Part shown: one piece after another, positions 1 to 42,628 of the stretch
How the letters are laid out: every line of letters starts with the position of its first letter
Position numbering within the stretch: position 1 is the stretch's first letter
Origin: an uncultured Cocleimonas sp.
GTDB taxonomy: Bacteria; Pseudomonadota; Gammaproteobacteria; Thiotrichales; Thiotrichaceae
Direction: 5' to 3'
DNA: 42,628 nt
NCBI RefSeq assembly: GCF_947495625.1
Contig: NZ_CANLZW010000041.1
Coordinates: 1-42,628 of the forward strand
Notes under the pieces: model-generated
What the model saw: the letters and a program-made list of their open reading frames with translations, nothing else
Database searches by the model: none
What the model was told of the DNA's origin: nothing
Program-made: the position numbers and the translations under genes

Positions 1-67
1 TATATGGAAGCAAATCTATCCCTGTCAAAACGGTTGAATATTATTTTGCAAAAATGGAGGAGACCAT

Positions 68-86
68 ATATGGGGGGGTGTCTTAA
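68..86 (-). terminator. C-run 3'-end element, copy 1 (degenerate)
   Basis: On the minus strand the transcript of the Crp/Fnr gene runs through GACACCCCCCC about 55 bp after its stop codon and then through CCATATATGG, a small self-complementary sequence. This matches the window-wide motif CACCCCCCTACTTTTA only in its C-run half. There is no clear T-run, so termination is inferred from the position and the motif family. Confidence 0.4.
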
Positions 87-137
87 ATTAATTGGCTTTT
101 AAATCAAAGAGCGGTATCAGCAAGAAATCATTAGTAA

Positions 138-890
138 TCAAACCACAACCATCAACTTTTTCAGTGATTCCAGGTTTACTTTCGCCACTTCTGCCAAATT
201 AGTCTGATCGGGTATATGTAGATTTCTATTATTACATTCAATCAAACCTTTATTTTGAAGTCCTTTAAATGTCCGATTTACATGAATAGTGGTTAGGCCT
301 AAGGCATCGCCTATATCTTCTTGGGTGATAGGCAAATGTATCGGCTCTGATTGATTCTGTTTCAGCGAGGTTTCGCGAATATATAAACTCAGCAACAAAT
401 AGGCTATTTTTACTTCAGCATTATGGCTGGCAATGGTCGTTAATGTTGAGTAACAACGCTGAATGGTCATTTCACTAACAGAACTTATAGCGATGGATAG
501 CTCGGGTAAATCTGCAAGTTTGGTTTTAAATCGGTCTAGCGGGAATGCACACAAAGTGATGTCGGTTAGTGCGATTGCCGAATGATCCAATGCCCGATTA
601 GATGATTTATAGCTTAGAAAATCTCCTGGTAGGGCAAAGCGTAAAATTTGTCTGCCACCATCTTCGAGGGTTTTGAACAGGCTTACCCATCCTTGATGAA
701 GTGTGTAGGCTCTGGTGGGTATATCACCTTCATGATAAATGTAATCACCTGCGTTAAAAGTGATTTGTGAGGTTCGAAGTTCTCTGACCTTATCCAGATG
801 AAAGGTATCTATTTCACCAAACAGGCTAGATTTGCGAATAGCGCAATTTTCGCATTTTGGTAAATCTTGAGTGATGAATTTTCTAGCCAT
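138..890 (-). CDS. Crp/Fnr family transcriptional regulator
   Basis: This 250-aa protein has the Crp/Fnr layout: an N-terminal cyclic-nucleotide-binding-like beta roll at about residues 30-130 (GDYIYHEGD and LPGDFL are typical turns), a dimerisation helix, and a winged helix-turn-helix at about 188-215 (ITQEDIGDALGLTTIHVNR). The N-terminus carries a CxxC pair (C13, C16) followed by R19, a pattern seen in many FixK/NnrR-like members. The full cysteine set for an FNR-type iron-sulfur cluster is not present. The recognition helix reads TTIHVNRTF, so it lacks the E-x-x-S-R triad of FNR and should recognise a different site. It stands alone. The neighbouring minus-strand gene has its own terminator, and the C-run element lies downstream. 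The family call is firm; the effector is unknown. Confidence 0.85.
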   Translation of the reverse strand: MARKFITQDLPKCENCAIRKSSLFGEIDTFHLDKVRELRTSQITFNAGDYIYHEGDIPTRAYTLHQGWVSLFKTLEDGGRQILRFALPGDFLSYKSSNRALDHSAIALTDITLCAFPLDRFKTKLADLPELSIAISSVSEMTIQRCYSTLTTIASHNAEVKIAYLLLSLYIRETSLKQNQSEPIHLPITQEDIGDALGLTTIHVNRTFKGLQNKGLIECNNRNLHIPDQTNLAEVAKVNLESLKKLMVVV

Positions 891-951
891 TTTTTGCCAT
901 CAGCTTTTAAGACTATCTTAGAAAAAAGAAAGTAAATAAATTAAACAAAGA

Positions 952-976
952 AAGCGGTTCAGAAACTGAACCGCTT
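952..976 (-). terminator. Rho-independent terminator of the sulfur-globule-like gene
   Basis: A perfect 11-bp stem, AAGCGGTTCAG paired with CTGAACCGCTT around a 3-nt loop, lies about 105 bp after the stop of the gene at 1082-1891. On the minus strand it is followed by a T-rich stretch (TCTTTGTTTAATTT). It separates that gene from the Crp/Fnr gene. Confidence 0.8.
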
Positions 977-1081
977 AATACCACCACTTTGGAGGATGAG
1001 CATTACTGTATGTCGTACTACATCAAGTGATTACTGTATTGCAAATATTCATTCAAGTTGGAATGAATCATATTACATGTG

Positions 1082-1891
1082 TTACTGAGATTTATTTGCA
1101 TTTCCTTTTTGAGCTTGAGCAGCCATGGCTTTTTGTTGTTGCTCAATTTGTTTAGCCATCGCTTCATATTGTCTACGCTGAGCTTCCATCGCTGACATCA
1201 TTTGCTGATAGTTTGGACGCTGTGCCTGTTGACCACGTTGAGCATTGTAACCTTGAGGTGCTGCTTGTCTTTGCATCTGCATCTGAGGTGCATAGCCACG
1301 ATTGTTGCCATAGTTGTTAGGCTGGTTGTTTCCCCAAGGCATGTTTCCACTATTGTTCCACGGCATATTTCCATTGTTGTTATTCCACGGCATGTTGCCA
1401 CCACCGTTCCAGGGCATATTACCGTTGTTATTATTCCAAGGCATATTGCTGCCACTGTTCCAAGGCATATTGTTGTTATTGTTACTCCAAGGCATGTTTG
1501 AGCCGTAGCCACCGCTTCTATTAGAGTTCTGTGCATTACCCATCATGTTTCCATCAGTGTTTCCGGCACCCATAGCGTTAGCTGCGGTATTTCCTGAACC
1601 CTGACCATTGCCACTAAAGCTGCGGGCCTGATCCATATTGGTTTTGCCCTTACCTTTAAAATTAACATTGAAATCCACTTCGCCATCGGCATCGCCTTTT
1701 CCTGTGCCCCAGCCTGTACCAGTACCAGTGGCATTTCCGGCTGCATTGCCTGCACCTTGTGTATTTGCAGCTGCATTTCCTGAGCCTTGTCCAGAACCTG
1801 ATCCGTCGTTAACTCCATTCATCGTATCTGCTGATACAACCCCGCATAGCGTCATGATTGCTGAGAATGTAAATATTTTTATTGTTGACAT
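1082..1891 (-). CDS. Secreted Gly/Asn-rich repeat protein, putative sulfur globule protein
   Basis: The start at 1891 is preferred over an ATG at 1930 because AAGGAG lies 9 bases before it and a clean signal peptide follows (MSTIKIFTFSAIM to about VVSA). The mature protein is low-complexity. First come GSGNAAAN-like and GAGNA-like repeats, then GDADGEVDFNVNFKGKGKTN, then seven MPW units spaced by Asn/Gly runs, then a Gln/Ala/Met-rich helical tail. Sulfur globule proteins of purple and colourless sulfur bacteria are small exported Gly/Asn/aromatic repeat proteins, often with a D-x-D-F-N-M-N segment. The DFNVNF segment here resembles that. The role (coating periplasmic sulfur globules) is inference. 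Other structural or adhesive secreted proteins have similar composition. It is monocistronic, with its own terminator. Confidence 0.55.
   Translation of the reverse strand: MSTIKIFTFSAIMTLCGVVSADTMNGVNDGSGSGQGSGNAAANTQGAGNAAGNATGTGTGWGTGKGDADGEVDFNVNFKGKGKTNMDQARSFSGNGQGSGNTAANAMGAGNTDGNMMGNAQNSNRSGGYGSNMPWSNNNNNMPWNSGSNMPWNNNNGNMPWNGGGNMPWNNNNGNMPWNNSGNMPWGNNQPNNYGNNRGYAPQMQMQRQAAPQGYNAQRGQQAQRPNYQQMMSAMEAQRRQYEAMAKQIEQQQKAMAAQAQKGNANKSQ
1327..1500 (-). repeat. Tandem MPW-coding repeats
   Basis: Seven degenerate units of about 21-27 bp, each coding for (G/S)NMPW plus Asn, Gly or Ser residues, lie within the putative sulfur globule gene. The short, similar DNA units are likely to expand and contract by slippage. 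Confidence 0.8.
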
Positions 1892-2265
1892 GGTTGTTCT
1901 CTCCTTGGAATTTATAAAAGTGATCGTCATAAAGGGGAATGATGATCAAAGACGATGAATGGAAACTTGAATCAGTTTAATGATATGACTGAATAAGGGA
2001 TTTAATTCGAATAAAATTCACCGTGCATGACAAATTAACATAAATTAAAGTATTGCGATTAATCTATGTTAGTTTCTTGATGGCTTCTATCGTGTTCATT
2101 TTTTAATGATAACAACTTTCTACAGGTTGCTTTTGCTGATATTCAGTAGTCTTGTCTGGTTTTACTAACAGTGCTGTTAATTGATGTTGATCTAAATACG
2201 TCAAAGCAAATAATCTTTTATAAATTGAGTTTTGGGATTTTCATTTTTTGATTAATGAAAAATCA
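1892..2265. other. Intergenic region without recognised gene
   Basis: This AT-rich stretch between the sulfur-globule-like gene and the extended dispersed repeat holds no convincing coding sequence. Its left end must hold the promoter of the sulfur-globule-like gene (AAGGAG ribosome-binding site at about 1901-1906). I see no clear terminator or RNA gene in the remainder. Confidence 0.5.
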
Positions 2266-2394
2266 CTTCGCGCAGCATAAATTCTATTTACGTTTTCAAA
2301 GTACAAAACGTAATATCATTCCGCAAAGCATAAGTTTCTTTGGTCATTTTAAATAACAAAATGAAAAGTCACTTAAAAGTAGGGGGGTGACTTA
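2266..2394 (-). repeat. Extended dispersed intergenic repeat, copy A
   Basis: About 130 bp with strong similarity to 35077-35220. Shared blocks in order are CTTCGCG(C/A)AG(C/T)ATAA then ATTCTATTTA, a variable middle, TTCCGCAAAGCATAAG, CTTTGGT(C/T)ATTTTA, and the terminal AAGTCACTTAAAAGTAGG with the G-run. A third, rearranged relative is at 33819-33953. All three end in the C-run motif and lie directly after minus-strand genes. The half-repeats CGC(A/G)AAG(C/T)ATAA occur twice within the unit. No coding capacity is seen. Confidence 0.75.
2366..2394 (-). terminator. C-run 3'-end element, copy 2
   Basis: In the minus-strand transcript of the first GGDEF gene, 23 bp after its stop codon, AAGTCAC pairs with GTGACTT (7 bp) around a loop containing CCCCCTACTTTTAA, followed by TTCATTTTG. 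It is an exact match to the motif core and the clearest outer-stem version. Confidence 0.65.
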
Positions 2395-2416
2395 GTCGTG
2401 ATTTAGTTAATGTGAA

Positions 2417-3589
2417 TTAGATTAGTGATTCACTCAAGGAGGGAGTTATTTCTTTTTTGCACTGTTGTTTGTCGATGTACATGCGTCTATCGGCAACCTT
2501 CACCAACTCCTCGATGTTATCTCCATCTTCAGGGTAACTGGCGATTCCAATACTGGTTCCTACATGTAGTTTACAGCCATTATATGCGATGTGGGCTGAT
2601 ACATTTATTCTTATCTTTTTGCACAGTGTTTTGATGAATTGATCGGTGAAGCAGTTGGTTTTGAGCCCGATTAAAAATTCATCTCCGCCTAAGCGTGCGA
2701 CATAGTCTTCTTTTCGTATGGTTTGCAATAAGCGTTTTGCGGTGATTTCCAGGACTTTATCTCCAGAGTCGTGACCATAATGATCGTTTACTTTTTTAAA
2801 TCCATTAAGGTCGATGAAAATTAGGGTGAGCTTGGTATTAGATTGCTTTGCTTCTTCCAATGCCTGCCGCATGCGTTTTGTCATGGAACGGCGATTGGGT
2901 AAGCCTGTGAGTGCATCCAGATTCGCGAGCTTTGCATGTCTTTCTGCTTCCAAGGTTTTTACCCTGGCAATCTTTGTGAGTTTATCCTGAAGTAACATAT
3001 TTTTACTGATGAGGTTGTCTCGAATTATTTTTGACGTTGCAGCGACCGTGATGAGCGACATCAGATAAAAAACCTGACCAATGAATAACAGGAAGTGACT
3101 GCCCGTAGCATCTTGGTGGACGTATATTTTGATGATTGCGTAGCTGACTAGTAGCATGGCACCCAGAATGACCGAAAAGTGCGTGGGTAGATAACTCCAG
3201 GTAAAGGAATTATAGACAAGTACCATGAGCGCCGCGAAATACATGCCATGAGAGTAATCTCCATCTCGGGCTATGAAGATGGCAAAACAGATCGCTATGC
3301 CGGATACGACATAACCGGACATAAGGATATTGTTGTAATGCTCGAGGAAGAATTCTCGTTTGTAGGTTAGGTAATATATAAAGGCGTATAAGATAAGGTT
3401 GGCTGCGCGTGGGATATAGAGCTGTATTAAGACGTCTTTCGAAAATCCAAAATAATCCATTACTGAATACAATACATAAAGCAGACTCCCGAGTATCACG
3501 ATCACTCGGGTAGAATTGACTTTTTCATCCGCCAGATTATCTCCAAAAGATATGGATTTGTATTTTGTTTTGAAAGTGTTTATGTTCAC
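2417..3589 (-). CDS. Membrane diguanylate cyclase (GGDEF), paralogue 1
   Basis: This 390-aa protein makes c-di-GMP from two GTP. About six hydrophobic segments span residues 28-190, followed by a coiled linker and a GGDEF domain from about residue 220. The active-site GGDEF is at 301-305 and an intact RxxD inhibitory site (RKED) is at 292-295, so it should be active and subject to product inhibition. The start is a GTG at 3587-3589, chosen because it matches the N-terminal length of the two paralogues; no strong ribosome-binding site is visible. The membrane part carries GDYSHGMYFAALM and FTWSYLP, shared with the proteins at 3739-4887 and 14232-15401 and not matching a MASE type I can name. 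It probably lies in its own transcription unit ending at the C-run element. Confidence 0.9.
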   Translation of the reverse strand: MNINTFKTKYKSISFGDNLADEKVNSTRVIVILGSLLYVLYSVMDYFGFSKDVLIQLYIPRAANLILYAFIYYLTYKREFFLEHYNNILMSGYVVSGIAICFAIFIARDGDYSHGMYFAALMVLVYNSFTWSYLPTHFSVILGAMLLVSYAIIKIYVHQDATGSHFLLFIGQVFYLMSLITVAATSKIIRDNLISKNMLLQDKLTKIARVKTLEAERHAKLANLDALTGLPNRRSMTKRMRQALEEAKQSNTKLTLIFIDLNGFKKVNDHYGHDSGDKVLEITAKRLLQTIRKEDYVARLGGDEFLIGLKTNCFTDQFIKTLCKKIRINVSAHIAYNGCKLHVGTSIGIASYPEDGDNIEELVKVADRRMYIDKQQCKKEITPSLSESLI

Positions 3590-3738
3590 GTTTTTTAGTT
3601 TTTAGTGGTTTCTTATCTTTATTAAAAAGTTATATAAACAGCCATTCTCAGAAGTATCCTTATATTTTGAGTACTTGCTTATTTTTTGTTATTTATTAGT
3701 TGTTATTTAGTGCTTCTGTATTCGTCTTTGGTTATGCA

Positions 3739-4887
3739 TTACATTATTTTGCTTCGTCTTGATTCTTGTTTATCCAGATACATATGTTGGTCTGAAGCTT
3801 TTATTAATTCTTCTATGGTCTTTCCATCACCGGGGTATGAGGCGCAACCTATACTGACTCCTACCTGTAATTTACTGTGGTTAAATACAATCGGAGCTAA
3901 AATATTCTTCTTTAGTTTTGCACAGAGACTGTCGATAAACTTGGCTGAGAATCGATTCGTTTTAAATCCGATAAGAAATTCATCTCCGCCAATTCGTGCC
4001 AGATAATCTCCTTCACGAATGGTGTGTCTGAGGCGTTTAGCCGTGACTTCCAATACTCGATCACCAGAGTCATGGCCATAGGTATCATTGATTGCTTTAA
4101 ATCCATTGAGGTCCATAAATATAAGGACCAATAGTGTGTTGGTGTGTTCGGCTTCTTCTAGAGCCTTTTGTAAGCACTCTGTGATATAGCGTCTATTCGG
4201 TATTCCTGTCAGTGTGTCCAGGTTTGCGAGTATTTCCTGTTTTTCAGCTTCTTTTGTTTGTTCCTCTGCTTCCTGGATTAAGCTATTTTGTAATCTAATA
4301 TTTTTATAGATTAAATTATCTCTAATGTACTGAGCTGTCGCTGCAATTACCGCGCTAGATACCAGATAAAATACATGAGACATTAGTGTTAGTAAGCGTA
4401 CCCCTTCTATGTCTTTATGGGCAAAAACTCTCATACAGATGTAGGTTAAGATAAAAAACGCACTAATAAATACTGAGCTTTTTATCGGTAGATAACTCCA
4501 GGAAAAAGAGGTAGCCACCAGTATTATTAGTGCAGCAAAGTACAAATCGTATGAATAGTCACCCATTTGAGAAACATAGACGCCAACCGAAATGGTAGTA
4601 CCACAGGCAAAATAACCAATCATTAAAATAGGAATATAATATTTTATGAATATGGGTTTGTAGGTTAGGAAATAGATATAAGCAAGAACCAGCAGAAGTG
4701 ATCCACGAGCAAGATAAATTGTTTCTAACGTTTCATCAGGTAGGCCAAATTTGTCCATTATCGTATAAACAATAAATAGCAGCGCCCCAAGTATTACAAT
4801 AATACGGGTTGAAGAAACTTTTTCATTTATTATGCTTTCATTGAAGGAAGCCGTTTCTTCTTTGGATGGTTTAGAAGTTATTATCAC
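3739..4887 (-). CDS. Membrane diguanylate cyclase (GGDEF), paralogue 2
   Basis: This 382-aa protein has the same architecture as its downstream neighbour: about six membrane segments in residues 28-190, a charged helical linker, and a catalytic GGDEF domain with GGDEF at 300-304 and the inhibitory RxxD (REGD) at 291-294. The start is again GTG (4885-4887). The membrane domain repeats the motif GDYSYDLYFAAL followed by FSWSYLP. The two tandem genes are 149 bp apart and differ most in the first 60 residues and the C-terminal tail, as expected for an old duplication. The signal sensed by the membrane domain is unknown. Confidence 0.9.
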   Translation of the reverse strand: MIITSKPSKEETASFNESIINEKVSSTRIIVILGALLFIVYTIMDKFGLPDETLETIYLARGSLLLVLAYIYFLTYKPIFIKYYIPILMIGYFACGTTISVGVYVSQMGDYSYDLYFAALIILVATSFSWSYLPIKSSVFISAFFILTYICMRVFAHKDIEGVRLLTLMSHVFYLVSSAVIAATAQYIRDNLIYKNIRLQNSLIQEAEEQTKEAEKQEILANLDTLTGIPNRRYITECLQKALEEAEHTNTLLVLIFMDLNGFKAINDTYGHDSGDRVLEVTAKRLRHTIREGDYLARIGGDEFLIGFKTNRFSAKFIDSLCAKLKKNILAPIVFNHSKLQVGVSIGCASYPGDGKTIEELIKASDQHMYLDKQESRRSKIM

Positions 4888-5125
4888 GTTAGTTTATGGC
4901 TTATCTGCTTTTATAATTATTAATATATATTTGCAAGCAAACAGTTTGCCGCATTGTCGCCATACTAAATTTATTAGCTGCTAAATACTACTTTTTCAGA
5001 TAAGTGGTTTGTACAATAAAAGCGTGATAGAAGTGATTGTTATTATTGATTTAAACGTATGGGAAAAATGCCAATGAACGCATCTGAAAAATCTAGATAG
5101 GTTGTTTCAATGTCAGAGTGAAATA

Positions 5126-6223
5126 TCACTTCCAGAGATCAATATCTTTACCTGATTTTAATATTTTATCTGCATAGACTTTGCCAAAGTCTAACCAGGT
5201 TTCATACGTTTCATATTCTTTATCGGCAACATAGGTGAGCAGTTGTGTCATGTGAAATGATTTTAATAAGCCAGTAACACGACCTTTCTCTTCACCGTTG
5301 TCATATAAAACCAAAGCTGGTCGATAGCTGATACCTAGTTTTTTTATCCAGTCTTTGGCGGTGGTTTTGTTGCCGTCTATATCGATGATTTCTTTCTCTG
5401 ATAGTGCATCTAGGCGTACAAAATTATAGGCTTTCATGAGCGTGTCAATTTCAGGTTTGGCGAGGATATCTTTGTGGAACTGTGAACATTCGCCGCAGGT
5501 TTTATCTTCAAATAAAAGGGCGATGGGTTTGTTTTGTTCGCTGGCTTTTTTGAAATCGGTAATTTCAGTAAAGTTGTTATTCGGCAATAACTCGTAAACG
5601 GCATCATTCAGATTTTCGCTACGATAGCTGGCGAGATCTGTTTTCTCGTAGGCTTTATCTTTGACGTAATTCAATACCGTTTTGAATTCACGGGGTGTGC
5701 GGTAGCCGTTGAGTCGAGCAACCACTTTATTATTGGCGTTCATAAACAATAACGTGGGTGTGTACATAACCTTTAATGCTTTGGCGAGTTCCTGTTCGGT
5801 GACTTCTGTATCTTCGTTGAATGCAATCTCACGATCACCTTTGATATTGATATGAATACTATCGAAATTAGCTTTGATGAATTCCATATTGCCGCCATCT
5901 TTTTCTGCGGTTTTGAAATTGTCTTGTAACATCTTTGCGCAATAAGGACAGCCGTTTAAATCAGCAAAAACAAGCATGTGTTTGCCGTTTTCTGCAGCTT
6001 CGGCGGCATCTTCTCTAAAGTCTAAAAAGCTTTCTTTGAACCACTCTGGGAATTCTACGTCAGCCCCACCCAATATCTTCCCTGGTGTTGTTGCGGTATC
6101 TGTAGATGCACTTGTCGTGCTATCTGCAAACACTGAATTACCAGTGTAGATGAAGCAGATAGCGAGTAGCAACAGTGATTTAATTGACAGTGTTTTTAAT
6201 GAGAAATGATTGAGTAAATTCAT
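5126..6223 (-). CDS. Periplasmic double thioredoxin-fold protein, SoxW-like
   Basis: This 365-aa protein has a cleavable signal peptide (about residues 1-33, ending VFA). Two thioredoxin-fold domains follow. The first has a CPYC redox pair (C92, C95) in ADLNGCPYCAKM and a cis-proline at YTPT (P156). The second has CGEC (C243, C246) and a matching cis-proline at YRPA (P302). The first domain resembles SoxW and SoxW-like thioredoxins, periplasmic reductants associated with thiosulfate oxidation. A tandem arrangement is longer than the usual single-domain SoxW of about 180-200 residues. No other sox gene is in the window, so the link to sulfur oxidation is inference. A disulfide isomerase or cytochrome-maturation role is possible. 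It appears monocistronic. Confidence 0.7.
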   Translation of the reverse strand: MNLLNHFSLKTLSIKSLLLLAICFIYTGNSVFADSTTSASTDTATTPGKILGGADVEFPEWFKESFLDFREDAAEAAENGKHMLVFADLNGCPYCAKMLQDNFKTAEKDGGNMEFIKANFDSIHINIKGDREIAFNEDTEVTEQELAKALKVMYTPTLLFMNANNKVVARLNGYRTPREFKTVLNYVKDKAYEKTDLASYRSENLNDAVYELLPNNNFTEITDFKKASEQNKPIALLFEDKTCGECSQFHKDILAKPEIDTLMKAYNFVRLDALSEKEIIDIDGNKTTAKDWIKKLGISYRPALVLYDNGEEKGRVTGLLKSFHMTQLLTYVADKEYETYETWLDFGKVYADKILKSGKDIDLWK

Positions 6224-6378
6224 AAGGCTATGTCTTTATTATGTCTTTATTAGAGCAGTAAGCGGAATGCTTACATCACTAGGCAAAATAACATATTAAG
6301 GTAGATCATCAAACTCACTAAAGTTGTATTTAACTACTGGCAAGATAGATACAGTATTAATGTTTATAACTAGATGAT

Positions 6379-7008
6379 TTAGTACTTCTGTGAAGTGAGT
6401 ACCCAGATGATGACGGTTTTGTCTTTCTTTGATGGGTTTTTGTAGAAATGTTGTTTGTCATCATAAATAGAAAAGCTATCACCTTCTTCCAGAGTAAATT
6501 GCTTGCTGTCTATGGTGAGTTCTAGGGTGCCAGAAAGCACCACACCGGCATCTTCACCACCTTTGCGTTGGCGTGGCTCTGGGTCGCTTACGGTGCCTGG
6601 TTCTAAGGTGGTTTGTAGCATCATGATTTCACCACTGAGTCTTGGTGAGAGTAATTCTTCGCTAACTCCGGTACCTGAAAACTCAAGATGACGACGCGTG
6701 TTGCGCCGAACGATATAGTCTACTTCATCTTCTTTTTGTGGCGTGTCGGTGTGGAAAAACCAGGTTATCTGGACTTCCAGCGTATCGCTAATCGCCTGTA
6801 ACACAGGAATCGGTAATGATGAAACGCCGCGCTCTACCTGACTGAGATAACCCACCGATTTATTAATCTGGTGGGCGAGGTAACTGATCGTCATACCTTT
6901 GGATTTACGCAGGTCACGGATTTGCTGACCAAGGCGTAAATTGCCCTGATTAGCTTCAGCATTAGCAGCTTCTGTCTCGCTTAATCTGTCTGTAAAGGTT
7001 TTGGACAT
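6379..7008 (-). CDS. XRE family regulator with C-terminal cupin domain
   Basis: This 209-aa protein has an N-terminal XRE-type helix-turn-helix at about residues 25-80 (LRKSKGMTISYLAHQINKSV then YLSQVERG) and a cupin_2 barrel at about 118-205 (PGTVSDPEP, VLSGTLELTI, EEGDSFSIYDDKQHFYKNP). Such regulators usually bind a small metabolite in the cupin. It lies directly downstream of the FAD/GcvT dehydrogenase on the same strand, but a C-run terminator-like element separates them, so it is probably transcribed on its own. Context suggests it controls the dehydrogenase and purU genes. A candidate operator is the set of palindromes at 10591-10624, but this is inference. Confidence 0.85.
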   Translation of the reverse strand: MSKTFTDRLSETEAANAEANQGNLRLGQQIRDLRKSKGMTISYLAHQINKSVGYLSQVERGVSSLPIPVLQAISDTLEVQITWFFHTDTPQKEDEVDYIVRRNTRRHLEFSGTGVSEELLSPRLSGEIMMLQTTLEPGTVSDPEPRQRKGGEDAGVVLSGTLELTIDSKQFTLEEGDSFSIYDDKQHFYKNPSKKDKTVIIWVLTSQKY

Positions 7009-7080
7009 TCGGTTAGTGTTCTCTCTATCAATGACTGCGGAAGATGTTATTGTGCATTAATCAAAATGTACTCTAAAAAA

Positions 7081-7104
7081 GTGCCTTAAAGTAGGGGGGT
7101 GACT
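7081..7104 (-). terminator. C-run 3'-end element, copy 3
   Basis: The element lies 13 bp after the stop codon of the FAD/GcvT dehydrogenase. In the minus-strand transcript AGTCACCCCCCTACTTTAAG is followed by GCACTTTTTT. AGT pairs with ACT and CC with GG through a small internal loop, and six T follow directly, so this copy looks like a functional intrinsic terminator. Confidence 0.7.
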
Positions 7105-7116
7105 AATAATTCATTT

Positions 7117-9567
7117 CTAACACTTAATCTTTTCCATTTTAGGATCATAGAATGAAGAAAGTGAAGGTTTTACTTTGTAACGGACGCATTCCACTTCAAT
7201 CTCAAATTCGCTGGCTTCTAACCATGCTTTATCGATACCACCTTCGTATTCTACATAGCCCATAGCGATTGTCGCCCCCATTGTATGACCAAACATACCC
7301 GATGTCACACGGCCGGCAATTTTGCCATTCGCATAGATGGGTTCTTCGTGATAACACAGTGGTTGATCGTCTTCAAACAAGAAGGCGACAAATCTCTTGG
7401 TTAATAAGCCTTTTGCTTTTTGTGCGAGTAGGGCTTCTTTACCAATGAATCCACCTTCTTTATTGAAGTCAGAAGCAAAGCCTAAGCCGCCTTCTAATGC
7501 AGTATCTTCATCGGTTATGTCATGTCCCCAGTGACGGTAACATTTTTCCATGCGCAATGAATTCATGGTGTGATAACCGTACGGCTTGATGTCGAACTCT
7601 TCGCCGGCTTGCATAACCGCATCGAACACACTCGGTGCAAATTCAGTCGGGACATAAAGCTCCCAGCCTAATTCGCCCACATAAGTAATTCGTGAGGCAC
7701 GAACTAATGCATACTGCACATCAATCTCGCGTGAATTCGCAAACGGGAATGCTTCGTGAGACATATCTGCTTCGGTCAATTTGCTTAAGGTCTCACGAGA
7801 CTTTGGTCCCATTACTGTGATTACTGCATAAGCCGAAGTTACGTCATTTATTACAACAGATTCATCTTCTTGTTTATTGCGGTGTAACCAGGCAACGTCA
7901 CGTGTTTGGCAAGATACACCCGATACAATCAGATAAGCATCTTCACGGATACGCGTAAGTGTTACGTCAGCTTCGATACCACCACGCTCGTTTAACCATT
8001 GGGTGTAAACCATTTTATCAACGGCTACATCGATGTTGTTCGAACAGATGCGGTTCATGAACTTGACTACATCAGGTCCTTCAACCTGATATTTAGAGAA
8101 TGAACTCTGATCGAGAACACCTACGCCATTTCGGACGTTTTCGTGTTCACGTTTATTGTTGTCGAACCAATTCTGTCTACCAAACGAGTATTCGTATTCA
8201 GGTTTCTGACCTTCATCAGCAAACCAGTTAGGGCGTTCCCAACCATTTTCACAGCCAAATACAGCACCTAGTTTTTCTAATTGAGAATGAAGTACTGAGC
8301 GTCTTACACCGCGTGCTGTTCTGAATTGCTTAAAGGGGTAATGCGTTTCGTACAATAGACCTAAAGTTTCAGTGGTGCGTTCAAACAAATAACGCTGGGT
8401 TCCCTGGAATGGATTATTACGACGAATATCAACGGGCCATAAATCTTGTGGTGGATGATCCTTCTGTATCCATTCCGCCAATACTTTACCTGCACCACCA
8501 GCAGATTGAATACCAACCGAGTTAAAGCCTGCAGCGACAAAGTAGTTACGACACTCAGGTGATTCGCCTAATTGGAAGCGGTCATCCGGGGTGAATGATT
8601 CCGGACCATTAAAGAATAGCTGTAGTCCCATTTCTTGTAATTCAGGAATACGATGCATGGCTGCTTCTAGGTAAGGTTCCAGATGATCAAAGTCATCTGG
8701 GATTTGGTCAAAACTAAAGTCTTCCGCAATACCTTTCATACCCCAAGGCTTTGCATCTGGCTCGAACATACCAACCAGTAATTGACCGCCTTCTGGTTTG
8801 AAGTAACAGTAGCCATCCATATCGCGCATCGTCGGTAAATGGTCTTGTAGGTTAGGCATTTTTTCGGTGACAACGTAAAAGTGTTCTGCTGCATGTAAGG
8901 GGACGTTAACCCCCGCTTTCTTACCAAATTCATGCGCCCACATTCCGGCACAGTTGACTACGATTTCAGCTTCAATATCGCCTTGCTCTGTAACCACACC
9001 TGCCGCTTTGCCATCTTTGATAATCATGTCGATCACTTTAGTGTTCTCAAAAATTTGAGCACCACCATTTTTCGCACCACGTGCTAAAGCGTTGGTAAGA
9101 TCAACCGGACTTGCAATGCCATCGTTTGGTAGGTGGATGGCACCAACAACATCATCTATATTCAGTAATGGCCACATTTCTTTAGCCTGATCTGGATCGA
9201 TCACATCACAAGGGAAACCTGCAACTTTCGCCATAGATGCGCCACGTTTAAGTTCTGCAAGGCGTTCTTTATTTGTCGCAATTGTCAATGAGCCATTACG
9301 TACATAGCCTGTTGCCTGTCCTGTTTCTTCTTCAAGCTTGCCGTAAAGATCCGCACTGTATTTTGCCAACATCGACATGCTGTAATTAGCGCGTAGCGTA
9401 GGCACCAGACCTGCTGCGTGCCATGTTGTACCACAGGTTAGTGTTTTTCGTTCGAGTAACACCACATCGGTGATACCTAATTTTGTTAGGTGATAGGCAA
9501 GACTACAACCGATAACGCCGCCGCCAACGATTACGACTTGTGCTGATGAAGGTAATGCTTTACTCAT
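7117..9567 (-). CDS. FAD-dependent dehydrogenase with GcvT domain (dimethylglycine/sarcosine dehydrogenase family)
   Basis: This 816-aa enzyme probably removes an N-methyl group from dimethylglycine, sarcosine or a related amine and passes it to tetrahydrofolate. The N-terminus has a Rossmann GxGxxG (residues 15-20, VIVGGGVIGCS), then the family's TTWHAAGL segment, in which H50 is the likely histidine for covalent FAD attachment. A central FAO_M-like linker follows. From about residue 430 to the end it is a GcvT/aminomethyltransferase-like folate domain, including RMEKCYRHWGHDI and a C-terminal barrel. Length and domain order match dimethylglycine and sarcosine dehydrogenases. The gene lies 86 bp after purU on the same strand, which fits disposal of the one-carbon unit as formate. 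The exact substrate cannot be read from the sequence. Confidence 0.8.
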   Translation of the reverse strand: MSKALPSSAQVVIVGGGVIGCSLAYHLTKLGITDVVLLERKTLTCGTTWHAAGLVPTLRANYSMSMLAKYSADLYGKLEEETGQATGYVRNGSLTIATNKERLAELKRGASMAKVAGFPCDVIDPDQAKEMWPLLNIDDVVGAIHLPNDGIASPVDLTNALARGAKNGGAQIFENTKVIDMIIKDGKAAGVVTEQGDIEAEIVVNCAGMWAHEFGKKAGVNVPLHAAEHFYVVTEKMPNLQDHLPTMRDMDGYCYFKPEGGQLLVGMFEPDAKPWGMKGIAEDFSFDQIPDDFDHLEPYLEAAMHRIPELQEMGLQLFFNGPESFTPDDRFQLGESPECRNYFVAAGFNSVGIQSAGGAGKVLAEWIQKDHPPQDLWPVDIRRNNPFQGTQRYLFERTTETLGLLYETHYPFKQFRTARGVRRSVLHSQLEKLGAVFGCENGWERPNWFADEGQKPEYEYSFGRQNWFDNNKREHENVRNGVGVLDQSSFSKYQVEGPDVVKFMNRICSNNIDVAVDKMVYTQWLNERGGIEADVTLTRIREDAYLIVSGVSCQTRDVAWLHRNKQEDESVVINDVTSAYAVITVMGPKSRETLSKLTEADMSHEAFPFANSREIDVQYALVRASRITYVGELGWELYVPTEFAPSVFDAVMQAGEEFDIKPYGYHTMNSLRMEKCYRHWGHDITDEDTALEGGLGFASDFNKEGGFIGKEALLAQKAKGLLTKRFVAFLFEDDQPLCYHEEPIYANGKIAGRVTSGMFGHTMGATIAMGYVEYEGGIDKAWLEASEFEIEVECVRYKVKPSLSSFYDPKMEKIKC

Positions 9568-9653
9568 GGTGTTATTCTCTAAATGGATCTAAATGTTAAA
9601 AGTTAAGTGGTGTTAACTGTTAATTAATTAAGGCTGTGTGTCTAAATCGTTTG

Positions 9654-10502
9654 TTAAAAAACGATGGTTTTATTTCCGTGTACTAAAACGCGATCTTCTA
9701 AGTGCGCTCTAAGTCCACGAGCTAAAACCAGTTTTTCCGTGTCTTTACCTAAACGAACCAGATCTTCAACTTTATCGCCGTGATTAACGCGTGATACATC
9801 CTGTTCAATAATGGGACCTTGATCCAGATTTTCAGTGACGTAATGACAGGTTGCACCAATCAATTTAACCCCACGAATTGACGCTTGATGATAAGGCTTG
9901 GCACCGATAAAAGAGGGCAAGAAACTGTGATGAATATTGATTACTTTATGTTTATATTTAGCACAAAGCGTAGGAGGTAAGATTTGCATATAACGCGCAA
10001 GAACCACTGTGTCTCCCTGATACTCTTCAATTAGTCTTTCTACTTCATCAAATCCAGGTTGCTTGTTATCTTTCTCGATCACAACTTTGTGATAAGGAAT
10101 ACCGTAATGTTCTACGATTCCACGCATATCATCATGATTTGAAATCACACAAGGAATTTCACAATTGAGCTCGCCACTGTGCCAACGGTCTAATAGATCA
10201 GTTAAACAATGAGTACCTTTACTTGCCATCATGATGACTTTTTTAGGAACAGAACTATCTTCTAGTTTCCAATTCAAGTTAAGCGATTCAGCTAAGGGCG
10301 TGAGTAATTCTCTAAACTCTTCCAAACTCACGTCCAGTGAATCAGCAAGAATTTCGATGCGTGAGAAAAACCATTTAGTTTCATCATCACCATGTTGTGA
10401 AGCATCTGAAATCCAGCCTTTATGTTTTGTGATAAGAGTACTGACTTGATTGACGATGCCAATTGCGTCTGGGCAATCGAAGGTTAAACGATAAGTATGC
10501 AT
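9654..10502 (-). CDS. purU: Formyltetrahydrofolate deformylase
   Basis: PurU hydrolyses 10-formyl-THF to THF and formate, recycling folate and balancing one-carbon pools. The 282-aa length is typical. An N-terminal ACT domain (residues 1-80, LTFDCPDAIGIVNQVS) precedes a formyltransferase-fold domain (from about 85). That domain has the catalytic asparagine and histidine region NIHHSFLPSF (N189, H191) and the aspartate in GPIIEQDV (D235). It is the first gene of a probable purU-dehydrogenase operon. The pairing is common where methyl groups from betaine-derived amines enter folate. Its promoter must lie in the 247-bp divergent region shared with the hyuA-like gene. Confidence 0.93.
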   Translation of the reverse strand: MHTYRLTFDCPDAIGIVNQVSTLITKHKGWISDASQHGDDETKWFFSRIEILADSLDVSLEEFRELLTPLAESLNLNWKLEDSSVPKKVIMMASKGTHCLTDLLDRWHSGELNCEIPCVISNHDDMRGIVEHYGIPYHKVVIEKDNKQPGFDEVERLIEEYQGDTVVLARYMQILPPTLCAKYKHKVINIHHSFLPSFIGAKPYHQASIRGVKLIGATCHYVTENLDQGPIIEQDVSRVNHGDKVEDLVRLGKDTEKLVLARGLRAHLEDRVLVHGNKTIVF

Positions 10503-10590
10503 AGCTATGACCCTTTGTAATATCGATGAAATCGTTTTTAATACTGTGTATTTAAAGTGATTGTAGAAGAATAAATGAAAAAATACACAA

Positions 10591-10624
10591 AAATTTCATT
10601 TAAATGATAAAAAATGAAATTTCA
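10591..10624. promoter_or_regulatory. Nested palindromes in the purU / hyuA-like divergent promoter
   Basis: AAATTTCATT (10591-10600) and AATGAAATTT (10613-10622) form a perfect 10-bp inverted repeat with a 12-nt spacer. Within it TCATTTAAATGA (10596-10607) and TGAAATTTCA (10615-10624) are each perfect palindromes. The position between divergent genes suits an operator. The binding protein is unknown; the XRE-cupin regulator at 6379-7008 is one candidate. Confidence 0.5.
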
Positions 10625-10749
10625 ACATTAGAGGCGTTGTTTTAATCACTACAGAAATAGAAATACTTGTCGTGTTAGATGTCGGGATAAGATTAAATAC
10701 AGGTTAGTTTAGAACAGTTTTCTTTATTAAATTAGGTCAGAATAACTAG

Positions 10750-12768
10750 ATGAAAGAACACTTTACGATAGGTATTGATACTGGCGGAACCTACACCGAT
10801 GCGGTTGTGGTTGATACCGCAAAACGCGAAATCCTCGCCAGTGCAAAATCACTCACCACACATGGTAATTTGTCTCTAGGCGTTATCAATGCCTTGAAAC
10901 AAGCGCTCGAAACGGCAGATACAGTTGCTAAAGATAAAAGTGGCAAGTCATTTGATGTTTCTGAGATCGCGTTGGTTTCACTTTCCACAACCTTGGCGAC
11001 GAATGCTCTGGTTGAGGGGCAGGGATCATCTCTTGTGGTTTTCTTGCTGGGCTTTAACGATGCAATGGCTGAACGCACTGAAATTACAAAGGCGATACCA
11101 GATGCAACAATCGTCCGGATCAATGGTGGGCATGTTTATACCGGTAAAGAACAGCAACCCTTAGATCTCGATACAATTCGAGATGCACTTAACAGTGAGA
11201 TAGGCAAAGCTGAGGCATTTGCTGTAGCAGGTCATTATTCAGTGCGTAATCAATCTCATGAAAGAGAAGCGGCTGAGTTAATCAAAGAAATCACTGGTGC
11301 GCCAGTGACAGCTTCTTGTGATCTTTCCGATTCATTGAATGGGCCAAAGCGTGCGCTAACGGCAGGATTTAATGCACAAATTGTCTCTTTAATCGTGCAA
11401 CTAGAAAGCGCGGTGCGTGAAGCCATGCAAACCCTGGGTATCAATGCTCCGATCATGATTGTGAAAGGTGATGGATCAATCGCCCGTGCTGATTCTGTGA
11501 TGTACACGCCGATAGAAACCATTTTGTCAGGTCCCGCCGCGAGTGTTATCGGGGCGCGTTATTTAACCGGTCAAAAGGACTTTCTGATTTCAGATATCGG
11601 CGGTACGACAACGGACGTGGCAACCGTTGTTGATGGCTGGCCAGCCTTGAATGAAGCGGGTGCCGATGTCGGTGGTTATCGTACTCTGGTTAAAGCCATC
11701 GATATGAAAACGCTGGGTCTGGGTGGCGACAGCGAAGTTGAAATTGACGGTTTACAAAATATAACGTTATTAGCTAATCGTGCATTGCCGTTATCAATGT
11801 TGGCGATGCGTTTCCCACATATTGAAGAAGAATTAGCCTGCGCACTCACAGCGGATAGCGGTATGCATTCGGCATTGCAGTATTTATTGTTGCAATCATC
11901 CGCTGACTCTTCTGACTTTAGCGAGCGTGAACAAGAGTTACTAGGCTTATTAAGTACCGAGAAACCAATCCCTTTTCGTGAAGTCATCGTCTCTGCCAAA
12001 GATCGCAGTACCCTAAAAAGGCTTATAAGTAGGGGGGTGATCAGAATGTCTGGCTTTACTCCAAGTGATGCGGCCCACGTATTGGGAATGCAATCACAAT
12101 GGAATACCAAGGCAGCTTTTTATGCCTGTGAATTGTTGGGTCGTGCTACGGGTTATGTGAGTAACAATAATACCGCTGAAAAGATTCAAGCCTTCGCTCA
12201 AAAAGTACATGGAGCGGTGGTTGAAAAAAGTACGCGTTTAATGATCGATCAACTCGCTGAGAAGTCATTTAATGATAATGACGTTTTGGTCAATGCGGTA
12301 GCCTCTGGGCATCCTCTTATCAAAGATTTACAGATAAAATTTGAATCACGATTACCTTTGGTGGCTGTTGGTGGTCCTGCTGGAATATTTTATCCCGATG
12401 TTGGCGATCGCCTGGGGAAAGAAGTATTAGTACCCGAATATAGTTCAGTGGCAAATGCCATTGGAGCGGCTGTCGGTCATGTGAAATCTAGCTGTATTAT
12501 AGAAGTCACTTTGCATGAAAAACATGGTTATCAGGTTCATGCACGAGATGAAGTGATTCACGCTGAATCAGCCACTAAGGCATTGGAGATCGCGACTAAA
12601 ATGTCTATTGCAGCAGTAAAACAGGATTTAATCACCAAGGGTGGGGAAGTTCAAAACGAATCTGATATCACAGTAAATATTGAGCGAGTAGAAATCCCCG
12701 ATATGGAGGACGATGCGGGTTTAATTAGTGCTAAAATTATCGCTGAATGTGAAAGTCATGCGAGCTAG
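10750..12768 (+). CDS. Hydantoinase/oxoprolinase (HyuA-like) family protein
   Basis: This 672-aa protein has the sugar-kinase-like ATPase fold of the HyuA/OxoA family. An N-terminal phosphate-binding loop (IGIDTGGTYTDAVVVD) and a second loop near residue 280 (SDIGGTTTDVATV) frame the hydantoinase_A core, with FTPSDAAHVLG in the region usual for the family. These enzymes use ATP to open or carboxylate cyclic or ketone substrates, normally with a HyuB-type partner. No hyuB is present here. The next gene, 2 bp downstream, is an exported amidohydrolase. The substrate is unknown. Oddly, codons 422-431 contain an exact copy of the window-wide C-run motif on the opposite strand without breaking the reading frame. 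The family call is firm; the reaction is open. Confidence 0.8.
   Translation: MKEHFTIGIDTGGTYTDAVVVDTAKREILASAKSLTTHGNLSLGVINALKQALETADTVAKDKSGKSFDVSEIALVSLSTTLATNALVEGQGSSLVVFLLGFNDAMAERTEITKAIPDATIVRINGGHVYTGKEQQPLDLDTIRDALNSEIGKAEAFAVAGHYSVRNQSHEREAAELIKEITGAPVTASCDLSDSLNGPKRALTAGFNAQIVSLIVQLESAVREAMQTLGINAPIMIVKGDGSIARADSVMYTPIETILSGPAASVIGARYLTGQKDFLISDIGGTTTDVATVVDGWPALNEAGADVGGYRTLVKAIDMKTLGLGGDSEVEIDGLQNITLLANRALPLSMLAMRFPHIEEELACALTADSGMHSALQYLLLQSSADSSDFSEREQELLGLLSTEKPIPFREVIVSAKDRSTLKRLISRGVIRMSGFTPSDAAHVLGMQSQWNTKAAFYACELLGRATGYVSNNNTAEKIQAFAQKVHGAVVEKSTRLMIDQLAEKSFNDNDVLVNAVASGHPLIKDLQIKFESRLPLVAVGGPAGIFYPDVGDRLGKEVLVPEYSSVANAIGAAVGHVKSSCIIEVTLHEKHGYQVHARDEVIHAESATKALEIATKMSIAAVKQDLITKGGEVQNESDITVNIERVEIPDMEDDAGLISAKIIAECESHAS
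12012..12043 (-). repeat. C-run element, copy 4, inside a coding region
   Basis: On the minus strand the sequence is CACCCCCCTACTTATAAGC followed by CTTTTT. Its first 19 bases and the T-run that follows match the element downstream of the tRNA-Glu genes (27469-27498). Here it lies antisense within the HyuA-like gene and codes in frame for KRLISRGVIR just before the family segment MSGFTPSDA. It is not at any gene end, so it is listed as a repeat rather than a terminator. Confidence 0.7.
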
Positions 12769-12770
12769 AA

Positions 12771-13703
12771 ATGAAATTAAGTAAGTTAGTTTGTTATTTT
12801 TTTATTAGTAATTTGATATTAATAGGTAGTGTAAATGCTACGGCTAAAGAGACAGTTGCAAGCACAGACAAAGACACTGTTTTTGATATGCATATGCATT
12901 ACAAGTGGAGTCAAAAAGAAGTTACATCTCCAGAACAGGCGATTCAGTATTTGGCCGATCAAAATATTTCACATGCAGTGGTGATTGGTAAGCCTGCTAA
13001 AAATGCATTATTGCTACAAAAACTGGCACCCGAAAAAGTCATTGCTATCTACAGTCCTTACCGGGATTCGCAAGATTGGTATCGTTGGCAACGTAATGAA
13101 AAAGTGCTGGTTGATGCTCGAAAAGCGCTAGCTTCAGGTGAATATAAAGGTGTCGGCGAGTTACATATTCTGGGCGGTGGCTTTGCTCGTAAACTCGATT
13201 CATCAAATGTGTTATCGGGTTTGCTCAAATTGGTGCAGGAATACGATGTACCTATTATGATCCATACAGAATTCTCAAAATCTAATTATATGTTGGCAAT
13301 TTGCGAGAAAAATCCAAACAGTAAAATCATCTGGGCGCATGCAGGTGCCATACTGAAACCTGATCAAGTGGATGAGGTCATGGGTAAGTGTCCGAATGTC
13401 TGGGGTGGCATGGCAGCACGTGATCCGTGGCGATATGTGGGTAATCAGCATACCGATGAAGCTGGAAAACTGTTGCCAGAATGGAAAGCGCTAATGATTA
13501 AATATGCAGATCGCTTTCTGGTGGGTTCAGATACGGTTTGGCCGGTAGACCAACTAGATGGCTGGAGCGAGCCCGATACCGGCTGGGAGCAGTTAGGACG
13601 ATTCTGGGGATTTCACCGAAGCTGGTTGGCGCAATTACCAGACGATGTCGCAATAAAGATTAAACGTGATAATGCAATGAAGCTGTTTAAAGTCAAACAA
13701 TAG
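12771..13703 (+). CDS. Exported amidohydrolase-family metal hydrolase
   Basis: This 310-aa protein starts with a signal peptide (residues 1-23, ending VNA). The rest is a TIM-barrel amidohydrolase. Metal-ligand candidates are DMHMHYK (H41, H43) on strand 1, the histidine of MIHTEF, the histidine of IIWAHAG, and the aspartate of VGSDTVWP near the end. This set fits the amidohydrolase_2 branch. The start codon is 2 bp after the stop of the HyuA-like gene, so the two are co-transcribed. An exported hydrolase paired with a cytoplasmic ATP-dependent ring-opening enzyme suggests two steps on related substrates, but none can be named. A C-run element follows the stop in reverse orientation. Confidence 0.7.
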   Translation: MKLSKLVCYFFISNLILIGSVNATAKETVASTDKDTVFDMHMHYKWSQKEVTSPEQAIQYLADQNISHAVVIGKPAKNALLLQKLAPEKVIAIYSPYRDSQDWYRWQRNEKVLVDARKALASGEYKGVGELHILGGGFARKLDSSNVLSGLLKLVQEYDVPIMIHTEFSKSNYMLAICEKNPNSKIIWAHAGAILKPDQVDEVMGKCPNVWGGMAARDPWRYVGNQHTDEAGKLLPEWKALMIKYADRFLVGSDTVWPVDQLDGWSEPDTGWEQLGRFWGFHRSWLAQLPDDVAIKIKRDNAMKLFKVKQ

Positions 13704-13710
13704 GACTTAT

Positions 13711-13740
13711 AAAAAAGCCCTAGAAGTAGGGGGGTGACTT
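13711..13740 (-). terminator. C-run element, copy 5, with perfect CCCTA hairpin, antisense
   Basis: On the minus strand AAGTCACCCCCCTACTTCTA is followed by GGGC and T6. CCCTA and TAGGG form a perfect 5-bp stem with a 4-nt loop, then six T: a compact intrinsic terminator. It reads opposite to both flanking plus-strand genes, so here it could only stop antisense transcripts coming from the right. Confidence 0.6.
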
Positions 13741-13826
13741 AAAACTTATCTCACTTACAAATCATTCATCTAACAAAACCAATATATTTATCTACAATCA
13801 CAAGAATTTAATTAAGAGCTAACTAC

Positions 13827-14165
13827 ATGAAAGAATTCACCTATTTATTTCTGGCTTTGGCAGTAATCGCTGAAGTCATTGCAACATCCAGCTTAAAAGC
13901 CACAGAAGAATTCACAAAAGTCGTGCCTACAGTCATTATGATCGTGGCTTATCTGGTGTCTTTTTACTTTATGACGCTGGTTTTGAAATTTATTCCACTA
14001 GGTATTACCTATGCGATCTGGTCAGGCGTGGGTATTGTATTAGTGACTATTGTTGGGGCCTGGAAGTATAAAGAAATACCAGATTTGGCCAGTATACTGG
14101 GGATGGGTTTAATTATATTGGGTGTGATTGTGATTCATCTCTTTTCTAAAAGTATCAATCATTAG
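13827..14165 (+). CDS. Small multidrug resistance (SMR) family efflux protein
   Basis: This 112-aa protein has four membrane helices and the typical EmrE/Qac features: the membrane-embedded glutamate E16 in VIAEVIATSSLK, which binds protons and cationic drugs in turn, and the YAIWSGVGIVLV segment of helix 3. Length matches the family (about 105-115). Such proteins work as antiparallel dimers in the inner membrane to expel quaternary cations, guanidinium or compatible-solute-like molecules. It lies alone on the plus strand, convergent with the GGDEF gene that follows. Substrate specificity cannot be told from the sequence. Confidence 0.9.
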   Translation: MKEFTYLFLALAVIAEVIATSSLKATEEFTKVVPTVIMIVAYLVSFYFMTLVLKFIPLGITYAIWSGVGIVLVTIVGAWKYKEIPDLASILGMGLIILGVIVIHLFSKSINH

Positions 14166-14180
14166 AGTAAGCTTTAAGAA

Positions 14181-14207
14181 AATATGCCCTAAAAGTGGGG
14201 GGTGATG
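14181..14207 (-). terminator. C-run 3'-end element, copy 6 (variant)
   Basis: On the minus strand CACCCCCCACTTTTAGGG is followed by CATATTTTCTT, 25 bp after the stop of the third GGDEF gene. CCC pairs with GGG around ACTTTTA. The core has lost the T of CCCTACTT but keeps position, orientation and the T-rich tail. Confidence 0.6.
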
Positions 14208-14231
14208 GTTAGTAGAGTTGTGATAACGAGA

Positions 14232-15401
14232 TTAAGCGGCATTAGCCTTTTCTGCCTTTTCGTTTTTTTGATTACTTTTAATGCTTAATTTATCTGCATA
14301 CATATTTTCATCGGCAAGTTTGATAAGGGCTTCAATATTCCGACCATCTGCAGGGTAGCTGGCAGTTCCAATACTGGTGCCTACTTTAAGCAAGTGTTCG
14401 TTAAAAGCTACTGGTTGTATAACGGTTGAGCGAATTTTTTCGCGGATTTTTTCGGGTATATCCGCTTCGCTTTTCTTTATCAATAAGCCGATTAAAAATT
14501 CATCACCGCCGATACGCGCCAATTGATCTTCTGTGCGAATACAGGTCTTTAATCTATTCGATATTTCGGTAAGGATTTCATCGCCTGCATCGTGACCATA
14601 ATTATCATTTACGGCTTTAAAACCATTCAGATCAAGGAACATAATGACTAAATCCAGATTCTTTTCTTTGGCTCGATGCATGGCATGATCAAGCGTTCTG
14701 GTAATGTACCGACGATTTGGTAAATCGGTGAGTGCGTCCTTATTGGCGAGTTCTTTTTGGTGTTTTGCTTCGCGTGCTTTTTCTTCAAGGTTTATTTGTA
14801 ACTGTTCCTGAAGCAGGAAGTTTTTAAAGATGTATTTATCACGTAATACTTGAGCCATTGCGACAATGCTTGCCGATGCGATTAAGAAAAACACGCTGAC
14901 AACCAGAATCAATAATTCTTCATTTAATGCATTATGCATCACAATTTTAATGGCGGTAAATGTCGTAATCAGGATTCCCGTGACCAGAATTGATAGCCTG
15001 CGTGGCATATAACTCCAGCTAAATGTTGTGATGATCAACAGCATCAGCGCTAAGTAATAAACGTTGTGTGAATATCTTCCGGGTGTTGATAACGCAATCA
15101 TCATGCAAATAGCTAAGCCTACAGCGAGAAAAGTAGCCATGCCGATTAAGCTATAGTGCTTGAAGAAACAGTTTCGATACGTCAGCGTGTAGAAAGTGCC
15201 TAAAACAAATAATGTAACGAGAGTTGTCGGTAGAATATTAGAAAACTCATTGGCGGGTAAAGCCAGGTAATTAATAGCAGTCAGGCAAATAAATAAAGCT
15301 GCGCCAAGAAATGAAATAATTCGTGCTGAATGTTTCTTTTCACGTTTCAAGCTTTGCTGAAAGGACAGTTCCTGTTCTGCAGTTAATTGAATGTTGTCCA
15401 T
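14232..15401 (-). CDS. Membrane diguanylate cyclase (GGDEF), paralogue 3
   Basis: This 389-aa protein is related along its whole length to the two cyclases at 2.4-4.9 kb. It has about six membrane segments in residues 28-190 with the shared motif GRYSHNVYYLALM and FSWSYMP, a coiled linker, and a GGDEF domain. The active-site GGDEF is at 298-302 and the inhibitory RxxD (RTED) at 289-292, so it should be active. The tail is rich in Lys, Glu and Ala. It starts with ATG at 15401 and is probably monocistronic, ending at a C-run element. Three paralogues within 13 kb point to expansion of a lineage-specific sensor family. Confidence 0.9.
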   Translation of the reverse strand: MDNIQLTAEQELSFQQSLKREKKHSARIISFLGAALFICLTAINYLALPANEFSNILPTTLVTLFVLGTFYTLTYRNCFFKHYSLIGMATFLAVGLAICMMIALSTPGRYSHNVYYLALMLLIITTFSWSYMPRRLSILVTGILITTFTAIKIVMHNALNEELLILVVSVFFLIASASIVAMAQVLRDKYIFKNFLLQEQLQINLEEKAREAKHQKELANKDALTDLPNRRYITRTLDHAMHRAKEKNLDLVIMFLDLNGFKAVNDNYGHDAGDEILTEISNRLKTCIRTEDQLARIGGDEFLIGLLIKKSEADIPEKIREKIRSTVIQPVAFNEHLLKVGTSIGTASYPADGRNIEALIKLADENMYADKLSIKSNQKNEKAEKANAA

Positions 15402-15564
15402 ATTTTGTTTTTTATTATTTGTGGTTTAACGCTGTAAGTGGCGTTACGCAATTAGTAGCATTACACTATCTTTTATTAAAAAGAGCTAGTTCAACTTGTG
15501 TGCAATCATTTTATCATTTTTATTAGCTTATTATTAAAATGTAGGACAAGTGGTCATTAGGAAA

Positions 15565-15948
15565 TTAAAAATCTACTATCTCCCAGCCTTCAGGTGCTAT
15601 TACTCCATCAGATAATAGAATTTTTTTACCTTTTTGATTGAGGTAACGTTTAAGGTTATCTTCTTTCATAATGCCAAAAGCAGTCCGGAAAATTTCTTCT
15701 TTACGTCGAAGTTCGCTCAGTTTACCTAACATGGCTTTATCAGTGCCGATCATGATGTTTTTGTAGCGCGCACTGCTTTCGTAGTCTTCAATCCATTGTT
15801 TTATTTCTGGAAACTTTTGTTTCATCGAATATGAAGTATCCACCACGATGAGTATTTGCTCTTTATTACTATTGAAATACGTGTGCGCGCCTGCCCAGGC
15901 TGTGACATGGAAAATAATAAAGAGCGAGAATACTTTGAGATATTTCAT
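15565..15948 (-). CDS. Small secreted VWA-like protein
   Basis: This 127-aa protein has a signal peptide (about residues 1-20, ending TAWAG) and the start of a von Willebrand A fold: a hydrophobic strand, ILIVVDTSYSM, carrying the metal-site motif DxSxS (D37, S39, S41). A later KKILLSDG strand resembles the VWA fourth strand. It is much shorter than a full VWA domain (about 180 residues), so it is either a minimal or a truncated version. It is the last of three minus-strand genes, 27 bp after the larger VWA lipoprotein, and is probably co-transcribed. Function unknown. Confidence 0.6.
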   Translation of the reverse strand: MKYLKVFSLFIIFHVTAWAGAHTYFNSNKEQILIVVDTSYSMKQKFPEIKQWIEDYESSARYKNIMIGTDKAMLGKLSELRRKEEIFRTAFGIMKEDNLKRYLNQKGKKILLSDGVIAPEGWEIVDF

Positions 15949-15975
15949 CGATTTTAGCTTAGTTAAAAGAGTTGA

Positions 15976-17661
15976 TTACATTTCAGAATTGAGCAGGTTA
16001 CCTATTCGGTAAGATGCTGAACTACTGGTTGATTTGATATAAGCGCCTTCTGCAAGACCAGACATGGCCTTCATTTCTGGTGAATCTAGCTCATAAGCGA
16101 TGGTATGTATGGGGATAGCAGACCACTCAAATGCTTCTTTGACTTTGTCATAGTCCAGACCGGCAGTACGTTCGCCATCAGAGAGTACAAAAATTATTTT
16201 TTTATAGCCTGGGTTCTTCTCGTCAAACTTAATTAACTCAGACATTGCAGTCACTGTAGCATCGATAGTTGCCGTTTTGCCTCCCGCTGATAATCGTTCA
16301 ACCGCGCCGATAAATAGTGATTTCTGTTGAACATTGTAAGGACGAATAGAAAGATCTACATTAACTCTATCGTTGTAAGTAATTAAGCCAATGGCGTTTT
16401 TACTACTGATTAAATCAGACGAGTCTATCAATGCGCGTTTTAGATTTTTAATTCGTATACCTTCCATCGAACCCGAAACGTCAGCCACGAAAATTGCAGC
16501 GATCGGCTTGCCGCCGGATTTTCTTTGTTTCCAGAGTTTCTGGGCTTCGCCAATGATGTTGTTATCTTTGATTTGATAGGCGCTTTTATATTCTGGGGTC
16601 TGATCAAAGCCGTAGTTCTTCAATTGTTTATTTTGAGTTTCTAAAAACTGAGCAAAGAGTTTTAGCACTTCGCGTTCGCTTTCATCGGCTTCAGGCGTTG
16701 CATAGAGCGGACTGTCATGGCGCACACCGAAAGGGATAAATTGATAGTCATTCATACCTTTAAGATTTATATAGGATTGTTTTTCCATGACGTAACCATC
16801 TAACACTCCGCTATTTCCCGTTTCATCACGCATTTGTAATGTGGTTTGGGCTACATAAGGAACACCGCCCTGAAAGGTTTCGAAGGATGAAGCAACATCG
16901 GGTGATAGCATTTGTGATTCATCACCATCAGAGAAAGCATTCAACACGGTAATTAAAAAGTTAAGTCCGGTACTTGATTGATAAGGGTTGGTATAACCCA
17001 TTGCAAAATCACCACTGCTGACGACGGTGAGTAATTTGCTCATATCCAGTTTGCCATTTTCGGTAATCATATCCATTTTGGATTTCTTAACGACAATTCC
17101 TGCTGTATTTTTAGCCGTTGCTTCAGCGATTGTTTCGGTTTTAACGCCGTTGGCATTGAGCATTTCACCCCATAGATTGTTGCTAGGTGAAAATGCGTCT
17201 GGAACATAATTTTGAGAGATAATGAACTGTGCGCCCAGTCCTGATGCTATTTTACGGATAGCTATATATGCCTGTTTACCGTTAGATGTCTTTTGCCCCA
17301 TCCGATTAAAGTTTTCTGCCATATCTACAAATAAACCATCACGATCGGTGCCACCTTTTTCTGATGAAGTAAAAATTTCAACAACTTCAACGGTTGAGCT
17401 ATCTCGTTGATTACCTTGAATAGGGTAGTCATCTAAATTAGGCAACATAGAGAGTAGGTTGGTTTTGCTCAGTTTTATATTGGCGCGTACATTATTTTCT
17501 CTGTAACTGGGATTGACGCTTTTTTCGAATTTTTTGATTTCGCTGTATGCATCTTCTTTACTCATATTCGAGTTGGGTAGTAAATTATCCCCACATGCAC
17601 TTAATAGGATGCTACTAAAAACAATGCTAAAAATAGCTAAGTTAGACTTCTTAAAATACAT
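15976..17661 (-). CDS. Lipoprotein with solute-binding-like and VWA domains
   Basis: The start at 17661 is preferred (GAGGG ribosome-binding site; direct lipoprotein signal MYFKKSNLAIF to LLSAC), although an in-frame ATG lies 15 bp upstream. After the lipidated cysteine comes a region resembling type-2 periplasmic solute-binding proteins (about residues 90-360: VEVVEIFTSSEKGG, DFAMGYTNPYQSSTGLNFL). A C-terminal VWA domain has an intact metal site, VADVSGSM, and later SDGERTAG. This substrate-binding plus VWA architecture is known from other bacteria, sometimes beside toxic-anion-resistance genes, but its role is not settled. It is the middle gene of a three-gene unit and probably sits on the periplasmic face of a membrane, displaying a metal-dependent adhesion site. 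Confidence 0.75.
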   Translation of the reverse strand: MYFKKSNLAIFSIVFSSILLSACGDNLLPNSNMSKEDAYSEIKKFEKSVNPSYRENNVRANIKLSKTNLLSMLPNLDDYPIQGNQRDSSTVEVVEIFTSSEKGGTDRDGLFVDMAENFNRMGQKTSNGKQAYIAIRKIASGLGAQFIISQNYVPDAFSPSNNLWGEMLNANGVKTETIAEATAKNTAGIVVKKSKMDMITENGKLDMSKLLTVVSSGDFAMGYTNPYQSSTGLNFLITVLNAFSDGDESQMLSPDVASSFETFQGGVPYVAQTTLQMRDETGNSGVLDGYVMEKQSYINLKGMNDYQFIPFGVRHDSPLYATPEADESEREVLKLFAQFLETQNKQLKNYGFDQTPEYKSAYQIKDNNIIGEAQKLWKQRKSGGKPIAAIFVADVSGSMEGIRIKNLKRALIDSSDLISSKNAIGLITYNDRVNVDLSIRPYNVQQKSLFIGAVERLSAGGKTATIDATVTAMSELIKFDEKNPGYKKIIFVLSDGERTAGLDYDKVKEAFEWSAIPIHTIAYELDSPEMKAMSGLAEGAYIKSTSSSASYRIGNLLNSEM

Positions 17662-17690
17662 ATCTAATACCCTCATTTATACCTTTTTTA

Positions 17691-18461
17691 TTACTTTCTG
17701 AGTTTTGTTACTTCTGCCAGACTAACCAGTCTACTCAATGTATGGATGCGTTCAAATTTACTAAAAGATGGGATATTGGCAACTTCAACAGCAGTTTCCA
17801 TTAACGCATTAAAGAGTTTTCGATTTTCTTCAACCAGTTCTTCCATGCGTTTTCCCTGACCTTCGCGTAACGTTATTTGCTTGTCTTGACGCTGTTGTAT
17901 TTGATCAGTAATGACGCTTTCTTCATCTAGTTTATTCCGCATAATGCTGGAAATACTGTGATCGATAGCTACCATGTCGGTTAAGTTTTGTAGCGCATTC
18001 AACTGCACCGTACGTGCTGATGACAGGTAGCTAAGTGGGCCGTGTTCATTTCCCATAAACCGTGTTTCTACGACATGGTGATAGTCTTCAATAATATCAG
18101 TGAGTACTTTAGCTTGATGCATGCCTTCTTTATTGTTTAATTTTGTGAGTTCACTAGTCACTGCTTTTAAACGATCTAGCATCTCATAATGTTCTTTGAG
18201 TTCTCTATTTTTTAACCAGTTGAGTTCGTCCTGAAGCCGATAACCAAATAAACGATAGAGCAATGGCAGAGAAACAAGAGCAACTAAAGAAATGCCAGCA
18301 TACCCTAAAATATAGACCCATGATGTTTGAAACCACCACGCGAACAAGCCAATTAAAATAATTGAAATTATGGCTCCCGTTGAGGTCAGTTTTAATATGT
18401 TCTTGAAAATAAGAAAATCCCGAGTATTTTTTACACGTTGCAATACCCCGATTATAACCAA
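17691..18461 (-). CDS. Unknown membrane-anchored coiled-coil protein
   Basis: This 256-aa protein has two membrane helices near the N-terminus (about residues 30-48 and 50-72), then a long, mostly helical, charged region predicted to form coiled coil (EMLDRLKAVTSELTKLNNKE, QQRQDKQITLREGQGKRMEE). I do not recognise a family. It is the first gene of the three-gene VWA unit, about 30 bp upstream of the lipoprotein. In other bacteria the substrate-binding/VWA protein can accompany XpaC- or TelA-type proteins, which are also helical membrane-associated proteins, but I see no decisive similarity. The first start codons are uncertain: an ATG at 18461 is used, with no strong ribosome-binding site. 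Confidence 0.6.
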   Translation of the reverse strand: MVIIGVLQRVKNTRDFLIFKNILKLTSTGAIISIILIGLFAWWFQTSWVYILGYAGISLVALVSLPLLYRLFGYRLQDELNWLKNRELKEHYEMLDRLKAVTSELTKLNNKEGMHQAKVLTDIIEDYHHVVETRFMGNEHGPLSYLSSARTVQLNALQNLTDMVAIDHSISSIMRNKLDEESVITDQIQQRQDKQITLREGQGKRMEELVEENRKLFNALMETAVEVANIPSFSKFERIHTLSRLVSLAEVTKLRK

Positions 18462-18522
18462 GCATGAATCTGGATATAGTATTAGTTTAGGAAATCAGTA
18501 TTTTTATAATGTGATTTGTGGA

Positions 18523-18571
18523 AAAGAGCCTAAAAGTAGGGGGGTGTCCTTTTATAATTAAAAAGACACCC
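18523..18571 (-). terminator. Composite terminator of the RraA gene with C-run element, copy 7
   Basis: Reading on the minus strand after the RraA stop, GGGTGTC and four A pair with TTTT and GACACCC (about 11 bp with one bulged base). The second arm runs directly into the C-run, CACCCCCCTACTTTTAGG, then CTCTTTT. CCTA and TAGG form a second small stem. The C-run element is therefore joined to an ordinary hairpin. Confidence 0.7.
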
Positions 18572-18598
18572 TTTTGGTATTGGCGCGTTAAAAGGGCT

Positions 18599-19105
18599 TT
18601 AAACTAATGCTTTTGGTGAGACAATTACACCATCTTCATCAGCATAGATGTAATCACCCGCATTGATGTGCAATCCTAAAAAACTCACTTTAACATTGGT
18701 TTGACCAACGCCGTTTTTAACGGTTTTTAGGGGATGAGTTCCTAAGGCTTTAACGCCTAATTCCATCGTAGACATTTCAACTGAATCACGCACACAGCCA
18801 TTGATGATAACGCCGTTCCAGCCGTTTTCAGCGGCTTTTGCTGCCAGCATGTCACCTAATACAGCACGATTCATAGATGCGCCTGCATCAATCACAAGCA
18901 CTTTGCCGTTACCATTTGCATCATGACCATCCGAGTTAACCTGATCACGAACTAACTGGTTATCTTCAAATAGTTTTAAAGTAACGACTTCACCATGGAT
19001 TCTCGGACGTCCGCCATAATTGTTAAGGCAAGAACCTACAACTTGTACGTCATCACAATTATCCCCACAAAACTCATCACATAAATCGGCTGTTAAAAAT
19101 GGCAT
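18599..19105 (-). CDS. RraA family protein
   Basis: This 168-aa protein belongs to the RraA/HMG aldolase fold: TADLCDEF near the N-terminus, then GKVLVIDAGASMNRAVLGDMLA, NGWNGVIINGCVRDSVEM and a C-terminal GDYIYADEDGVIV. The length and TADLCDEF start are those of the RraA regulator of RNase E. Related proteins are metal-dependent 4-hydroxy-4-methyl-2-oxoglutarate or oxaloacetate aldolases/decarboxylases, with the R-D of the GCVRD loop binding substrate and metal. Both roles are possible. It lies downstream of isocitrate lyase on the same strand but is separated by a strong terminator. Confidence 0.85.
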   Translation of the reverse strand: MPFLTADLCDEFCGDNCDDVQVVGSCLNNYGGRPRIHGEVVTLKLFEDNQLVRDQVNSDGHDANGNGKVLVIDAGASMNRAVLGDMLAAKAAENGWNGVIINGCVRDSVEMSTMELGVKALGTHPLKTVKNGVGQTNVKVSFLGLHINAGDYIYADEDGVIVSPKALV

Positions 19106-19182
19106 CGGGTATTACTCCTTTAAATTTGTATTTTCGATTGTAAGATTTAAAACGTTTTACTTTCAATATTTAAATTCCAGAA

Positions 19183-19216
19183 ACAACACGGCACACCAAA
19201 AGGTGTGCCGTGTTGT
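19183..19216 (-). terminator. Strong terminator after isocitrate lyase
   Basis: A perfect 15-bp stem (ACAACACGGCACACC with GGTGTGCCGTGTTGT) and an AAAA loop lie about 45 bp after the aceA stop. T-rich bases follow on both sides, CTTTTTAATC on the plus side and only a short TTT on the minus side, so it may work in both directions. Confidence 0.8.
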
Positions 19217-19259
19217 CGAACTTTTTAATCATCTATAAATAGATAATTGGCATTCTCAA

Positions 19260-20858
19260 TTATGAGAACTGGTTCATGGTGTTGTCTTCACCAGCCGCTT
19301 TCAGTGCAGCATCGCCAGAGAAGTATTCTTTGTGATCATCACCCATATCTGAACCAGACATGTTTTGGTGCTTAACACATGCGATTCCTTCACGGATCTC
19401 TTTACGTTGAACACCTAGTACGTATCCAAGCATTCCTTGGTCGCCGAAGTACTCTTTCGCAAGGTTGTCAGTAGACAATGCAGCTGTGTGGTAAGTCGGT
19501 AGCGTGATTAGGTGATGGAAAATACCTGCTTCACGTGCGCCGTCAGCCTGGAATGTACGGATTTTCTCGTCAGCTGTTGTTGCTAGCTCAGTTCCATCGT
19601 ATTTAACATCCATTAGCTCGTCACGGTTGTATGCAGAAACGTCTTGTCCTGCTTCAGCCATTGCATCGAATACTTGTTGACGGAAGTTTAATGTCCAGTT
19701 GAATGATGGGCTGTTGTTGTAAACAAGCTTAGCATTAGGAACAACTTCGCGAACTGCGTTAACCATTCCGCCTATTTGAGCAACGTGTGGCTTCTCAGTT
19801 TCGATCCAGATCATGTCTGCGCCGTTTTGTAATGAAGTAATACAATCAAGAACACAACGTGCTTCACCAGTACCAGCTTTAAACTGGAATAGGTTAGACG
19901 GTAAACGCTTAGGACGTACAAGCTTGCCACCCTGGTTGATTACAACATCGCCGTTTTTCATATCTTCTGGAGATACTTCTTCACAATCAAGGAATGCGTT
20001 GTATTGGTCGCCTAGATCGCCTGGCTCGTTAGATACAGCGATTTGCTTAGTAAGACCAGCACCTAGTGAGTCAGTACGTGCAACGATAACACCGTTGTCG
20101 ATACCAAGCTCAAGAAACGCGTAACGTACAGCACGGATCTTCGCAAGGAAGTCTTCGTGAGGAACAGTTACTTTACCGTCCTGGTGACCACATTGCTTCT
20201 CATCAGAAACCTGATTTTCGATCTGGATACAACAAGCACCCGCTTCGATCATCTGCTTAGCCATAAGGTAAGTTGCTTCTGCGTTACCGAAACCTGCATC
20301 GATATCAGCAATTATTGGCACTACGTGTGTTACGTGGTTATCAATTTTATCTTGTACTTCAGCTGCTTTAGCCATGTCGTCTGCGTCACGTGCAGCGTCT
20401 AGCTCACGGAAAAGACCACCTAATTCACGAGCGTCAGCTTGACGTAGGAATGTGTATAGTTCTTTGATTAAAGCGGCAACAGAAGTCTTCTCGTGCATTG
20501 ACTGGTCAGGTAATGGACCGAACTCAGAACGTAGCGCAGCTACCATCCAGCCAGAAAGGTATAGGTAACGACGGTCAGTTTTGCCTTCAAAATGCTTCTT
20601 GATAGAAATCATTTTTTGCTGACCAATAAACCCATGCCAACAACCTAGCGATTGTGTGTACATAGAAGAATCTTTATCGTACGCTTCCATATCAGCACGC
20701 ATAATGTCTGCTGTGTATTGAGCGACGTCTAAACCATTCTTGAATTTATTTTGAGCACGCATACGTGCAACTGACTCTGGGTTGATCGCATCCCATGAAG
20801 ATCCGTTACTATCCTTAAGAGCTGATGCAGCTTGTATATCGTCTTGATACTGTGACAT
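19260..20858 (-). CDS. aceA: Isocitrate lyase
   Basis: This enzyme splits isocitrate into glyoxylate and succinate, the first step of the glyoxylate shunt for growth on acetate-forming substrates. The start at 20858 (MSQYQDDIQ) is chosen because GGAGGAGA lies just before it; the frame stays open upstream to 21005 but that part is not expected in the protein. The 532-aa product matches the long Pseudomonas-type enzyme, with catalytic cysteine in EKQCGHQDGKVTVP, NQGGKLVRPKRLPSNLFQF, and NNSPSFNW near the C-terminal half. Codon use is visibly biased toward a small set, as in highly expressed genes. It fits the acetyl-CoA output of the Pta gene cluster near the right end of the window. Confidence 0.95.
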   Translation of the reverse strand: MSQYQDDIQAASALKDSNGSSWDAINPESVARMRAQNKFKNGLDVAQYTADIMRADMEAYDKDSSMYTQSLGCWHGFIGQQKMISIKKHFEGKTDRRYLYLSGWMVAALRSEFGPLPDQSMHEKTSVAALIKELYTFLRQADARELGGLFRELDAARDADDMAKAAEVQDKIDNHVTHVVPIIADIDAGFGNAEATYLMAKQMIEAGACCIQIENQVSDEKQCGHQDGKVTVPHEDFLAKIRAVRYAFLELGIDNGVIVARTDSLGAGLTKQIAVSNEPGDLGDQYNAFLDCEEVSPEDMKNGDVVINQGGKLVRPKRLPSNLFQFKAGTGEARCVLDCITSLQNGADMIWIETEKPHVAQIGGMVNAVREVVPNAKLVYNNSPSFNWTLNFRQQVFDAMAEAGQDVSAYNRDELMDVKYDGTELATTADEKIRTFQADGAREAGIFHHLITLPTYHTAALSTDNLAKEYFGDQGMLGYVLGVQRKEIREGIACVKHQNMSGSDMGDDHKEYFSGDAALKAAGEDNTMNQFS

Positions 20859-21022
20859 GTGTTCTCCTCCTTCTAAATATTGATTTATGGAGCTAAAAAA
20901 ATAAAGCCATATGTGCCTGAGAAGGCGTAATAAATGACTACCGCTAAAATGTTGCTCTGCAACATCAGTGGCGGCTAAGAGTAGTAGAATTGGATTATTA
21001 AACAAGTAACTTATTTAAATTT

Positions 21023-21047
21023 TTACTATTCACCTCATGAATAGTAA
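21023..21047. promoter_or_regulatory. Long inverted repeat upstream of aceA
   Basis: TTACTATTCA and TGAATAGTAA are perfect 10-bp arms around CCTCA, about 165-190 bp before the aceA start. No T-run follows on either strand, so an operator is more likely than a terminator. Confidence 0.55.
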
Positions 21048-21101
21048 CAAATAGAACTTTAGATAGCTGATTAGAATTGTTTATGGCTGAATAGTCTTAT
21101 T

Positions 21102-21155
21102 TAACTTTAATCCTATAACTTTAACGGAAAAGTTAATACTAAAGCAGTAAAGTTA
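21102..21155. promoter_or_regulatory. Cluster of TAACTTTA / TAAAGTTA half-sites upstream of aceA
   Basis: TAACTTTAA occurs at 21102-21110 and again at 21116-21124 (14-bp period). The inverse AAAAGTTAA is at 21128-21136 and TAAAGTTA at 21148-21155. Four related half-sites in 54 bp look like a binding array for a regulator of aceA. The regulator is unknown. Confidence 0.45.
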
Positions 21156-21255
21156 TTAAATTAGTTTATATTTGCAAAGCCTAAAATAAGTAATGCTGGT
21201 ACTTAAATGAGAGCTGAAATGGTACTTAATTCAGTTGAAAAAATGAAATAAATAA

Positions 21256-23652
21256 TTATTGAGTAACAGGCGTATTCTTTAAAATCAGTTTTGGCAGAGC
21301 TTTATTGGTATCAGCCCAATGCAAAGATTTGCTCCCTTTAATATCTTCATCAATATCTATCACGTTAATATTTACTCCAATCTTGGTGCCATTACTAGCA
21401 TGAATCTTAGATTTCTCAGCAAAAACTTCGTTCCAGGGTATCGCTACGTTTAATTGATAGCCTGTATCTGTTTGAATTAAATGTGTCTGAGAACCTAAAG
21501 AATCAAATGGGGTAAAGGTGAAGGTCTTAGCTTTAATTTCTTCGGTATCTGACCCTATTTTATCCTCTGATTGACTGACATTATCGTCAGTTTTATTTGC
21601 TATGGTGTTTTTTGGGTCTTTGTCGTTACTTTTATTTTCATTGCTCGTATCAAGCGTTAAGATTATTTCATCACCTTTTTGAATATCATTATCATTCACT
21701 GAAAAACTGAAATAGAGGTGTTTGGTATCCCAGTTTGATTGCCATTTCGCGCTAATGTCACTAGCAGATACCCCAGATAATCTTGAGGGTATGGTTCTAC
21801 TTTGTTGCATATTCCAGATTAGCTCTGGTTTTTTAGCATAAGGTACTGGAAGCTCAGTTTGTTCTGCGACGATGACACTTTGCGCCGTAGCATTTTCGGT
21901 TTCTTCCGGATGTAGATTGCTATCTAGATAGCGTAATAAAGAATCATACTTAGGTGCGTCTGCACGTGCTTGTCTGATGTGTTCTTTAACACCCCAGCTT
22001 CCGTACCAGCTATAAATTCGAGGTGCACTGAAGGCTACAAACAGTTTTCCGCCAGCTTGTTTCCACTCTCTCATTAATTCATCGTAGACAATTCCCATGC
22101 GTGGATCACGATTCGCGGCATAAAGCAATGGGTTAGGGTGCTGATTTACTTTTCGTGTATCCCAATCTACAAGGTGTTGACCACCTTCATAGGCAATTAA
22201 GTCGACACCAAAAGAAGAGGCTACTTTTTGTTGTTTCTGAATATAGGAAATGATGGTTTTCATGCCCCATTTAGAGTTTTTGTCCATCATTGCTTTAAAT
22301 ACGTCATCGACGCTATTAGCTTTGCGTAACACTTTCGGGTGAGCAGATACATAAGGGCCTATTGCTATTGCATCAGTGTGTTTATAAGCGTCTTCATAAG
22401 CGAGTATCTGGCTAGACATGTTCTGATTACTGGCCCAGCTACCTAAAACGCGCACTAATTGTTCAGAACCTCCAAAAGCTTTTTCCCAGATTTTAAATAC
22501 TTCAACGCTGCGTTTTGAATACCATTTGTAACCTGCGGGTGATTTACTCGTATCTAGTTTTTCTTCGAGTCCTTTTTCTATGGCGTAATCATGATGAATG
22601 AAGATCGGGTTCCATACTTCATTACTGTATTCGATGTAAGCTTTTAGATTTGGGTTTAAGTTGGCTTTTACATATTCGCCAAACTTCCTAATGTAATCAT
22701 CATTTGCTTTGTATGGCATTGAGAACCAAGGGTGCGCATTAACCTGGTTGGCTAAAGCCACCATTATCTCTACGGGTGCTCCGCGAGAATATAGTCCAGC
22801 ACGTCCTCCCCAGGTTGCTTTATCAAGGGTGTTTCTTGTGCTCCAGTTTTCTACCGGATTTCGAGTCATCCCAGACATATTCATAAAGCGCAAAACCTGA
22901 AAATCTTTCATGAAGTTTAAGTAATCAGGATTGAATAAAATTTTGTCATGGTGTTTTTCAAAGGAGAGGAATTCACCTTTGCTGCAGTCTGATGCTATTT
23001 TTACTTTTATATGAGGATAGCCATCACAAATACCGCCTTCAGGGAGAATGCGAATATTCTTGATGTAATTATCTTTAGTTGTTTTTTTGATAAACAGCGA
23101 TGCGTTGAGGATTTTATCTTCTCCTGCTTTAATTTCTATCACATCTTTGCCAGGGCGATGTACGATTAAGCGGGCATCATTACCATAAAAAATCTCGCCT
23201 TCACCATCATATAAAACCGTATAGAAACCGTCTTCTATAGTTTCAGCAGGTAGTCGATTTAAAAACTTGGTACCGGCTTGGCCTCCTTTAAGGTCTGTTG
23301 GATAGCCGTTTTTATCGTATTCAACATCTTTGTTACTACCCCAGGGCACTGTTTCAGCAAAAGGAATTGCAGGTTTAAATAAATTTAAGAACTGAACGCT
23401 TGAAGTGTCTTCTCTGATATCGGCAGTATTTATTCCAAGAAAAACATCTTGTTGTTTCTTGTTTTTTTTATCGAGATTGTTTGCAGTGCGTTTAGCATTG
23501 AGTACTGATTTTAATTGCTCTGCAGAAGGTGGTTTTGCAGCGGGCATATTAAAGTTTTTATAGTTTTGATAGTGTTGATTAAGATACGCACCCACTGCAA
23601 GTGTCAATAAAACAATTGCAAGGAGAAATAATCCCTTGATGATTTTCTGCAT
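21256..23652 (-). CDS. Large exported glycoside-hydrolase-like protein with CBM9-like C-terminus, paralogue 1
   Basis: This 798-aa protein has an N-terminal hydrophobic anchor or signal (residues 5-24). A beta-rich N-terminal domain (to about 240) precedes a TIM-barrel-like region with two probable catalytic acids: the acid/base E345 in EYSNEVWN and the nucleophile E489 in DLIAYEGGQHLVDWD. That N-E and E-G-G layout is typical of clan GH-A hydrolases. The last 190 residues (about 610-798) look like a family-9 carbohydrate-binding/DOMON-type beta sandwich (WQSNWDTKHLYFSFSVNDND, WNEVF) with an acidic insertion rich in Asp, Asn, Lys and Ser. Its neighbour at 23705-26386 is a diverged tandem copy. 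The substrate is unknown. Nearby diguanylate cyclases suggest matrix or sheath polysaccharide, by inference only. Confidence 0.65.
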   Translation of the reverse strand: MQKIIKGLFLLAIVLLTLAVGAYLNQHYQNYKNFNMPAAKPPSAEQLKSVLNAKRTANNLDKKNKKQQDVFLGINTADIREDTSSVQFLNLFKPAIPFAETVPWGSNKDVEYDKNGYPTDLKGGQAGTKFLNRLPAETIEDGFYTVLYDGEGEIFYGNDARLIVHRPGKDVIEIKAGEDKILNASLFIKKTTKDNYIKNIRILPEGGICDGYPHIKVKIASDCSKGEFLSFEKHHDKILFNPDYLNFMKDFQVLRFMNMSGMTRNPVENWSTRNTLDKATWGGRAGLYSRGAPVEIMVALANQVNAHPWFSMPYKANDDYIRKFGEYVKANLNPNLKAYIEYSNEVWNPIFIHHDYAIEKGLEEKLDTSKSPAGYKWYSKRSVEVFKIWEKAFGGSEQLVRVLGSWASNQNMSSQILAYEDAYKHTDAIAIGPYVSAHPKVLRKANSVDDVFKAMMDKNSKWGMKTIISYIQKQQKVASSFGVDLIAYEGGQHLVDWDTRKVNQHPNPLLYAANRDPRMGIVYDELMREWKQAGGKLFVAFSAPRIYSWYGSWGVKEHIRQARADAPKYDSLLRYLDSNLHPEETENATAQSVIVAEQTELPVPYAKKPELIWNMQQSRTIPSRLSGVSASDISAKWQSNWDTKHLYFSFSVNDNDIQKGDEIILTLDTSNENKSNDKDPKNTIANKTDDNVSQSEDKIGSDTEEIKAKTFTFTPFDSLGSQTHLIQTDTGYQLNVAIPWNEVFAEKSKIHASNGTKIGVNINVIDIDEDIKGSKSLHWADTNKALPKLILKNTPVTQ

Positions 23653-23693
23653 GTAAAGTGGTTTGGAAGTTGAAGGAGATGAGCTCTATTATA

Positions 23694-23718
23694 TATTAGG
23701 CATATTATATGCCTAATA
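23694..23718 (-). repeat. 25-bp perfect palindrome across a stop codon
   Basis: TATTAGGCATAT and ATATGCCTAATA flank a single T. The palindrome spans the stop codon of the upstream GH-like gene (23705-23707). As RNA it would form an 11-bp hairpin with a 3-base loop. No T-run follows, so it may protect the 3' end or dampen read-through into the second gene rather than terminate. Confidence 0.55.
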
Positions 23719-26386
23719 CCAACTTGCCAAATGTTTGTGGGTTTTTCCATGCCTGATCATTTGTCGCATGCCATGCTAGCTTGCCATCACGTCCACTGCC
23801 GCTGTCATCATCATTGATTTGAACATCAATGCCAATATTTCTTCCAGCTACTGGGCGTACTCCCAATGTAGTCCAGGGTATAGACGTTTCCAGGGTGTAA
23901 CCTTTGTCTGTTCTGGTCATGGTTTGCTTGATACCTAGCATTCTTTTTCTAGGCGAGCTTTTGCTAAGGTTGACGTTTCTGTCTTTCCAGCGGTAGATAA
24001 AGTGGAAATCATTTTTACCGTCAAATTTATTATTGCGGCTTCCATCAGCATCAACGAAAATTTCTATTGAATCATCTCCCCAGGGAGCTGCTGAATCACG
24101 CATAAATTTATCATCGAGTGCATCGACGCGAACATGTAGATATTTATTATCCCAATGTGTTTGCCATACGCCGGAGAGGTCACTGCCTCCATTTATCTGG
24201 CCATCCACTATATTTCTTAAATGCAGGGCAGCTTTGTTGCTCCAGAAGCGTCCACGACCTTTAACTCGATGAACAACCGCATCATGATCATTTGAAGCAG
24301 TTACAGGTTTTGAAACTGGCTTTGGTGTTTTTGCTGGAGCTTTGTTCTGAGCATTGCCTGATGAAGCTGTTGCCGATTCCCAAATTGGCTTAGCTGCAGC
24401 TTTAGCTACTGTTGTTGCAACCACAGCTTTTGTTGCAGGGTTATTAATTGCCACAGCAGTTTTAGCGGCAGTAGTCGCAGTTTTGACTGCCGCTTTAGCA
24501 ACTACTGGTGTTTTTGCTATAACTTTAGGCGTAGTGACTTTTGCCACTGTTTTAGGTTTAGTAGAAGGTTTAGCTTGTGCCTTTGCTTTAGCTATCATAG
24601 CTGGATTAGCAAGCGTTTTACCCGGAACGTTTTTCTTTTTCTTTGAAGGAACTAATGCATACACATCGCCAACAGGATTGTTTGCAGGTTTATCTAATCT
24701 TGCGATAGTAGGGCTGCTACAACCTCTCCACCAACAAGGGTTCTTGCGAGCGTATTGCAATAACGCACGATGTTTAGGTGCTTTGTTGATAGGCTGTGTA
24801 ATGTATTCTTTCGTTCCCCAGCTACCAAACCACTGATAAGTTCTAGGTGCAGAGAAGTTGACGAATAACTTGCCACCGTTGTCTCTCCAGCCACGCATAA
24901 ATACGCTGTATGCCTTTGCCATACGCCAATCTTTATTGGCTTGTATCATCAGTTTGGTAGGGTGAGACGTTACGTTACGACTTTTCCAGTCCACAAGGTG
25001 TTGTCCGCCTTCGTAGGCTATTAGATCAACACCAAATTTTTTGGCTGTTTCTGCATTCTTATGAATGTAACCCAGTACTTTTGGAATCGAGTATTTCTCT
25101 TTTGGGTCATACATCAATTGAAATAATTGGCTAACAGAACGTGCTTTTTGAGCGCTTTTTTTGCTAGGAAAGAAATAGGGCGCAATCGCAACCGCGTCAG
25201 TCTTTTTGTAAGCATTTCTGTAAGATAAAAGCATTTCAGATAATCGTGTCCAGCCAGTCCAACTGCCCATTACTCGAACGATTCTATCTGTGCCACCGAA
25301 AGTCTGCTCCCACATATCAAAGATCTGTACTGAGCGAAGTGAAAAGTATTTGTAACCTGCTTTGTCTCTGTCTTCATCCAGTTGCATACGCTCACCCATA
25401 TCTTTTACGTAATGGGCTTGAGTGAAAATTGAGTTCCATGCTTCGTTGGTGTATTCAACATAAGCCTTCAATCCGGGCTTTAAGTTGTCTTTTACATACT
25501 TTGCGTATTGTCTAACAAAATTATTATCTGCTTTGTGCGGTAAGGTAAACCACGGGTCGGCATTTAAGCGGTTGGCTAATGCAACCATAATCTCAAGAGG
25601 AGCTCCACGCACGCCTTGTTTACCAGCCCAAGTGGCATCTTTTAATTTAGGACGTTCATCCCAAGAACTAATAGGGTTACGTGTAATTCCAGACATATTC
25701 ATGAAACGAACGACTTTGAAGTCCTTCATATAATCTAGGTATGCAGGATTAAAAATTAAACCTTCATGGTAATTTTCAAAAGCTAAATAACGAGAGCCTT
25801 TACAATAGCGCTTATCTTTTACACGTTTGAACGGATTGTTCGAGCATACGCCACCTGGCATGATTACACGGATATTACGTAGATAGTTTTTTGCATTACT
25901 ATTTTTGATGATTAATTTAACGCGGAATTCATTATCTTTTCCGGCGTGTATTGAAATGATATCTTTTCCAGGTTCGCGGCTGACCAGTTTTGCATCATCG
26001 CTATATGTAAGAATACCTTCGCCATCATAAAGGACGGTGTAATTACCTTCAGGTACTGTTTCTTTAGGAAGTTTATAAAGGAAGCGAGTACCTGCTTGTC
26101 CGCCATTAAGATTTTTAGGCCAACCGTGCTCATCATATTCAACCTTGCCTTTAGTTAGCCAGGGGCGCGCTTCTTCAAATGGAATGGAGGTTTTAAAAAC
26201 GTCAATGAAAGGAATGCTGGCATCATCATCCATGACCTCGTTACTGTTCACTCCTATCGGGGAACGCGTATTAGGTCCGGCATAGCTATAGTGCGTGAAA
26301 AAGATGCACTGTAAAATAAATAATAGCCCGATAACTCCTGTTTTTGGCAGTGAATTTGGCTTTAGCTTCTTTGGTAAGTCATTCAT
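23705..26386 (-). CDS. Large secreted glycoside-hydrolase-like protein with CBM9-like C-terminus, paralogue 2
   Basis: This 893-aa protein has a signal peptide (about residues 1-36, ending SYAG), a beta-rich domain, a TIM-barrel-like region with E315 (EYTNEAWN) and E459 (DLIAYEGGQHLVDWK) as likely catalytic pair, and a C-terminal CBM9-like domain (about 700-893: WQTHWDNKYLHVRVDALDD, DSIEIFVDADG, IPWTTLGV). Between them lies an Ala/Lys/Thr/Pro-rich linker (about 610-690), histone-H1-like in composition, which is absent from the other copy. Its DNA is correspondingly repetitive. The two genes are 52 bp apart and probably co-transcribed, this one first. The family is close to clan GH-A but I cannot assign a number. 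Confidence 0.65.
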   Translation of the reverse strand: MNDLPKKLKPNSLPKTGVIGLLFILQCIFFTHYSYAGPNTRSPIGVNSNEVMDDDASIPFIDVFKTSIPFEEARPWLTKGKVEYDEHGWPKNLNGGQAGTRFLYKLPKETVPEGNYTVLYDGEGILTYSDDAKLVSREPGKDIISIHAGKDNEFRVKLIIKNSNAKNYLRNIRVIMPGGVCSNNPFKRVKDKRYCKGSRYLAFENYHEGLIFNPAYLDYMKDFKVVRFMNMSGITRNPISSWDERPKLKDATWAGKQGVRGAPLEIMVALANRLNADPWFTLPHKADNNFVRQYAKYVKDNLKPGLKAYVEYTNEAWNSIFTQAHYVKDMGERMQLDEDRDKAGYKYFSLRSVQIFDMWEQTFGGTDRIVRVMGSWTGWTRLSEMLLSYRNAYKKTDAVAIAPYFFPSKKSAQKARSVSQLFQLMYDPKEKYSIPKVLGYIHKNAETAKKFGVDLIAYEGGQHLVDWKSRNVTSHPTKLMIQANKDWRMAKAYSVFMRGWRDNGGKLFVNFSAPRTYQWFGSWGTKEYITQPINKAPKHRALLQYARKNPCWWRGCSSPTIARLDKPANNPVGDVYALVPSKKKKNVPGKTLANPAMIAKAKAQAKPSTKPKTVAKVTTPKVIAKTPVVAKAAVKTATTAAKTAVAINNPATKAVVATTVAKAAAKPIWESATASSGNAQNKAPAKTPKPVSKPVTASNDHDAVVHRVKGRGRFWSNKAALHLRNIVDGQINGGSDLSGVWQTHWDNKYLHVRVDALDDKFMRDSAAPWGDDSIEIFVDADGSRNNKFDGKNDFHFIYRWKDRNVNLSKSSPRKRMLGIKQTMTRTDKGYTLETSIPWTTLGVRPVAGRNIGIDVQINDDDSGSGRDGKLAWHATNDQAWKNPQTFGKLVLGI

Positions 26387-26653
26387 TATTATTGTTTTAG
26401 CAATCCATGTTAATTAGCAAACTATGCATCATTATCGGTTTATTCACCTGAATCCCCTCAGTGAATAATAATGATCAGTATTCTAGCAGTAAGTTCTCAT
26501 GCCCAATAGACAGATTTCTGAGATTACAATTTTTATAGTTCTCAAGAGTACATGGCTTTGGCTTAATACACGCTGACTAAAGGTGTAATTAGCAGATGAA
26601 TAACTATAGAAAGTTAAACCATAAAATAGACTAAAAAAATCAGCATAATATGC
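26387..26653. other. Intergenic region upstream of the GH-like operon
   Basis: The stretch between the GH-like gene start and the tRNA-Ala promoter holds no coding sequence I can support. It contains one inverted repeat (26440-26468) and must hold the GH-like operon promoter. Confidence 0.5.
26440..26468. promoter_or_regulatory. Inverted repeat upstream of the GH-like operon
   Basis: TTATTCAC and GTGAATAA are perfect 8-bp arms. TGA and TCA inside them extend the pairing past one unpaired C. It lies about 55-80 bp before the start codon at 26386, a suitable operator position. It shares TATTCAC with the repeat upstream of aceA. Confidence 0.5.
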
Positions 26654-26682
26654 TTGACAGCTTTTAAGATTTGCCTCACAAT
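26654..26682 (+). promoter_or_regulatory. Probable sigma-70 promoter of tRNA-Ala
   Basis: A perfect TTGACA -35 box (26654-26659) is followed after 17 bp by CACAAT (26677-26682) as -10. A GC-rich stretch, TCGCGCTC, follows before the tRNA, like the discriminator of stringently controlled stable-RNA promoters. Confidence 0.65.
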
Positions 26683-26700
26683 TCGCGCTCTTTTGGCAGT

Positions 26701-26776
26701 GGGGCTATAGCTCAGCTGGGAGAGCGCTGCAATGGCATTGCAGAGGTCGGCGGTTCGATCCCGCCTAGCTCCACCA
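26701..26776 (+). tRNA. tRNA-Ala (anticodon GGC)
   Basis: A complete 76-nt cloverleaf: acceptor GGGGCTA with TAGCTCC, D-arm with AGCTGGGAGAGC, anticodon stem CTGCA/TGCAG with loop ATGGCAT (anticodon GGC), T-arm GGCGG TTCGATC CCGCC, and encoded CCA. It reads GCC and GCU alanine codons. Confidence 0.96.
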
Positions 26777-26859
26777 TTATATTATGTATAATGGTCGCTC
26801 ATAAGAGTAGTAGTTTCGATGTATAGTAAGAGTCGATTGAGATGAGAGAAACTTAGATC

Positions 26860-27132
26860 ATGAAAACACTTGCACGCATTGGCCAAATATTATTTATCAT
26901 CGGTTTAGTTTTAACCGTCGTCGGACTCATAGTAGGTTTTACCTTTATGTTTCAGGGGAATGATAAATGGGCAATGAGATTTTTGATGGCAGTACCAACT
27001 GGTTTCGTTTTTTTATTTACTGGTCTGGCAACTTCTGTTATGTTCTCGCCCCGTGATGATTCTGATCTGAATAAGAAAAGATCATTACAGGATTTACACG
27101 AAGATGTGTTAGATCCAAATGTAAAAAAGTAG
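26860..27132 (+). CDS. Small two-helix membrane protein
   Basis: This 90-aa protein has two hydrophobic helices (about residues 8-31 and 42-63) and a charged C-terminal tail (PRDDSDLNKKRSLQDLHEDV). No family is recognised. It lies between tRNA-Ala and the tRNA-Glu pair, all plus-strand, so it may be transcribed with them. There is a weak ribosome-binding site (GAGAGAAA) upstream of the ATG. Function unknown. Confidence 0.6.
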   Translation: MKTLARIGQILFIIGLVLTVVGLIVGFTFMFQGNDKWAMRFLMAVPTGFVFLFTGLATSVMFSPRDDSDLNKKRSLQDLHEDVLDPNVKK

Positions 27133-27198
27133 CGTCCTTAATTTGATTCTGCACTTGTTAAATCAAGTAAAGATTAGATTAAGCACATTAAAGTATGT

Positions 27199-27273
27199 GT
27201 CCCCATCGTCTAGCGGTTAGGACACCGCCCTTTCACGGCGGTAACCGGGGTTCAAGTCCCCGTGGGGACGCCA
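27199..27273 (+). tRNA. tRNA-Glu (anticodon TTC), copy 1
   Basis: 75-nt cloverleaf with acceptor GTCCCCA/TGGGGAC, anticodon stem CCGCC/GGCGG with loop CTTTCAC (anticodon TTC), T-loop TTCAAGT and encoded CCA. Confidence 0.96.
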
Positions 27274-27339
27274 TTTTTTACATAGTTTTACATTGTTCTG
27301 TTATATTCTCACAGAATAAAAAAATTGAATAGATCCAAG

Positions 27340-27415
27340 GTCCCCATCGTCTAGTGGCCTAGGACACCGCCCTTTCACGGCGGTAACCGGGGTTCGAGTC
27401 CCCGTGGGGACGCCA
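27340..27415 (+). tRNA. tRNA-Glu (anticodon TTC), copy 2
   Basis: 76-nt near-copy of the tRNA-Glu 141 bp upstream. It differs in the D-loop (GTGGCCTAGG instead of GCGGTTAGG) and one T-loop base. Encoded CCA. The intervening 66 bp are unrelated filler, so the pair arose by tandem duplication. Confidence 0.96.
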
Positions 27416-27432
27416 TTCAAGGCTTTATACAT

Positions 27433-27454
27433 TAACTGTCAAATCTGGCAGTTA
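27433..27454 (+). terminator. Hairpin after the tRNA-Glu pair
   Basis: TAACTGTCA and TGGCAGTTA form a 9-bp stem (one G-T pair) with loop AATC, 18 bp after the second tRNA-Glu, followed by AT-rich TCAATTATTT. Together with the C-run element just beyond it probably ends the tRNA transcript. Confidence 0.55.
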
Positions 27455-27468
27455 TCAATTATTTAAAA

Positions 27469-27498
27469 CACACCCCCCTACTTATAAGCACTTTTTTA
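27469..27498 (+). terminator. C-run 3'-end element, copy 8
   Basis: On the plus strand CACCCCCCTACTTATAAGC is followed by ACTTTTTT, 54 bp after tRNA-Glu copy 2 and in the same orientation. CTTATAAG is self-complementary and the T6 run follows. Its first 19 bases match the intragenic copy at 12012-12043. Confidence 0.65.
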
Positions 27499-27705
27499 TT
27501 AAAGATTTTGATAAATAGCGTGTGTGCGTTTGTGTTCTTGTATCTCAAGTGGATTTAGACTTTATGTATCTAGTGCTTATTAAGTGATACGAATCGTGCG
27601 CAATTGTTTTTAAAGTTAATTATGCGCTTTAAGTTATCTTATGAATGAGCTAATCAGGAAGAGATTATTAAATATATGTTGCTAATGGATATGCTGACTA
27701 GCTCA

Positions 27706-29118
27706 TTACATAGGTAGATGTAATCTTACTCTCGCACCTACATAGGGTGAAATGAGTAATTCTATTTTACCGCCGATAGCTTCTACTATTTCAGTGCTTA
27801 CAGCTAAACCGATGCCTTGGCCTTCTGATTGGCTATCTGCACGAATACCACGCTGTAATAATTCAGAAGGGTTTTTATCAGGGAAACCGAGTCCGTCATC
27901 ATCAATATCAATAATCAACGTGTCGCCGTTTTGTGTGCCGGTTATTTCTACAATCTTTTCACAGAAACGGCAGGCGTTGTTTGCGAGATTGCCAAAGACT
28001 TCCATCATATCGTCTTCTTCCATACGGCATTTAGAGACATCGTCAACATTAATCACAAACTCAAAAGGTTTGTCTCGATATACTTTAATCAAAGAGTCTT
28101 TTAAACGGTACAGAACCGGTCTTACTGCCTGTTGTTTAATGATTGTACCACCATGCTCATTAACGACGGCGCGTCTTAGCTGATAGGCGATAATATCATC
28201 CATACGCTCAACTTGAGTTCGTATTATATCGTTATGGCTTTTCTCTGCAGAGCTCTGGAGTACAGATAAAGGTGTTTTAAGACTGTGAGCAAGATCATCG
28301 AGTGCATCGCGATATCGTTGTTTTTGACCTTTTTCTGCATTTATAAGGGCGTTAACCGCACTTTTTACTGCTGATAGTTCCGTAGGATATTCTTTGCTGA
28401 TAAGTTGTTGTTCGCCAGACTCAATCTTATTGATCTCTTGTTCAAACTTTCTAATCGGTGTAATTACAAGATAACTACTGACTAGTTGCGAGATTAAAAC
28501 CAGAATAGTTGTAATGAGAAAAAGTAATAAAATATTACGGATAATCTCATCGTGACCTTTTTGTAATGTTTCGGCGGATTTGGCTAATATCAATTGATAT
28601 GCGCCGTTTGGTTTGTAATTAAACCCACGTGCGTAAACGATATAGTTTTCAGCGCCATCAAGCTTAGAGACGTTCCTGCCTTGTGTATCCTCTGGGTTAA
28701 GGATATCAACCCCTTCAACTTCTGCAGGCATATTCAACAAAAAAGTGGTGAAAACTTTTCGCTTATCTTTGGCGAAACGTCCTGCACTGATGTCATTAAA
28801 AGGGTATTGGCTATGCCAGACAATATTTCCTGTCTCAGTGTGTTGGATATAGGCAAACTTTTCCGAGCTTAATTTACTGAAATTATTTTTAGTCAGGAAG
28901 GCGAGGAAGTCGTTTTTGGAGCTGTTATCAATAACGAATTTACCGTCATTGAAATCCATAAAGCCCATTAGCTCAAGACCAGATTCACTTAATGATGATT
29001 CTTCGTCCTTGAGCATTTTATGTTGTGTTACATAATATAAAACACTGCCTAAAAGCAGAATGCCCAGGAATATAATTGCAAGGGCACTTAGGAATTGCCT
29101 ACTACGAAGAGAACTCAT
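27706..29118 (-). CDS. Sensor histidine kinase, PhoQ-like
   Basis: This 470-aa inner-membrane kinase has two transmembrane helices (about residues 8-31 and 195-218) around a periplasmic sensor domain of about 160 residues, then a HAMP-like linker, a HisKA-type H-box DDLAHSLKTPLSVL (phospho-acceptor H278) and a HATPase_c domain (N-box GNLANNACRF around N377-N381, G1 box DDDGLGFP, G2 box GQGIGLAV). The H-box form resembles PhoQ. The ligand cannot be read; the periplasmic domain is not clearly PhoQ's acidic metal-binding patch. The start codon is 23 bp after the regulator gene's stop, so the two are co-transcribed. Confidence 0.88.
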   Translation of the reverse strand: MSSLRSRQFLSALAIIFLGILLLGSVLYYVTQHKMLKDEESSLSESGLELMGFMDFNDGKFVIDNSSKNDFLAFLTKNNFSKLSSEKFAYIQHTETGNIVWHSQYPFNDISAGRFAKDKRKVFTTFLLNMPAEVEGVDILNPEDTQGRNVSKLDGAENYIVYARGFNYKPNGAYQLILAKSAETLQKGHDEIIRNILLLFLITTILVLISQLVSSYLVITPIRKFEQEINKIESGEQQLISKEYPTELSAVKSAVNALINAEKGQKQRYRDALDDLAHSLKTPLSVLQSSAEKSHNDIIRTQVERMDDIIAYQLRRAVVNEHGGTIIKQQAVRPVLYRLKDSLIKVYRDKPFEFVINVDDVSKCRMEEDDMMEVFGNLANNACRFCEKIVEITGTQNGDTLIIDIDDDGLGFPDKNPSELLQRGIRADSQSEGQGIGLAVSTEIVEAIGGKIELLISPYVGARVRLHLPM

Positions 29119-29141
29119 GTAAATCTTTCTTAGGTTTTTTG

Positions 29142-29822
29142 TTAAGTGTTACGAGTAAGTGTAAAGCGGTAGCCGCGTCCACGTAATGTTTCTATTGGAT
29201 TAATCGATCCATCAGGATCAAGTTTCATTCTTAAGCGTCGAATAAATACTTCAATCACGTTGCTGTCTCTATCAGATTCATCATCGTACATGCTTTCGGT
29301 TAAATCAGTTTTTGAAATAACTTCTCCTGCATGCATCATTAGATGTTCAATGACTTTGTATTCGTAAGCCGTTAATGAAATTTCTTCATCATGAACCAGA
29401 ACACGTTGCTCTGAAGTATTTAAACGAATAGGACCACAAGAAAACTCTGCCTGCGACCAACGACCCGTTCGGCGAAGTAGGGCGCGCATACGTGCTAATA
29501 ATTCCTCATGATGGAAAGGTTTGTCCACATAATCATCAGCGCCCGCTTCTAAACCTTCTACGCGATTTTGCCAGCGCGTACGTGCAGTAAGAATAATCAC
29601 AGGATAATCATTTCCAGCATCTCGTAATTGTTTAATAATGTCTAGACCGCTGACTTCAGGTAGACCTAAATCCACGATGGCGATATCAATTGGGTATTCT
29701 AGTGCGTAATATAAACCTTGAGAACCTTCCGCTGCTGCATCAACCACATAGCCTTCCCCTTGCAATGTATCGATGAGTTGTTCACGAATATCTGCATCAT
29801 CTTCGACAACCAGTACTCTCAT
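29142..29822 (-). CDS. OmpR/PhoP-type response regulator
   Basis: This 226-aa protein has a receiver domain with phospho-acceptor D51 (AIVDLGLP), acidic pocket EDD at residues 7-9, threonine in LTART and lysine in DKPF. The C-terminal winged helix (about 125-222; YEYKVIEHLM, NVIEVFIRRLRMKL, TLRGRGYRF) is of the OmpR/PhoB type. It is the partner of the kinase encoded just downstream. The PepSY-like gene lies 148 bp upstream on the same strand, a frequent arrangement for PhoPQ-like systems. Confidence 0.92.
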   Translation of the reverse strand: MRVLVVEDDADIREQLIDTLQGEGYVVDAAAEGSQGLYYALEYPIDIAIVDLGLPEVSGLDIIKQLRDAGNDYPVIILTARTRWQNRVEGLEAGADDYVDKPFHHEELLARMRALLRRTGRWSQAEFSCGPIRLNTSEQRVLVHDEEISLTAYEYKVIEHLMMHAGEVISKTDLTESMYDDESDRDSNVIEVFIRRLRMKLDPDGSINPIETLRGRGYRFTLTRNT

Positions 29823-29970
29823 AATAACCCCATTTGTTTCTGTATTTTATGATCTTCTGATAGTTATTCTTTTGTCTAATTATCAAGTAATTAGCAACGA
29901 AAAAAATTAACTTTGAGGGTTATTATACACAGTAAATTACTGCGCATAATTTTTTTTATGGGGTTAGCAT

Positions 29971-30297
29971 TTATTTTTCTGTTTGAGCAATAGTTTCAAC
30001 GTAACAACCCAGTTTAATCATCTGGAATTCACCTTGATCTTCTAGAAATTTTACATGGTGGCAATCTGGGTTTGTATAGCTAGATTGTTTCTTTATAGAA
30101 AGCACACGACCATTCAAAATGGTTTTGACCATAGCAATGACTTCTAGTTGAGTAATAGGCTGGGTAGGTATAGTCCTCTTTAGAGGAATACTGATAATTT
30201 CAGCCTGTGCTGAAAAAGTTGTAAGACTACTCATTCCCATTATAAAAATGAAAAGTAATGATTTTATAAGAGGATGCTTACGCAACGTTATCCTCAT
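29971..30297 (-). CDS. Small secreted PepSY-like protein
   Basis: This 108-aa protein has a signal peptide (about residues 1-32, ending SAQA) and one short domain with the PepSY pattern: ITQLEVIAMVKTILNGRVLSIKK followed by a strand ending in KLGCYVE. Two cysteines (in NPDCHH and LGCYV) may form a disulfide. Small PepSY proteins often stand next to PhoPQ-like genes and are thought to inhibit or tune them from the periplasm. That role is inference. The domain is degenerate, so confidence in the family is moderate. Confidence 0.6.
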   Translation of the reverse strand: MRITLRKHPLIKSLLFIFIMGMSSLTTFSAQAEIISIPLKRTIPTQPITQLEVIAMVKTILNGRVLSIKKQSSYTNPDCHHVKFLEDQGEFQMIKLGCYVETIAQTEK

Positions 30298-30407
30298 AAT
30301 GACCCCGAGATTTAATTATTTATTGGTATAGAGTCTATATATCATTTGATCAATTAACCAAAGCTGAACAGAAGTTCAGTTAATTAATAAGCTTGTACTA
30401 AAATAAC

Positions 30408-31043
30408 TTATAAATCAGGTTGATAGCGATAGTGACCAGTAATTTTCATGGTAAACAAGACGTCATCGAGTTTGGGGCCTTTGCCAATATTGTGAACAAT
30501 TAATGGCCTTTTTCTATCTTTACTGACTTTATTCGTGACGATGCCAATATGTGGCATTCCGGGCATGATGTCCCAGGTGACTAAATCGCCGGGTAAATAG
30601 TCGTTAGCTCTGTTTGTTATGGGTAGTGCTGAACCATTTCTGGCAAAGAAAACGCGTAAATTAAGGACTCTGCGGTGATCAATATTAGGGTCAGCTTGTA
30701 CTAGATTCCATTTTGGTAAATTAGGGTATTGTGAAAAGCTTTGCTTCATATCATGGAAAACACGTTCTTGAAGGTCGATTCCTAGCTTTCTATAGGATCT
30801 GACGACTACATCGGTACAGACACCTATATTCTGAGGAACATCGCCCCAGGGAAAGGGTATTGCCACATAACGACCATCATATCTAACTCTATACTTGAGT
30901 CTCTCAAGTGCTGCATCAACTAAATCCAAAGAAAACGCAAAACGTTTAATGTCAGGTTCTGATGATCTTCCTTGAGAAAATACATTACTGGTTATAAGGA
31001 TATAACAGGTCGTTATTGCTAAAAATTTTGCCCCAAATTTCAT
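30408..31043 (-). CDS. DUF1287 domain protein, exported
   Basis: This 211-aa protein has a signal peptide (about residues 1-23) and the conserved DUF1287 core: GDVPQNIGVCTDVVVRSYRKLGIDLQ (C76), VFHDMK, GDLVTWDI and the HIGIV histidine. The Cys, His and GDLV pattern resembles NlpC/P60-like peptidases in order, so a cell-wall or amide hydrolase activity is plausible but unproven. It lies upstream of the PepSY gene on the same strand, about 110 bp away, and divergent to the FNR-like gene. Confidence 0.75.
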   Translation of the reverse strand: MKFGAKFLAITTCYILITSNVFSQGRSSEPDIKRFAFSLDLVDAALERLKYRVRYDGRYVAIPFPWGDVPQNIGVCTDVVVRSYRKLGIDLQERVFHDMKQSFSQYPNLPKWNLVQADPNIDHRRVLNLRVFFARNGSALPITNRANDYLPGDLVTWDIMPGMPHIGIVTNKVSKDRKRPLIVHNIGKGPKLDDVLFTMKITGHYRYQPDL

Positions 31044-31222
31044 TAGATTAGCCTTTATTAGTATATTGTCTGGATGTTTTTCAAATGAGCCCCATCATTT
31101 GAAGATAGTAATAATATATCGGAATTAGTTTTTTTTCAGTAAAATGACACCAATAAAGAATAATTATCCCTTTAGGTAGTAAATACAGACTCATCTAAGG
31201 GAATTAAAAAAGGTAACAACTA

Positions 31223-31978
31223 GTGCCACATGTTAAGTGCAAAGGACATTGTTATACGTGTCCTGTTCGTCATCAAAGTATTTTTTCTGAATTGCCAGAA
31301 GATACGCTGGAAGAGACGATTAAAGATTTTCACACCTCCGTTTTAACCTATGAATCCGGTGAAACGTTGTTTCGTCAATACGATGATAGTTCAGAGAGTG
31401 CTTTTACTCTCAGAAAAGGATTAATCAAAGTAACTAAAAGTTTACCCGATGGACGTACACAGATAGTACGTATCCTGGTCGCAGGTGACCTGTTTGGGTT
31501 TGATGGCTTTGCCAATGAAAGTTATAATAACACCGCAATAGCATTAACTGACTGTGAAGTTTGCCGACTACCAATGGCTGAATTAGCTGTTTTACGAAAG
31601 TCTATGCCCGGGATTGATCAATCCATGGTGGCTCGATTGATAAAGAATGTACGCCAATCAGAAGATATGTTACTAGAACTTGGTGCTAAAAAGGCGTCGG
31701 AGAAACTAGCCAGTTTTATTTTGCGTTTGAGTTTATCTGATCAAAATTTATCCTTTAGTGTCGATTCTTTACAAGGAAAGCCGGGTTCAGAATGGGCTAA
31801 ACTACACTTATCTCGAAGTGAAATTGGTTCTCTGTTAGGATTAACCATCGAAACTGTCAGTAGATTCTTTTCTGACTGGAAACGTAAAGGTTTCATTCAG
31901 GAGGAAAAGGGTAGTATTCAAATACTAGATGCAGAAGGATTAAAAGATGCTGCGTGCACTCAGGGAGCCTGTAATTAA
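31223..31978 (+). CDS. FNR-like Crp/Fnr family regulator
   Basis: This 251-aa protein has a GTG start at 31223 with AAAGGT 8 bases upstream. It has an N-terminal cysteine cluster (C6, C10, C13), a further C111 and C114 in LTDCEVCRL, a Crp-type beta roll, and a helix-turn-helix with LTIETVSRFF. Residues E210, S213 and R214 match the FNR triad that reads TTGAT half-sites. E. coli FNR uses C20, C23, C29 and C122 to bind an oxygen-labile [4Fe-4S] cluster. The spacing here is different (3 and 2 residues between the first three), and the C-terminus adds two more cysteines (AACTQGACN). Oxygen sensing is therefore likely but not certain. It lies 58 bp upstream of bpt on the same strand. Confidence 0.82.
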   Translation: MPHVKCKGHCYTCPVRHQSIFSELPEDTLEETIKDFHTSVLTYESGETLFRQYDDSSESAFTLRKGLIKVTKSLPDGRTQIVRILVAGDLFGFDGFANESYNNTAIALTDCEVCRLPMAELAVLRKSMPGIDQSMVARLIKNVRQSEDMLLELGAKKASEKLASFILRLSLSDQNLSFSVDSLQGKPGSEWAKLHLSRSEIGSLLGLTIETVSRFFSDWKRKGFIQEEKGSIQILDAEGLKDAACTQGACN

Positions 31979-32036
31979 AAGTTTCCTGGATGTTTATTAA
32001 AAAACTTCTGAAAATTGTGACTTCAAATCTTTAGCT

Positions 32037-32756
32037 ATGAAACTTGATCAACCACTTAAAATATTTCCAACAGGTATGCATCCATGTTCATACTTGCCAG
32101 GTTTAATTGCTAGAAATGCAGTAGTCGACCCTGACTATGAAATGACGCCACATGTGTATGATTATCTAATACAGAATGGTTTCAGGCGCAGCGGCGAACA
32201 AGTCTATCGTCCTTATTGTCATACTTGTGAAGAATGTGTAACGACAAGAATTCCTGTCGCTGACTTTAGCAGAAGCAAAAGTCAGCGACGTAATTGGAAA
32301 CTAAACAGTGATTTAACTGTTGAAATTAACACCTCCGGTTTTCGTCAAGAATATTTACCGCTTTACCAACGTTATTTAGAGAGTCGTCACGAAAGTCAGG
32401 ACTACGAAGGTGTTGAAAAATTTCTGTTAGCAGATTGGTGTGATATTGATTTTTATGAATTCTATTCAGAGGATGAGTCAGGGAATAAAAACCTTATAGG
32501 TGTAGCCGTAACAGATGTTGTTAAATCAGGCTTATCTGCCGTGTATACGTTTTTTGATCCTGAAGAAGGGAATAAGCGGGGTTTAGGTGTTTACGCTGTT
32601 TTATGGCAAGTTGAATATGCACAGCAACAACAGCTAGAATTTGTTTATCCTGGTTTTTGGATAAAAGATTGCCGAAAAATGAATTATAAAACGCGATACC
32701 AGCCTATCGAAGGTTTAATAAAAGGAAAGTGGATCGCTTTGCAAAAAGATGCTTAA
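32037..32756 (+). CDS. bpt: Aspartate/glutamate leucyltransferase (Bpt)
   Basis: This 239-aa protein has the bacterial ATE/Bpt arrangement: N-terminal CSYLPGLIARNAVVDP (C17), the cluster YCHTCEEC (C61, C64, C67), and a C-terminal GNAT-like transferase part (VYTFFDPEEGNKRGLG, EFVYPGFWIKDCRKMNYK). Bpt moves leucine from Leu-tRNA to proteins with N-terminal Asp or Glu, marking them for ClpS/ClpAP degradation. The start at 32037 has no strong ribosome-binding site but gives the usual N-terminus. The stop overlaps the start of the next gene by 8 bp, so both are translated together. Its proximity to an FNR-type regulator may link protein turnover to oxygen; that is inference. Confidence 0.92.
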   Translation: MKLDQPLKIFPTGMHPCSYLPGLIARNAVVDPDYEMTPHVYDYLIQNGFRRSGEQVYRPYCHTCEECVTTRIPVADFSRSKSQRRNWKLNSDLTVEINTSGFRQEYLPLYQRYLESRHESQDYEGVEKFLLADWCDIDFYEFYSEDESGNKNLIGVAVTDVVKSGLSAVYTFFDPEEGNKRGLGVYAVLWQVEYAQQQQLEFVYPGFWIKDCRKMNYKTRYQPIEGLIKGKWIALQKDA

Positions 32757-33789
32757 GTGGCAAACTTTTAAAACAAAACTCGGACTTGGTATATTTATTC
32801 TCTCTTTAGGTGCATTCGCGCTTAGTCTTTATCAAGTCACTCAATACTGGAATTATCAGGAAGTCTTAGTTGATCTTTCTAAGCAATTAAAAAGCAATGT
32901 GAGCCAACAAGCGATTGAGTCTGAAATTAAACAAGCATTCTCACGTTCAGACTTTGATGATGTTCGCATGTACCTTAAAATTGCCAAGAATCATAACTAT
33001 CCACTAGATTTTTCAAGCTACGAACAACAATTAATAGAACAAGACACTCAAGTTAAACGCATCGTCAATAATACCTCTAATTTTATAGATGGATTTCTTA
33101 AAGGTCATGGCTCAAACATGGCCGGAATCGCAGGTGCTATTAGTGCTGATTTTACAGTGGTTGGTGATGTGCGAGATTTAAAGAAAGAAACCAATAAATA
33201 TCTAGATGGAAAAGATGTAAATGAGTTAATCGTTATCTTGTCCGGAACGGGTATTGGTTTAACAGCATTAACCATAGGTTCTATGGGGACTGCTGCACCC
33301 GCCAAAACAGGTGCTTCAATGATGAAGCTGGCTGTAAAAACTCAAAGAATCAGTAAAGGTTTTCAAAAACAGCTGCTAAAACTTGGCAGGAAAATATTCG
33401 ATTGGCCTGCTTTTACCAGATTAGTTAAACAAGATAGAAGCGTAAATAATATTCAACGCGCAGCAAAACGCGCATATCACCCTGATGCGATTCAATCACT
33501 CAAAAAAGTTGCGACCCAAGTGAATGGAATTCGTAAATCAAGTTCTGCAGCTGACACTTTGCATTTACTCAAATACGTTGAGAACACGGATGACCTGCGT
33601 CATTTAGAGAAAGTCACCGTAAAATACGGTAGCCAAACTAAAGGGATGATGAAACTCGTTGGTAAAGGCGCATTAAGAACAGTTAAAGTGTTGAAAAGAA
33701 CCACCGAACTACTGCTAAGCATACTTAGCAGTATTGTATCCGGAGCTTTTAGCTTACTTCTGTTATTGCTTAGGAGAACAGTGGTGTAA
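32749..33789 (+). CDS. Unknown membrane protein, translationally coupled to bpt
   Basis: This 346-aa protein has an N-terminal membrane helix (about residues 9-29), a central Gly/Ala-rich hydrophobic stretch (about 155-185, LIVILSGTGIGLTALTIGSMG) and a C-terminal hydrophobic end (LLLSILSSIVSGAFSLLLLLL). The middle carries FIDGFLKGHGSNMAGIAGAISADFTVVGDVRD, which resembles conserved hypothetical proteins of other gammaproteobacteria, but I cannot name the family. The ATG lies 8 bp inside the end of bpt, so translation is coupled. No catalytic motif is evident. Confidence 0.6.
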   Translation: MLKWQTFKTKLGLGIFILSLGAFALSLYQVTQYWNYQEVLVDLSKQLKSNVSQQAIESEIKQAFSRSDFDDVRMYLKIAKNHNYPLDFSSYEQQLIEQDTQVKRIVNNTSNFIDGFLKGHGSNMAGIAGAISADFTVVGDVRDLKKETNKYLDGKDVNELIVILSGTGIGLTALTIGSMGTAAPAKTGASMMKLAVKTQRISKGFQKQLLKLGRKIFDWPAFTRLVKQDRSVNNIQRAAKRAYHPDAIQSLKKVATQVNGIRKSSSAADTLHLLKYVENTDDLRHLEKVTVKYGSQTKGMMKLVGKGALRTVKVLKRTTELLLSILSSIVSGAFSLLLLLLRRTVV

Positions 33790-33818
33790 ATATTTCATAT
33801 ATAAATAGGGCCTATTTA

Positions 33819-33953
33819 TGCATAAATTCCTTTGGTCTTTTAAACAACAAAATGAGCCGAGATTTATCGAGACAAAAGCATTGCCGTATAATGTTTACCC
33901 AAAGGGAAGACGAAGTCGCATAAAAATCGCTTAAAAGTAGGGGGGTGACTTAG
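33819..33953 (-). repeat. Extended dispersed intergenic repeat, rearranged copy C
   Basis: GCATAAATTCCTTTGGTC and ACAACAAAATGA resemble blocks of copies A (2266-2394) and B (35077-35220). The internal part differs, and the unit again ends in TTAAAAGTAGG with the G-run and GTGACTTA next to a minus-strand stop codon. Confidence 0.5.
33922..33953 (-). terminator. C-run 3'-end element, copy 9
   Basis: The element lies 4 bp after the pta stop codon in the minus-strand transcript: AAGTCACCCCCCTACTTTTA then AGCGATTTTTATG. The five-T run follows a short pairing region. It is an exact match to the motif core. Confidence 0.65.
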
Positions 33954-33957
33954 TGAA

Positions 33958-34929
33958 TTATTCACACTGCAAACAAGTCACTGCAATCGTGTTGATTATG
34001 GCCTCTACATCAGCTCCACGTGATAGATCATTAACCGGTTTGGCTAATCCCTGGAGGATTGGACCAACCGCTGTAGCTCCGCCAAATCTCTCTGCTATTT
34101 TATAGCCAATATTGCCCGCTTCCAGTGATGGGAATACAAAGATGTTGGCGGGTGCCTGAAAATCAGAATCTGGCCATTTAGTCGCTAGCACGCGTTTTGA
34201 CATTGCCGCATCGAGTTGAATATCACCAATCACATTGAGGTCGGGGGCTTGCTTGCGTACTAAGTCGGTTGCTTCGCGAACCTTATCTACCGCGATGTGT
34301 TTAGCACTGCCGTTGGTTGAGAAAGACAGCATCGCAATTTTAGGATCTATACCTAGTAATTTATTAGCATTCTTTGCGCTCTGGATTGCAATGTCGGCAA
34401 GTATTTCTGCATCCGGATCTATATTAATGGCGCAATCAGCAAATATTACTGGGCTTTCTAACGGCGGTTCTAGCAGCATGATGAAAAAACTAGATAAACG
34501 CGTTGTTGGTGTTTCTGTGCCTAATACATGCAATGCCGCACGAATTACATTTCCGGTGGAATTGATTACTCCAGCGACACAGGCATCTGCATCGCCTGCT
34601 TGCACCATTAAGTCTGCAAAATAGAGTGGTTGCTTACTCATCTTGACTGCTTGTTCTTCAGTCATGCCCTTTTTTTCTCGTAACTTAAATAGAATCGTCG
34701 AATATTTATCGTCACTGGTTTCAGGGTTGACGATGTTGATATTTCCTAAACTTAAGTTTAGTTTTTCCAGTTGTGCCTTAACTATTGTTGAATCACCCAG
34801 TAGCGTAATTTTGGCAATTCCTTGTTGATCTGCGGCGACAGCAGCATGAAGAATTCTATCATCGCTACTTTCAGGAAGTATGATGCGTTTAGGTGATTGT
34901 TTTGCTAGTGCGATGAAATCAGGATTCAT
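33958..34929 (-). CDS. pta: Phosphate acetyltransferase
   Basis: This 323-aa, catalytic-domain-only phosphotransacetylase converts acetyl phosphate and CoA to acetyl-CoA. The family signature is complete: PKRIILPESSDDRILHAA at the start, GDADACVAGVINSTGNVIRAAL, SSFFIMLLEP, MLSFSTNGSAKH and the C-terminal GPILQGLAKPVNDLSRGA. Short Pta enzymes of this kind are typical partners of sulfoacetaldehyde acetyltransferase (Xsc), which makes acetyl phosphate. No xsc is in the window, but the neighbouring ligase and aldehyde dehydrogenase would supply sulfoacetaldehyde. It is 354 bp downstream of the ligase gene with a C-run element between, so it may have its own promoter. Confidence 0.93.
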   Translation of the reverse strand: MNPDFIALAKQSPKRIILPESSDDRILHAAVAADQQGIAKITLLGDSTIVKAQLEKLNLSLGNINIVNPETSDDKYSTILFKLREKKGMTEEQAVKMSKQPLYFADLMVQAGDADACVAGVINSTGNVIRAALHVLGTETPTTRLSSFFIMLLEPPLESPVIFADCAINIDPDAEILADIAIQSAKNANKLLGIDPKIAMLSFSTNGSAKHIAVDKVREATDLVRKQAPDLNVIGDIQLDAAMSKRVLATKWPDSDFQAPANIFVFPSLEAGNIGYKIAERFGGATAVGPILQGLAKPVNDLSRGADVEAIINTIAVTCLQCE

Positions 34930-35076
34930 TGTGTATCTTCTTTGTTAGGCTGGTTAGCTGATTATTTGTAGAAACAAGGCTAGTTAAAGATCAAGGCAGG
35001 TCAAAGGATAATGCTAAGGCATTGCTCAGTTATTAACTTGATCATATTAGGTCAGGTAGTTTAATAAAAAAAACAG
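34930..35076. other. Intergenic region upstream of pta
   Basis: The AT-rich stretch from the pta start to the extended repeat holds no coding sequence I can support. It presumably contains the pta promoter, but I see no clear boxes. Confidence 0.4.
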
Positions 35077-35220
35077 CCTTCGCGAAGTATAAATTCTATT
35101 TAAGTCTGCTAAACGACCAAAACGAGCGAGCCTCAGCGGTAGAAATATCGTTCCGCAAAGCATAAGGTCCTTTGGTTATTTTAGACAGCGAAATAAAAAG
35201 TCACTTAAAAGTAGGGGGGC
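35077..35220 (-). repeat. Extended dispersed intergenic repeat, copy B
   Basis: About 145 bp that align with 2266-2394 through blocks at both ends, with a longer, different middle (GAGCGAGCCTCAGCGGTAG). It begins with CTTCGCGAAG, a perfect palindrome, and ends in the C-run motif, where GTGACTTA is replaced by CATTTTTATT. AAATAAAAA and TTTTTATTT flank the motif as an alternative stem. Confidence 0.75.
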
Positions 35221-35230
35221 ATTTTTATTT
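35191..35230 (-). terminator. C-run 3'-end element, copy 10
   Basis: On the minus strand TGCCCCCCTACTTTTAAG is followed by TGACTTTTTATTTC, about 60 bp after the stop of the acyl-CoA ligase gene. AAATAAAAA on the 5' side of the C-run pairs with TTTTTATTT on the 3' side, replacing the AAGTCAC stem of copy 2. Confidence 0.6.
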
Positions 35231-35283
35231 ATTTTTATTGGCTTGAGTATGTATTGACTTAGGTATTGATCAATTACTATGCG

Positions 35284-36816
35284 CTAAGCGCTCAATTTTA
35301 ATCGTTGTATCTTGCCTGAAGGCCCTTTGGGTAATTCATCCATAATGGTGATTTGTTTGGGAGATTTGTACTTTCCGAGTTTGTCTATGCACAGTTCTAA
35401 TAACTCATTCTGGCTGACTGTCATTCCCGGACATAAGGCGACTGACGCCATGACCTCCTGACCGTAATGTTCATCATCAATACCAAAAGCGGCAGCTTCA
35501 AGCACTGCTGGATGACCGTATAAAATATCATCAATTTCTCGTGGCGCTATATTTTCACCGCCTTTGATAATGAGTTCTTTAAGTCGGCCAGTTATAAAGA
35601 AAAAACCATCGTCATCTTCGTAGGCAAGATCTCCTGTATGCAGCCAGCCGTCTTCGGTGATTGTTTCTTTGGTGACTTCAGGGTTTTTGTAATAACCTTG
35701 CATGACGTTATCACCCCGAATCATCAGCTCTCCAATGGTTCCACTCGGGGCATCGTAGCCATCTTCGAGAATTATTTTGGCCTCATTACCAAAAGCCGTA
35801 CCAGGTGAACCGTATTTTATTGTTTTGGGCGGAAGTGGATTAGATAAAATTTGTGCAGCGGTTTCGGTTAATCCCATGGTTTCAATAATATGAATACCAA
35901 AGCGTTGTTCAAACTGTTGATGTTTGGAGGGAGATAATGCGGCGGATGCGGAGCGTCCAAAACGAACCTGTAGTTTTATATCCAGCATCATTTTATCGCT
36001 AATTCCTTCGCCATCATGATCAATCAAATAGGAAATAATAGTCGGGACGATACTAAACCAGGTACAACGATGGTGATGAATATCCTGCCAAAAACGACGC
36101 GTACTAAACTTCTCTGATATCACTAGTTTACTGTCGCTTACTAAGGCGCCCATCACGGAAACCATCTGCGCATTGATATGGTATAGCGGCAGAACGCAAA
36201 GGGTGATATCTTCATTTGTCAGCTGATGTGCGACTGCTGTATTACGTCCACCTGCTATGACGTTTTTATGTGAGAGCAGAACTCCTTTGGGCTTGCCTGT
36301 GGTCCCAGATGTGTACATCAAAATGGCAATACTATCTGGGCAAATTTTGTTCTCAGGTTTATTTGGGTTTATTTCAGGAAAATTTATTGATGGTCCGGTC
36401 ATTTCGTCGGTATCAATGATTTTAGTCGAGGCAGGAATTTTTGCAAAAACATCACTAAATTTGGTAGTGAACTTCTCATTTGTGAATATCATTTTAGCAT
36501 CTGAATGATCAGTCACATAACTAAGTGCTTCTGATCCACTCAGCGCATTTAACGCTAATATTACTCGACCGCTGTACATCACACCTAAAAGAAGAATTGT
36601 TGTCCAGTAACCGTTATCGAGCAGGAAAGCGACTGTTTCACCAACGTCTATCTGTTCTTCATCCAACAATGCATCAATTTCTTTTGCATGATTCTGTAAT
36701 TGTGCCCAGGTCAGATATTCATCTACTCCTTCGGTGGCAATAAGAAAAGGTCTGTCGGGATGCTTTGCTGCACCCTGGTCAATGATCTTTCTGACAGTTT
36801 GTAATCTGGTAGGCAT
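35284..36816 (-). CDS. AMP-forming acyl-CoA ligase, probable sulfoacetate-CoA ligase
   Basis: This 510-aa member of the ANL superfamily activates a carboxylic acid with ATP and CoA. The P-loop MYTSGTTGKPKG is at about 168-179, the middle motif LMIRGDNVMQGYYKNPE and WLHTGDLAYED are intact, and the C-terminal catalytic lysine is in PKGPSGKIQRLKL (about K503). It lies 26 bp after the acylating aldehyde dehydrogenase gene and after a TTT-type transporter. In the known sulfoacetate pathway, SauT makes sulfoacetyl-CoA and SauS reduces it to sulfoacetaldehyde. That pairing, with pta downstream, favours a SauT role. Another short acid is not excluded. Confidence 0.75.
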   Translation of the reverse strand: MPTRLQTVRKIIDQGAAKHPDRPFLIATEGVDEYLTWAQLQNHAKEIDALLDEEQIDVGETVAFLLDNGYWTTILLLGVMYSGRVILALNALSGSEALSYVTDHSDAKMIFTNEKFTTKFSDVFAKIPASTKIIDTDEMTGPSINFPEINPNKPENKICPDSIAILMYTSGTTGKPKGVLLSHKNVIAGGRNTAVAHQLTNEDITLCVLPLYHINAQMVSVMGALVSDSKLVISEKFSTRRFWQDIHHHRCTWFSIVPTIISYLIDHDGEGISDKMMLDIKLQVRFGRSASAALSPSKHQQFEQRFGIHIIETMGLTETAAQILSNPLPPKTIKYGSPGTAFGNEAKIILEDGYDAPSGTIGELMIRGDNVMQGYYKNPEVTKETITEDGWLHTGDLAYEDDDGFFFITGRLKELIIKGGENIAPREIDDILYGHPAVLEAAAFGIDDEHYGQEVMASVALCPGMTVSQNELLELCIDKLGKYKSPKQITIMDELPKGPSGKIQRLKLSA

Positions 36817-36842
36817 ATTGTTAGACCTCTATTTCTTATCGA

Positions 36843-38261
36843 TTAAAATTCAGCAACAGCGGATATGTGATGCGCTTGCCAATAATCACCAAATAAGCTC
36901 TCTAAAGTCGGTTGATTGACAGGAATGGTGCGAACAATACGGGTGGTATTTAAGTAGTATTTGTAATTCATATTGTCGGACATATTGTTATTGCCCCAAG
37001 TGCCACAACCCATTGAGAGAGAGAATGGCATACCATTATCGAAGCTGCCGCCAGTAGCAAAACAGTGAGCTTGATTAACGATGATTCGACAGGCTGGCAT
37101 GGTTAAACCAAGATCTAGAATTCGATCATCATTGCTTGAATGAATGCTGATAGAGTGTCCTTTGCCTTGGTAGTCTAAAATTTGATTGGTGATATTTTTG
37201 GCATCTTCATAATCACTGGCACGATATACCGTCAATACCGGCGATAGCTTTTCTCCCGAGAGAGGATTGCCTTCTCCGATACCTGTTGCCGCTACGCACA
37301 GTACTTTAGCGTTGTCCTGATTAGGTGCGTCTAATTCGCAAATCTGTGCAATTTCATTGGCTTTTTTCGCGATAATCGCTTGATTAAGATAACCATTTTG
37401 CCACAGTTTTTCACAGACTTGATCGCGCTCATTATCGTTAAGCATAATCGCGTGTTGTTTTGCCAAGGCTTCTATCATTTGATCGTATACAGCATCAACG
37501 ATAACAAGTTGGTTTTCTGATGAGCAACTGGTTGCATTATCGAAGGATTTTGATGCGACGATTTTTTGTGCGGCTGAATCCAGATCGGCAGTTTCATCTA
37601 CAATCGATACCACATTGCCTGCACCGACGCCAAATGCCGGAGTACCACTGGCATAGGCATCGCGCATATTATTTTGCGAACCGGTAGCCACCACTAAATC
37701 CACCTCCTTCATTAATTGCTGCGTATCTGCTTTATTAATGGGGAAAGGTAAATGCTGGACTAAATCTTTCGGTGCGCCGATACGTTCTAATTCAGCATGC
37801 ATGAATTCAACCAATTTGGCACAACTGCTAGCACCTTTGGGAGAGGGGGCGAGTATTATTGCGTTTCTGCATTTTAGTGCGTTGATGGTTTTATTAACCG
37901 GTGTTGCTGCAGGATTAGTCGAAGGTACAACCGCACCAACCACACCGACAGGGCGAGCTATTTTGATGATGCCTTTCTCAATGTTTTCAGAGACGACACC
38001 GACTGTTTTTACACCCTTTAAATCACGTAAAAGGCCGAGTGTTTTACGGTGATTTTTTATAATTTTGTCTTCTACATTGCCCAAGCCTGTATCAGCGACG
38101 GACATGGTTGCCAGCGCTTGATTATTCTCAGATTTTATAATGCTCCAGCCTAAGGCTGTAACAACCTCATCGACTTGTTCCTGAGTATATTGTTCGTAAA
38201 TGAGTTGCGCTTTGCGAGCTCTATTTACTAATTCGCTGACTGTATTTGTTGAACTGGACAT
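36843..38261 (-). CDS. Acylating aldehyde dehydrogenase, probable sulfoacetaldehyde dehydrogenase (SauS-like)
   Basis: This 472-aa protein has the acylating aldehyde dehydrogenase fold of the EutE/AdhE group. The N-terminal half binds NAD(P) (IARPVGVVGAVVPSTNPAATPVNKT). The catalytic cysteine is C246 in SFDNATSCSSENQL, and the C-terminal part has GCGTWGNNNMSDN. The cysteine context differs from EutE and AdhE and fits enzymes annotated as sulfoacetaldehyde dehydrogenase. Operating with the ligase downstream it would reduce sulfoacetyl-CoA to sulfoacetaldehyde. The gene follows tctC after a hairpin that may lower its expression relative to the binding protein. Confidence 0.75.
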   Translation of the reverse strand: MSSSTNTVSELVNRARKAQLIYEQYTQEQVDEVVTALGWSIIKSENNQALATMSVADTGLGNVEDKIIKNHRKTLGLLRDLKGVKTVGVVSENIEKGIIKIARPVGVVGAVVPSTNPAATPVNKTINALKCRNAIILAPSPKGASSCAKLVEFMHAELERIGAPKDLVQHLPFPINKADTQQLMKEVDLVVATGSQNNMRDAYASGTPAFGVGAGNVVSIVDETADLDSAAQKIVASKSFDNATSCSSENQLVIVDAVYDQMIEALAKQHAIMLNDNERDQVCEKLWQNGYLNQAIIAKKANEIAQICELDAPNQDNAKVLCVAATGIGEGNPLSGEKLSPVLTVYRASDYEDAKNITNQILDYQGKGHSISIHSSNDDRILDLGLTMPACRIIVNQAHCFATGGSFDNGMPFSLSMGCGTWGNNNMSDNMNYKYYLNTTRIVRTIPVNQPTLESLFGDYWQAHHISAVAEF

Positions 38262-38298
38262 GGTCTACCTGGATTGTATTAATTAAATATTTTTTAAA

Positions 38299-38329
38299 AA
38301 CCAGCAATCCCGTTTAGAGATTGCCGGTT
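38299..38329 (-). terminator. Hairpin between tctC and the aldehyde dehydrogenase gene
   Basis: AACCAGCAATC and GATTGCCGGTT form an 11-bp stem with one G-T pair and a 9-nt loop. On the minus strand it is followed by TTTAAAAAATATTT. It is probably a partial terminator or processing hairpin that keeps binding-protein mRNA more abundant than the enzyme mRNA. Confidence 0.6.
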
Positions 38330-38366
38330 TAGAGTTTCTATTTTGATACTTTCTGAATCAGTAAGA

Positions 38367-39407
38367 TTATTTTTTCAAATCATTTAGTAACACTGGAAGC
38401 GACTTGGCACGCGCTGCCCACATGGCTTTTACTTCGTCGCGATTCATTGTTTTTACAGGTGAGTTGGTTTGCTTCATTTTGCCCTGTGTTTTCTTATCGT
38501 TGAACATAGTGGGTACTGTTTTAGCAAGATAACTAATCACCTCTGGTGGTGTCCCTTTTGGAACCATCAAGCCACGGAAGTTAACACTGGAATCATCGAC
38601 ATCAAAGCCAGATTCCTTCAATGTTGGTACATCTGGCAAAAACGTATGTCGTTCATTGTCAGCTACCGCCAGTACTTTAATATCACCTTTGGCACGGGCA
38701 GCATCCGATAAATTATTAAACCCTGCTTTTACCTGACCTCCTTTGACCAGTTTTAAGGCATCTACGCCACCTTTTCCCGGAACATATTTGATATCAATAC
38801 CAGCGGCTTTAGCGAGTTGAAGATGTGCTATATGGTGACCTACAAATTTACCAGCGCCACTCACTGTAATTTTCCCCGGATTTGCTTTGGCAAAATCAAC
38901 CAGATCCTTAACGGTATTGAACTCGCTATCTTTACCCACAATAAGAACAGCAGGATCAGCTCCCCAATTGCCCACAGGTTCCAGGTTATCAACATTGTAT
39001 TTGGTGTCGAACATAATCGATTGGGCAATGAAATGGGGTACATTATAAGCTGCCAACATATAACCATCTTTAGGTGCTTTACTGGCAAACCAATTCCAGC
39101 CTTTGCGTCCTCCAGCACCTGGTTTGTTGGTGACATAGATCGGTTGTCCGATGGATACTGGCTTTCCTTCTTTGTCCTCTAAGGCTGACGATAAAGTGGC
39201 AATTCGTGCCTGAAAGTCTGTTGCGCCACCCGGTCCATAAGCAACCATCACACCAATGGGACGTTCAGGGTAACCCTCGGCATTCGCATTAGTGACAGCG
39301 GCCAAAGTTAATAGGCTGGTCCCTAGCATAAGGCTCAGCTTTGAAAGTTTACTCGTTAGTTGATACATTCTTTTTCGTTGGCACGTTTTTCTTAGTTGAT
39401 ACATCAT
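38367..39407 (-). CDS. TctC-type periplasmic solute-binding protein of a TTT transporter
   Basis: This 346-aa protein has a signal peptide (MLGTSLLTLAAVTNANAE) and the tripartite tricarboxylate transporter receptor fold: YPERPIGVMVAYGPGGATDFQAR near the start, VTNKPGAGGRKGW, and GLMVPKGTPPEVISYL. It binds a carboxylate or sulfonate ligand in the periplasm and hands it to the TctAB membrane parts encoded upstream. A GGAGG site precedes two adjacent ATG codons (39407 and 39404); either could be the start. The first 13 codons contain a partial duplication (MYQL occurs twice, 12 codons apart), so the signal peptide may really start at the second copy. Genomic context suggests sulfoacetate as ligand. 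Confidence 0.85.
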   Translation of the reverse strand: MMYQLRKTCQRKRMYQLTSKLSKLSLMLGTSLLTLAAVTNANAEGYPERPIGVMVAYGPGGATDFQARIATLSSALEDKEGKPVSIGQPIYVTNKPGAGGRKGWNWFASKAPKDGYMLAAYNVPHFIAQSIMFDTKYNVDNLEPVGNWGADPAVLIVGKDSEFNTVKDLVDFAKANPGKITVSGAGKFVGHHIAHLQLAKAAGIDIKYVPGKGGVDALKLVKGGQVKAGFNNLSDAARAKGDIKVLAVADNERHTFLPDVPTLKESGFDVDDSSVNFRGLMVPKGTPPEVISYLAKTVPTMFNDKKTQGKMKQTNSPVKTMNRDEVKAMWAARAKSLPVLLNDLKK

Positions 39408-39475
39408 ATTTCCTCCATAGGATATTTGCGCATGTGTAAAGTGACGTCATGTCTATTATTTTAATCAGGGGTTAG

Positions 39476-39937
39476 TTATATCAACCATCCTGTGGGTGTA
39501 CGTACATGCAAGAGATTCCAGAACAGTAAAAACAGTACTATCATGAAAATTGTTGAAACGACTAGTTTGAAAATTCCACGCTTACGGTTTGTCATATCGC
39601 ATCTGCCGTAAATGACACAGATCGAAAAATAAGCGAAAAATGAGGTGACATAAAAGCCTACTATCTCTAATAAAAATAGATAGACAGCTCCTACAGCTAA
39701 TCCGGGTAAAAGGGTTTTCCATTTTATGAGTTTTGGAAAGTTAGATCCTATATTTGTCGTATTCTTAATGACCTTAACAATCAATACAGTCGCTAAAATA
39801 GTAATGATAATCGCCGCTATTCTGGGGAACAGATAGACTTCAGCATCGGTTTTATAAAAAGAGGTGACTAGTGCAAGAAGTGCTATACCAACAGTAACTA
39901 TTGCGGCTATATGTTCTTTTGATTTAAACCAGATCAT
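39476..39937 (-). CDS. TctB-type small membrane subunit of a TTT transporter
   Basis: This 153-aa protein has four membrane helices and the length and pattern of TctB (KSKEHIAAIVTVGIALLALV at the start, LPGLAVGAVYLFLLEIVGFYVTS in the middle). Its start codon overlaps the tctA stop (TAATG), showing translational coupling. It forms the membrane complex with TctA. Confidence 0.85.
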   Translation of the reverse strand: MIWFKSKEHIAAIVTVGIALLALVTSFYKTDAEVYLFPRIAAIIITILATVLIVKVIKNTTNIGSNFPKLIKWKTLLPGLAVGAVYLFLLEIVGFYVTSFFAYFSICVIYGRCDMTNRKRGIFKLVVSTIFMIVLFLLFWNLLHVRTPTGWLI

Positions 39938-41526
39938 TAGATTGCTCCTTGGGTTTTATTGTCACTATCATCATCTTTGTTATTGCCTTTGATATTGTTA
40001 TTTTTAAGGCGTCGTTCTTTATCAGCTAAGACCTTTTGCTTTAATTTATTCATTTTGGCTTCAGAGTATGCGCTGTACGCTATCGATAGAATCACCAGCG
40101 TAATCATGGTGATGTTAAGAACGCCAGAGGTAAAGTAAGCAAAAACGCCATCTCCTGCTTCTCCGATAAGTTTACCCTGAAGGAAGTTATCTTCCGCTAT
40201 TGGTCCCAGAATAATACCCAGTACAACAGGTGCCGGACTAAAGCCAAGTTTGCTGCCGAAATACATAAATACACCAAGAGTGGCCATAATCAATACATCG
40301 GAATAACTCGATTGAATACTGTAAGTGCCGAACACCGCTAAAATGAATATGGTAGCAGCCATAAAGTGCGCAGGCACTTTTATGATCCAGCCACTATGCC
40401 GACTTAGGAATAGGCCGATAATGAGCATGAAGACCTGTGCGACCAGCAATGAATTGATGAACGTCCAAGTGACTTCGGCATGATCTGTAAATAAAGTGGG
40501 GCCAGGGAATAGGCCATGGATCAATAAACCACCAAGTAGAACTGCTGCGGTTGGACTGCCAGGTATGCTGAGTGTAAGTAGCGGAACCAGCGATGGTCCT
40601 ACCATTGCATTGTTTGCGGATTCTGCAGCAATCACGCCATCAGGTTCACCGTGACCAAATTTATCAGGATCTTTACTCAGTTTTTTCGCTTGATCGTAAG
40701 CAACTAACCCCGCTATCTGTCCACCAGCTCCTGGAATAACACCAACAATGACACCAATTATTGAGCCAATAGAAAGTGCTTTTATTCGTGTGAGATTAAA
40801 TAAAACAGCCTGTAATACATTGGATTCACCCAGATCATGGACGGCTGCATCTTTGGCATCTCTGGATTTTTCAATCAGATTTAAAACTTGTGGAATGGCG
40901 AATAAACCAATTAAAGCAGCAACGATATGGATACCGCTTTCCAGGTGTTCGGTATAAACAAATCTATCTTCACCCAGCATCGGATTTGCGCCAATGGTGG
41001 AAAGAGCAATGCCGATAATACCCGAGAGCAATCCCATAATGACGGACTTACTACCAATTGTTCCGATGATGGTAATGCCTAAAATAGCGATCCAGAATAA
41101 TTCAGTGGGTCCAAATTTAAGTGCTAGTTTGGCTAATGGGGGAGTGAAGAAAATCAGGACGATGATGCCGATCACACCACCGATAAACGAACTGGTAAAA
41201 CAATAGTATAGAGCTTCTGCTGCCCGACCCTGATTAGCAAGCTTATGTCCATCTAAGGCAGTGGCAATATTTGCCGGGGCACCTGGAACATTAACCAGAA
41301 TAGCGCTGATAGCACCACCAGCAACGGTTGCGGTATACATGGCACCCAATAAAATTAATCCTGCTGCAGGTTCCATATGGAAGGTAAATGGAATCATTAG
41401 TGCGACTGCCATTGTGGGACTCAGGCCCGGTAATGCGCCAAGAATTAGACCAGCTAGCGTGCCACCAATCAATAAAGACATATGGTAAATGGTAAATACG
41501 TTACCAAAATAATTTAGAAATTCCAC
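39937..41526 (-). CDS. TctA-type large membrane subunit of a TTT transporter
   Basis: This 529-aa protein with about 11-12 membrane helices is the transport channel. Family signatures are present twice, as in other TctA proteins: LGALPGLSPTMAVALMIPFTF with GAMYTATVAGGAISAILVNVPG in the first half, and VGVIPGAGGQIAGLVAYDQAK with LSIPGSPTAAVLLGGLLIHG in the second. The C-terminus is Asn/Asp/Lys-rich. It is first in the operon tctA-tctB-tctC-dehydrogenase-ligase and divergent to a GntR regulator. Energy comes from an ion gradient. Confidence 0.93.
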   Translation of the reverse strand: MEFLNYFGNVFTIYHMSLLIGGTLAGLILGALPGLSPTMAVALMIPFTFHMEPAAGLILLGAMYTATVAGGAISAILVNVPGAPANIATALDGHKLANQGRAAEALYYCFTSSFIGGVIGIIVLIFFTPPLAKLALKFGPTELFWIAILGITIIGTIGSKSVIMGLLSGIIGIALSTIGANPMLGEDRFVYTEHLESGIHIVAALIGLFAIPQVLNLIEKSRDAKDAAVHDLGESNVLQAVLFNLTRIKALSIGSIIGVIVGVIPGAGGQIAGLVAYDQAKKLSKDPDKFGHGEPDGVIAAESANNAMVGPSLVPLLTLSIPGSPTAAVLLGGLLIHGLFPGPTLFTDHAEVTWTFINSLLVAQVFMLIIGLFLSRHSGWIIKVPAHFMAATIFILAVFGTYSIQSSYSDVLIMATLGVFMYFGSKLGFSPAPVVLGIILGPIAEDNFLQGKLIGEAGDGVFAYFTSGVLNITMITLVILSIAYSAYSEAKMNKLKQKVLADKERRLKNNNIKGNNKDDDSDNKTQGAI

Positions 41527-41581
41527 TGCGGTCCTCTTATGCTTCTTGTCTTTTTTTATATTATTGTTGTAAGTAGAAATA

Positions 41582-41615
41582 TCAGATTAGTTGGACTATA
41601 GTTAAGTTAATCTGA
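41582..41615. promoter_or_regulatory. Operator-like dyad 1 between tctA and the GntR gene
   Basis: TCAGATTA (41582-41589) and TAATCTGA (41608-41615) are perfect 8-bp arms. The palindrome ACTATAGT (41595-41602) has exactly the same centre. The symmetry over 34 bp suits binding of a dimeric regulator such as the adjacent GntR protein. Confidence 0.6.
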
Positions 41616-41623
41616 AGGTCATA

Positions 41624-41643
41624 CAACTCATATATATGAGTTG
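41624..41643. promoter_or_regulatory. Operator-like palindrome 2 between tctA and the GntR gene
   Basis: CAACTCATATATATGAGTTG is a perfect 20-bp palindrome, flanked on both sides by direct GGTCATA/GGTCATA repeats. It lies 73 bp before the GntR start and 98 bp before the tctA start. It is the best candidate for the GntR/UTRA operator. Confidence 0.65.
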
Positions 41644-41715
41644 GTCATATTAAGATAGTAGTACTCTGTTTAACTGTCAAATATTTATTATTAAAAAACC
41701 AAAATACACATACAA

Positions 41716-42465
41716 ATGACTAAAAATCCAACCATTGATGAAAGTGCTAATCAAAGACAAGTGCAGCCTCTTTATCAAAAAGTAGAAGAACATATAAAGC
41801 ATCAAATAGAGCAGGGTGAACTCACGCCGGGAGATTTAATCCTGTCTGAACCTCGTCTATCCAAGGAATTGGATGTCAGTATAGGTACCGTTAAAAAAGC
41901 CTTGGATAACCTAGTCTGGCAGGGTTTGCTATATCGACATCAAGGTAAAGGAACCTTTGTATCGAGCATCGATTTTAATAACAGCCTGTTTCGATTTTTC
42001 TCCTATGCGGATGCTGAAGGGCATGCTGTTAGAATTAGAAAAACAACAACTGATCGCTGGTTGGGCAAAGGTCCTAAAGAAATTTGTGAGAAGTTAGAAG
42101 TAGAAGAGGGCACTGAATTACTTTTTATCGAGCGTATTGGTTCTGTCGATAATACGCCGACATTTATTGAGAGCTCATGGTGGATAGCCGAATTAGTCCC
42201 TAATCTGGAGAAAGAAGAAACGCATATTCCTGACCTGTTTTACGCGTTAATTGTCGATCACTATAAAATTCCAATTGTGCGTGCGGAAGAAACATTAACC
42301 GCTGAAGCCTGTGATAAATACACCGCTGAGAAACTGAATATCAAGATTGATTCGCCAGTAGTAGTTCTGAATCGTTCGACTTTTACCAGTGGTAGTAAAA
42401 TAGTAGAGGTGAGAACAACACGAGGTCGTGCAGATCAATTTAGTTATAAACGTGAAATTCGCTAG
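41716..42465 (+). CDS. GntR family regulator with UTRA domain (HutC type)
   Basis: This 249-aa protein has an N-terminal GntR winged helix (residues about 18-85: PLYQKVEEHIKHQIEQGELTPGD, LSKELDVSIGTVKKALDNLV, YRHQGKGTFVSS) and a UTRA ligand domain (about 100-245; LLFIERIGSVDNTPTFIESSWW, VLNRSTFTSGSKIVEVRTTRGRADQF). HutC-type members are repressors released by a catabolic substrate or intermediate. Divergent placement to the tctA operon and the two dyads in the 189-bp gap make it the probable regulator of the cluster. Ligand candidates are sulfoacetate or a derived CoA ester, by inference. Weak ribosome-binding site. Confidence 0.88.
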   Translation: MTKNPTIDESANQRQVQPLYQKVEEHIKHQIEQGELTPGDLILSEPRLSKELDVSIGTVKKALDNLVWQGLLYRHQGKGTFVSSIDFNNSLFRFFSYADAEGHAVRIRKTTTDRWLGKGPKEICEKLEVEEGTELLFIERIGSVDNTPTFIESSWWIAELVPNLEKEETHIPDLFYALIVDHYKIPIVRAEETLTAEACDKYTAEKLNIKIDSPVVVLNRSTFTSGSKIVEVRTTRGRADQFSYKREIR

Positions 42466-42540
42466 TTCCTTGTTAGTTTCTCTAATGAAGAATGGCTAAT
42501 ATGACTAGTAAGTTTAAAAACTGAATACTTAATTATCCAA

Positions 42541-42573
42541 ATGACACCCCCCTACTGTCCCACAGTTTACCAT
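42541..42573 (+). terminator. C-run 3'-end element, copy 11
   Basis: On the plus strand GACACCCCCCTACTGTCCCA is followed by CAGTTTACC, 76 bp after the GntR stop. The second half is replaced by a different small hairpin (ACTGT, CCC, ACAGT) followed by TT. Orientation follows the rule of the other copies. Confidence 0.55.
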
Positions 42574-42576
42574 TAG

Positions 42577-42604
42577 AAAGCGAACTTCATCTGAGGCTCG
42601 CTTT
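42577..42604 (+). terminator. Terminator hairpin after the GntR gene
   Basis: AAAGCGA and TCGCTTT form a 7-bp stem with a 14-nt loop, followed by TCTTAT, an intrinsic-terminator shape. It lies about 20 bp beyond the C-run element. Confidence 0.55.
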
Positions 42605-42628
42605 TCTTATGTCTGGGAGGATCTGGTT

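Follow-up and report, generated by a model that had tools for sequence, protein, structure and literature searches.

What is the function of a run of six cytosines that recurs again and again along one bacterial chromosome? The question is raised by a stretch of 42,628 nt, here called the window, on contig NZ_CANLZW010000041.1 of an uncultured Cocleimonas sp. (GCF_947495625.1). A sequence-only reading of the window had described eleven copies of a dispersed C6-run motif tied to gene 3' ends, and had proposed four roles: an intrinsic terminator family, a C-rich Rho-entry or RNA-protein site, a DNA uptake signal or a REP-like element. The repeat is real, and it is longer and far commoner than in that account. 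The window holds eight exact copies of the 11-mer GTAGGGGGGTG against 0.02 expected from shuffles, and a count over the whole genome of this Cocleimonas (4,603,868 bases in 89 contigs, 4.6 Mb) gives 438 + 346 = 784 against none for the reversed control pattern. Both the motif itself and its excess over chance are thereby borne out.

The full repeat unit of about 31 bp is AAAAGTCACCCCCCTACTTTtAGGCnnTTTTT. In 87 exact sites taken from 442,628 bases, its conserved span begins near −6 and ends near +25; outside these limits the information is near zero. The 5' side consists of an A-rich stretch and GT, followed by CACCCCCCTACTTT. Next come some weakly constrained positions (A/G, G, G, C/G and two that are free) and a T-tract at +21 to +25, the spacing of which from the core is fixed. 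Near-miss copies are scarce, as 125 exact 14-mers face 13 with a single mismatch in the first eight positions. A form of 21 bases is present in Cocleimonas flava DSM 24830 and in two uncultured Cocleimonas MAGs. A scoring matrix built on 160 exact sites, applied at a score of 10, picked out 238 elements in the own genome (842,628 bases scanned) and 160 in C. flava (540,000 bases scanned). Ten pieces of shuffled DNA per genome gave none. Extrapolation from these samples gives about 1,300 elements per genome in both species alike.

When the full-element matrix was run over the window with a listing cut of 3, nine places reached a score of at least 16. All copies are given below, with the strand that carries the C-run.

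68..86, minus strand: doubtful copy, a C-run with CA only and without the T-tract; score below the listing cut of 3
2364..2395, minus strand: element at the end of a longer dispersed palindromic repeat; score 35.8
7076..7107, minus strand: element, altered at the aligned place in C. flava; score 48.3
12014..12045, minus strand: element, antisense within a hydantoinase-type ORF (10750-12768, 672 aa); score 29.5
13711..13742, minus strand: element, opposite to the genes on both sides; score 42.8
14179..14210, minus strand: shortened copy of the element; score 6.9
18521..18552, minus strand: element; score 45.8
27465..27496, plus strand: element 3' of a tRNA-Glu gene; score 44.0
33922..33953, minus strand: element in a convergent spacer; score 44.6
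35196..35227, minus strand: element with changed 5' side (TGCCCCCC); score 16.0
42539..42570, plus strand: element core with poor downstream half; score 19.3

The eleven copies counted earlier are therefore nine elements, one shortened form at 14179 and one doubtful C-run at 68-86. An Rfam search of the window returned three tRNAs only. The element at 2364 terminates a longer dispersed repeat with palindromic stretches (about 2230-2395). Similar stretches with about 76-93% identity occur at a dozen or so places in C. flava and at some in two further Cocleimonas genomes (G004 and G008); this longer repeat may be a REP- or MITE-like element bearing the motif. A gene of the small multidrug resistance family (PF00893, 13827-14165) is flanked by two copies.

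In the window, seven of the nine scored copies come after the end of a gene or tRNA and in its sense. The window is a biased sample in this respect, because minus-strand genes cover 70% of its bases and plus-strand genes 16%, and even here the copy at 12014 is antisense within an ORF and that at 13711 opposes both neighbours. Larger samples, in which the genes were called by a home-made codon-score caller, show no preferred direction: in tandem spacers the C-sense runs along the genes in 59 cases and against them in 64 (own genome, 843 kb), in 34 and 42 cases in C. flava (540 kb), and in 134 and 147 cases when nine genomes are summed. The supposed orientation with genes is not upheld, whereas a looser association with gene ends remains, since copies are closer to gene ends than to gene starts. 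In the own genome convergent spacers are the densest class with 60 elements in 14.7 kb, compared with 123 in 66.8 kb of tandem and 30 in 28.1 kb of divergent spacers. Genes themselves contain few elements: 19 of 238 in the own genome, 86% of which is coding, 13 of 160 in C. flava and 42 of 581 over nine genomes.

Copies are also kept between species, as the sequence-only reading had proposed to check. A syntenic C. flava segment of 81% identity has counterparts of the window elements at 7076 (altered), 12014 and 13711. The last is kept although its flanks have strongly diverged, and the copy at 12014, in a coding region, falls where 26 consecutive bases are the same in C. flava. In a longer comparison, restricted to the 20 own-genome elements well inside aligned blocks, 18 have a same-strand element at the aligned place; these include 91462, for which there is no printed alignment, and 97290, with a degraded counterpart and a flank identity of 0.33. 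The elements at 109948 and 110819 have none at the aligned place, and near the former one lies close by, set apart by the alignment. Flank identity varies between 0.33 and 0.99 among the sites that are kept. Where flanks are well conserved the conservation of the element adds little evidence, but several copies are kept amid diverged flanks.

The distribution of the motif was followed in 12 Cocleimonas genomes, mostly fragmented MAGs of 80-100% completeness, among which the own genome is G000 and C. flava is G003. It occurs in nine of them, in at least five dialects with a common C6 core. Exact 11-mers of the own dialect number 725 in G003, 456 in G004, 397 in G011, 235 in G008 and 77 in G007, with 0-2 in the remaining six congeners and 0-3 matches per relative outside the genus. 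The reversed control pattern matches 13 times in G002 and eight times in G009, which is not noise, since these matches fit the CAT-C6 dialect of those genomes. A 14-mer search with one mismatch allowed gave 146 matches in G010, mostly AAAGAGGGGGGGTG among the matches listed. A generic pattern (C6, T4, T4), in raw counts that include overlapping matches of single sites, was found 1486 times in G009, 1213 in G002, 586 in the own genome, 580 in G007, 543 in G004, 425 in G011, 226 in G010, 208 in G008 and 92 in G003. The motif-poor congeners G001, G005 and G006 have 13, 7 and 0 matches, and 83 genomes outside the genus have 0-9. The strict form was met in three of 369 genomes drawn from the class, with 873 matches in the own genome (raw, overlaps again included), two in G256 and one in G261, and no match was obtained among IMG/VR viral contigs. 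Among the genomes sampled the motif is confined to the genus Cocleimonas. The two T-tract copies in G256, which belongs to a different family of the class, are 1.8 kb apart (C7:103840 and 105618) and closely resemble the G007 dialect; they may have been transferred from Cocleimonas or stem from contamination.

Read in the C-sense, the dialect core is GTCACCCCCCTACTTT in G000 and G003, the first bases being weak in G003, GACACCCCCCTACTTTT in G004, G008 and G011, AAAGTACACCCCCC with CTTTTT in G007, CCACCCCCCCTcTTTTTCGAtGaTTTGTA in G010, TACCCATCCCCCCCtTTTTTT in G009 and ACCCATCCCCCCTgTTTTT in G002. Each consensus is seed-led, as it was refined from seeds chosen after inspecting C-runs; the absence of any match to the dialect consensuses in Markov shuffles is not seed-led. 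The dialects follow a tree of ComEC (one gene from 11 genomes, two of the sequences partial; G004 has no ComEC match), in which three sister pairs, G002 with G009, G000 with G003, and G008 with G011, have support 1.0, and the members of each pair have a dialect in common. The motif-poor G001 and G005 are also sisters. One deeper node has support of 0.999, and the others are mostly weak (0.39-0.70). Spacers that are orthologous between genomes of different dialect were few. A k-mer search of congener samples found no comparable dispersed word in G001 and G005; in this search the G002 sample was swamped by a CTGTCCT-type tandem repeat and the G009 sample by an array, a 40-fold repeated word (L113) resembling those of the CRISPR type. 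The few copies that remain in G001 (contigs C110 and C121) and G005 (C16) include close inverted pairs, which in G001 make up four of the ten distinct sites listed, a small number. Their presence in motif-poor genomes would fit retention as terminators.

Two families of bacterial repeats share much of this pattern. The uptake signal sequence (USS) of Pasteurellaceae is described as a long discontinuous unit of at most 32 nt, in which AT-rich tracts lie about two helical turns from the core; it is dispersed, forms dialects and occurs in inverted pairs serving as terminators (passages of PMC12616744). The DNA uptake sequence (DUS) of Neisseriaceae is described with hundreds to thousands of copies, dialects that track phylogeny and inverted pairs linked to terminators (passages of PMC3630211). 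A terminator survey of 2026 places uptake motifs in terminators of both families (in part of PMC13020248), and the traits compared here are treated also in parts of PMC7811141 and PMC1939737. It is the combination of copy number, layout, neutrality of direction, restriction to one genus, dialects following the tree, core and inverted pairs that matches the Cocleimonas element to USS and DUS. The element belongs to neither family, because its core is CCCCCC in every dialect, whereas that of USS is GCGG and that of DUS CTG. Furthermore, Cocleimonas is of a different gammaproteobacterial lineage from the USS carriers and has far fewer copies inside genes, and its unit of about 31 bp with tracts differs from the continuous 10-12-mer of DUS.

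Among the four roles first proposed, the DNA uptake signal is the one best supported, namely by a dispersed, direction-neutral and genus-confined motif with tree-following dialects, a core plus A/T tracts and a minority of inverted pairs. From this comparison we lean, by a small measure, towards a candidate third and independently evolved DNA uptake sequence system that would work like DUS and USS with another core. The repeat would then be the dialect of this species in a system that, among the genomes sampled, occurs in Cocleimonas alone. A putative DNA receptor on the cell surface, most likely a type IV minor pilin, would bind double-stranded DNA with the C6 core and the adjoining A/T tracts, and competent cells would favour the import of conspecific DNA, finally via ComEC. 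Through biased import and then recombination the motif would come to occupy permissive sites, most of them between genes, and would stay uniform, and its preferred spelling would drift from species to species; close inverted pairs could double as terminators. We infer the receptor, the uptake and the drive. Among the matches listed from the open-licence literature, no such motif is described in Cocleimonas or its relatives.

Both the own genome and C. flava have ComEC and DprA genes whose frames are open. Each of these families has matches in 11 of the 12 congeners, and a PF16732 minor pilin lies above the cut-off in nine. None of these three families divides carriers from non-carriers among the 12 congeners: the motif-poor G001, G005 and G006 have all of them, although DprA is divided into two pieces in G001. 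The cases of missing ComEC, DprA or PF16732 are carriers with incomplete assemblies, all MAGs (G010, G004 and G008). The two partial DprA matches of G001 (C125:6122-6637 and C80:13569-13790) reflect a broken gene or a contig break. The receptor of DUS is ComP. A ComP receptor was considered for Cocleimonas and rejected: pilins of its family are not specific to carriers, PF16732 is found in 72 of 95 relatives, and the solved-structure relatives of the own-genome protein by sequence are general pilins (PilA, geopilin, PilE), with none named ComP among the 22 listed.

Several observations speak against uptake. The lack of a difference in machinery between carriers and non-carriers is one of them. 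The share of elements in genes (42 of 581) is below the 35% and 65% given for uptake sequences in N. gonorrhoeae and H. influenzae. Copies with one mismatch are few, whereas uptake sequences are described as leaving a graded footprint (both from parts of PMC1939737). Depletion from foreign DNA was not seen in the four gaps looked at among the 12 largest element-free ones listed, which by eye resemble ordinary operons rather than foreign DNA, and spacing is more even than random in only one of four contigs of the own genome. The largest element-free gap in the stretches examined (L077, own genome C4, 20-38 kb) holds a carboxysome-like operon, named by eye.

The same elements could serve other purposes, among them termination of transcription. 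A T-tract at fixed distance, as in Rho-independent terminators, and the position of seven of nine window copies behind a gene or tRNA in its sense would suit a family of intrinsic terminators with a conserved C-rich part. Close convergent inverted pairs, too, fold strongly, at −17 to −54 kcal/mol (14 and 5 pairs in the samples of the own genome and C. flava), and for these a role as terminators is plausible. Such pairs are a minority, 41 among 581 elements in nine genomes. Single copies have neither a hairpin nor a preferred direction: in 237 and 157 distinct elements there was no covariation between the arms and pairing was near chance in every register tested, which disagrees with the earlier view of different hairpins attached to a constant C-run, and the RNA folding energy differs from that of dinucleotide shuffles by a mean of −0.10 (n=204) and −0.20 kcal/mol (n=141). 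Together with random direction in tandem spacers and copies within conserved genes, this leads us to reject single copies as a terminator family, and as an account of the whole repeat we consider termination improbable. A C-rich Rho-entry or RNA-protein site is likewise disfavoured, because the direction relative to genes is random. Words that guide FtsK, or Chi, are read with a polarity set by replication or recombination, and in 163 of 238 copies in the own genome and 108 of 160 in C. flava the G-run does lie on whichever strand is locally richer in G. This bias is no larger than base composition predicts: the observed strand ratios are 2.17 and 2.08, compared with 2.31 and 2.6 from the intergenic G/C ratio to the eighth power, an approximate test, since one set of 20-kb pieces served both to assign the strand and to give the ratio, and other G-runs show the same lean. 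A replication function is therefore not required. FtsK and Chi words are short, unlike a mainly intergenic unit of 31 bp, and a replication- or recombination-oriented polar motif is very hard to credit.

A small mobile repeat, REP-like or other, that once spread through the genome would account for the high copy number, the intergenic position and the one longer palindromic repeat that bears the element at its end. The element also contains GTAG, a REP signature. REP elements go with RAYT proteins of the Y1 transposase family (PF01797), and the distribution of this transposase does not fit that of the motif. There are no PF01797 matches in the motif-rich C. flava, G004, G007, G008 and G011, whereas the own genome has four, and further matches occur in the carriers G002, G009 and G010 and in the non-carriers G001, G005 and G006 alike. 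Since C. flava with its 725 exact copies is without a Y1 match, and since single copies have no conserved palindrome and conservation stops at about 31 bp, the REP-like role is disfavoured and mobility is a decidedly improbable explanation. More weight is due to an intracellular DNA-binding protein with a direction-independent chromosomal site, such as a roadblock terminator, a transcription boundary at gene ends or a nucleoid-organising site, where protein and sites would have changed together into dialects. The mainly intergenic position nearer to gene ends than starts, the density in convergent spacers, the sharp consensus with few one-mismatch copies and the retention at orthologous places all agree with it. 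In addition, positional dependence in the 237 and 157 distinct elements is strongest for bases that adjoin or almost adjoin one another, as in a linear protein site. However, without a drive a genome-wide respelling of a thousand cellular sites between sister clades is harder to achieve, some conserved copies are inside genes, and no candidate protein emerged. We regard this protein site as unlikely on the whole, though it deserves serious consideration beside the uptake sequence.

Chances are about even that Cocleimonas has a third code of DNA self-recognition that evolved independently of DUS and USS and is spelled in at least five dialects in one free-living marine genus, with near-loss in some congeners and inverted pairs that also end transcription. 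Should the uptake sequence not hold, the elements could still be boundary sites of a new class, bound by a protein and independent of direction, with a thousand-odd copies that change their spelling together between species. An unrelated third case in an environmental genus would mean that the trait arises repeatedly, and the dialects, together with the congeners that are nearly without the motif, would allow the co-evolution of receptor and motif, and its loss, to be studied within a single genus.
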